33,979 bases of DNA from Deltaproteobacteria bacterium. Its GTDB lineage: Bacteria > Desulfobacterota > DSM-4660 > Desulfatiglandales > Desulfatiglandaceae. The notes under the pieces were generated by a model. That model had not been told where the DNA came from. It searched no databases and saw only the letters and a list, made by a program, of their open reading frames with translations. The position numbers and the translations under genes are program-made. The stretch is from assembly GCA_021737785.1 (NCBI GenBank), contig JAIPDI010000054.1, positions 1-33,979 on the forward strand, given 5' to 3'. Numbering within the stretch: position 1 is the first letter of the stretch; each line of letters starts with the position of its first letter. This document shows positions 1 through 33,979 of the stretch, one piece after another.

Positions 1-285
1 GTGAGAGGCCCTGTATTGTCCCCCACGAGATCCATCATGGTCTCAACGTTGGCTCTCGGGCTCTCTCGCCAAACTTATTAATTTTTATTCATTTTTCTTC
101 TTAACAGGAACAGGACCATGTTTCAAGTATTATATAACGTAGGCACCTTTGTAACTTTGCGGAGTTTTTCGATATTTCTCTTTTTCATTTCAGTGTCTTT
201 CAAATCCTCTTGGCCGATCTCCTTGAAGCCTTTTCAACAAATCAGTCTATAACTGATGTTCTCTTTGAAAGCGAGCCGTTATCTC
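1..285. other. left edge, no supported gene
   Basis: No gene can be supported here. On the minus strand a short frame opens with ATG-ATG near position 38 and runs off the left edge reading D-L-V-G-D-N-T-G-P-L, so a partial minus-strand gene is possible but far too short to identify. The remainder is AT-rich and contains no long open frame. It also covers what would have been the 3' part of the truncated toxin gene to its right, and I see no convincing toxin sequence in it. Confidence 0.3.
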
Positions 286-405
286 TCAAAACCCCCCTTC
301 ATTCACATGTTTTATCTTCCAGCCCGGACATCTGCTAAGCAGCCAGCCGGCAACAGCCACGGGAATATTCTGGTCCAAGAGTACGTGCAATTCTTTGTCA
401 GGCAT
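286..405 (-). pseudogene. truncated DUF5615 (PIN-like) toxin, 39 codons
   Basis: This minus-strand frame starts at an ATG that overlaps the last codons of the DUF433 gene and stops after 39 codons. The N-terminus reads LHVLLDQNIPVAVAGWL and later IKHVNEGGF. This is the first strand-helix unit of the DUF5615/Mut7-C PIN-like family, with the usual L-x-D-x-N-x-P start and H-V-x-E. Family members run to about 110-120 residues and carry further acidic residues, which are all missing because of a TGA right after GGF. The overlapping start is typical of DUF433-DUF5615 toxin-antitoxin pairs. I read it as a dead toxin left behind an intact partner. A sequencing frameshift is the alternative. Confidence 0.6.
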
Positions 406-616
406 TTACGACCTGTTGTTCGTCTACCACCATGGCAGCGTATTCTAATGCAGACTGTATGGATTCCTGGCTGAGTTCAGGATAGGCTTGCAGTATGTCT
501 TCAACCGTGTACCCCCCTGCCACCATCCCGAGGATGTTCTTAACCATGATGCGGGTTCCGCGAATAACGGGCTTTCCTGAACAAATCTCTGGATCTACCA
601 CTATGTAATCACTCAT
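398..616 (-). CDS. DUF433 antitoxin-like protein
   Basis: This 72-residue protein has the DUF433 pattern: a start like IVVDPEICSGKPVIRGTRI, then a helix-turn-helix-like region with GYTVEDILQAYPELS and a final helix ending IQSALEYAA. DUF433 proteins are small DNA-binding proteins usually paired with a DUF5615 PIN-like toxin as a type II toxin-antitoxin module. A clear GGAGGG ribosome binding site sits just upstream of ATG 616. The toxin frame overlaps its 3' end but is truncated, so this looks like an orphan antitoxin. A second DUF433 gene with the same arrangement lies at 25830. Function as antitoxin is inferred from the family and context. Confidence 0.85.
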   Translation of the reverse strand: MSDYIVVDPEICSGKPVIRGTRIMVKNILGMVAGGYTVEDILQAYPELSQESIQSALEYAAMVVDEQQVVNA

Positions 617-1539
617 GAGTTTCCCTCCATTGGGCTAATAGGGAATCTTTGAACTCTTGTGACATCGGCGATTTTCGCCTTTATCCTGCCAAAATAGTAA
701 GATATTGTCCACGAAAAGCTGAGACGACACTCAACCCGATTCGGAAGCTGCAAATTTGTCGTCACTCATACAATACCCTCTTACCTCAAAACCGGTTCGG
801 ATCTCATGCGACTGTGCCTCCTCTGGCCCGTCAGTTGTTCATATGCACAGCTGCAGAACCCTTATACGACGGCAGTTGAAGTTATTTTCTGAAGGCGTTG
901 ACTCCAGGGGACTGTGCGGCGTTGGCAAAAAATTATCTTGCGCCATTACCTGGATTTTTTCCAGGAGTCCGATCAAGCCGGCTGCAGGCAATTGTCTCAC
1001 CATATCACAAATACAATCATCGCGCTGGGATCTCAGTATCGGGTTTCCGGACGGCCCATGTTGATCATTGTTGATCATATTTGCCCTTGCCGCCTATATA
1101 GACGTCCAGGTTGTACTGGATTATCTTCATGGCACGTTTCGTGGTTGGGAATCAAGGAAAATGTAGGCCCAGGGCACCTCCGTGTAGAGGGGGCTTACCG
1201 GCCCCGGCTCCAATGGATTGGGATAGGCATAACCATTTTCGATCCGTCCGATGGTCGCGGTTCCGGGGATTTCCCCAATCCGCATCCGAATCATTGAGAG
1301 ATTGAAGGGCGGCAAATGACCTTGCCCGCGGCGCACCCGCATGAACGAGGGTGCCACCGCTTTTGCCGCAGATGGCCATGACGGTATTTCAGGAGCTTGA
1401 AGACGCGCATATCCTCTTGATTTTTAATCAGGGGAAAGGCTACTCTGGCCGCATCATCGAATGTGGAGGGTGGATTGCTGAATTCGATATTTAGAGTGGT
1501 ATCAGGTGAGGGTGGCTTTTTATCGGGAGATATTCTGAG
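617..1539. other. gene-poor stretch upstream of recO
   Basis: No convincing gene is visible in these 920 bases. A perfect small hairpin (GGCGA TTT TCGCC, 667-679) lies about 50 bases upstream of the DUF433 start. On the minus strand between about 1500 and 1085, protein-like segments appear in shifting frames (for example GTATIGRIENGYAYPNPLEP and MKIIQYNLDVYIGGKGKY), which may be a decayed gene of unknown type. I could not assign it. Confidence 0.35.
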
Positions 1540-2292
1540 ATGACTGCCCATATCTCTCCGGCCATTATTATGCGGACATGGGAATTCGGCGAGAGCGATC
1601 TCATGGTCAGCTTCTTTACCGCAGAGAAGGGACGTCTCAAGGGGGTGGCCAAGGGGGCCCGGAAGAGCCGCCAGCGGTTTGCCAATTGCCTGGACCTGTT
1701 CTGCCTCACCCGTCTGGAATATGAGCGGAGGAGGGAAGAGGGGATTTATTTTCTCCATTCCGGCAAACTCATGGATGCCTTTCCCGGCCTGAGGTCTGAT
1801 TTCTCGGCGTTGTCGCTGGCGAGCTACATGATCGAGCTGACGGAAGCCCTGTTCCCGGAAGGGGTCGCCGCGAAGCGGATGTTCCAGCTGCTGCATGCCG
1901 CATTCACGGCCGTGGACGAGGAAAAACAGATCGATGCATTCCGCATTCTCTTTGAGGCCAAGGCCATGACCCTGGGGGGTTACGGGATCGATCTCAGCAG
2001 GTGTTGCCTTTGCGGAAGAACATATCAGGGGGAAGGGCGGGCCGTTTTTAAACATGACAGAGGGAGCGTTGCCTGCCTCAAATGCGGGCAGGTATCCGCA
2101 AACTCTCCCGGTCTGGGGCCGGCGGCGGTAAAGGGGCTGAATGAGATCCAGTCAACCGGTTGGGTCATGTCTCAGGCCCGGGGTTTGAGTGAAGAGATGA
2201 TCGCCGAGATCAAACCGGTCTTGAAACGTCATATCGCCTATCGCGTCGGGGAGCAGCTGAAATCGGTTGAATATCTCGACGGCCCCTTCTGA
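1540..2292 (+). CDS. recO: DNA repair protein RecO
   Basis: RecO works with RecF and RecR in the RecFOR pathway: it displaces SSB and loads RecA on single-stranded DNA, and it anneals strands. The 250-residue length is normal. The N-terminal OB-fold region carries the family signature: an early AIIMRTWEFGESDLMVSFFT stretch, then GRLKGVAKGARKS. The C-terminal part has a zinc-binding module with two CxxC pairs (C155/C158 and C179/C182), as in many non-enterobacterial RecO proteins. The start is ATG 1540. No partner gene is adjacent, and a strand-specific gap of about 350 bases follows before the next gene. The assignment rests on family sequence features and is secure. Confidence 0.95.
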   Translation: MTAHISPAIIMRTWEFGESDLMVSFFTAEKGRLKGVAKGARKSRQRFANCLDLFCLTRLEYERRREEGIYFLHSGKLMDAFPGLRSDFSALSLASYMIELTEALFPEGVAAKRMFQLLHAAFTAVDEEKQIDAFRILFEAKAMTLGGYGIDLSRCCLCGRTYQGEGRAVFKHDRGSVACLKCGQVSANSPGLGPAAVKGLNEIQSTGWVMSQARGLSEEMIAEIKPVLKRHIAYRVGEQLKSVEYLDGPF

Positions 2293-2638
2293 TGCCCTTG
2301 ATTCCGCCTAACGTGCACGGCGGGTAAAATCACCCTTGAATCTGCAGCCTGCCTGCTGTAAAAGAATTCTGCAATACAGATGATAGCCATAGGATAGCCT
2401 AAGCCGGGCTGACAATCGCAACCATTTGGGCACAGCGATGGGGAGCGCAGATTTCGCCGGCGGGATTATCCCGCTGCCGGCGGTATTGGTTTCGGCCGTT
2501 ACAATGACCGGCAATACGAATTCTCCGCACCAAATCCCTGAGAGCGGGATCGAAGACACAGATTGCGTACGCGTGGGCTGAATCCAGGGCTTTTCAGGAC
2601 GTCTCTATTCTACTGGTGTCATAACGGGGGGTCAAGAT
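2293..2638. other. intergenic region after recO with a GC-rich hairpin
   Basis: No gene is supported here. An inverted repeat around 2456-2484 (CGGGA-TTA-TCCCG core, extended by GCCGGC-type arms) could form a stable stem, but no run of T follows it. It might be a Rho-dependent or degenerate terminator of recO, or a palindromic repeat. Confidence 0.35.
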
Positions 2639-2995
2639 ATGATTCGAAGGTTTCTGAAAGTGGTTGGGTTGGCATCAATGCTTCTATGGGTGCAGATCAA
2701 CGGCCAGTCTGTTTACGCGCAGCCGCTGGGCATCGGCGCGTCACAGGCAGTGGAACACCCCCCATCCGGGGTCTTATCCGCCCCCAACGGCAGATTTGTT
2801 TTCGGCCAGGTTTCGGCTTCGGGCAAGGATCTCTATATGCTGGATAGCGCGACGGGTCGGCTGTGGCGAATCGGAGAGAGCGGGAAAGTGGGGATATTTC
2901 TAAAGGCGGTTCCCTATCTTGGTGCAGAAGGGGAGTGTACCTTCCTGCCGGATAACCTTCCGGATCCCGGATCCCGGGAGTCTGAGAAAAAGTGA
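2639..2995 (+). CDS. small secreted protein of unknown function
   Basis: This 118-residue protein begins with a basic n-region (MIRRFLK), a hydrophobic core (VVGLASMLLWV) and a likely signal peptidase site after VYA near residue 27. The mature part is about 90 residues and rich in beta-type sequence (GRFVFGQVSASGKDLYMLDS, then ATGRLWRIGE). This resembles one blade of a repeat protein such as a propeller, but a single unit cannot support that. A GGGGGG Shine-Dalgarno-like run precedes ATG 2639. Its stop overlaps possible starts of the next gene, so the two are probably co-transcribed. I do not recognise the family. Periplasmic or exported location is inferred. Confidence 0.65.
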   Translation: MIRRFLKVVGLASMLLWVQINGQSVYAQPLGIGASQAVEHPPSGVLSAPNGRFVFGQVSASGKDLYMLDSATGRLWRIGESGKVGIFLKAVPYLGAEGECTFLPDNLPDPGSRESEKK

Positions 2996-3012
2996 TGCCG
3001 GGAAGCTCAAGA

Positions 3013-3705
3013 ATGGAAATCATGGATCCTATTTTGATAACCCTGGATGCCGACGCCATCGGAGAAGAGCTTCAGGTGGGACGCACCGGGGGATGGGACC
3101 TGTTCCAATCCGCCTTTGAGATCGTAAGGGACAGTATTGCTGCCAAGGCTGTGTATACCCTCCAATATGTGGAGGCGAGGTCCGATGACGGGGTGGTGAT
3201 CGACGGCATCTTTTTTAAGAGCCGGATCCTCAGCAAAAACCTTGAACACATCGGCCGTGTCTTCCCTTATGTGACCACCATCGGGACCGCCCTGGAAGAA
3301 AGCGCCGACCAGGTGAAGGACCTGCTGGTGAAGTACTATCTGGATATCATCGGAAATATCGCCCTGATCCAGGCGAGGAAACATCTGGAGGAAACGCTGC
3401 GATCCAGATTTGCCCTGGATGGCCTGTCATTCATGAGCCCCGGCTCTCTGAAGGACTGGCCCATAGAGCAGCAGAGACCGCTTTTTTCGTCTTTTGACGG
3501 CATCGAGAATGCCATCGGCGTGAGATTGACTGAAAATTGTCTCATGATACCAAAAAAATCGGTTTCGGGGATCTATTTCCCTACGGAAACCACCTTTTAC
3601 AGCTGCCAGTTGTGCCCGCGGGGGAGGTGTGTGGGCAGAAAGGCCGCCTACAGTCAGGAACTGGCAGTGAAATACGGAATCAGCAAAAAGAAGGAGGAGG
3701 CATAG
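3013..3705 (+). CDS. vitamin B12-dependent methionine synthase activation-domain protein
   Basis: The protein resembles the activation (AdoMet-binding) domain of cobalamin-dependent methionine synthase MetH, which re-methylates the oxidised corrinoid, but it stands alone without the catalytic modules. Diagnostic stretches are FMSPGSLKDWPIEQQRPLF, the IGVRLTENCLMIPKKSVSGI block and a C-terminal cysteine cluster, CQLCPRGRC. Stand-alone proteins of this kind are common in anaerobes that use corrinoid methyltransferases or a core MetH. In-frame starts exist at 2992 (GTG), 2995 (ATG) and 3013 (ATG). I favour 3013 because GGGAAG sits 7 bases upstream. The next gene begins 2 bases after the stop. 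A role in corrinoid reactivation is inferred. Confidence 0.85.
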   Translation: MEIMDPILITLDADAIGEELQVGRTGGWDLFQSAFEIVRDSIAAKAVYTLQYVEARSDDGVVIDGIFFKSRILSKNLEHIGRVFPYVTTIGTALEESADQVKDLLVKYYLDIIGNIALIQARKHLEETLRSRFALDGLSFMSPGSLKDWPIEQQRPLFSSFDGIENAIGVRLTENCLMIPKKSVSGIYFPTETTFYSCQLCPRGRCVGRKAAYSQELAVKYGISKKKEEA

Positions 3706-3707
3706 GC

Positions 3708-4520
3708 ATGGAGGTATGGGCGAATCTGGATGAAAGGCTGAGGCGGGTGATCACCCCGGGCACGTTTCCGGTAGCCGTGAAGTTCCTGGACAGGGAAGAA
3801 GACATCCCGGAGAGGGCGAAAAGACCGCTGCGGGATCTGGGCGTCAAGATGGCCCCCTGCCAGGGGTCTGCCATGGCCCGGCGGTACGGCTGGACAGTGG
3901 CTTTTACACGGGAGGATGTGGGATGCGCCATTGCGGCCCATACCTACGGCTGGGAGCGGGTCCCTGATGCCGAAGGGCCAATCCATTTTCTTACGGTGAT
4001 GAATTATGCAGCCGATGAGACGGCGGCTGCCGAGGTCCTGGAAGGATTCCTGACCCTGGAGATGGACCATGATCCGGTCGTGCTCTATTCTCCCCTGGAA
4101 CGGACCCGGGTCCCCCCGGATGTGGTTCTTATCTATGTAAATCCGGCCCAGATGATGCGGCTGATTCATGGAACCACCTATCATACGGGCAAACCCATGG
4201 AGAGCAGTTTCTCCGGGAGGGCCGCATCGTGCACGGAAGGTGTGCTCGGGGCCTATCTGCATCAGGCGGCCAAGGTGGTCGTGCCCGGCAACGGCGACCG
4301 GGTCTGGGCGGCCTGTCAGGATCACGAAATGGTCATGGCGGTGCCCGGGGGACACTTGGCAGGGCTTGTGGAGGGCCTTGAGAAAACGCACCAGACAGGG
4401 ATCCGCTATCCGATTCCGTCCTATCTCAGATATCAGCCTGAGGTCGGCTTTACCATCCCCCTGTCCGATATCTTCAAGCGGGAAGAGGCGGACAAATTAT
4501 CCCGGCGAAAGGGTTCCTGA
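3708..4520 (+). CDS. DUF169 family protein
   Basis: This 270-residue protein belongs to the DUF169 family (COG2043), whose biochemical role I do not know. Recognisable features are an N-terminal VITPGTFPVAVKFL, the conserved MAPCQGSAMARRYGW and GCAIAAHTYG blocks with cysteines, and a central SFSGRAASCTEGVLGAYL. ATG 3708 is chosen because a near-perfect AAGGAGGAGG lies 8 bases upstream; the frame continues further upstream but only through the preceding gene. It directly follows the B12 activation-domain gene with a 2-base gap, so the two are probably translated from one message. The shared conserved cysteines suggest a metal or cofactor role, which is only a guess. Confidence 0.85.
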   Translation: MEVWANLDERLRRVITPGTFPVAVKFLDREEDIPERAKRPLRDLGVKMAPCQGSAMARRYGWTVAFTREDVGCAIAAHTYGWERVPDAEGPIHFLTVMNYAADETAAAEVLEGFLTLEMDHDPVVLYSPLERTRVPPDVVLIYVNPAQMMRLIHGTTYHTGKPMESSFSGRAASCTEGVLGAYLHQAAKVVVPGNGDRVWAACQDHEMVMAVPGGHLAGLVEGLEKTHQTGIRYPIPSYLRYQPEVGFTIPLSDIFKREEADKLSRRKGS

Positions 4521-4550
4521 TCCGGGTGAAACCGGATGAAGGTATGACGA

Positions 4551-7046
4551 ATGACAAGAGACGATGAAGAAATGAAGAAATCAATGACCCGTCATCAGAA
4601 ATATCTCTGCATACACGGGCATTTTTATCAGCCGCCCCGGGAAAATCCGTGGCTCAACCGGATTGAATTCCAACCCTCGGCCCTGCCGTATCACGATTGG
4701 AATGAGCGGGTTACGCGGGAGTGTTACGGACCGAACACCCGGGCCCGGCTGCTTGGGAAGGAGGGACGGATAAGGGCGCTGCTCAACAACTATGAGTACA
4801 TGAGCTTCGACTTCGGCCCGACCCTCCTCTCCTGGCTGGAAAAAGCCCACCCATGGATATACAACCAGATCATCACCGCGGACCGTCTCAGCATGGATCG
4901 CTGTCAGGGCCACGGAAATGCCCTGGCCCAGGTTTACAACCACATCATCATGCCCCTGGCGTCCCGCCGGGATAAACTGACCCAGATCCGGTGGGGCCTC
5001 GCCGATTTTAGACATCGTTTCAAAAGGCCGGCGGAGGGGATGTGGCTGGCTGAAACCGCGGTCGATACCGAGACCTTGAAATTGATGGCGGAAGAGGGCG
5101 TAAAATTCACCGTCCTGTCGCCGGATCAGGCATTAATGGTGCGGCCCATCCGGAGATCCGGCAGAGTGGAGCAGTGGAAAGACGTCAAAGGCGGCCGGGT
5201 CGACATCACCAGACCCTACCGGGTTCAGCTCGACGGATCCGGCAATAATGCCATGACGGTCTTCTTTTATCATGGGCCCCTCTCACGGGCCGTGGCATAC
5301 GAACAGCTCCTCGCCTCCGGCGATAAACTCCTGGCCCACATTGAAAGTGCCTTTAACGGGGACGGGGCCGGACCGGAACTGATCAGCCTGGCAACGGACG
5401 GAGAGTCCTATGGGCACCATTTCAAATTCGGAGACATGGCATTATCCTGGCTTTTCGATCATTTGAACCAGGGCGACGCCATCACTCTGACCAATTACGC
5501 GGCATACCTGGATCGCTTTCCGCCCAAGGATGAGGTTCGGATTGTGGAGAACAGCTCCTGGAGCTGCGCCCACGGTGTGGGAAGGTGGTGCTCGGATTGC
5601 GGATGCAATGTCAGCCATACGCCGGGATGGAATCAGGCCTGGAGGGCGCCCCTCCGCCAGGGCCTGGATTGGCTGGCCCGGAAGTTCGCCGCCATATTTG
5701 AGGAGAGAGGAAGCCGCCTGTTCAAAGACCCCTGGAAGGCCCGGGATGACTATATCGCCCTCCTGCTGCACCCATCCGCCCAAGACCGGGATCAATTCAT
5801 CGACCATCAGTCGGGACCATCGCTCGATCCGGCAGAACGAATCCAGGCCCTTCAGCTTCTGGAGTCCCAGCGGATGTCCCTGTTCATGTTCACCAGTTGC
5901 GGGTGGTTTTTTGATGAAATCTCCGGCCTGGAGGCAACCCAGGTTCTCAGGTATGCGGCGCGGGGGATCGATCTGGTGAGATCGTGGACCCAAGAGGACC
6001 TGGAGTCCCGCCTCATGGAATTCATGGCCCAGGCCCCGAGCAACGACCCGGCCTATGGAAACGGTGCCGGCGTTTACAGGAAAAAAGTGGTCCCGTCCCG
6101 CATCGGGCCCTCCCTGGCTACGGCCAACCACGCCCTTGCCGTCTTGGGCTGGGCTTCGGTGACAGCGGCCCGGCCCCGGAAAGATGCGCCCTTTGAGGGG
6201 AGGGTGCTTACCCGGAGGGAGAACACGTTTAATGCCCATGGTACGGACGGCATCATCGGAGAGGCAATCGTTATCGAGCCGGGGACCGGCTTTGAGTCGC
6301 TCCGGATTTACCTTGCATATCACGATCCTGAAAGGGGCTTTGGCTGTATGGTGGGGAAGTCTCTTCAGATGGGGGACCTGGATCGGATGACCATGGAAAT
6401 AACAGAGGGCTCTTCTAAAAATGGAGAAGAAGGGATACGGGGGCGCTTTCACCAATATGTCACCGATGTCAGGTCGTACACGATCCAGGATCTGATCCCG
6501 GATATGCGCAATGCCCTGGTAAGCGGGATGTTTCAATGGCTGGATCTGCAGATCGGGAAAACCATCGGACGCCGACGGAGCGAGTCCGAGGCGTTCCTCT
6601 CCCTCCTTCAGGAGACCGGGGGTCCTCTGCCCGAGGCCCCGAATCACATCCTCAGCATCCTGATCGCCGATGAACTGGGCAAGATCGCCGGGGGCGCAAG
6701 GGAAAAGACGGCCATCGACTGGACCTGGCTCGACATCCTGGCGAAAGAGACCGCATTGCAGCAGATTAAATTGAATGACCGATTTATGAAACAGACCACC
6801 CAATCGATTCTCGGACATCTGATGGCGACCCTGGCTTCAACTCCCAAGGCGACAGGGATCACAGACATTATCGCATTCCTGGATATGTGCCGGGAGATCG
6901 GTGTGGAGCCGGACCTATGGGAGAGTCAGAACGCCTATCATGATCGACATCTGGATCAGACCTTTCGGAAGGCGCTTGATTCGGAAGCCGTCGGGATCTT
7001 CGATAAGCTGGGAGAACGGCTGGGATTTGTATCTTCATCGGAATGA
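4551..7046 (+). CDS. GH57-type glycoside hydrolase with DUF3536
   Basis: The 831-residue protein is an alpha-amylase/alpha-mannosidase-type enzyme of glycoside hydrolase family 57 (COG1449) with a long C-terminal DUF3536 region. The N-terminus has the GH57 start CIHGHFYQPPRENPW. The likely nucleophile is E168 in MWLAETAVD and the likely acid/base is D283 in ATDGESYGHH. A cysteine-rich segment WCSDCGCNVSH follows in the middle. No signal peptide is visible, so it is probably cytoplasmic and may act on glycogen-like glucans. ATG 4551 has AAGG nearby; ATGs at 4572 and 4584 are alternatives. It lies 30 bases after the DUF169 gene and is followed by a strong hairpin. Confidence 0.9.
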   Translation: MTRDDEEMKKSMTRHQKYLCIHGHFYQPPRENPWLNRIEFQPSALPYHDWNERVTRECYGPNTRARLLGKEGRIRALLNNYEYMSFDFGPTLLSWLEKAHPWIYNQIITADRLSMDRCQGHGNALAQVYNHIIMPLASRRDKLTQIRWGLADFRHRFKRPAEGMWLAETAVDTETLKLMAEEGVKFTVLSPDQALMVRPIRRSGRVEQWKDVKGGRVDITRPYRVQLDGSGNNAMTVFFYHGPLSRAVAYEQLLASGDKLLAHIESAFNGDGAGPELISLATDGESYGHHFKFGDMALSWLFDHLNQGDAITLTNYAAYLDRFPPKDEVRIVENSSWSCAHGVGRWCSDCGCNVSHTPGWNQAWRAPLRQGLDWLARKFAAIFEERGSRLFKDPWKARDDYIALLLHPSAQDRDQFIDHQSGPSLDPAERIQALQLLESQRMSLFMFTSCGWFFDEISGLEATQVLRYAARGIDLVRSWTQEDLESRLMEFMAQAPSNDPAYGNGAGVYRKKVVPSRIGPSLATANHALAVLGWASVTAARPRKDAPFEGRVLTRRENTFNAHGTDGIIGEAIVIEPGTGFESLRIYLAYHDPERGFGCMVGKSLQMGDLDRMTMEITEGSSKNGEEGIRGRFHQYVTDVRSYTIQDLIPDMRNALVSGMFQWLDLQIGKTIGRRRSESEAFLSLLQETGGPLPEAPNHILSILIADELGKIAGGAREKTAIDWTWLDILAKETALQQIKLNDRFMKQTTQSILGHLMATLASTPKATGITDIIAFLDMCREIGVEPDLWESQNAYHDRHLDQTFRKALDSEAVGIFDKLGERLGFVSSSE

Positions 7047-7089
7047 CGGATCTGCGAAATATCGAGATAAAGATACCTGTAGTAAATAA

Positions 7090-7118
7090 GGAAAGGCCTC
7101 TTTTAAAGAGGCCTTTCC
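7090..7118 (+). terminator. perfect inverted repeat after the GH57 gene
   Basis: Two 14-base arms (GGAAAGGCCTCTTT and its complement) are separated by one base, giving a very stable stem 43 bases after the GH57 stop codon. The following sequence is only TGTCATTG, without a clear U-run, so it may act as an imperfect intrinsic terminator or a 3' end stabiliser. Confidence 0.6.
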
Positions 7119-7146
7119 TGTCATTGTGGAATGCCCCTTTGTAACC

Positions 7147-7661
7147 TCTTGATGTAGCAGTCATTTAAAAGCGTCTCCCATCGACACGACCTCCGATGAT
7201 CGCCTTTTCATATGTGTTAAAACGTGAAAGGACCGGGAAGTTTCCATACCTTGGAAAAAGCAGTCGATTACAGGATATACCCCATTGTGTCGATCCGGTA
7301 CGCCTGTTAGAAACGGTTCCCATAAGGAGCTGTTATCCCTAGCCGAACTTGCACTGCCATTTGCCGGGGCACGCTATGACCGAAACCTGTCATCTGAGGG
7401 ACTGCTCAGGGCCATCCCGTAGGCTCCAGCGGTCGAGCATGAGGCCATCCGGCTCCTCCATGCAGCTGGTCGACCCCTTTGATGATGTAACGGCAGTCAG
7501 CGTTTTAGGAGAATTCACCAACCGATTATCTCCTTAGAGATTGGAGGCTCCTGCCCCCGGTCTGAGCTCCGCATCAGTCACGCTGTGAGTAACGATCCGG
7601 GAGATCATATTCCCAGCCAAGCTCGGGTTGTCCGGCGGGTGGATACATAGGAGAGGGGGAA
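7147..7661. other. unassigned non-coding block before the sensor kinase
   Basis: About 500 bases lie between the GH57 terminator and the sensor kinase with no believable gene. The block is GC-balanced and full of short inverted repeats (for example ATCTC-CTTA-GAGAT near 7527-7540). Read on the minus strand it contains CTAGGGATAACAGCT, which resembles the universally conserved GGGATAACAG segment of 23S rRNA, but I could not align the surroundings. It could be a structured RNA, a remnant of a mobile element, or plain intergenic DNA. The last bases hold the ribosome binding site of the kinase gene. Confidence 0.3.
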
Positions 7662-8870
7662 ATGCATTTGTCCATAACCCAAATGACCGTAGCGGATGCC
7701 AACATAGAAATGGCCAAGAGCAAATTAAAAATTCTTTTGGTGGAAGATGATGAGGACGACTATGTTGTCATAAGAGAGCTCCTTTCCAGAGTCCTCACAA
7801 TGGATGTATCGCTGGTCTGGGTGACCAGATACCGGGAGGCCACAGCGGCACTGGAAGATGGCAGGCATGACCTCTGTCTGCTCGATTATCGGCTCGGGGC
7901 CCACGATGGACTGGAATTATTGAATGAGGCCCGGGAAAATGGTTGGAAGACTCCCGTCATCTTCTTGACCGGCCAGGGAGAATACGACGTCGATGTCAGG
8001 GCCATGAGGTTAGGGGCGTCGGATTATCTTGTCAAAGATCAGTTGACGACATCGCTCCTTGAACGTTCCCTTCGTTACGCCATGGAGAGAGAAACATCGC
8101 GGAAAGCACTGGAAGAGGCGTATGAGAGCCTTGAGGTGCGAGTGCGGGAGAAGACCGCTGATCTGGCCCTGGCCAACATGGAACTGCAGCGGGAATCGGA
8201 AAAGGTCAAGCTGTTTGCCTATTCAGTGTATCATGACCTTAAGAACCCTGTCATCGGCGTCTACGGGCTGGCAAAGCGCCTTGTGAAAAATTATGGAGAG
8301 ACCCTGGATGAAAAGGGACAGGCCTGCTGCAGTCATCTTATGCAGGCGGCCCAACAGATTGCGACCCTTTCAGAAATGATCATTATGTTTATCTCCTCCA
8401 AGGAGGCGCCGATGAACATCGAGGAACTGGACCTAAAAGCGGCGCTTCGGTGCATCAGGGAGGAGTTTTCGGAGCGGCTCCGGTTACGTCATATCAAATG
8501 GTCGGAACCCGAGGATCCCCCGGTTATTCGTGCAGATGAGGTGTCCGTGGGGAGGGTCTTTAGAAACCTGGTGGACAATGCCTTGAAATACGGGGGAAGC
8601 GAGCTCAAAGAGATCAGGGTCGGATTCAGGGAAACCGAACGCTTCCATATCCTATCGGTGAGCGATGACGGTATCGGCATCCGGACGGAGAATCCCGACA
8701 GGGTGTTCGGACCCTTCAGGAGGGTCGGGGTTCGGCGGAAGACCGAGGGCCTGGGCCTGGGGCTGGCAATTGTAAAAGAGATTGCAGACAGACATCGTGG
8801 AAAGGTCTGGATCGAACCGGGACCACTGGAGGGCGCCAGTATTTGCGTGTCCTTCTCAAAAGAAATTTAG
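7662..8870 (+). CDS. receiver-histidine kinase fusion protein
   Basis: This 402-residue cytoplasmic protein joins an N-terminal response-regulator receiver domain to a C-terminal histidine kinase. In the receiver (about residues 22-142) the acidic pair is E28/D29-D30, the phospho-acceptor is D75 in CLLDYRL, the conserved Thr is in FLTG and the Lys is K125 in YLVKD. A short coiled linker (about 145-182) leads to the dimerisation helix with the phosphorylatable H191 (VYHDLKNPV). The ATPase has N305 (NLVDNALKYGG), a G1 box SDDGIGI, VFGPFRR and a G2 box GLGLGLAIVKEI. There is no membrane segment. A GGAGAGGGGG ribosome binding site precedes ATG 7662. No cognate output gene is adjacent; it may receive phosphate from another kinase. 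Confidence 0.92.
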   Translation: MHLSITQMTVADANIEMAKSKLKILLVEDDEDDYVVIRELLSRVLTMDVSLVWVTRYREATAALEDGRHDLCLLDYRLGAHDGLELLNEARENGWKTPVIFLTGQGEYDVDVRAMRLGASDYLVKDQLTTSLLERSLRYAMERETSRKALEEAYESLEVRVREKTADLALANMELQRESEKVKLFAYSVYHDLKNPVIGVYGLAKRLVKNYGETLDEKGQACCSHLMQAAQQIATLSEMIIMFISSKEAPMNIEELDLKAALRCIREEFSERLRLRHIKWSEPEDPPVIRADEVSVGRVFRNLVDNALKYGGSELKEIRVGFRETERFHILSVSDDGIGIRTENPDRVFGPFRRVGVRRKTEGLGLGLAIVKEIADRHRGKVWIEPGPLEGASICVSFSKEI

Positions 8871-8967
8871 GGACATCGGGGGTTGTTTTGCGGAGATCCG
8901 TCCGCGCATCCGATGGAAAAAACACACCTTTCAAGAATCCTGAGGAAGACCACGATATCAGCACCCT

Positions 8968-9741
8968 CTAGGCAAGAGGATCCGGAAGGTGCCGGGCCCG
9001 CAGGCGCTGCATGCCCTGGATCCATCGCTCATAATCGTCGGCTTTGTGTCTGAGATAATCCTTTACCTGAGGATGGGGCAGGATCATGAATTGACCCCGG
9101 TCCAGGGCGACGATGAGGTCTTGGGCCACCTGCTCCGCCTCCAGCATGCCATCTAAGGCCGCAATCCCGCCCCCTTCCCGGGTCATGAGAGATCGAACCG
9201 CCATGGGACAGATGACCGATACCTGAATCCCCCGATCCCCGTAGTTGATGGCCAGATTCTCGGCCAGGCCCACCGCCGCATGTTTGGTCGCACTGTAGGG
9301 TGTCGAGTCGATCTGGTTGAGCAGGCCCGCTGCTGAGGCCGTTATGACAAATCCCCCCGACTTCCGCCGGAGCATTTCCGGGAGGACCGCCCGGGCCGCA
9401 TACACATGGGACATGACGTTGATCTCCCAGATGCGCTGCCAGTCGGCATTTGAGACCTCTATCAGCCCCATCCTGATGATGCCCGCATTGGAGCAATACA
9501 GGTCGACGAAACCGTACTCAGCTTCGGTCTGCCGAACCAGTTCCATAATGTCTTCCTCTTTGGCGACATCGCATTGCACGGCAAGACCGTTGATTTCTCC
9601 TGCCAGGGCCTGGGCCCCCTGCAGGTCGATATCAGCCACCACCACGGCCCGGGCACCCTCCCTGGAAAAGCGTCGGCACAGGGCCGCGCCGATGCCGTTG
9701 GAACCGCCTGTTACAATAATCACCTTGTCTTTGACCTGCAT
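8968..9741 (-). CDS. SDR family oxidoreductase
   Basis: This is a classical short-chain dehydrogenase/reductase of 257 residues. It has the cofactor motif T11-G-G-S-N-G-I-G18, the structural N85-A-G87, and the catalytic S136, Y149 and K153 (YSATK). An acidic residue at the end of strand 2 (VVVADIDL) suggests NAD(H) rather than NADP(H). GGAG lies 8 bases upstream of ATG 9741. It is third in the leftward order etfB-etfA-SDR, with 89 bases between it and etfA, so it probably acts in the same fatty or hydroxy acid pathway, for example oxidising a hydroxyacyl intermediate. The substrate cannot be read from sequence. Confidence 0.9.
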   Translation of the reverse strand: MQVKDKVIIVTGGSNGIGAALCRRFSREGARAVVVADIDLQGAQALAGEINGLAVQCDVAKEEDIMELVRQTEAEYGFVDLYCSNAGIIRMGLIEVSNADWQRIWEINVMSHVYAARAVLPEMLRRKSGGFVITASAAGLLNQIDSTPYSATKHAAVGLAENLAINYGDRGIQVSVICPMAVRSLMTREGGGIAALDGMLEAEQVAQDLIVALDRGQFMILPHPQVKDYLRHKADDYERWIQGMQRLRARHLPDPLA

Positions 9742-9830
9742 AAGATAGTCTCCACTTCTATGCCACTGAGGGCCATATCAAAAAATCCATGGTCGTGGCG
9801 TTGGTTTTTTGCTCTCCCCTCCTGGATGTC

Positions 9831-10862
9831 TCATTCTTCTCTTGGACTTCCCGGCACGCCGGATCGCGGGTCTTTGTTGTTGATTCGCCTGACGCAGGCA
9901 TCTTGGATCAGTGGAATGAACCGGGTGATGTCTTCCACGATACAGATGTCCGCCTCGTTGAATATGGGTGCATGGGGATCACTATTGATGGCAATAACAC
10001 ATCCGGCGCCCCGCATCCCCATCACATGCTGGGAGGCCCCGGAGATGCCGCAGGCGATGTACAGGGCCGGCGCCACAGTGGCCCCGCTGACCCCTACCTG
10101 GCGGCTGTAGCCCAGCCACCCGCGATCGCAGATGATGCGGGTGCCGGCCACGGCCGCCTTGGGCAGGCATCCGGCCAACCGGTGAGCCAGTTTGATGTTT
10201 TCCTGATTCCCGATGCCGCTGCCTACAGCCACAAGGATGGGTGCGGCCGTGATGTCGGAGACATCGGCCTTAGCGCGACTGGTTCCCAGATAGCGGGTTC
10301 TCTCGGACCTGCAGGTCGCGTTTTTTCGGATGACACATCCCGACGATGCTCCCGGCGCGGGCGTAAACTTGAAAACGCCCGGCTGAACCGAGATGATGGT
10401 GGTGGCCGTATTGGAAGCGAATAGGCCTTTGATCTTACCGCCGTATACATCTTTTTGAAAACAGATCCGTCCCTGAGACTCGGTGAGACCGTCCACGCCG
10501 CAAATGCAGCCGGCGCCGATGCGGGCGGCCACCGCCGGTGTCCATTCCCATCCCTGAGAGGTGTGGGCCGTGCACACAAAGACCGGTTTGGCGGCTGCTA
10601 TTTCTTCGGCCAGGACAGCGCCATAAGGCTCGCTGACATAGTGGGAAAGCCCGGGGCACTCGATTGCGGTCACCTGGACGCTCCCCTGATGCGCGACCTC
10701 CCGGGCCGCCGCGCCCACGTCTTGGCCCAGGATGCAGACACCGAGAGTGCCCGGCCGGAATGCTTGAAGCCTCCGGCCGAATGCAATTAAATCGTATGTT
10801 TCCGGGTGCACGCGACCGTCGGTACATATACCGATCACCATAATGTCTACGGATTCCGTCAT
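9831..10862 (-). CDS. etfA: electron transfer flavoprotein alpha subunit
   Basis: EtfA binds FAD and, with EtfB, carries electrons from acyl-CoA dehydrogenases to the membrane quinone pool or other acceptors. The 343-residue protein has the N-terminal Etf fold and a clear C-terminal FAD domain: GVSGATVAPALYIACGISGA, then QHVMGMRGAG, AINSDPHAPIFNEAD and IVEDI, which are the family's FAD contacts. There is no N-terminal ferredoxin domain, so it is not the fused long form. AGGA lies 9 bases upstream of ATG 10862. etfB lies upstream on the same strand with a 173-base gap that holds small hairpins (GAGGCT-GAA-AGCCTC at 10946-10960). The divergent acyl-CoA dehydrogenase at 12250 is the obvious electron donor. 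Confidence 0.95.
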   Translation of the reverse strand: MTESVDIMVIGICTDGRVHPETYDLIAFGRRLQAFRPGTLGVCILGQDVGAAAREVAHQGSVQVTAIECPGLSHYVSEPYGAVLAEEIAAAKPVFVCTAHTSQGWEWTPAVAARIGAGCICGVDGLTESQGRICFQKDVYGGKIKGLFASNTATTIISVQPGVFKFTPAPGASSGCVIRKNATCRSERTRYLGTSRAKADVSDITAAPILVAVGSGIGNQENIKLAHRLAGCLPKAAVAGTRIICDRGWLGYSRQVGVSGATVAPALYIACGISGASQHVMGMRGAGCVIAINSDPHAPIFNEADICIVEDITRFIPLIQDACVRRINNKDPRSGVPGSPREE

Positions 10863-11035
10863 GTGACTAAATCCTCATGAGCGAGGAATGCCCCCCCAGT
10901 GCATGAAAATGGTTCAGTGTGAGCGGCGTTCGCGCCGAGACGGTCGAGGCTGAAAGCCTCTTTGATAAAGAAAGGAGGACCTCCCCCTATTCATGTTTAT
11001 GGGTGTTCTTTCACAGCTCCGGTGAATTCTCATGA

Positions 11036-11812
11036 TTACAGAAAAGCCTTTTCCTCCAGAATCGCCGCCAGTCGCTCGGCCTTTTCCCGGGTCGAGCCCG
11101 TGAGCACCTGTGACGCACGCCTTTTCTCAGGCGCCACGAGGCCGAGACAGTCGATCGAGGCCCCCGCAGGTTCCAGTGCCTCGGTGGAAACGGTTTCCAG
11201 GCCCTGTCGATTGGCGCGTAAAAGTCTGGAAAGTGATGGATACCGGGGCCGGTTGATTCCAGGCTGGAGTGTCAGGAGGGCCGGCATCCGGATTTCCAGC
11301 ATCTCCCGAATGCCGCCTTCGATCTCTCTTTGTATAGACAGCATTGATGGGTCCGAGGCCGGTGTTATGGCAATCACCTGGGTTGCATAAGGGAGGTTCA
11401 ACCGAGCGGCCAGCATGGGGCCCACCTGCCCGTTCATGCCGTCCTCTGACATGCTGCCGCAGAGTATGAGCCGGTATTCTCTGGGTCGTGCACATTCGGC
11501 GATCCAGGAGGCAACGGCCGCAGGGCCCGGATCCGCGTCCGTGGGGGTCCGGAGATGAATGCCGGCGTCAGCCCCCATCCCGATGGGACGTTTGAGCACA
11601 TCGGCCGCCCGATCAGGACCCACCGTAATCACATCGATACGTCCCCGTGCCATCCTCTCCTTGATGCGCACCGCTTCTTCCACGGCGAATTCATCAAAGT
11701 AGTTCAGGCGGAACTCGCCGGAGATCTCCAGCGCCGGCATCCCGGAGGGATTGTTTCTGACCGAAATTCGTTCTATATCGGGAACCTGTTTGACGCAAAC
11801 GAGAATTTTCAT
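11036..11812 (-). CDS. etfB: electron transfer flavoprotein beta subunit
   Basis: EtfB forms the heterodimer with EtfA and normally binds AMP or, in bifurcating types, a second FAD. The protein starts MKILVCVKQVPDIERISV, the typical EtfB beginning, and contains NYFDEFAVEEAVRIKE, VITVGPDRAADVL, EDGMNGQVGPMLAARL and a C-terminal recognition loop region (IREMLEIRMPALLTL). ATG 11812 is preferred over the upstream in-frame ATG 11866 because homologues begin at MKI; this gives 258 residues, the usual size. GGAAGG lies about 12 bases upstream. A promoter and a TetR-type palindrome sit upstream. It is the first gene of the leftward etfB-etfA-SDR set. Confidence 0.95.
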   Translation of the reverse strand: MKILVCVKQVPDIERISVRNNPSGMPALEISGEFRLNYFDEFAVEEAVRIKERMARGRIDVITVGPDRAADVLKRPIGMGADAGIHLRTPTDADPGPAAVASWIAECARPREYRLILCGSMSEDGMNGQVGPMLAARLNLPYATQVIAITPASDPSMLSIQREIEGGIREMLEIRMPALLTLQPGINRPRYPSLSRLLRANRQGLETVSTEALEPAGASIDCLGLVAPEKRRASQVLTGSTREKAERLAAILEEKAFL

Positions 11813-11865
11813 AACCCATGTCGTCCTTCCGGAGTGCCCCCCAATACTACCCGCTATATTTGGCA

Positions 11866-11893
11866 TTTACACGGCTCCCATCGGAGCTGTCAA
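11866..11893 (-). promoter_or_regulatory. candidate etfB promoter
   Basis: On the minus strand a perfect TTGACA (11893-11888) is followed after 16 bases by TGTAAA (11871-11866), about 54 bases before the etfB start. The spacing and -35 fit a sigma-70 promoter. The -10 box is imperfect. Confidence 0.5.
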
Positions 11894-11898
11894 CAAAA

Positions 11899-11916
11899 AA
11901 CGAACGAATGTTCGTT
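11899..11916. promoter_or_regulatory. TetR-type operator palindrome
   Basis: AACGAAC-GAAT-GTTCGTT is an inverted repeat with perfect 7-base arms. It ends 5 bases upstream of the etfB -35 box and lies in the divergent region between etfB and the acyl-CoA dehydrogenase. Its size and symmetry match operators of TetR-family regulators, and a TetR gene is the second gene of the divergent set. I infer that this TetR binds here and controls one or both directions. Confidence 0.65.
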
Positions 11917-12138
11917 ATTTTTATTGACTCCGACAAACGATCTGAGTTAGGAATTGAAAAATTGAGCATGGTGCATTCTCTCTTAAATTCCAGGCATTTT
12001 GAACTTTGGAACATTATTGCCAGGTTTTCTGTCATGAAAAACAGGAAAATCCGGGTTCATCCGGTTTTTGCATACTTGTGGGTTCCAAAGGCTGGAAATG
12101 AGGGAAATGAATGATCCTTCAGCGTTTTCAGACCGATT

Positions 12139-12166
12139 CCGTCATTCCGGCATGCCGGAATGACGG
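12139..12166. repeat. 28-bp perfect palindrome (REP-like)
   Basis: A fully palindromic 28-base sequence centred on GGCATGCC (arms CCGTCATTCCGGCA and complement) lies in the 333-base leader between the operator and the acyl-CoA dehydrogenase. Palindromes built on GTCATTCCGGCATGCC are dispersed in multiple copies in various proteobacterial genomes, so this is probably a REP-like repeat, though a role in transcript folding is possible. Otherwise the stretch 11917-12249 shows only a weak plus-strand promoter candidate (TTGACT at 11924). Confidence 0.55.
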
Positions 12167-12249
12167 GACAGCACACAGGCGTTTTGGTTGCGGGCATCCG
12201 CGTTAGGCACTTCTCTTTGATAGCGGCGATGCCGCCATAGGAGCGAATT

Positions 12250-13455
12250 ATGGATTTTTCGATTTCAGAAAAGATGCAGGTTATTTTATCCATGATTGAT
12301 GAGTTCGTCATCAAGGAGTTGATCCCTCTTGAGAAGGATTATCTGGCGGGCAACATGGACGTCTTGATGCAAGCCCTGGAAGAAAAGCGGGGCATGGTCA
12401 GACAGATGGAACTCTGGGCCCCGCTCCATCCGGCCGAACTGGGGGGTATGGGGCTTCCCCTCACAGAAAGCGCCCTGGTATTTGAAGCCCTGGGCCGAAC
12501 CCCCTTGGGGCTGTATGCCTTCGGGTGTCAGGCCCCGGATGCCGGCAACATCGAAATCCTGCACAAATTCGGCACCCCGGAGCAGGTAAACGTGTTCCTG
12601 CGGCCCCTGGTGGCGGGCAAGATCCGCAGTTGCTTTTCAATGACCGAGGTGGACATGCCCGGTTCCAACCCGGTGATGATGGATACCACGGCGGTCAAGG
12701 ACGGAGAAGACTATGTCATCAATGGTCAAAAATGGTATACCTCGTCCGCGGATGGCGCCGGATTTGCCATTGTTATGGCGGTTACGGATCCGGAGGCCCC
12801 CCCCTATCTCCGGGCCAGTATGATCATTGTGCCCACCGACACCCCCGGCTTCAACCTGGTGCGCAACATACCGGTGATGGGCCACGCGGGCCAAGGGTAT
12901 TTCAGCCACGGCGAGATCCTCTATCAGAACTGCCGGGTGCCCCAAAAGAATCTCCTGGGCCAAGAAGGGCATGGATTTGTCATTGCCCAGGACCGGCTAG
13001 GCCCAGGCCGCATCCACCATTGCATGCGGTGGATCGGCATCTGCAACCGGGTGTTCGATCTCATGTGCACGCGGGCCCGGGACCGGGTCATTGCGCCCAA
13101 CCGGAAGCTGGCCGACAGGCAGCTCGTTCAGGCCATGATCGCCGATAGCGCGGCCGAGATCCAGGCCGCACGGCTGATGGTTCTCCATGCGGCCTGGAAA
13201 ATCGAACAGGTGGGGACCAAAGCGGCCCGCAAGGATATTTCCATGATCAAATTCGTGGTGGCCAATACCATGCAGCGTGTGGTGGATCGAGCCCTGCAGG
13301 TCCATGGTGGTCTTGGTATGACCGATGATACCATCATTGCCCACTTTTATGCCCATGAACGCGCCGCACGCATCTATGACGGGGTTGACGAGGTGCATAA
13401 GGTCTCGGTGGCCCGTCAGGTCATGAAGACCTACGAAAACAAGACAGTCAGATAG
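12250..13455 (+). CDS. acyl-CoA dehydrogenase, ACAD10/11-like
   Basis: This 401-residue flavoenzyme has the three-domain acyl-CoA dehydrogenase layout: an N-terminal helical domain, a middle beta domain (CFSMTEVDMPGSNP, then NGQKWYTSSADGA for FAD contacts) and a C-terminal helical domain (ALQVHGGLGMTDDT). At the catalytic base position it has Asp (D377 in IYDGVDEVHK) instead of the common Glu. This, with DEVH, is typical of the ACAD10/11 branch. Those enzymes act on 4-phosphorylated acyl-CoAs made from 4-hydroxyacyl-CoAs. AGGAGCG precedes ATG 12250. The kinase expected for such a pathway is two genes downstream, and EtfAB, the electron acceptor, is divergent. The exact substrate is inferred. 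Confidence 0.92.
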   Translation: MDFSISEKMQVILSMIDEFVIKELIPLEKDYLAGNMDVLMQALEEKRGMVRQMELWAPLHPAELGGMGLPLTESALVFEALGRTPLGLYAFGCQAPDAGNIEILHKFGTPEQVNVFLRPLVAGKIRSCFSMTEVDMPGSNPVMMDTTAVKDGEDYVINGQKWYTSSADGAGFAIVMAVTDPEAPPYLRASMIIVPTDTPGFNLVRNIPVMGHAGQGYFSHGEILYQNCRVPQKNLLGQEGHGFVIAQDRLGPGRIHHCMRWIGICNRVFDLMCTRARDRVIAPNRKLADRQLVQAMIADSAAEIQAARLMVLHAAWKIEQVGTKAARKDISMIKFVVANTMQRVVDRALQVHGGLGMTDDTIIAHFYAHERAARIYDGVDEVHKVSVARQVMKTYENKTVR

Positions 13456-13476
13456 CGGACCGTCTCCGCCTGCTCC

Positions 13477-14223
13477 TTGGATAACGCACATAATCCTGTG
13501 GAACCGATATCGATTGACGATTACCATTGCTTCAAGGCAAAGGTCGGCGCCTTTAAAGATGGCTGCTGTCTGGAGTTATTTGCCGAGCATCCCGATGTGT
13601 TCCAGATCAAGAAGGAGAGGACCATATCCAAAAATCTGGAGCGGATCTTTTCTGCGGCCCTGAAAATCAGCAATAAGAAGGGCTTCCATGCCATGAGCAT
13701 GCGCGATCTGAGCAGAGAAGCCCATTTGAGCATCGGGGCCTTGTACAACTATTTTTCCGGCAAGGAAGAATTGCTGGAGATGATGCAGCGCCATCGCCGC
13801 ACCATTACCGCACGTATCCTGGCCTCCAATATTGGGGCAGAAAAGGAGCCCCTGGCAAAGCTGCGTACCGCCATCCGGACCCACCTCTATCTGAGCGAGG
13901 CCATGCAGCCCTGGTTCTATTTTTCCTATATGGAGGCCAAGAACATCGGCCTGAAGGAACGTCGCGCTGCGGTCCAGGGTGAACTGAACACAGAGCAGAT
14001 GTTTACCGACATCATTGTTATGGGCCGTGACCAGGGCGTCTTTGTCACGGACAATTGTCAATTGACGGCCAGTCTGATCAAGGCTATGGTTCAGGACTGG
14101 TACCTGAAGCGTGCCAAGTATGCCCGGCGCCAGGTGGAGGTGGAGGCATATGCCCGCTTTCTGATCGCCTTTATAGAGAACAGTCTGGTCAACAGAGACC
14201 CCGCAACCCAGGATAAGAGGTGA
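13477..14223 (+). CDS. TetR family regulator with N-terminal extension
   Basis: The DNA-binding domain is a standard TetR helix-turn-helix at about residues 51-100: NLERIFSAALKISNKKGF, MSMRDLSREAHLSIGALYNYF, then SGKEELLEMM. The rest is helical and should bind a ligand, probably an acyl-CoA. The protein is 248 residues because about 45 residues precede the domain, including LELFAEHPDVFQIKKER, which I recall as conserved in related regulators of this lineage, so the extension is probably real. No ATG exists in this part; TTG 13477 or GTG 13498 must be the start, and neither has a good ribosome binding site. It sits 21 bases after the dehydrogenase and 7 before the kinase. The palindrome at 11899 is its likely operator. 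Confidence 0.88.
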   Translation: MDNAHNPVEPISIDDYHCFKAKVGAFKDGCCLELFAEHPDVFQIKKERTISKNLERIFSAALKISNKKGFHAMSMRDLSREAHLSIGALYNYFSGKEELLEMMQRHRRTITARILASNIGAEKEPLAKLRTAIRTHLYLSEAMQPWFYFSYMEAKNIGLKERRAAVQGELNTEQMFTDIIVMGRDQGVFVTDNCQLTASLIKAMVQDWYLKRAKYARRQVEVEAYARFLIAFIENSLVNRDPATQDKR

Positions 14224-14230
14224 AGTGCTC

Positions 14231-15298
14231 ATGGATCTTATCGATCATCCCACAGATGTCCGCAAGGGCGAGGATCTCAGCCCGGACAGGATTGAAGCAT
14301 ATCTGAAGGAGGTCATGCCGGACCTCAAGGGCCCGGTGGAGGTGCGACAGTATCCCAGCGGGGCCTCCAATCTAACCTACCTCCTTTCTTTTGACAATCG
14401 TCGGCTGGTCCTGCGCCGTCCCCCCTTCGGCACCAAGGCCGCCACGGCACACGATATGGGGCGTGAGCACAAGGTCCTTGCGGCTCTCAGCCGGCATTGG
14501 GATTATGCCCCCCGCCCCCTGATTTATTGCGAGGACGATGCCGTCATCGGCTCTCCTTTTTATATCATGGATCACCTGCGGGGCATCATTCTGCGCAAAG
14601 AGATCCCCGATGGTCTTTTCACGTCTGCGGCCCAGGTACGCCGTTTGTTCGAAAAATTTCTCAATATCCTGCACGAACTCCATTCTCTGGATTATGCGGC
14701 CATCGGTCTGCAGGATCTGGGCAGACCGGACGGATATGTGCGGCGGCAGGTGCTGGGATGGAATAAGCGCTATCGGGCGGCCCGCACCCCGGATGTGCCG
14801 GACTGTGAGTCCGTTATGGCCTGGCTGGAGGAAAAGATCCCACCTGAAACAGATCGACCGGGGATCATTCACAACGATTACAGGCTTGACAACATTGTCC
14901 TTGACCCGGCCGATCCCTTCAGGATCATCGGGGTCCTCGACTGGGAGATGTGCACCATCGGCGATCCCCTCATGGACCTGGGATGCACCCTCGGTTACTG
15001 GGTCCAGAAGGACGATCCCGAGGAGCGCCATCTGATTCGCACCATGCCCACCCACATGGACGGGGCCATGACCCGCAGGGAATTCGTGGACCTTTACGGC
15101 CGGATTTCCGGCATTCTTATGGACCGGTTTGACTTCTACTACTGCTTCGGCCTGTTTCGGCTGGCCGTGATCATTCAGCAGATCTACTACCGGTTTTATC
15201 ATGGCCAGACCCAGGACCAGCGGGCCAAGGGCTACGCCAGGGGCGTTCCTGTGCTGGAACGGGCGGCCAAAGCGGTGATCGCCCGGTCGGACCTCTAG
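14231..15298 (+). CDS. APH-type phosphotransferase, ACAD10/11 kinase-like
   Basis: This 355-residue protein belongs to the aminoglycoside phosphotransferase-like kinase family, in the branch fused to the acyl-CoA dehydrogenase domain in ACAD10 and ACAD11. Kinase features are the N-lobe SGASNLTYLLSFDNRRLVLR, the catalytic loop HNDYRLDN (H214, D216, N221) and the metal-binding LDWEMCTIGDP (D237). In mammals and in the Pseudomonas levulinate pathway (LvaA), such kinases phosphorylate the 4-hydroxyl of 4-hydroxyacyl-CoA. Separate but adjacent genes here suggest the same two-step chemistry. ATG 14231 is preferred over GTG 14225 because GAGGTGA is well spaced upstream. It is third in the set with the dehydrogenase and TetR. 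It is not expected to be an antibiotic resistance enzyme. Confidence 0.88.
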   Translation: MDLIDHPTDVRKGEDLSPDRIEAYLKEVMPDLKGPVEVRQYPSGASNLTYLLSFDNRRLVLRRPPFGTKAATAHDMGREHKVLAALSRHWDYAPRPLIYCEDDAVIGSPFYIMDHLRGIILRKEIPDGLFTSAAQVRRLFEKFLNILHELHSLDYAAIGLQDLGRPDGYVRRQVLGWNKRYRAARTPDVPDCESVMAWLEEKIPPETDRPGIIHNDYRLDNIVLDPADPFRIIGVLDWEMCTIGDPLMDLGCTLGYWVQKDDPEERHLIRTMPTHMDGAMTRREFVDLYGRISGILMDRFDFYYCFGLFRLAVIIQQIYYRFYHGQTQDQRAKGYARGVPVLERAAKAVIARSDL

Positions 15299-15464
15299 GT
15301 CTATTTCTGGAGGTCCTTATCTTACAGAAGATATCCAAAAATGTTTCTTACAGAAGAGAACAAAGGGAACGAAGAAGGGGTTGGTGAACGGCTTTTATGG
15401 TTGCAGTTCCTTTATTCCAACAGTGAGTAAAACGGATTATGTTCAGAGATTGAAGGGAAATGAA

Positions 15465-16811
15465 ATGAAACGGATTTTGACCATTGCCGGTTCCGATTCC
15501 GGGGGCGGTGCGGGCATCCAGGCGGATCTGAAGACCATCACCGTGCTGGGCGGATACGGGATGAGTGCCGTTACGGCCCTCACCGCCCAGAACACCCTGG
15601 GCGTTCAGGGGGTGCATCCCGTACCCATTGATTTCATCCAGCTGCAGATGGCATCGGTCCTTTCCGATTACGGCGCCGATGCTGCAAAAACGGGGATGCT
15701 GGCGACGCCCGAGATTGTCATGGCCGTGGCCGAATCATTGAAAAAGTACCGGGTGGAGTGCCTGGTGGTGGACCCGGTGATGGTGTCCAAGGGTGGAGAT
15801 GTGCTTCTGTCTGAAGCGGCACGGGTGGCGGTGAAGGAAGTGCTTCTGCCCATGGCCCGCATGGTAACTCCCAATCTTTCCGAGGCATCCGATTTCTGCG
15901 GATTTCCCGTGACGGACCTGGATTCCATGAAAGCGGCGGCCGGAAAGATCCACCAGATGGGATGTCCCTTTGTCCTGGTCAAAGGGGGGCACCTGGAAGG
16001 GGATGCCGTGGACCTCCTTTTTGATGGGGAAAATTTTCAGACCTTCAGTGCCCCACGGCTTCACAATCAAAATACTCACGGCACGGGATGCACACTTTCC
16101 GCGGCCCTGGCGACATTATTGGCCCAGGGGTTACCAGTTCCCCAGGCGGTGGGGAAGGCCAAGAAATTCACTACCCGCGCCATTGCCCTGGGGCTCGACC
16201 TCGGGTCAGGGCATGGTCCCACCAACCATTATGCCCACGTCCTCTTGTGGAAGGAGCGTGAAAATGTGCTACAGGAGCTTCAAGAGGCCCTGGAGCGGTT
16301 GCGCGGTCATCCTGTGGGAGGATTGATTCCGGAAGTCCGCTCCAACCTGGCCTATGGATTGCCCGGGGCCATGGACCTGGAGGAGATTGCCGCGGTTCCG
16401 GGCCGGATCTCCCAGGTGGGAAAGAGGATTTCGGTCTGCCGCGATCCTGCTTTCGGCGTCTCCCGGCATATGGCCGGGGTGGTGCTGGCCGCCATGAGGA
16501 AGGATCCACTCCTCCGGTCCGCCATGAACATCCGTCACTCCGAAAAAATCCTCTCGGTCTGTCAGGACCTGGGGCTTGGTGTGGCTTATTTCGATAGGAG
16601 GGAGGAGCCGGAAGACATCAAGGCAAAGGAAGGGTTGACGCTGGAGTGGGGAACCCTTCGGGCCTTGAAGGGGCTTGATCAGGGTGCGGATGTGGTCTAT
16701 GATCTTGGGGAGAGGGGCAAAGAGCCGATGCTCCGGGTGCTGGGGCGGAACCCCGGAGAGGTTGTGGACAAGGTGCTCAGGATCGGAAAGGCCTGTGAAA
16801 GCGCATCGTAA
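15465..16811 (+). CDS. thiD: ThiD-ThiN fusion, thiamine biosynthesis
   Basis: The first 265 or so residues are hydroxymethylpyrimidine/phosphomethylpyrimidine kinase Thi[43 protein letters not shown] and the [12 protein letters not shown] anion-hole motif. It phosphorylates HMP and HMP-P. The remaining 180 residues are a ThiN domain ([48 protein letters not shown]), which replaces ThiE as thiamine-phosphate synthase in archaea and some bacteria. Total length is 448 residues. ATG 15465 has GAAGGGAAA just upstream, and ThiD proteins start at [12 protein letters not shown]; the longer frame from 15381 is unlikely. I see no TPP riboswitch in the 166-base leader. tpx follows after 79 bases. Confidence 0.93.
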
Positions 16812-16890
16812 ACCGCTTGTCTTGGCGATCGCTACGAGGGATAAGAAGCTGTTTAAAAGAAAAATGACGATTCGACGGGAGGTAAAGGAG

Positions 16891-17409
16891 ATGAGAGAAA
16901 GGGCAGGAGCCATAACGTTTAAGGGGAATCCCCTGACCCTGATGGGGAACGATCTGAAGGTGGGTGATGGGGCGCCTGACTGTACGCTGATGGGAAACGA
17001 TCTATCGGCCGTAAAACTGTCGTCCTACCGGGGGAGGGTGTGCATCCTCGCCGCGGTCCCTTCCCTGGATACGCCGGTGTGCGATATGGAGACCCGGCGG
17101 TTCAACCAGGAGGCCGGGGGTCTGGGCGATGTGGCCATCCTGACCATCAGCATGGATCTCCCGTTTGCCCAGGCCAGGTGGTGCGGGGCCGCGGGGGTGG
17201 ATAAGGTCGTCACCTTGTCCGATCACAAAGACGCGGCCTTCGGAGAGGCCTATGGGGTCTTGATCAAAGAACTGCGGTTGCTGGCCAGGGCCATCTTCGT
17301 GGTGGACAGGGAAGGGGTCATCCGGTATATCCAGCTGGTCAAGGAGATGACCGAGGAGCCGGATTATGAATCCGTGCTGGCCGCGGTCAAGAAGGCGACT
17401 GCCTCTTGA
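16891..17409 (+). CDS. tpx: thiol peroxidase Tpx
   Basis: Tpx is an atypical two-cysteine peroxiredoxin that reduces hydroperoxides using thioredoxin-type reductants. The protein has the family start (ITFKGNPLTLMG), the peroxidatic C64 in PSLDTPVCDMETRRFN and the resolving C98 in DLPFAQARWCGAAG, at the distance expected for Tpx. Length from ATG 16891 is 172 residues, normal for the family. GGGAGG 8 bases upstream supports this start; an in-frame upstream ATG at 16864 is less likely. It is followed after 114 bases by a glutaredoxin-like selenoprotein gene, so the two may form an oxidative-stress pair. Confidence 0.95.
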   Translation: MRERAGAITFKGNPLTLMGNDLKVGDGAPDCTLMGNDLSAVKLSSYRGRVCILAAVPSLDTPVCDMETRRFNQEAGGLGDVAILTISMDLPFAQARWCGAAGVDKVVTLSDHKDAAFGEAYGVLIKELRLLARAIFVVDREGVIRYIQLVKEMTEEPDYESVLAAVKKATAS

Positions 17410-17523
17410 GAGTATCGCTGGATAAGGCGAACGGTCCCAGAATGTCGTGAGAAAGAGGCGGGATGCGACCATAACCTGCGATTGTGCCTCATAGTCGAAT
17501 ACATGGGAGAAATGGTGGGTAGC

Positions 17524-17736
17524 ATGAAAGAAGAGGTGAGGATATACGGGAAGTCAGGGTGACCGTATACGGCAAATGCCAGGTCGGCATACCCCAATGC
17601 GGTCTATGTGGATGTCAAGAAAGACAAGAAAAAGCTGGACGAAATGCTCCGCTTTTCTAAAGGTGCCAGAGAAGTCCCGGTGATTGTTTCAGGCGATCAG
17701 GTAACTATTGGCTATGGCGGTACCTGAGGCGTCTGA
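17524..17736 (+). CDS. UXX-star-like selenoprotein with two UGA (Sec) codons
   Basis: If UGA is read as selenocysteine (U) this is a 70-residue glutaredoxin-like protein: ATG 17524, RIYGKSGUPYTANAR with U13 at 17560-17562, VYVDVKKDKKKLDEML, a cis-Pro loop EVPVIVSG, then IGYGGTUGV with U68 at 17725-17727 and a final TGA at 17734. U13 sits where glutaredoxins have the nucleophilic Cys of CPYC. U68 sits three residues from the end, matching the C-terminal U-x-x-stop that gives 'UXX-star' selenoproteins their name as I recall it. Each UGA is followed at the right distance by a hairpin. Sequence on both sides of each UGA remains protein-like, which argues against a pseudogene. The gene follows tpx. 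Standard gene calling misses it because of the UGAs. Confidence 0.85.
17560..17604 (+). promoter_or_regulatory. bacterial SECIS candidate at Sec codon 13
   Basis: Directly after the U of the first UGA, GACCG (17561-17565) can pair with CGGTC (17600-17604). Inside this an apical stem ATGCC (17576-17580) pairs with GGCAT (17586-17590) around the loop AGGTC, which carries the G-U expected for SelB binding. The apical stem begins 13 bases after the UGA, close to the spacing of E. coli-type elements. Confidence 0.7.
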
Positions 17737-17756
17737 TATTTCATCGGCGATGAGAT
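17725..17756 (+). promoter_or_regulatory. bacterial SECIS candidate at Sec codon 68
   Basis: Ten bases after the second UGA, ATTTCATC (17738-17745) pairs with GATGAGAT (17749-17756) around the loop GGC, with one G-U pair. The element begins in the last codons and extends past the final stop codon, as expected when Sec lies near the C-terminus. Confidence 0.6.
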
Positions 17757-17786
17757 CTTATGACTGGGGCTTGGGCCCACCATTTG

Positions 17787-18896
17787 TCACGCAAAGAGGG
17801 ATAAAGGGAGATGATCGGCCAAGAGGAATCCTTCCTCGGTCGGGATAACCCTTCCTTCCCGGACCTTAACGTATCCGCCCTTCTCCATCCGTGACAGGAG
17901 TGCGCCTGAGTCAGGTACAGATAGGATCTGTCTCAGATCAACCCCTTCCCGGGTCCTGAATCCGAGGGCCAGGGATTCGAGCCGCATCTGTTCTTCTGTC
18001 AGGGTTTCCCGTCCTTCTATCGGCGGTTTCCCCTTGTCCAGTTCGGCCCCATACCCTCTGACGGACCGGATATTCCACCAGCGGTCGTTCCCATCAAAAG
18101 AGTGGGCCGACGGGCCCAGCCCCAGGTAGGGGACATGCTGCCAGTACTTGCGGTTGTGCCGGGAGCAACAGGCCTCGCTCCCGGCATAGTTGGAGACCTC
18201 GTAATGGATATATCCGGCCGCCCTCAGGAGTTTAGACGCGGCAACAAAACAGGCCCGGCCGTCCTCCTCGTTCATTGGACGGATGACTCCCTTTTGTTTC
18301 AGCCTGTCAAAGACAGTCCCCTTTTCAATGGTCAATTCATAGCAGGAGACATGCTCGGGCGCATATGAGAGGGCGCATTTCAGGGTGTTCGTCCACGCGT
18401 CAACGGATTGTCCCGGCAGGCCGTATATCAAATCCACCCCCACATTGTGGAATCCGAAACGCCTGAGGCGTGCCAGTGCCCCCTTTGCGTCCTCTGCGGT
18501 ATGGCGCCTGCCCAGGAAGGCGAGTGCGCGGTCGTCAAAGGATTGAATCCCCAGATTGATCCGGTTGCACCCCAGGTCTTTCAGCAGACGCACTTTTTTC
18601 TCTGAGAGGTCGGAGGGGTTGGCCTCGACAGTGAATTCCGTATCGCCGGCAAAATCAAAGTGGGTGAAGAGATGGTCCACCAGGCCGGAGAAGACCCGGT
18701 CATTCAGGAAGGTGGGGGTGCCGCCGCCGAGATAAAGGCTGTCAAATCGATTGAAGCGGCTTTTGTATAAGAGGACTTCCTTTTTAATGCCTTCGAACCA
18801 GATGGGCACGGGCGCGGCCGAAGGTATGGAATAAAAGCCGCAGTAGGGGCATTTGCTCCGGCAGAAGGGGACGTGGACATAGAGGCCCGGGGACAT
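17787..18896 (-). CDS. hemW: radical SAM heme chaperone HemW
   Basis: HemW is a radical SAM protein that binds and delivers heme and was formerly annotated as oxygen-independent coproporphyrinogen oxidase. The 369-residue protein has the cluster motif C12-RSK-C16-PY-C19 followed by GF, the SAM-binding GGGTPT and the substrate-region signature HNRKYW (CSRHNRKYWQHVPYLGLG) that marks HemW rather than HemN. It lacks the fourth Cys and extra N-terminal residues of true HemN. Its ATG follows the lepA stop codon without any gap, so translation is probably coupled. The gene converges with the selenoprotein gene, 50 bases away. Confidence 0.93.
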   Translation of the reverse strand: MSPGLYVHVPFCRSKCPYCGFYSIPSAAPVPIWFEGIKKEVLLYKSRFNRFDSLYLGGGTPTFLNDRVFSGLVDHLFTHFDFAGDTEFTVEANPSDLSEKKVRLLKDLGCNRINLGIQSFDDRALAFLGRRHTAEDAKGALARLRRFGFHNVGVDLIYGLPGQSVDAWTNTLKCALSYAPEHVSCYELTIEKGTVFDRLKQKGVIRPMNEEDGRACFVAASKLLRAAGYIHYEVSNYAGSEACCSRHNRKYWQHVPYLGLGPSAHSFDGNDRWWNIRSVRGYGAELDKGKPPIEGRETLTEEQMRLESLALGFRTREGVDLRQILSVPDSGALLSRMEKGGYVKVREGRVIPTEEGFLLADHLPLSLFA

Positions 18897-20699
18897 TCAC
18901 GACCCCTTTTTGTCCGTCTTCAGGACCGCCACAAAGGCACTCTGCGGGATGGCGACCGATCCGACCATCTTCATCCGTTTTTTACCCTTTTTCTGCTTTT
19001 CAAGAAGTTTACGTTTTCTCGTAATGTCCCCGCCATAGCATTTGGCGGTCACGTCCTTTCTGAAAGGGGAGATGGTGGATCGCGCAATGACCGAACCGCC
19101 GATGGCGCCCTGGACGGCGATCTTGAACATATGTCTCGGGATCTCGTCCTTCAGTTTTTCGCAGGCGTGGAGGGCCCTGGGCCGGGCGCTTTCCCTGTAA
19201 ACAATCTGGGAGAGGGCGTCCACCCGTTCTCCGTTCAGGAGGATGTCCAGCTTCACCAGGTCGCTTTCCCGGTAGTCCAGAAGTTCGTAATCAAACGATC
19301 CATATCCCTGGGTGACGGTCTTGAGGCTGTCGTAGAAATCATAGATCACATCGGCCAGGGGCATGTCGAACCGTATCTCAATCCTTCCGGGCGTGGGATA
19401 GCTGAATTGCGCGTTCACCCCCCGCCGTTCCAGGCAGAGGTCCATGACGGCCCCCATGTATCGCTCCGGGATCATGATGCTGGCCCGGATGTAAGGCTCC
19501 ATCCCCTTCACGATGGTGGTGGGATCCGGATAATAGACCGGATTGTCCACGGTAATCTCCTCACCCTTTGACAGAACAAAGCGATACTGGACCGTGGGAG
19601 AGGTCATGATGATGGATTGATCATATTCTCTTTCGAGCCTCTCCTGGACAATCTCGAGATGGAGCAGCCCCAGGAATCCGCAGCGAAACCCGAGCCCCAG
19701 GGCGGCAGACGAGTCCTTTTGAAAGACCAGCGCGGCATCATTCAGCTTGTATTTTTCAAGTGCATCCGCCAGGGATCGGTAGTCGTCCGACGCCACCGGA
19801 TAGATAGAGGCAAAGACCACCGGCTTGACCTCTTTAAATCCCGGCAGGGGGGCGGCGGCCGGGTGATTCTCCAGGGTGATGGTGTCCCCGATTCGGACGT
19901 CGCTGACGGTCTTTATTCCCGAAATGATGTAGCCGACTTCTCCGGCGGACAACTCCTTTTTGGATTCCCTGTGAAGCCGGAAAAGACCGACCTCCTCCAC
20001 CTTGTAGGTGGCCCGGTTATGCATGAGCCGTATCTTGTCTCCTGCCCGGAGCTTCCCCGAAAAGACCCTGCAGCTGACGATGGTGCCCCGGAAGGGGTCA
20101 TAGTGGGCGTCAAAGATGAGGGCCTGAAGAGACCCTTCCGACAGATCGGCCGGAGGAGGGATCTTGTTCACAATGGCTTCCAGCACATCCTTGACGCCGG
20201 TCCCCTCCTTGGCCGAGCAGAGGATGGCCTGGTCGGAGTCCAGGCCCAGATCGATTTCAATCTCTTCCTTGACCCGCTCAATGTCGGCTGAGGGGAGGTC
20301 GATCTTGTTGATGACCGGGATGATCTCCAGATCGTGCTCCATGGCCGCGTAGGCGTTGGCAACGGTCTGGGCCTCCACGCCCTGTGCCGCATCCACCAAG
20401 AGGAGCACTCCCTCGCACGAGGCGAGGGCCCGGGAGACTTCATAGGAGAAATCGACGTGGCCCGGCGTATCGATGAGATTCAGTTCAAATGAACGGCCCC
20501 CTGTGTCCACGTAGGGGAGGGTAATGGCCTGACTCTTGATGGTAATCCCCCGTTCCCGCTCGATATCCATGTTGTCCAGGATCTGGTCCCGGAAGTCTCT
20601 GTCCTCGACGAGACCGGTCGCCTGGATCAGGCGATCGGCAAGGGTCGATTTTCCGTGGTCGATATGGGCGATAATGCTGAAATTGCGTATGTGATTCAT
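18897..20699 (-). CDS. lepA: elongation factor 4 (LepA)
   Basis: LepA is a ribosome-bound translational GTPase that back-translocates or helps remodel stalled ribosomes. The 600-residue length is exact for the family. GTPase motifs are IAHIDHGKST (G1, residues 10-19), the RGITIKSQ switch I, DTPGHVDF (G3) and NKIDLP (G4). The LepA-specific C-terminal domain follows (EPYIRASIMIPERYMG, then FKIAVQGAIGGSVIAR and CYGGDITRKRKLLEKQKKGK). ATG 20699 lies about 30 bases after a good promoter -10 box. It is first in a two-gene unit with hemW. Confidence 0.97.
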   Translation of the reverse strand: MNHIRNFSIIAHIDHGKSTLADRLIQATGLVEDRDFRDQILDNMDIERERGITIKSQAITLPYVDTGGRSFELNLIDTPGHVDFSYEVSRALASCEGVLLLVDAAQGVEAQTVANAYAAMEHDLEIIPVINKIDLPSADIERVKEEIEIDLGLDSDQAILCSAKEGTGVKDVLEAIVNKIPPPADLSEGSLQALIFDAHYDPFRGTIVSCRVFSGKLRAGDKIRLMHNRATYKVEEVGLFRLHRESKKELSAGEVGYIISGIKTVSDVRIGDTITLENHPAAAPLPGFKEVKPVVFASIYPVASDDYRSLADALEKYKLNDAALVFQKDSSAALGLGFRCGFLGLLHLEIVQERLEREYDQSIIMTSPTVQYRFVLSKGEEITVDNPVYYPDPTTIVKGMEPYIRASIMIPERYMGAVMDLCLERRGVNAQFSYPTPGRIEIRFDMPLADVIYDFYDSLKTVTQGYGSFDYELLDYRESDLVKLDILLNGERVDALSQIVYRESARPRALHACEKLKDEIPRHMFKIAVQGAIGGSVIARSTISPFRKDVTAKCYGGDITRKRKLLEKQKKGKKRMKMVGSVAIPQSAFVAVLKTDKKGS

Positions 20700-20727
20700 T
20701 GAGTGCCTTTCTTACTGGTTTTGAACG

Positions 20728-20756
20728 AATATATCCATGATGCCGTCTCAAGTCAA
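20728..20756 (-). promoter_or_regulatory. lepA-hemW promoter
   Basis: On the minus strand TTGACT (20756-20751), a 17-base spacer and TATATT (20733-20728) make a strong sigma-70-type promoter 29 bases before the lepA start. The rest of the 187-base gap to waaA is AT-rich, with a small perfect hairpin (CGGTCA-GGA-TGACCG, 20861-20875) after the waaA stop that lacks a U-run. Confidence 0.7.
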
Positions 20757-20886
20757 TGGCAATGTCGTTTTTAGATAATAAGATTTATCAATTATTACAA
20801 AGTGATATATTAATAAATTGAGGCAGGGGGAGTGAGATATGAACGTTAAGGCGTGAATCACGGTCAGGATGACCGGCTGCAGGGGA

Positions 20887-22191
20887 TCAAGGGCCTTTGA
20901 TGAGTCCTGCGATCACCTTCGCATGCTTTGAGGCCGCACCCCGGTTCCTGAGCACCGCCTCTCGGGCACGTTCGCCAAGGCCCTTGGCTTCTTCAGGATG
21001 GTCGAAGAGCCACAGGATTTTTTCAATCAGTTCGTCAGGGCTGGAAACCGGTATGCCGGCCCCGGCCGATTCCAGCAGGTCTTTGGCGTCCAGAAAGTCC
21101 TCCATGGAAGGGCCGTACAACACGGCTTTTCCCCAGACCGCCGGCTCTAACGGATTCTGTCCCCCCAGGGGCACCAGGCTGGCGCCGCAGAATACAATGG
21201 ATCCCACGCTGTAAATTTTAAACAGCTCGCCGAACGTGTTTATGATGATGATCTTTTCGGTTCGTCCGGACCTCCCCTCTTCGATTTCGGTCCTTAGTTG
21301 GCAGGTCAGGCCCCGGCGGTGAACCATCTCTACGATGTCGCCGGTACGGTTGATATGCCTGGGTACGATGATCAGGATCGTCTCCGGAAACCTTTTCAGT
21401 GCCTTCACGTAGGCATCCAGGAGGATCTCCTCTTCTCCCTGCCGCGTACTGCCTGCCACAATCACCTGATGGGATGCATCGAGGTCCAGGGTCTGCCGCA
21501 TCTCGGTCTCCAGGTGGGCATCCGGGACCCGGGCGAGGAGGTCATACTTGGCATTTCCGTTGACCGCGATGTGACGGGCCGGAGCGCCCAGGGACCGGAT
21601 GCGGGCCGCATCTTCCTTTGAGATCATGCTGAATGCGTCCACCTTTCTGAGGACGTCCTTAAAGAAGGGGCGCAGTTTGCGATATCCGTTAATGGACCTC
21701 ACCGAAATTCTGCCGTTGATCAGAGCGGTCGGAATGTCCAGACGCCGTGCCTCTGAAAGCCAGGCCGGCCAGATCTCCGTCTCAAGAAAGACCATAACAT
21801 CCGGCCTGACCCGGCAGAGGGCGCTTCGGACGCACCCTGCAAAATCCACCGGCGCGTACACCACCGGAATATCGATTTTGAAACGTTCCTCTGCCAGGGC
21901 CCGGCCGTGTTCGGTGGTGGTGGAGATGATGATGGCGCATTCGGGCATGATTTCGCGCAGGGCCCCGATGATCGACTCCGCCACTGTGACTTCCCCCAGA
22001 GAAACCGCATGGATCCAGATTGTGGGGCCACCTCCCGGCCCAGGATGTGCTTGACGTGAAAGGAGCCCCAGCCGTTCTTTGAAATGACGGCGGTATCGTC
22101 CGGTGACGCCGGTATAAATGAGGAAAAAAGGGAGGAGAAAGAGAAACAGGCCTCCAGTTACAAGTATATAGATAGTGTATAACAGACCCAT
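20887..22191 (-). CDS. waaA: 3-deoxy-D-manno-octulosonic acid (Kdo) transferase
   Basis: WaaA (KdtA) transfers Kdo from CMP-Kdo to lipid A precursor on the inner face of the inner membrane, an essential step of LPS assembly. The N-terminal segment LLYTIYILVTGGLFLFLLPFFLIY is the membrane anchor, followed by RYRRHFKERLG, IWIHAVSLGEV with the catalytic Glu, FLETEIWPAW and the GT-B C-terminal part (IVAGSTRQGEE, GASLVPLGGQNPLEPAVWGKAVLYGP). ATG 22191 gives 434 residues, the normal size, with AGGAGA 9 bases upstream; the frame also opens at 22245 without such support. Divergent from ugd. Its presence shows a Gram-negative cell with LPS. Confidence 0.95.
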   Translation of the reverse strand: MGLLYTIYILVTGGLFLFLLPFFLIYTGVTGRYRRHFKERLGLLSRQAHPGPGGGPTIWIHAVSLGEVTVAESIIGALREIMPECAIIISTTTEHGRALAEERFKIDIPVVYAPVDFAGCVRSALCRVRPDVMVFLETEIWPAWLSEARRLDIPTALINGRISVRSINGYRKLRPFFKDVLRKVDAFSMISKEDAARIRSLGAPARHIAVNGNAKYDLLARVPDAHLETEMRQTLDLDASHQVIVAGSTRQGEEEILLDAYVKALKRFPETILIIVPRHINRTGDIVEMVHRRGLTCQLRTEIEEGRSGRTEKIIIINTFGELFKIYSVGSIVFCGASLVPLGGQNPLEPAVWGKAVLYGPSMEDFLDAKDLLESAGAGIPVSSPDELIEKILWLFDHPEEAKGLGERAREAVLRNRGAASKHAKVIAGLIKGP

Positions 22192-22283
22192 CACCCGGTA
22201 TCTCCTCTTCCCTCCAGTTGGCGACAAGTTAGACCAACCTGACATCCGGCGTCAAACAATTTCAGTGACTCCTGTTACTCAAT

Positions 22284-22298
22284 TTGTTAATGTAACAA
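22284..22298. promoter_or_regulatory. palindrome in the waaA-ugd divergent region
   Basis: TTGTTA-ATG-TAACAA is a perfect inverted repeat in the 177 bases between the divergent waaA and ugd genes, suitable in size for a regulator site. A minus-strand TTGACG (22255-22250) with a weak -10 could serve waaA. The binding protein is unknown. Confidence 0.35.
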
Positions 22299-22368
22299 AA
22301 TTTGGCTGATGGGATTTCATTCACTGGTGATCCTTCAGCGGACAGCCACTTCCGGAGAAGACATCACG

Positions 22369-23745
22369 ATGACCTTTGAAAAACACATTCTCTGCATCGG
22401 GGCGGGCTATGTGGGCGGCCCCACCATGGCAATGATCGCCTTCAAGTGCCCGCAATATAAGGTGACCGTCGTAGATATCAACCCCGAGCGAATTGCCGAA
22501 TGGAACTCGGACCAACTCCCCATCTATGAGCCGGGCCTGGATGAGGTCGTCAAGGCGGTGAGGGGAAAGAATCTCTTCTTCAGCACTGATGTCGAACAGG
22601 GGATCCGGGAATGCGAGATCATCTTTGTCAGCGTCAACACGCCCACCAAGACATTCGGCGCCGGGGCGGGGATGGCGGCCGATCTTCAGTACTGGGACAA
22701 GACCGCCAGACAGATACGGAAATGCGCCCGATCCAACAAGATTATTGTGGAGAAGAGCACCCTGCCGGTGAAGACCGCTCAGGCCATGAAGCGGATTCTT
22801 ACGTGCGAAGATAACGGCGTCCGGTTCGATGTCCTGTCAAATCCGGAGTTCCTGGCCGAGGGCACGGCCATCAGGGACCTGGAGGACCCGGATCGGGTCC
22901 TCATCGGATCGACTCAGACGTCCCACGGGCTTGGAGCAAGAGACGTCCTTGTCGACATCTACGCCAACTGGGTGCCCAGAGATCGGATCATCACCTCCAA
23001 TATCTGGAGCAGCGAGCTGTCCAAGCTGGTTGCCAACGCCTTTTTGGCTCAGCGGATTTCCTCCATCAACTCCATATCGGCCCTCTGTGAAAAGGCCGAT
23101 GCGGACATCGAGGAGGTTGCCCGGGCCGTCGGCATGGACAGCCGGGTAGGGAGCAGGTTTCTGAACGCCAGCGTCGGCTTCGGGGGATCGTGTTTTAAAA
23201 AGGATATCCTCAATCTGGTCTATCTCTGCCGACATTATGATCTCAAGGAGGTGGCGGATTACTGGGAGGGGGTTGTCCGGATCAACGATTATCAGAAAGA
23301 ACGTTTCCTGCTGAAGATGCTGAATGTTATGTTCAACACCCTGGCCGATAAACGGATCTGCCTCTTCGGGTTTTCCTTTAAGGCCGATACCGGCGATACC
23401 AGGGAGAGCCCGGCCATCTTTGTGGCAGAGCGGTTGATCGAAGAAAAGGCGCGGGTGGTCATCACCGACCCTGAGGCACTCAAAAACGCCATGAAGGATC
23501 TGAAAGGAATCGCCGGCGATATTTCTTATGTCGAGGACCCCTATGAGGCGTCTGTGGGGTGCAGCGCCATCGCCGTAATGACCGAATGGCGGACCTATCG
23601 GACGCTTGATTTTGAAAAGATCTACCGGAGCATGACCAAACCTGCCTTTATTTTCGACGGCAGGAACATCCTGGATCACCAGGCGTTGTTTGAGATCGGC
23701 TTCAATGTCTTTCCCATCGGCAAGCCGGCCCTGACGCATTTCTGA
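22369..23745 (+). CDS. ugd: UDP-glucose 6-dehydrogenase, animal-like type
   Basis: The enzyme oxidises UDP-glucose to UDP-glucuronate with two NAD+. It is 458 residues from ATG 22369, chosen because GGAGAAG lies 8 bases upstream. The frame opens at 22309 but homologues start near here. Motifs: [18 protein letters not shown] (NAD), [27 protein letters not shown], the long [19 protein letters not shown] block and the catalytic C275 in [10 protein letters not shown]. These stretches match animal UGDH far better than the usual shorter bacterial enzymes; human UGDH has its catalytic Cys at 276. The next gene, 13 bases on, uses UDP-glucuronate, so the pair makes UDP-xylose for a surface polysaccharide. 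Confidence 0.95.
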
Positions 23746-23758
23746 AAAGGATCCCGAA

Positions 23759-24712
23759 ATGATGCAAGATCAGAAGCGCATTCTTGTTACCGGGGGGGCA
23801 GGATTTTTGGGATCGCACCTCTGCGATCGTCTGACCCGGGAGGAGCACGATGTATTGTGTCTGGATAATTTCTTCACGGGCGACAAGCAAAACATCCGCC
23901 ATCTGATGGGATTGCCCAATTTTGAATTGATCCGGCATGACCTGGTCCATCCCATATTCCTGGAGGTGGATGAGATTTATAATCTGGCTTGTCCCGCATC
24001 TCCTATTCATTATCAATACAACCCGGTCAAGACCATAAAGACCAGCGTCATGGGCGCCATCCATATGCTGGGCCTGGCCAAGCGGGTTCGTGCCAAGATC
24101 CTTCAGGCCTCAACCAGCGAGGTCTATGGGAACCCGGCCATCCATCCCCAACCGGAGGCCTACTGGGGGAATGTCAACACCATCGGTCCCCGTTCCTGCT
24201 ATGATGAGGGGAAGCGCTGCGCCGAGACCCTCTTCTTTGATTATCACCGGCAGAACCGGGTCAACATCCGGGTGGTCCGGATCTTCAACACCTACGGCCC
24301 CCGGATGAACCCTAACGATGGCCGTGTGGTGAGCAACTTCATCGTGCAGGCCTTGACCGGAGAGGATATTACGGTCTATGGCGACGGGTCCCAGACGCGC
24401 TCTTTCTGTTATGTGGATGACCTGATAGAGGGGCTGATCCGGATGATGAATGCCCCGGATGGCTTCACTGGCCCGGTGAATCTGGGAAACCCCTCTGAAT
24501 TCAGCATGCTGGAACTTGCCGAGAAGGTCATCGGAGTGACCGGGAGCCGGTCTCAGATCGTCTTCAGACCCCTTCCCCAGGACGACCCGCTGCAGCGCCG
24601 GCCCGATATCTCCCTGGCCAAAGAGCGGCTTCAATGGGAACCCGCCACAGAACTTGAAGAAGGACTTGAAAAGACCATCACCTATTTCAAAGAGATCCTG
24701 ACAGAAAGGTAG
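23759..24712 (+). CDS. UDP-glucuronate decarboxylase (UDP-xylose synthase)
   Basis: This 317-residue extended SDR decarboxylates UDP-glucuronate to UDP-xylose via a bound 4-keto intermediate. It has the NAD motif [24 protein letters not shown] with the ribose-binding Asp, [27 protein letters not shown], the catalytic Y-x3-K in RSCYDEGKR and [17 protein letters not shown], all characteristic of UXS rather than UDP-glucose epimerase. Start ATG 23759 or 23762, with AAAAGG upstream. It forms an operon with ugd. No glycosyltransferase that would use UDP-xylose is in the window. It is the last gene before the accessory region. Confidence 0.93.
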
Positions 24713-24787
24713 AAGAGATCCACCGCATTCCTATCGCAGAGAAGATACCACGGAGAGTCACGGCCTCCCACCCACCGGAGAAGGATC

Positions 24788-24832
24788 ATGATCGCGTATA
24801 AGCGCTCGGTGTGCCCGCACGACTGCCCTTGA
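24788..24832 (+). pseudogene. possible 5' remnant of a molybdopterin oxidoreductase gene
   Basis: After a good GGAGAAGG ribosome binding site, ATG 24788 begins a 14-codon frame ending KRSVCPHDCP before TGA. The C-P-H-D-C-P string is the start of the Fe-S cluster motif of formate dehydrogenase-like molybdopterin oxidoreductases, but nothing further of that family follows. I infer that a gene beginning here was cut off when the toxin-antitoxin and integron DNA arrived. It is too short to be certain. The rest of 24713-24950 shows nothing else I can name. Confidence 0.4.
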
Positions 24833-24951
24833 CGCACATCGCGCCCCGGCCGACATGGGGAAGGGGAGCGCCTTCCACTGCAATCTCGTTGAGGTGATAC
24901 CCACCTGACCTGATTTTTGGCCATTCGTTGTCAAATGCCCTTGACTTCCGC

Positions 24952-24979
24952 TTGACTTGATATCAAACTGTAGTATCAT
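24952..24979 (+). promoter_or_regulatory. hicAB promoter with operator-like palindrome
   Basis: TTGACT (24952-24957), 16 bases and TATCAT (24974-24979) form a promoter whose predicted start lies at or one base before the hicA ATG at 24987. This suggests a leaderless message. The palindrome TTGATATCAA (24957-24966) overlaps the -35 region, and TGATA/TATCA arms flank the spacer. This is suitable for autorepression by HicB. Confidence 0.6.
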
Positions 24980-24986
24980 AAATCCA

Positions 24987-25241
24987 ATGAATAAAAAGCA
25001 ACGGCAGACCCTGAGTAAGATACTCGAGAAACCTGAGCGTTCAGACATCCCATGGTCTGATGTCGAATCATTGATTGTTGCCCTTGGAGGAGAGATATCT
25101 GAAGGACGAGGTTCGCGGGTCAGAATCGTCTTAAACGATGTAAAGGCAGTTTTTCATCGGCCGCATCCCAATCGGGCTACAGAAAAGGGTGCTGTGAAAT
25201 CAGTAAGAAGGTTTTTACAGGAAGCGGGAGTCATATCATGA
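24987..25241 (+). CDS. hicA: HicA-type mRNA interferase toxin
   Basis: HicA toxins are small double-stranded-RNA-binding-fold ribonucleases that cut mRNA. This 84-residue protein shows the family pattern: an early IPWSDVESLIVALGGEI helix-strand, EGRGSRVRIVL, then AVFHRPHPN with the conserved histidines and a final helix GAVKSVRRFLQEAGV. ATG 24987 is chosen because homologues start just before KKQRQTL; the upstream in-frame start at 24957 lies inside the promoter. No Shine-Dalgarno is visible, in keeping with a leaderless transcript. Its stop codon overlaps the hicB start by 4 bases (ATGA). The pair appears intact. Confidence 0.9.
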   Translation: MNKKQRQTLSKILEKPERSDIPWSDVESLIVALGGEISEGRGSRVRIVLNDVKAVFHRPHPNRATEKGAVKSVRRFLQEAGVIS

Positions 25242-25582
25242 TGGAATATAAAGGATATTTTGGGAAAGTCGAATTTGACGATGAGGCGAATATCTTTTAT
25301 GGTGAAGTAATAAACTTACGTGATGTGGTAACCTTTCAAGGCGAAACAGTCAGCCAATTGCGTAAAGCATTTCGTGACTCTATTGACGATTACCTTGATT
25401 TTTGTGTATCTCGCGGCGAAGAACCTGAAAAGCCATATTCTGGGAAATTCGTTGTCCGTGTCGAGCCTGAACTTCATAAGACCATTTCTATCGAAGCCAA
25501 AAAAGCTGGAAAAAGCCTCAATACATGGATTTCTGACAATCTATCTAAAGTAATTCACGAAAACACACAGCATTCCAATTAA
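25238..25582 (+). CDS. hicB: HicB-type antitoxin
   Basis: HicB neutralises HicA and represses the operon. The N-terminal part (YKGYFGKVEFDDEANIFYGEV, then FQGETVSQLRKAFRDSIDDYL) is the partial RNase H-like fold that covers the toxin. The C-terminal part (KFVVRVEPELHKTISIEAKK, GKSLNTWISDNL) is a ribbon-helix-helix DNA-binding domain. The 114-residue length is typical of the RHH type. Start ATG 25238 overlaps the hicA stop; ATG 25241 is an alternative. Confidence 0.92.
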   Translation: MMEYKGYFGKVEFDDEANIFYGEVINLRDVVTFQGETVSQLRKAFRDSIDDYLDFCVSRGEEPEKPYSGKFVVRVEPELHKTISIEAKKAGKSLNTWISDNLSKVIHENTQHSN

Positions 25583-25589
25583 CATTATC

Positions 25590-25820
25590 TCAATCTTCAA
25601 AACCTGCTCCCCGATGTTGCACGTCCGGTCTCATTCTCCAGGACTGAGGCGGCAGGAACGTAACCTCGAGGCCGAACGGCGAGGCGATTTTTTCTAGTGT
25701 AGCGAGGGTCGGGTTGCCAGAGCCTTTTTCGAATTCGGAAAGTATCCGTGGGGAGATGGCGGAGGCTGGTAAGTTTTCTTCTTCGAGGCTATTCTGTCGG
25801 ACAACATCTTGAAAAGATAG
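25590..25820 (-). pseudogene. decayed XRE-type helix-turn-helix regulator
   Basis: On the minus strand a frame reads ISPRILSEFEKGSGNPTLAT and LEKIASPFGLEVTFLPPQ, the second half of an XRE/Cro-type helix-turn-helix domain. The first half (QDVVRQNSLEEENLPASA) is recognisable only loosely, as if residues were lost, and no proper N-terminus precedes it because the DUF433 gene starts on the other strand at 25830. I regard it as a remnant. An intact but divergent small regulator with a start at 25859 is possible. Confidence 0.5.
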
Positions 25821-25829
25821 GGGGAAGAA

Positions 25830-26066
25830 ATGAAAGAACTGAATCGAATCACGTTTCATCCCGAAATAATGGGAGGGAAGCCCTGCATCAGGGGGATGCG
25901 GGTAACAGTAGGCATGATTGTCGGCTTAGTTGCTTCCGGCCATGAAAAGCGTGAGATATTGGACATGTACCCATACCTCGAGACTGCAGATATTGAACAA
26001 GCCTTAAACTACGCGGCATGGCGTGTTGAAGAAATGGAAGTCCCTTTCGCTACGGGGACAGCATGA
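25830..26066 (+). CDS. DUF433 antitoxin-like protein (second copy)
   Basis: This 78-residue DUF433 protein reads ITFHPEIMGGKPCIRGMRV, GMIVGLVASGHEKREILDMY, then LETADIEQALNYAAWRVEE, the same layout as the protein at 398-616, but the two share only the family pattern and belong to different subtypes. AGGGGG precedes ATG 25830. The partner toxin starts within its last codons (ATGA overlap) but is cut short. The pair is therefore probably an antitoxin without a working toxin. Confidence 0.87.
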   Translation: MKELNRITFHPEIMGGKPCIRGMRVTVGMIVGLVASGHEKREILDMYPYLETADIEQALNYAAWRVEEMEVPFATGTA

Positions 26067-26188
26067 AAATTGTTATTGATATGAACCTCTCTCCGCAATG
26101 GGTGCCGCTCTTGAAAACAGCAGGCCATGAACCGATCCATTGGTCACTCCGACGGGCTTTACTGCCCCCGCTTGTCATTTTCCCTTGA
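26063..26188 (+). pseudogene. truncated DUF5615 (PIN-like) toxin, 41 codons
   Basis: The frame begins with the ATGA overlap of the DUF433 gene and reads MKIVIDMNLSPQWVPLLKTA, then GHEPIHWS, the classic N-terminus of DUF5615 PIN-like toxins (acidic residue D6, M-N-L-S-P, H-W-S). After S28 the sequence loses family resemblance and stops at codon 42, so the other catalytic acidic residues are absent. A deletion or frameshift just after HWS is the simplest explanation. Confidence 0.65.
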
Positions 26189-26457
26189 CTTTGCCACGAT
26201 TTTCAATAGCATGCCCTTAATTGTCCATCATGTTCCATAAACGATGCCCCTCATCGCTTTGAGCCTTGGACTTTGAGCCTTCAGCTTATGAACCACCCCC
26301 TCAAATACCCCACAGCCGGCTCCTCGTGGGCGTGTTGCCAGCCTGTCGGGAGCCGGAACCACCGTCACGACTATTTGCCATTTTAACCAAAACCGAATAT
26401 CGGCCCAACAAGAGGAGGAGGGTCGTCGCGCGCATTGCGCGGTGCGCCGCACCCGCA
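26189..26457. other. spacer between toxin remnant and integron integrase
   Basis: No gene is supported. A short direct repeat (CTTTGAGCCTT, twice, near 26259-26282) and a GC-rich inverted repeat near 26430-26452 (GCGCGC-ATT-GCGCG) are visible. The inverted repeat may end the integrase transcript, which runs into it from the right. Confidence 0.35.
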
Positions 26458-27735
26458 TCACAGGGTGTCCAACGGACTGACCACACCCATCGGCCCCTTG
26501 TTGAAGACGTGGGTGTAAATCATCGTAGTAGAGACGTCCGCATGGCCGAGGAGTTCCTGAACGGTTCGGATGTCCTGGCCGGCTTCCAACAAATGGGTTG
26601 CAAAGCAATGTCTGAGCGTGTGAGGGCTAACACGAGACGTGATGGCTGCCCGGGTCGCGGCCCGTTTGACCGCGCGCTGCACCCGAACCTGGTGAAGGTG
26701 ATGCCGGCGCCGGGTGCGGGTACGGGGATCTACGGAGTAATCGTCACCAGCAAAAACAAATTGCCATCTCCATTCGTAAGGCGCATTGGGGTACTTCCGG
26801 GCCAAAGCATCGGGGAGTTCGACTTCGTGCATCCCCTTTTTGCGGTCTTCTACATATTGGTGTCGCCGGCCGTCCAGATGTTGATGCAGTTCAGCTTTGA
26901 GGGATGCGGGGAAAGGGACCCTTCGATCCTTATCCCCTTTTCCAGCCCTTACCGTGATTTCGTTACGGTCAAACGCCAAATCCTGAATCCGGAGCCTCAG
27001 TGCCTCAGAGATCCGCATTCCGGTGCCGTAAATCAAACGGGCAATCAAACCCTCCACGCCGTCCATTTGCGACAAAAGCGCCTGCACTTCCTGGCGGCCA
27101 AGCACGATCGGAAGACGCTTCGGACGGCGGGCACGCGGGAGGTCACTGAAATCTCCAAGATCCTTTTTCACCACCTTGCGGTATAGAAAGACAATGGCAT
27201 TCAGCGCCTGGTTCTGTGTGCTGGCTGCGACACGGTCGTTAATCGCCAGATGACTCAGAAATTGATGAATTTCAACCCCGCCCATACTGGAAGGCCGCTT
27301 CCCCCGATGAGAACCCACGAAGCGCCGGATCCATTGAAGGTATGCCTGTTCAGTTCTCAACGAATAGTGTTCCGTGCGCAGGGCCGTCCGAACGGCTTCC
27401 TCCAGCTTACCCATGTCCGTTTTCTGGTCCGGCGTTCCTTTTTGCGAATTCGGCACAGGCGAAGATTTATCAAGGGCACGAGGTCCCGCTATTCGATTCG
27501 CCCTCTTGGTCGTCCCCTTTTCTCGGACCGCCCCGGCGGCCATTGTCTCCGAAGATTCCAGTGCTATTCCGCGAAACTGCTCGTAATAGATCTCCAAGGC
27601 ATCTCTTGCCTGGGAGACCTGCCAGTCCGCCACACCATTTTGCGAAGCCAGACCTTGGATAAAGGTCTCGATTTCCCCCCGGCCAAATCCTCGCCGGTGT
27701 TTGGCCTTCTCTTGCCGGCTAAAGAATTGGCGCAC
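26458..27735 (-). CDS. intI: integron integrase IntI (open part, catalytic core)
   Basis: This 425-residue tyrosine recombinase has all catalytic residues: R241 (GTGMRISEALRLR), K266, H372-x2-R375 (SPHTLRHCFATHLLEAG), H398 (LGHADVSTT) and Y407 (MIYTHV). The N-terminal core-binding part reads TEHYSLRTEQAYLQWIRRFV and VAASTQNQALNAIVFLYR. The stretch ALARKYPNAPYEWRWQFVF (about 310-328) is the extra helix region found only in integron integrases. About 108 residues precede the core domain. GTG 27735 is the only start after an in-frame TGA at 27736-27738. The frame continues through that TGA into 43 more protein-like codons, so the natural protein is probably 469 residues and this copy is interrupted. 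The core could still be made by reinitiation. Confidence 0.9.
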   Translation of the reverse strand: MRQFFSRQEKAKHRRGFGRGEIETFIQGLASQNGVADWQVSQARDALEIYYEQFRGIALESSETMAAGAVREKGTTKRANRIAGPRALDKSSPVPNSQKGTPDQKTDMGKLEEAVRTALRTEHYSLRTEQAYLQWIRRFVGSHRGKRPSSMGGVEIHQFLSHLAINDRVAASTQNQALNAIVFLYRKVVKKDLGDFSDLPRARRPKRLPIVLGRQEVQALLSQMDGVEGLIARLIYGTGMRISEALRLRIQDLAFDRNEITVRAGKGDKDRRVPFPASLKAELHQHLDGRRHQYVEDRKKGMHEVELPDALARKYPNAPYEWRWQFVFAGDDYSVDPRTRTRRRHHLHQVRVQRAVKRAATRAAITSRVSPHTLRHCFATHLLEAGQDIRTVQELLGHADVSTTMIYTHVFNKGPMGVVSPLDTL

Positions 27736-27867
27736 TCAGTAGGCATAGAAGGGGCGGCGTTGTTCTTCCACGCCCAGTTCTTCGAGCACCTGGAAATATC
27801 CGCTGGGCCACTTGGGGTTGGGATTAAACGGAGCGACCTCACATTGCTTCAACTGGCTATCCCTCAT
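27736..27867 (-). pseudogene. N-terminal extension of IntI, cut off by in-frame UGA
   Basis: From ATG 27867, with GGAG 9 bases upstream, the integrase frame reads 43 codons including NPNPKWPSGYFQVLEELGV and EEQRRPFYAY, then TGA (27738-27736), then VRQFFSRQEK of the open part. The joined sequence is continuous and resembles the amino-terminal extension of other chromosomal integron integrases, where I recall Trp at the UGA position. TGG to TGA is a single change. Selenocysteine is possible in this genome but unlikely at a Trp site. A nonsense mutation or a sequencing error is favoured. Confidence 0.6.
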
Positions 27868-27909
27868 ATGATACATCTCCATGTCGCATATCATCAATAT
27901 GTTTCATTC

Positions 27910-27938
27910 TTGACATCAAACAGCCATACGCGTAAAAG
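27910..27938 (+). promoter_or_regulatory. candidate cassette promoter Pc
   Basis: A perfect TTGACA (27910-27915) is followed after 17 bases by TAAAAG (27933-27938), pointing toward the cassettes and lying between the integrase start and the attI core, the expected Pc position. A perfect TATAAT (27984-27989) further down has only a poor -35 partner. Confidence 0.5.
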
Positions 27939-28019
27939 AGCGCCTCAGTGGTACTTTTTGCGTTGTTTTTTCCATTTGAATATTATAATCTCATCGCCAG
28001 ACGTGTCAAATAATATTAT

Positions 28020-28026
28020 GTTAAGC
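28020..28026 (+). other. attI core recombination site
   Basis: GTTAAGC matches the core consensus GTTRRRY and marks the junction between attI and cassette 1 (cut after the G). Its bases TTAAGC are complementary to GCTTAAC at 28837, the R'' box of the attC that closes cassette 1. The flanking attI (roughly 27940-28020) is AT-rich and has no palindrome like attC, as usual for attI. Confidence 0.75.
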
Positions 28027-28042
28027 GACAAGAGATGGATAC

Positions 28043-28849
28043 ATGAACTATAGGGGCATTGCGCGAGAGCATCTTAAGGCAGCTACAGAGCAGTTAGAAA
28101 AAGGAACTGATTCAAATCTGAAGTATGCCGCTCTTGAGCTAAGGATGGCCATGGAGGCCGTTACTTACGATCGCGCGGCTGCTTTCAAAGAAGAATTTCC
28201 AACTGATGAATACGATACTTGGCAACCGAAGAAAGTAATGGCAGTGCTTCTCGAAATTGAGCCTTTGGCCGACAAGGACAGTACAATAGCTTTCGGTTTA
28301 GAAGAAGAGTATGGAGTCCCGGCTAAAAAAATGACTTCACTGGGAACCGAAACTGTTCTAAATATGGGGGTGTTAAAAAAACACTACGATGCGCTTGGTA
28401 GTTTTCTGCACATTCTAACGATAAAAAGCGCAAAAGCGGGTAAAACAGTAAACCACGACAAGTTACGGAAGCGATGTGAAGAAATAAGAGCGTATTTAGA
28501 TAAAGTACTATCGTCTCCTGTTTCTAATTCTACACTTGGAGTCTTTTCCTCAATTGAGTGCGCGGAATGTGGTAAAAAAATCAGAAAAAGAATTCCGCAA
28601 GGAGAAAATTCCATAAATGTTGAGTGTTCTAATTGTGACGCATCCTACCGAATAAACAGTTCTGGCGATAAACAATATATGTGGGAGCCTATGCAACATG
28701 AAATAGAGTGTGGAAACAAAGAATGCACGAAAAAAATTGTTGTCTGGGAAAAGGAAATCCGTCTGGGAGCCAAATGGACTTGCCCGGAGTGCAAAGGAAA
28801 AAACTCATTTGTGCTTGGTATTGTTCATGAAAATTCGCTTAACAAGTAG
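28043..28849 (+). CDS. cassette 1: helical protein with zinc ribbons, unknown function
   Basis: This 268-residue protein has an alpha-helical N-terminal half (for example KYAALELRMAMEAVTYDRAA) and a C-terminal half with two probable zinc ribbons: CAEC...CSNC (about residues 173-198) and C...C followed by CPEC (about 224-252). No membrane segment or signal peptide is seen. I recall similar proteins only as hypothetical. ATG 28043 lies 22 bases inside the cassette with a weak GAGATGG upstream. The gene end overlaps its attC. Codon use is AT-richer than the chromosomal genes to the left. Zinc-dependent nucleic acid or protein binding is a guess. Confidence 0.8.
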   Translation: MNYRGIAREHLKAATEQLEKGTDSNLKYAALELRMAMEAVTYDRAAAFKEEFPTDEYDTWQPKKVMAVLLEIEPLADKDSTIAFGLEEEYGVPAKKMTSLGTETVLNMGVLKKHYDALGSFLHILTIKSAKAGKTVNHDKLRKRCEEIRAYLDKVLSSPVSNSTLGVFSSIECAECGKKIRKRIPQGENSINVECSNCDASYRINSSGDKQYMWEPMQHEIECGNKECTKKIVVWEKEIRLGAKWTCPECKGKNSFVLGIVHENSLNK

Positions 28850-28907
28850 CTTCACCGGACAAAATACTCGCTGCGCTCGCATTTGGCCGGTGAGCTAACC
28901 GTTATGC
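28837..28907 (+). repeat. attC site of cassette 1
   Basis: R'' is GCTTAAC (28837-28843) and R' is GTTATGC (28901-28907). Between them the arms TAGCT-t-CACCGG-a and CCGGTGAGCTA pair with single extrahelical bases on the left arm only, the strand-asymmetry hallmark of attC. The central part contains CGCTGCG. Confidence 0.8.
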
Positions 28908-28932
28908 TCACAAGGAGCGATGATCAACGAAA

Positions 28933-29538
28933 ATGACGTTATTTGAGAAATGGTCGATTGTGGTCGGTATTGCCGGTGCTTTGGCGACGTTCCTTGCCGT
29001 CATGGTAGCTTTGTTTGGCGAAAAGATTCGACAGCTTTGGTCGTCGCCCAAGCTGCAAGTTAGGCTTTTTGAACCATCCGTCACGCCCAACAATGCGGGT
29101 GTGAAAGGTTGGTATTACCTGTTGCAGGTTTCCAACCAGAGCCGCTCGAATCCTGCGGCCAACGTCCGGGTCCTACTCTCCAAAATCGAGCGTAAGGCGC
29201 CCGACGGATTTTGGGTCGAAGAACCATTCAGCGGACCTGTGCAGGTAATGTGGCGTTGGCCTCAGTTTATGGCTCAATACCAGACAATCGGACCACCGCA
29301 GATAGCGACGTTCGCGTGCGTCCATCAAAACGAGAAAGAAATTTCGCTTCGCTCGTATTGGTTCCCAAACAACATGCGTCGATCCATTCTACCCGGGGAA
29401 GCAGTTCGCCTTTCCTTCGTCGCCGCTTCCGATGTTTCAGAATCGGATGTCCGCAGCGTTGACATTTCATGGGACGGCAAGTGGACCGAGGACCGGGAAG
29501 AAATGAAAAAGAATCTAAGGATCGTCGAGTGCGCATAA
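28933..29538 (+). CDS. cassette 2: single-pass membrane protein, unknown function
   Basis: The 201-residue protein has one N-terminal membrane helix (WSIVVGIAGALATFLAVMVAL, residues about 7-27), then a beta-rich domain (LQVRLFEPSV, GWYYLLQVSNQSRSNPAANV, VRLSFVAASD) that looks like an Ig-like or sandwich fold. The family is not recognised. ATG 28933 lacks a close ribosome binding site; AAGGAG lies 15 bases upstream and next to it an 8-codon frame (ATG 28920) ends by overlapping the gene start, which could pass ribosomes on. The stop lies inside its attC. Confidence 0.75.
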   Translation: MTLFEKWSIVVGIAGALATFLAVMVALFGEKIRQLWSSPKLQVRLFEPSVTPNNAGVKGWYYLLQVSNQSRSNPAANVRVLLSKIERKAPDGFWVEEPFSGPVQVMWRWPQFMAQYQTIGPPQIATFACVHQNEKEISLRSYWFPNNMRRSILPGEAVRLSFVAASDVSESDVRSVDISWDGKWTEDREEMKKNLRIVECA

Positions 29539-29591
29539 CCTCGCTCTTGCAGCCGACACAAAAAGCCGTGCGGCTGAAGAGCCCGTTCGCC
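29533..29591 (+). repeat. attC site of cassette 2
   Basis: R'' GCATAAC (29533-29539) is the exact complement of GTTATGC, the start of this cassette. R' is GTTCGCC (29585-29591). The arms GCTCTT-g-CAGCCG-a-CAC and GCCGTG-c-GGCTGAAGAGC pair with extrahelical bases. Length is 59 bases. Confidence 0.8.
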
Positions 29592-29604
29592 ATGGTAAAG
29601 ATGA

Positions 29605-30375
29605 ATGCATAGAAACTTATCACATGCCAATCTGTTAGTTCTGTCGGAAGAGAGAAACGCACTGGACTACCTCCGGAAGGCCCATGAATATTTGGGTAAG
29701 GTCTGTTCGGATAGTGTCGCGTGGAAATGGGCCATTATTTCGTTGGATGGTGCCCTCTATGGCTTTGCTATTTGTGCTCTCAAAGGAACAAACCCCCATC
29801 GGGTGATGAAGGCGGGCAGAGAGGTTTCGGAGCATATTGAAAGCATCCCTAATGATTTAGACGTGAAATCGTTGCCACCCCATTTCAAGGCTGTAGACGG
29901 TTCGTCTAAACGCCGACTTAAGTATAAGGGGATAATGACTTTGCAGGTCGCAAATCAGTTACTTGGCCTTTCGAACGACAGCGCCTATCAAGATGCAGTG
30001 ATAAATCTGTATGAGAAAACCCATGAAATCATCAGTTTTCCCGAGGCCCTCAAGCGGTGTCAAGATCCCCAATGGATGCTCATGACCGTTCAAAGCAAAA
30101 TCCTCGTAATGACAGATTCGCAAAAAACTTCTGTGGAAACGCTGCACAAGATGTTGCGGAATAACTTTGAACATTACGGACCACGCGCTTGGATAATCGA
30201 AACCAGTGGTATGCCCAGAATAGTTGTCGATGTCATGCAGGTTATCCGATTTCTTGCTTTAGACACAGGAAACTACGTAAATCTCACCCAGTACGAGAAA
30301 AGAGAAATAAGGTCTATCGTGTTTCAGAGCAAACGCTTGCTCAAGAAGCTGGCGCAAGACACTGGCCAAAAATGA
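29605..30375 (+). CDS. cassette 3: HEPN-like helical protein
   Basis: This 256-residue all-helical protein starts with an EERNALDYLRKAHEYLGK helix and WKWAIISLDGALYGFAICAL, similar to the first helices of HEPN-type proteins. It carries R185-NNFE-H190, which fits the R-x4-6-H active-site motif of HEPN ribonucleases, within LRNNFEHYGPRAWIIE. Conserved-looking SGMPRIVVDVMQVIRFLAL follows. HEPN proteins are often toxins or anti-phage RNases, but no antitoxin partner is in the cassette, so function stays open. ATG 29605 is 19 bases inside the cassette; GGTAAAG precedes it. Confidence 0.75.
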   Translation: MHRNLSHANLLVLSEERNALDYLRKAHEYLGKVCSDSVAWKWAIISLDGALYGFAICALKGTNPHRVMKAGREVSEHIESIPNDLDVKSLPPHFKAVDGSSKRRLKYKGIMTLQVANQLLGLSNDSAYQDAVINLYEKTHEIISFPEALKRCQDPQWMLMTVQSKILVMTDSQKTSVETLHKMLRNNFEHYGPRAWIIETSGMPRIVVDVMQVIRFLALDTGNYVNLTQYEKREIRSIVFQSKRLLKKLAQDTGQK

Positions 30376-30393
30376 GCGCCGGGAATTAGAATC

Positions 30394-30520
30394 GGCGAAC
30401 ATATCAGTCCAGGTGACAGCCAGGGCCGTGCCGATTTTGGAATGTGTCGGTATATTGAAAATCAATCGTTTTTATTGAAGTCAGTGGAAGCCCTGGCTGC
30501 CCCTGACCTCATCGTTGGGC
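30394..30520 (+). repeat. attC site of cassette 3
   Basis: R'' GGCGAAC (30394-30400) complements the cassette start TTCGCC. R' is GTTGGGC (30514-30520), a perfect GTTRRRY core. Long arms near AGGTGACAGCCAGGGC and GCCCTGGCTGCCCCTGACCT pair imperfectly. At 127 bases it is the longest attC here, with a large central loop. Confidence 0.8.
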
Positions 30521-30532
30521 ATGTGGAGTAGA

Positions 30533-31018
30533 ATGGAATCAACAATTGATGAAAAACCGATTGTGGAGGCCAAAGAGCTGTCTCTTGAATCTTGGCTCAA
30601 GATCATCCTCATGCCGGAGGAGGAAAGGAGCCAGAGCCTTTATCCTGACTACTGCTTTCCCTCTACAGAGCATCGAGATTTATATCTTGCCAAAATCGAG
30701 ACGCGTGATCCGAGAGAGGTCAGAAATTTGATCAGGGCTTTCCTGATGAAGACAGGATGTTTGGGAGGCGACTTCGATGGTATTATGGCCGGATTACACA
30801 TTAGCCCCAATACTGCACTTAAGTCTGAGCGTGTTCAACGCGTAGCGGCCGGAGGGCCGGTATGGGAGGGAATCACATGGGTTCTGGACCTCTTGCATCG
30901 TCCGAGAATGGCAGTTCAAGTTATCCAAGGGTATTTGGCAGCTCATTTCTGGTCATTGCCTGATTGGCGCATCAATGGTTTGTTTGACGCAATTCGAGTC
31001 ATCCCTAATGTTGCATAA
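30533..31018 (+). CDS. cassette 4: protein of unknown function, attC lost
   Basis: This 161-residue soluble protein has no family I recognise. It is helical, with ELSLESWLKIILMPEEERS, then RDLYLAKIETRDPREVRNL and ALHRPRMA-like basic stretches toward the C-terminal half (GYLAAHFWSLPDWRINGLFD). ATG 30533 is chosen because GGAG lies 4 bases upstream; the frame opens at TTG 30515 in the core site itself. The expected R'' box (GCCCAAC) and attC are absent after the stop, where the IS1380-like element begins, so the last residues may belong to the element. Confidence 0.7.
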   Translation: MESTIDEKPIVEAKELSLESWLKIILMPEEERSQSLYPDYCFPSTEHRDLYLAKIETRDPREVRNLIRAFLMKTGCLGGDFDGIMAGLHISPNTALKSERVQRVAAGGPVWEGITWVLDLLHRPRMAVQVIQGYLAAHFWSLPDWRINGLFDAIRVIPNVA

Positions 31019-32229
31019 AAAAGCAGGTTAATTCATATAAAATGGCTTATGCTGCCTGACGAACTACATCCAGGAAATGGAGCAAATCTTTCCTGACAGC
31101 TTTGTTTGCACTCATGGTGAGGGTGAGTTCTCCTTGAGGGCGGGTGAGGCGGCCTGCTCGCTGAATAAAGCGATGCCTCAAGCTATCAAGAGTATTGAAT
31201 TCCCAAGCCGCTGGTCGTTTGGGACGGGCTCTCCTCTGGACGGGAGGCTTTGCGAGCATCTGTATTTCTTTGGATAAATTGTGAGCCATCATAGCGCAAA
31301 GGGTATATATTTGATTCCTGGCCAGCGTTCGGGTTGCAATAACATTCAGGCCGCAGTCTCCTTTTGCATCTCCGAAGATGGCTTCCTGGGAACCCCGCCC
31401 ATTATGGAATTGAACCACGGCCTTGGTTGATTCAGTTTTGTTCGTTACAATGACTTTGTAGTCGAAATTGAAATCACGTGGCTCAAATAGATGTAACTGC
31501 AGGGGACCCTTATGTTGTTTTCGAGCCTTCTTTCTGATCAAAATGAATCGGTAGTGGGTATCCCACGATTTTGGTTTCCATTTGGTCTCAAAGTAGGACC
31601 ACTCACGGTCAATAGTTCTCCACCGTTTTCGCTGTTCGATCCGGTCCTTGAGCTCCGGGAATCGTTCAAAAGGAACAGAGGCTGAAAACTTGATATGCTG
31701 ACCGCCGATGCTGCTCAGAATGTCCTTGCTGAAAAAGGCTGAATCCATCCTGGACTCAAGGGTGACGCCTTCAAGTTCATGTCGCGCTTTTTTGAAACAG
31801 TTGATCATGAATCCGGCAGCGCCATTGGAATCGTGAACGTTTCCAGGGCGATGATGCATGTCGAAAAACTGGTGTGTTTGTGCCACCGTACAAAATAGGG
31901 GGTAATAACTGCGACTCCCCTTTTTCTGTTTGTTGAAGCCAACGGCAGTGCCCTCAGCGTGCCCTTTTGTCGTCAGGACTGAACCATCGAAGTCCAACGT
32001 CAATCTGGGCAATGCCTCCCGTTTCAGGCTTTCGATAACAAGTGTACGGGAAAGATCTCTCACATTCTCAACCCCATCGTCTTCCATTTGAGCGAGGGAT
32101 CTGGAGATCGTAGAAACATCCGGCAATTTTCGGAGGCCCATCAGACGAAGCACCAGAGGGTCATCCCGATAATAATCAACCTCACGTAGTCGACGAAATC
32201 CAAGCAGGAGGTGCATAATAAGAAGCCTA
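31019..32229 (-). mobile_element. IS1380-like insertion sequence remnant
   Basis: The element sits in reverse orientation between cassette 4 and a broken cassette. Its 3' side is close to position 31019, where cassette 4 ends abruptly without attC. Its 5' side ends near 32229, inside both the transposase N-terminus and another gene. No matching terminal inverted repeats could be found, as expected if one end was deleted. Confidence 0.6.
31047..32216 (-). CDS. IS1380 family transposase, N-terminally truncated
   Basis: This DDE transposase of 389 residues carries the IS1380 family signatures: first Asp in RLTLDFDGSVLTTKG, then the GFNKQKKGSRSYYPLFCT and RPGNVHDSNGAAGF blocks, second Asp in ESRMDSAFFSKDIL and Glu in GRGSQEAIFGDAKGDCGLN. 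Family members usually have some 45-60 more residues at the N-terminus. Here an in-frame TGA lies seven codons before ATG 32216 and the upstream DNA belongs to another gene, so the start of the transposase is missing. Transposition activity is doubtful. Confidence 0.85.
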   Translation of the reverse strand: MHLLLGFRRLREVDYYRDDPLVLRLMGLRKLPDVSTISRSLAQMEDDGVENVRDLSRTLVIESLKREALPRLTLDFDGSVLTTKGHAEGTAVGFNKQKKGSRSYYPLFCTVAQTHQFFDMHHRPGNVHDSNGAAGFMINCFKKARHELEGVTLESRMDSAFFSKDILSSIGGQHIKFSASVPFERFPELKDRIEQRKRWRTIDREWSYFETKWKPKSWDTHYRFILIRKKARKQHKGPLQLHLFEPRDFNFDYKVIVTNKTESTKAVVQFHNGRGSQEAIFGDAKGDCGLNVIATRTLARNQIYTLCAMMAHNLSKEIQMLAKPPVQRRARPKRPAAWEFNTLDSLRHRFIQRAGRLTRPQGELTLTMSANKAVRKDLLHFLDVVRQAA

Positions 32230-32607
32230 TTTCAAGGTGAATCGTCAAAAGACATTTCAGCTCAAATAACAAATCTGAGTGAAATACAGAGTTCTCTTTC
32301 CAACCTTCAGGGCTATGTCACAGAGCAAAAAGATTTGCTTCAAAACCTTAACCAGGATATTTCCAGCCTACGAGAAGAAAAGGCGGAACTGGAACAAGTA
32401 GTATCGATAGAGAATGACAAAATAGAATTGGTATTAAAGCAATACGAGAAAGCTCAACAAAAAAGGAAATGGATTGATATTCTTATATCTTTCTTTGTTG
32501 GTGTCTTTTCTAGTACAACAGTAGCCTTGGTATTCCGGTACAGAAGAAAAACACGGGAAGCCCCGTCTATTGACATGATAGTCAATACAAAAGGAAAGCA
32601 AATTTAA
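32230..32607 (+). pseudogene. 5'-truncated cassette gene: coiled-coil membrane protein
   Basis: The frame is open from the IS junction to a TAA at 32605-32607. It encodes a long coiled coil (ISAQITNLSEIQSSLSNLQG, DISSLREEKAELEQVV), a C-terminal membrane helix (WIDILISFFVGVFSSTTVAL) and a short basic tail. There is no ATG or GTG in the whole frame; only a TTG at 32335 could serve. I infer that the 5' part, including the start and the cassette's core site, was deleted together with the IS end. An attC follows directly. Confidence 0.65.
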
Positions 32608-32608
32608 T

Positions 32609-32695
32609 GGCTAACAATGCAAATTAACTCGGACTGGCAAAAGCCGCGCCGCTTCGCTCTGCGCCTATTGCCAGCCGGTTATTTGTGGGTTAAAT
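32609..32695 (+). repeat. attC site after the truncated cassette
   Basis: R'' is GGCTAAC (32609-32615) and R' is GTTAAAT (32689-32695, perfect GTTRRRY). The arms CGG-a-CTGGCAA and TTGCCAG-CCG pair with an extrahelical A, and the central part CGCCGCTTCGCTCTGCGC can fold. The cassette's own start is missing, so the R'' complement cannot be checked. Confidence 0.72.
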
Positions 32696-32716
32696 GCAGC
32701 ACCCATACCTTTAACT

Positions 32717-33328
32717 ATGGCTTATATTTATCCTGACGTAGATTGGTACACCGGCATTAGCGAACAAAAAAAAGTACAACCTCGATGCCCATATGCCAAT
32801 GTCCACCGCTGTTACCGGTATTATGCAAGCCTTTATCTGCTTGGTGAAGCAAACATAACAACGAAAATAAATGAAGAAGAAATCAAGGAGCTTGATTCTT
32901 TCTGGGCCAAGAGCGATCTTCTACCCGCATTAGCTGAACACGATACTGGCATTTCTGGTCCCGACGGCAGAGCGACCGGTTTTTCTAATTTTTGTCCGGA
33001 GGTAAGCTATGACATCTTCGGTTTATTCGCAGTTTCATTACATGAGTACGCCGATGAAATTGATATCGAAGCTGCTCACAGACAATTGGGGGAAAAAGCT
33101 TACCCGAATGATTGGCGGTGGAGCTGGGCGAGTGTATCTCCTCTGCACTATTTACAATGTCCAGCATACTCACAAATATTATCAGCACCTGCTCCATCAC
33201 CAACGGGTCAGTTCCAAATCAAACAGGATCAAGATATTATTGAAGTCAAGCCAGGGTTCATGGGGATTAGCATAAATATACGGTCGCTCTTTACCAAGAT
33301 TTCAAAATGGTGGCTTTCTAAGAGATGA
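32717..33328 (+). CDS. cassette 6: cysteine-containing protein of unknown function
   Basis: This 203-residue protein begins MAYIYPDVDWYTGISEQKK and has an early conserved-looking VQPRCPYANVHRCYRYYASL segment followed by acidic helices. A C-terminal basic amphipathic stretch (INIRSLFTKISKWWLSKR) could touch a membrane. I recall CPYANVHRC only in uncharacterised proteins. ATG 32717 is 27 bases inside the cassette and no strong ribosome binding site is seen. Base composition is AT-rich like the other cassettes. Confidence 0.75.
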   Translation: MAYIYPDVDWYTGISEQKKVQPRCPYANVHRCYRYYASLYLLGEANITTKINEEEIKELDSFWAKSDLLPALAEHDTGISGPDGRATGFSNFCPEVSYDIFGLFAVSLHEYADEIDIEAAHRQLGEKAYPNDWRWSWASVSPLHYLQCPAYSQILSAPAPSPTGQFQIKQDQDIIEVKPGFMGISINIRSLFTKISKWWLSKR

Positions 33329-33343
33329 AAATTGACTATTTGG

Positions 33344-33404
33344 ATTTAGCCACCGCGTGCACGGGACGGCGAGGGCCATGCCGCCCGTGACGCAGCCGTT
33401 ATGG
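33344..33404 (+). repeat. attC site of cassette 6
   Basis: R'' ATTTAGC (33344-33350) matches the complement of the cassette start GTTAAAT in all but one base. R' is GTTATGG (33398-33404). The arms GCGT-g-CACGGG-a-CGGC and GCCG-c-CCGTGACGC pair with extrahelical bases. Length is 61 bases. Confidence 0.75.
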
Positions 33405-33414
33405 AGAAATAGAC

Positions 33415-33765
33415 ATGGATGATTCAGCTTTTGAAACAGATATGAGTGGTAAGAAAAAAAGTTTACGTGTTTATTTAATAAACCCTCCGACTGGTGATAA
33501 TCCCTGGCGCACTCTCGGTGATTATCAGCAGGAACAAAAAGAGGCACGCGATAGGCACGCCATGTTTCAAGAGCAACACAGGATTTTGCAGAAATCATTC
33601 CGTGCAAATATAATTGCTGTAACTGCTGCTGTTGTTGCTGCTCTAGCAGCCTGTGTTCTTACCTACTTTTCATATCAATCCATGCCGTACAGACAAGAAA
33701 AAATACAAACCCCACATATAGAACAAATGCAGGGGCTAGAACCCACCAAGAAGGTAAGAAATTGA
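33415..33765 (+). CDS. cassette 7: small single-pass membrane protein
   Basis: The 116-residue protein has a charged cytoplasmic-type N-terminal part (SLRVYLINPPTGDNPWRTLG, then a QEQKEARDRHAMFQEQH helix) and one membrane helix (NIIAVTAAVVAALAACVLTYF, about residues 65-85), with a short tail. The family is not recognised. ATG 33415 lies 16 bases inside the cassette, after GGAG 9 bases upstream. Such small membrane proteins are frequent in cassette arrays, and no function can be given. Confidence 0.72.
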   Translation: MDDSAFETDMSGKKKSLRVYLINPPTGDNPWRTLGDYQQEQKEARDRHAMFQEQHRILQKSFRANIIAVTAAVVAALAACVLTYFSYQSMPYRQEKIQTPHIEQMQGLEPTKKVRN

Positions 33766-33795
33766 AAATTTGTCCTTCAGTGGTTTCAAAATATG

Positions 33796-33848
33796 GCATT
33801 CACTCCACTTGACCGCGAAAAATGCGGCAAGTGAGTTTTGCGTTGGCT
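33796..33848 (+). repeat. probable attC site of cassette 7
   Basis: CACTTG-a-CCGC (33806-33816) pairs with GCGG-c-AAGTG (33824-33833) around GAAAAAT, with the extrahelical base on the expected side. Outer boxes are imperfect: GCATTCA on the left, and GTTTTGC (33835) or GTTGGCT (33842) on the right. The R'' complement of this cassette's start is not seen, so the exact boundary is uncertain. Confidence 0.6.
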
Positions 33849-33867
33849 GCTCATGAGCAAGTAAGTC

Positions 33868-33895
33868 TTGACAAAATACGCCAATGGCGTATAAT
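33868..33895 (+). promoter_or_regulatory. promoter and operator of the right-edge toxin cassette
   Basis: A consensus TTGACA (33868-33873), 16 bases and a consensus TATAAT (33890-33895) form a strong promoter inside the cassette. The palindrome ATACGCC-AAT-GGCGTAT (33876-33892) overlaps the spacer and -10, ideal for autorepression by an antitoxin. The predicted transcript start is at the ATG (33902), suggesting a leaderless message. Confidence 0.75.
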
Positions 33896-33901
33896 CCAGT
33901 C

Positions 33902-33979
33902 ATGATTTTTATCGAAACCTCCATTTTTACAAAGGAAATTCAAAACCTGATATCCGACGATAATTATCGGATGCTTCAG
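33902..33979 (+). CDS. HigB/RelE-type toxin, partial at right edge
   Basis: Only 26 codons are inside the window: an N-terminus with FIETSIFTKEIQ and SDDNYRMLQ. This matches the start of RelE-superfamily toxins of the HigB-2 type, known from the Vibrio cholerae cassette array, where the toxin gene precedes a Cro-type antitoxin and the pair has its own promoter. The promoter and palindrome just upstream fit this. The antitoxin gene would lie beyond the edge. Such modules are thought to stabilise long cassette arrays. Confidence 0.65.
   Translation, partial: MIFIETSIFTKEIQNLISDDNYRMLQ

Follow-up and report, generated by a model that had tools for sequence, protein, structure and literature searches.

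In mammals, ACAD10 and ACAD11 are fusions of a kinase and an acyl-CoA dehydrogenase (ACAD) domain (PDB 8v3u, 8v3v, 2wbi), the two-step enzyme by which animals degrade 4-hydroxy fatty acids; this chemistry, a kinase step and a flavin 'rebound' elimination of phosphate, has recently been described, its exact mechanism being called unclear by the authors (PMC12440821). According to PMC11342911 and PMC12440821, it is redox-neutral, the hydride being returned to the substrate and no electron acceptor being needed. Replacement of R626, H634 or R637 of ACAD11 by alanine or leucine was most disruptive for the ACAD step (PMC12440821); R86 and R176 of the ACAD11 kinase are the residues modelled as holding the CoA moiety. 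In the lva system of Pseudomonas, kinase and ACAD are separate proteins with an SDR present (LvaA/LvaC of P. putida), and a levulinate-induced cluster of P. citronellolis has a histidine phosphatase in place of LvaB (PMC6692424).

The window (the whole stretch of DNA analysed, 33,979 nucleotides, from a member of the Desulfatiglandaceae) carries a locus of two divergent arms, ACAD-TetR-kinase and etfB-etfA-SDR, as read from its open reading frames and Pfam domains:

8968-9741, minus strand: SDR oxidoreductase, 3' of etfA (adh_short, E 7.4e-45)
9831-10862, minus strand: EtfA, large subunit of the locus ETF (Pfam ETF_alpha and ETF domains; locus EtfAs form one clade, 100/100)
11036-11812 (start inferred; ORF to 11866), minus strand: EtfB, the small subunit; its ETF clade is specific to this locus (Pfam ETF)
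11899-11916, strand not applicable: predicted operator for TetR, the palindrome AACGAAC-GAAT-GTTCGTT, lying upstream of etfB at 86 bp from its start
12250-13455, plus strand: ACAD10/11-type acyl-CoA dehydrogenase, predicted 4-phosphoacyl-CoA lyase/isomerase (Pfam ACAD domains, residues, tree, fold)
13477-14223, plus strand: TetR-family regulator between ACAD and kinase (TetR_N, E 5.3e-14)
14225-15298, plus strand: APH-type kinase, predicted 4-hydroxyacyl-CoA kinase (Pfam APH, E 2.3e-53)

Every gene named in an earlier note on this DNA was recovered at or near its given position; TetR is the sole gene between ACAD and kinase, and etfBA and the SDR are divergent from the ACAD arm as claimed, the SDR lying just beyond the span then described. 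The EtfB start is most likely at 11812 (MKILVCVKQVP...), where the PDB alignments begin, and TetR translation probably starts a good way into the ORF, the HTH beginning only at residue 57. A single small ORF (11818-12114) lies between etfB and the ACAD gene, and the palindrome falls inside it.

The dehydrogenase carries the residues of the ACAD10/11 type. In the alignment, R249, R254, H257, R260 and D377 of the window ACAD correspond to R626, R631, H634, R637 and D753 of mouse ACAD11; all three 4-phosphate residues defined in ACAD11 are thus present (R249, H257, R260), and the earlier assignment of D377 to the base position agrees with its alignment to the catalytic D753. The set R626/H634/R637/D753 was found in 62/62 ACAD10/11-type rows and in 0/14 ordinary ACADs of the residue table, as was the catalytic Asp taken singly (62/62 related rows; 0/14 ordinary ACADs); a Glu base without phosphate residues, the trait of ordinary beta-oxidation ACADs, was not found in the window ACAD. 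The nearest PDB sequences, 4hr3 and ACAD11, match at E 1e-77 to 1e-81, the next ACAD at 8e-45, and the fold gives Z 49.8-51.4 to 4hr3, 2wbi and 8v3u (next ACAD, 42.4). Placement of the dehydrogenase among ordinary beta-oxidation enzymes had been named in the earlier note as a refuting outcome; the tree put it outside them, the 62 ACAD10/11-type rows being split from the ordinary ACADs at 100/100. The home clade, that of the window ACAD, has 100/100 support and is a sister clade of ACAD11/4hr3, not part of that clade.

In the kinase, D218, N223, R80 and R174 correspond to D220, N225, R86 and R176 of mouse ACAD11, a set found in 99/99 kinase rows; the PDB sequence matches are 9o56 (E 1e-91), the ACAD11 kinase domain (1e-47) and also 3dxp. 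Among proteins of solved structure, the best matches by sequence are 4hr3 (a Mycobacterium abscessus ACAD) for the ACAD and 9o56 and 3dxp for the kinase, their records being labelled 'aminoglycoside phosphotransferase' or 'putative acyl-CoA dehydrogenase'; no literature naming 9o56 was found. Sequence, residues, tree and fold support an ACAD10/11 type for both proteins. That an ordinary beta-oxidation ACAD merely stands beside an unrelated aminoglycoside-phosphotransferase-like gene, as the generic Pfam names alone would allow, is barely credible against the specific ACAD10/11 residues, the tree placement and the conserved pairing; an ordinary beta-oxidation enzyme with a resistance gene is ruled out at the sequence level by residue set and tree.

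That pairing was followed across 46 genomes of the home family. ACAD orthologs (at least 68% identity) were found in 14/46 and kinase orthologs (at least 45%) in 12/46; all 12 kinase-ortholog genomes lie within the 14 ACAD-ortholog genomes, so the pairing is beyond chance. ACAD and kinase also adjoin in relatives from several phyla, the sister clade occurring in Hydrogenedentota, Bacteroidota and Chloroflexota. In some relatives an acyl-CoA ligase, 3-hydroxyacyl-CoA dehydrogenase, thiolase or lactonase-family gene adjoins the module, a neighbourhood that fits 4-hydroxy acids or lactones as substrates. One home-family relative (L029) has the arm order ACAD-TetR-kinase-CoA ligase-3HCDH, with a PLL-type lactonase gene after etfA; this lactonase is found in 1/46 home-family genomes and is therefore a hint for that relative alone. 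An amidohydrolase after TetR in another relative (L064) had no PDB chain match at E 1e-8. A histidine phosphatase gene recurs beside the kinase in relatives of the window's clade.

Both domains, the catalytic Asp pair, the 4-phosphate R/H/R residues, the CoA-site arginines of the kinase and an ACAD fold at Z of about 50 are shared with mammalian ACAD10/ACAD11; the window system differs in being two separate proteins of a sister clade, in the dedicated ETF beside the genes and in its base motif, IYDG and not LADG. With Pseudomonas lva it shares the separate kinase and ACAD and the SDR, and with the P. citronellolis cluster the kind of histidine phosphatase seen in window-clade relatives; it differs in TetR control and the ETF. 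The module is best read as a sister, split and divergent, to the systems of ACAD10/11 and LvaA/LvaC; the tree took in ACAD11 and 4hr3, and the likeness to LvaA and LvaC is drawn from their description.

A levulinate or gamma-valerolactone pathway proper, that is, a sulfate-reducer lva operon, is improbable. Like the Pseudomonas clusters, the locus has a kinase, an ACAD and an SDR, and relatives have the histidine phosphatase of the P. citronellolis kind; against this, the module and the flanking window ORFs that were scanned yielded no CoA ligase, LvaF/LvaG-like transporter or sigma54-type regulator, with TetR in place of the last, so that the lva set of kinase, ACAD, SDR reductase and CoA ligase is not found together, and neither an acyl-CoA ligase nor a lactonase turned up in the window. 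The SDR is retained in just 3/15 home loci, window counted, and in the closest relatives only (copies 76% and 87% identical at the matching position in L025/L072 and L067). Plasmid searches found relatives, none of them labelled lva among the matches listed. The absence of an LvaB-like small partner, remarked on previously, holds in that no small gene of that kind is evident in the module; it says little, because the levulinate-induced P. citronellolis cluster also has no LvaB, with the histidine phosphatase instead.

Another hydroxylated CoA ester or alcohol (terpenoid, steroid side chain) may also be considered as substrate, after the 25-hydroxy steroid kinase (25-HSK) of Sterolibacterium, which shares fold and kinase-then-elimination logic with the window system and acts on a non-CoA substrate; PMC8449060 describes a kinase with an unknown lyase for a tertiary alcohol, and 9ft5 (Z 26.8) and 9fsg (Z 25.6) are fold neighbours of the window kinase. 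We give this little credence, as 25-HSK is weak in sequence (E 1e-12 for 9fsg, compared with 1e-47 for the ACAD11 kinase domain and 1e-91 for 9o56), the CoA-site R86 and R176 are retained in the kinase, and the ACAD paired with it carries the residues expected for a 4-phosphoacyl-CoA.

The reading as 4-hydroxyacyl-CoA kinase and phosphate-eliminating ACAD, a known kind of system, is well supported by the comparisons of sequence. By analogy with the characterised homologues, the kinase would transfer the phosphate of ATP to the C4 hydroxyl of a 4-hydroxyacyl-CoA; in the ACAD, D377 would remove the C2 proton while the hydride is parked on FAD, the phosphate on C4, bound through R249, H257 and R260, would be expelled and the hydride given back, and the 2-enoyl-CoA formed would enter beta-oxidation. 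The phosphorylation route for 4-hydroxy fatty acids or gamma-lactones proposed in the earlier note is thus upheld for the type of both enzymes, levulinate not being indicated. The proposed anaerobe was also supported (dsrA above cut-off; no COX1 found).

The ETF is conserved with this ACAD and is left unexplained by the core reaction, since the reported chemistry needs none. It stands beside the ACAD in 14/15 home-clade loci against 1/57 loci outside that clade; in other clades that share the residue set, 0/26 mid loci have it there. No ACAD but that of the module recurs in every one of the 14 home loci that have the ETF. Locus EtfBs form one clade (100/100) against seven paralogs of the own genome, and the locus-type ETF co-occurs with the ACAD across home-family genomes. 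G026 (L065) is a real exception, its ACAD having 6.4 kb upstream without ETF; G033 has a locus-type EtfB without ACAD, but only 174 bases of contig follow that gene, so the case is uninformative. Sequence neighbours are mixed: EtfA is nearest the ETFs of bifurcating complexes of anaerobes (Bcd-Etf, 5ol2; caffeyl-CoA reductase-Etf, 6fah; acryloyl-CoA reductase), whereas EtfB is nearest the 1efv and 1o94 types, and the window ACAD is of another subfamily than those of the complexes. AcrABC acryloyl-CoA reductase was rejected, three NCBIfam models scoring far under cut-off (193.9/640, 159.8/600, 84.6/475). Among the literature matches listed, nothing beyond two ACAD10/11 papers (by title) bore on a link between an ACAD10/11-type ACAD and an ETF.

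Regulation was approached through the palindrome. Upstream of etfB, at a comparable distance, 8 home loci besides the window have a similar one, and TetR is in the equivalent position at 8 home loci besides the window; the palindrome is present in 8/9 loci with TetR and 0/4 without. It is absent from L062, L063, L065, L026 and L027, and from L068, where TetR is present. Genome-wide, the core pattern CGAACNNNNGTTCG has 4 matches and its reversed control at least as many, so that what speaks for a putative TetR operator is not rarity but the position of the site and its co-occurrence with TetR.

The ETF is part of the module by ancestry, and probably by regulation. Of the claim that the module has its own EtfAB, the linkage stood (14/15 against 1/57, own clade, co-occurrence, palindrome); a role as electron sink of the dehydrogenase was not supported, the characterised enzymes needing no acceptor. 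Most likely the ETF would handle electrons released when acyl-CoA is oxidised within this induced pathway, acting at the module ACAD or at a beta-oxidation ACAD working on its product. The same chemistry with an ETF that serves only an ordinary beta-oxidation ACAD elsewhere, co-induced through TetR and never touching the module ACAD, has somewhat less than an even chance: ACAD10 and ACAD11 turn over without acceptor, in L035, where the ACAD/kinase pair is canonical and belongs to the same family, the divergent arm is an ordinary ACAD then EtfB-EtfA, an ordinary ACAD, thiolase and FadJ-like enzyme lie a few kb off in L028 and L068, and the genome of the window itself contains 27 further ACAD matches, whereas the ETF arm of the window has no ordinary ACAD, the module ACAD alone is shared by the ETF loci, and same-residue clades elsewhere go without ETF.

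The home-clade ACAD may also differ in reaction from ACAD11, given 38% identity to the mouse enzyme (32% for the kinase) and fixed changes of its own at otherwise near-constant sites (E54; V134, P to V; Y163, F/W to Y). Position 163 corresponds in the alignment to the aromatic residue of the flavin-proximal K-x-W/F motif, and the changes at 134 and 163 map to the branch that also carries the association with ETF. A tentative and rather doubtful proposal is that the home-clade ACAD is coupled to a dedicated ETF that takes the hydride, either in an oxidative dephosphorylation (4-phosphoacyl-CoA to 2,4-dienoyl-CoA, phosphate and two electrons) or in an anaerobic rescue of FADH2 stranded after aborted turnover, no oxygen being available.

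Overall, we consider it likely that these genes form a catabolic module for 4-hydroxyacyl-CoAs, with two arms under TetR control and with kinase, phosphate-eliminating ACAD and its own ETF. It would be a split version of the animal enzyme, with an adjoining ETF pair that is unexpected for acceptor-free chemistry, and the histidine phosphatase recurring beside the kinase is a further candidate part of the system. The pathway would be extended to an uncultured sulfate-reducer-like anaerobe and to a sister clade in the three phyla named above, and a lineage tying an ACAD10/11-type ACAD to its own ETF may offer a handle on the fate of the flavin electrons: whether the hydride is always returned, or is able to leave.

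The gene set described in the earlier note (kinase, acyl-CoA dehydrogenase [ACAD], TetR, etfBA, and SDR) proved right and is listed below. The window, 33,979 bases long, belongs to a genome that measures 5.33 Mb in 96 contigs and is listed as 100% complete; its nearest named relatives, based on the kinase, are uncultured Thermodesulfobacteriota/Deltaproteobacteria MAGs. As dsrA scores above the model cut-off and COX1 has no match in this genome, an anaerobic, sulfate-reducer-like life is likely.

Features of the module and its neighbor in the window.
8968–9741, minus strand: SDR
9831–10862, minus strand: etfA
11036–11812, minus strand: etfB
11899–11916: TetR-type palindrome
12250–13455, plus strand: ACAD
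13477–14223, plus strand: TetR
14225–15298, plus strand: kinase (APH-type)
15381–16811, plus strand: ThiD-ThiN fusion (Phos_pyr_kin + ThiN), next gene directly 3′ of the kinase

The ThiD-ThiN fusion gives no sign of module membership. A perfect 24-base palindrome, GTCATTCCGGCATGCCGGAATGAC (12141–12164, between etfB and ACAD), resembles a dispersed repeat; a phage-type integrase and a DDE transposase (26458–27735 and 31047–32216) mark the final third of the window as a mobile region.

Among solved structures, the best sequence matches of the ACAD are 4hr3 (M. abscessus) and ACAD11 (E 1e-77 to 1e-81), ordinary ACADs being far weaker (8e-45); those of the kinase are 9o56 (E 1e-91), then 3dxp and the ACAD11 kinase domain (1e-47). 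Predicted structures agree with these identities: the ACAD model (mean pLDDT 89.2) matches 4hr3 (Z 51.4), 2wbi (50.1), and 8v3u (49.8), with the next entry at 42.4; the kinase model (mean pLDDT 93.1) is closest to 3dxp, followed by the 25-hydroxy steroid kinases and Rv3168; the ACAD11 kinase domain aligns over a shorter length (Z 20.3). In mouse ACAD11, the 4-phosphate is held by R626, H634, and R637, D753 acts as the base, and R631 is shared across ACADs (PMC12440821); the aligned residues of the window ACAD are R249, H257, R260, D377, and R254, respectively. The R/H/R/D set is present in 62/62 ACAD10/11-type rows vs 0/14 ordinary ACADs [home clade, the window's own in Desulfatiglandaceae, 14 rows; related (mid) clades, 24; canonical, ACAD11/4hr3-like, 24 including 4hr3 and mouse ACAD11; 60 locus rows picked from 108 matches of at least 36% identity, many duplicates; ordinary ACADs, 13 of 27 other own-genome matches and one from genome G015]. 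ACAD11 kinase residues D220, N225, R86, and R176 (D218, N223, R80, and R174 in the window) are kept in 99/99 kinase rows.

In an ACAD tree of 76 rows, flagged in its output for long outgroup branches that meet, all 62 ACAD10/11-type rows split from ordinary ACADs (support 100/100). The 14 home rows form one clade (100/100), joined at 99/99 by 19 rows of Hydrogenedentota, Bacteroidota, and Chloroflexota; a separate 22-row clade (100/100) contains ACAD11 and 4hr3 together with rows of Acidobacteriota, Pseudomonadota, Myxococcota, and Bacteroidota; a second ACAD/kinase type from the home family also falls here. Identity to mouse ACAD11 is 38% for the window ACAD and 52–57% for four canonical rows compared. 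By every sequence test made, the window ACAD is of the wider ACAD10/11 type, and the kinship proposed earlier held in this phylogeny with ACAD11, outside ordinary ACADs but in a sister clade; on these comparisons it represents a sister subfamily, not the characterized ACAD10/11 subfamily itself. LvaC identities of 62% and 56% to ACAD10/11, given in PMC11342911, suggest that LvaC is canonical. In G015 (L033:256–2681), the gene after the kinase ortholog encodes an ACAD of ordinary type (29% identity); the ACAD ortholog with its ETF sits on a separate contig, L063.

The residue sets, tree, and closest structures support well the earlier reading of a putative 4-hydroxyacyl-CoA kinase and ACAD pair; levulinate is not indicated as substrate. 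The ACAD10/11 reaction needs redox-active FAD (PMC12440821) and no electron acceptor, with flavin rebound as the proposed mechanism (PMC12440821, PMC11342911); because of this published mechanism, the window enzymes would most likely perform the same chemistry. Neighbor genes in relatives are consistent with it: at locus L029 a CoA ligase gene and then one for a 3-hydroxyacyl-CoA dehydrogenase extend the ACAD arm, and directly behind etfA lies the gene of a phosphotriesterase-like protein (12416–13402, genome G010; E about 1e-120 to DR0930), the sole copy among 46 family genomes, lactonase activity being described for its group in PMC4338136; in L028 and L068, genes for an ordinary ACAD, a thiolase, and a FadJ-like protein occur a few kb from the module (L028 set checked by Pfam). 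None of these neighbor genes was found within the window.

The lack of an LvaB-like partner, remarked on in the earlier note, tells little, since a histidine phosphatase replaces LvaB in P. citronellolis and recurs in related loci. The LA18 levulinate cluster of that species, as described in PMC6692424, comprises an LvaA-like kinase, the histidine phosphatase, and LvaC- and LvaD-like proteins. Of the 15 home loci, 7 have a histidine phosphatase gene (Pfam His_Phos_1) within the module, between etfB and ACAD.

Histidine phosphatases of home loci.
L062: 4020–4730
L028: 1893–2606
L029: 9702–10412
L032: 3148–3876
L064: 7354–8127
L068: 6201–6908
L072: 7205–7945

The same type adjoins the kinase in a further 12 loci, of which 11 are labelled Acidobacteria and one Betaproteobacteria, as well as in 11 Bacteroidota loci and in Paraglaciecola; ACAD, SDR, phosphotransferase, and histidine phosphatase are annotated on Pseudoalteromonas CuT4-3 and Ideonella dechloratans plasmids. 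The L062 protein had no match in the window's genome in a search run without positive control. This phosphatase may be the counterpart of the ACAD10 HAD domain. Aneurinibacillus has another phosphatase type beside an ACAD10/11-type kinase: a gene of the 2-phosphosulpholactate-phosphatase family, placed 3′ of the kinase gene either immediately (L142:11006–11764) or after a further ACAD-type gene (L147:12285–13043).

An EtfB or EtfA gene is located no more than 2.5 kb from the ACAD in 14/15 home, 0/26 mid, and 1/31 canonical loci, leaving out loci with <2.5 kb upstream and no match (5/31 mid, 3/34 canonical). L065 is the home exception; the canonical case, L035 of the same family (3790–7540), has an ACAD11-type ACAD/kinase pair divergent from an ordinary ACAD and EtfB-EtfA, and is an independent association. 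The 14 locus EtfBs and 14 EtfAs form one clade each (100/100) vs 7 and 5 own-genome paralogs. ACAD distances correlate with those of EtfB (Mantel r 0.73), EtfA (0.76; n 13 for both), and kinase (0.68; n 10), as common descent would likewise give. Among the 46 family genomes, 13 have both locus-type EtfB (at least 45% identity to the L028 copy, a limit set after the score gap was seen) and the ACAD ortholog, one has only the ACAD (G026), one only EtfB (G033, at a contig end), and 31 have neither (Fisher P 2e-9, shared ancestry uncorrected). A palindrome like AACGAACGAATGTTCGTT of the window, the motif's source and itself counted, lies 76–168 bp upstream of etfB in 9/15 loci: 8/9 with TetR and 0/4 without (P 0.007; two loci with cut contigs left out). 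Taken together, proximity, clades, co-occurrence, and palindrome indicate that ETF and module are inherited together and probably co-induced. Of the module's own EtfAB, as claimed earlier, the genetic link is thus strong; its presence is not explained by the core reaction, because that reaction is redox-neutral.

Somewhat more likely, the ETF serves a beta-oxidation ACAD acting on the module's product, as suggested by the ordinary ACAD beside the ETF on the divergent arm of L035, the beta-oxidation genes near the module in relatives, and the acceptor-free chemistry published for ACAD10/11. Somewhat less likely, it works with the module's own ACAD, the sole ACAD common to all ETF-bearing loci; the same residues in clades without ETF also speak for this, as do three substitutions fixed in the home clade at positions that hardly vary elsewhere: E54 (G in 47/48 others), V134 (P in 47/48), and Y163 (F or W in 47/48). 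By our alignment, this last position presumably corresponds to an aromatic residue that ordinary ACADs such as MCAD have close to the flavin. L065, however, carries all three changes without ETF, and their coincidence with the ETF is only suggestive because they sit on one branch; an oxidative or rescue role of ETF and module ACAD is the bolder reading. The enzyme pair is a new subfamily of an already known kind of system, and the dedicated ETF is the part surprising to a specialist.

Follow-up and report, generated by a model that had tools for sequence, protein, structure and literature searches.

The closest described system is the UXX-star selenoprotein family 1 of NCBIfam (NF041114), which appears in a 2026 review list as "Distant Grx-like protein 1" with a UxxT motif and two selenocysteines (Sec) (PMC13188914). 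The same protein, with its UxxT motif, is also included in a list of 2022 (PMC9312934), and the main text of the 2008 GOS paper, which reviews cite for UXX-star family 1, contains no description under that name. A SECIS element downstream of the stop codon has a precedent in recombinant thioredoxin reductase in Escherichia coli, which shares with the UXX-star gene a near-C-terminal Sec and a bacterial SECIS in the 3' UTR, but that construct is engineered and its protein unrelated, unlike the natural UXX-star gene (PMC11431864).

The window, i.e., the whole analysed stretch of 33,979 nucleotides, contains a gene of this kind on the forward strand (17524–17736), comprising 70 codons and a UGA stop, as read directly from the window. 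Its 70-residue product, MKEEVRIYGKSG-U13-PYTANAR...GYGGT-U68-GV, is interrupted by in-frame UGAs at codon 13 (17560–17562) and codon 68 (17725–17727), and the frame is ended by a third UGA (17734–17736), located three codons past Sec68 at a position conserved in relatives. The complete product is MKEEVRIYGKSGUPYTANARSAYPNAVYVDVKKDKKKLDEMLRFSKGAREVPVIVSGDQVTIGYGGTUGV. The end coordinate 17756 given in the initial annotation is the final base of a downstream hairpin; the frame itself ends at 17736. The product matches NF041114 over model positions 1–70 of 70 with 111 bits (cutoff 72); the proposed 70-codon frame with glutaredoxin-like sequence flanking both UGAs is confirmed. The broader and less specific subfamily model NF041212 (Uxx-star family glutaredoxin-like (seleno)protein) is also passed, with 78 bits against a cutoff of 66. 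UXX-star families 2 (NF041211) and 3 (NF047338) are similar in length and sequence pattern, but their scores of 44 versus 100 and 41 versus 97 bits are far below the cutoffs. Codons 13–16 read UPYT, i.e., the UxxT motif with an in-frame UGA, and the C-terminal end reads UGA-GGC-GTC-UGA, which bears out the proposed U-x-x-stop ending. In full-length match, UxxT motif, two Sec and C-terminal U-x-x-stop the gene agrees with the NF041114 family, from which it shows no essential difference, the adjoining tpx gene being peculiar to the present genome. The gene is real, codes for a glutaredoxin-like protein with two predicted Sec residues, and is a typical representative of a bacterial family that has been catalogued before.

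All genes sought for Sec insertion were found in the genome: selA (617 bits), selB (397 bits), selD (373 bits) and selC, a tRNA-Sec with anticodon TCA. A second tRNA-Sec match (L036) was rejected as a tRNA-Trp. The selD gene (L040) itself carries an in-frame UGA in the motif GSGUASK, and SelD is predicted to be a selenoprotein. Genome-wide reassignment of UGA was also rejected, as UGA serves as an ordinary stop codon elsewhere, for example in tpx.

Of 85 genomes of the class, 27 contain a match to NF041114 above the cutoff, as do 99 of 395 genomes sampled from the phylum; named records carrying the family come from Desulfobacteraceae, Syntrophaceae, Nitrospirae, Methylomirabilota, Acidobacteria, Planctomycetota and Pelotomaculum. 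Two further genomes of this genus (G001 and G002) were searched and lack the family, hinting at loss or transfer. UGA is kept at both sites in relatives from Desulfobacterota, Nitrospirota, Methylomirabilota, Planctomycetota, Acidobacteriota and Pelotomaculum. Sec occupies both sites in 102 of 119 aligned rows and the combination Cys13/Sec68 is found in 10, the rest being gaps or rare changes, while in the named set the corresponding figures are 61 and 18 of 81. As the two sets share some genomes, the combined counts (U at both sites in 163 of about 200 homologue rows, Cys13/Sec68 in 28) include rows that are partly from the same genomes. Site 13 is thus U or C in nearly all homologues. Several unusual members and one relative were observed. 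The related glutaredoxin-like gene L029 (G022:C79:9511-9705) encodes a single Sec, in the motif UPYC, and lacks the C-terminal one. L071 and L135 (G437:C16:100071-100271 and 100496-100696) form a tandem pair of double-Sec genes separated by about 225 bp, and a post-stop hairpin accompanies each of the two. L019 (G058:C1:435879-436013) is an apparently decayed copy whose N-terminal half is out of frame and in which TCA replaces the stop after UGV, so that the frame runs on.

The structure model (pLDDT 82; elements E5-9 H14-22 E27-30 H35-45 E53-56 E59-62) matches NrdH and glutaredoxins over residues 1–66 with Z of about 8, a value not decisive alone that agrees with the profile match to 2klx (E 7e-7). 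The product is predicted to adopt a minimal fold of the glutaredoxin/NrdH type (beta-alpha-beta-alpha-beta-beta) that lacks the last helix. Glutaredoxins begin this helix at the place corresponding to Sec68, which follows the last strand. The thioredoxin-like core and the nucleophile position are common to the product and to glutaredoxins and NrdH-redoxins, including cGrx1 (7c10 and 7c12), the selenoprotein glutaredoxin of Clostridium oremlandii; unlike these proteins, the product has Thr in place of the second Cys, a C-terminal Sec and no last helix. The initial annotation had described the first motif as CPYC-like: UGA is indeed at the glutaredoxin nucleophile position, but the motif is UPYT and the second Cys is absent. 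Replacement of this Cys by Thr16 is family-wide, Thr16 being almost invariant (113 of 119 aligned rows), and the product lacks the CxxC of dithiol glutaredoxins.

Sec13 could make the nucleophilic attack in an exchange of the disulfide or glutathione type. Since the second active-site Cys is missing, Sec68 on the C-terminal tail may take its place as a resolving or relay residue, operating via a selenenyl intermediate or a diselenide. For this redox mechanism, with Sec13 attacking and Sec68 resolving, we consider the chances about even; electron exchange between the two Sec residues, as originally suggested, is possible. The main functional rival keeps the double selenoprotein but assigns to its Sec residues the binding of a metal or metalloid instead of thiol exchange. 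The 2026 review suggests metal coordination, or contact with unknown substrates, as possible roles of Sec in the UXX-star families (PMC13188914), but site 13 coincides with the nucleophile of glutaredoxins and is occupied by Cys in some homologues, the fold is that of NrdH/glutaredoxin, and no conserved gene neighbourhood indicating metals was seen. Metal binding is rather unlikely, though a serious contender.

Alternatively, the product could be dedicated to reducing Tpx, the thiol peroxidase encoded next to it. The tpx gene (16891–17409, + strand; NF001808, 214 bits; start codon assumed) lies upstream in the same orientation, its end 114 bp away, and a natural Prx-Grx hybrid (1nm3) is among the fold matches. 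At no other locus examined is tpx found near the gene, and no conserved neighbourhood was revealed across the loci: the largest cluster of neighbours, with a representative of the response-regulator type, lies at widely varying distances. The gene hemW (17787–18896, – strand; TIGR00539, 249 bits), the convergent downstream neighbour, is present near the gene in several relatives and serves here as context only. The idea of electron exchange with Tpx therefore lacks comparative support, a tpx partnership as a general feature was rejected, and a role as dedicated reductant of Tpx appears improbable.

One could suppose that UGA13 alone encodes Sec, while UGA68 is a normal stop and the downstream Gly-Val-stop arose by chance; an in-frame stop does follow just three codons on, and a product of 67 residues would still span the glutaredoxin core. 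The relatives argue strongly against this. Site 68 is UGA in 113 of the 115 rows with a letter there and in 80 of 81 rows of the named set, the remaining row being a gap; UAA or UAG in its place was seen neither in the 119-row alignment nor in the named set. A stop is found as the third codon past this site in 108 of 113 cases in the alignment and in 79 of 80 in the named set. Of 161 distinct tails, 119 have Gly at codon 69 and every one has Val or Ile at codon 70, the third positions of both codons being free and near random; conserved codons with such third positions are the mark of translation past the second UGA. Together with the covariation of the second hairpin, described below, these data make termination at UGA68 highly implausible. 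A gene near a contig end (L046, G084:C96:17-214) has TGG (Trp) at site 68 and is otherwise a typical member, probably reflecting a point change or a sequencing error.

Each UGA is followed by its own hairpin. Hairpin 1 (17576–17590, + strand) has a 5-bp stem (17576–17580/17586–17590) and an AGGUC loop that starts 18 nt past UGA13; hairpin 2 (17738–17756, + strand), located wholly 3' of the stop codon, has an 8-bp stem (17738–17745/17749–17756) and a GGC loop, also starting 18 nt past UGA68. The published bacterial SECIS model requires an apical loop 16–37 nt past the UGA, a G in the first two loop bases, a stem of 4–16 bp and a minimum free energy of at most -7.5 (PMC13188914). Both hairpins agree with it in loop distance, loop G and stem length, and their energies, computed on the 43 nt after each UGA, are -14.4 and -10.3, respectively. 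The fold energies of the window sequence alone are unremarkable (z of -1.7 and -0.8), and an Rfam scan of the window gave no match at the gathering score. The above-chance signal lies in conservation and covariation across relatives rather than in single-sequence energy.

For hairpin 1, 96% of cells are paired, and covariation is 0.383 against 0.177 in shuffled alignments, the variation being limited by coding. A stem of at least 4 bp is present in 106 of 144 Sec13 genes versus 7 of 29 Cys13 genes (p about 1e-6, uncorrected for relatedness), pointing to decay of hairpin 1 where site 13 is Cys. Among 24 distinct class sequences, hairpin 2 has 87% of its cells paired and both-side changes at all 8 pairs, and its covariation reaches 0.684 against 0.246 when shuffled (0 of 500) and at most 0.184 when the structure is slid. 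In the 161 distinct tails its loop most commonly begins 18 nt past the UGA (59 tails; 17–20 nt in 126), 154 have a G among the first two loop bases, and the stem starts past the stop codon in nearly all. The proposal of a separate, suitably spaced hairpin for each UGA is thus upheld by both the published model and the compensatory changes in relatives. That hairpin 2, lying just 3' of the stop and ahead of a convergent gene, is a transcription terminator and not a SECIS is scarcely credible, because a T-rich tract follows it in only 7 of 161 family tails, a terminator scan was negative there, and its loop G and fixed distance to UGA68 match the SECIS model (PMC13188914).

Altogether, comparative evidence (family membership, the sel genes, conserved UGAs, Cys13 homologues, the conserved Gly-Val-stop and covarying hairpins) strongly supports a UXX-star family 1 gene in which both UGAs are very probably decoded as Sec, as the initial annotation had supposed; none of the findings that would contradict it (no sel genes, neither Cys nor Sec at the two sites, or homologues always ending before the second UGA) was encountered. 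SelB and Sec-tRNA would decode UGA13 via hairpin 1 within the coding region and UGA68 via hairpin 2 just beyond the stop codon, whereas translation would terminate at UGA71, which lies too close to the loop for a SECIS to act on it. The UGA-to-loop spacing of hairpin 2 is 18 nt for UGA68 and 9 nt for UGA71, compared with 16–37 nt in the published model, and is the likely discriminator between Sec and stop. UGA serves as the stop past Sec68 in 82 of the 161 tails, against a share of 38% among neighbouring ORFs at least about 200 aa long, indicating that UGA is not avoided as a stop there. The joint reading, in which this natural family uses a 3'-UTR SECIS to make UGA68 Sec and the UGA nine bases on a stop by spacing alone, and in addition operates a diselenide or selenium relay, is less likely than not as a whole; its decoding half, i.e., the 3'-UTR SECIS and spacing-based choice between Sec and stop, is likely.

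The position of hairpin 2 past the stop codon is an unusual placement for a SECIS, and the most interesting features of the gene are this post-stop SECIS and the pair of Sec and stop UGAs nine bases apart. The double selenoprotein is already known as a family, of which the present gene is a new member with clear translation signals and a predicted function. Gene callers miss or truncate double-Sec genes such as those of UXX-star family 1, and their accurate annotation requires the second SECIS past the stop codon. UXX-star family 1 with its post-stop SECIS looks like a widespread natural exception, and offers a compact test case for the UGA–SECIS distance separating Sec from stop within one transcript.
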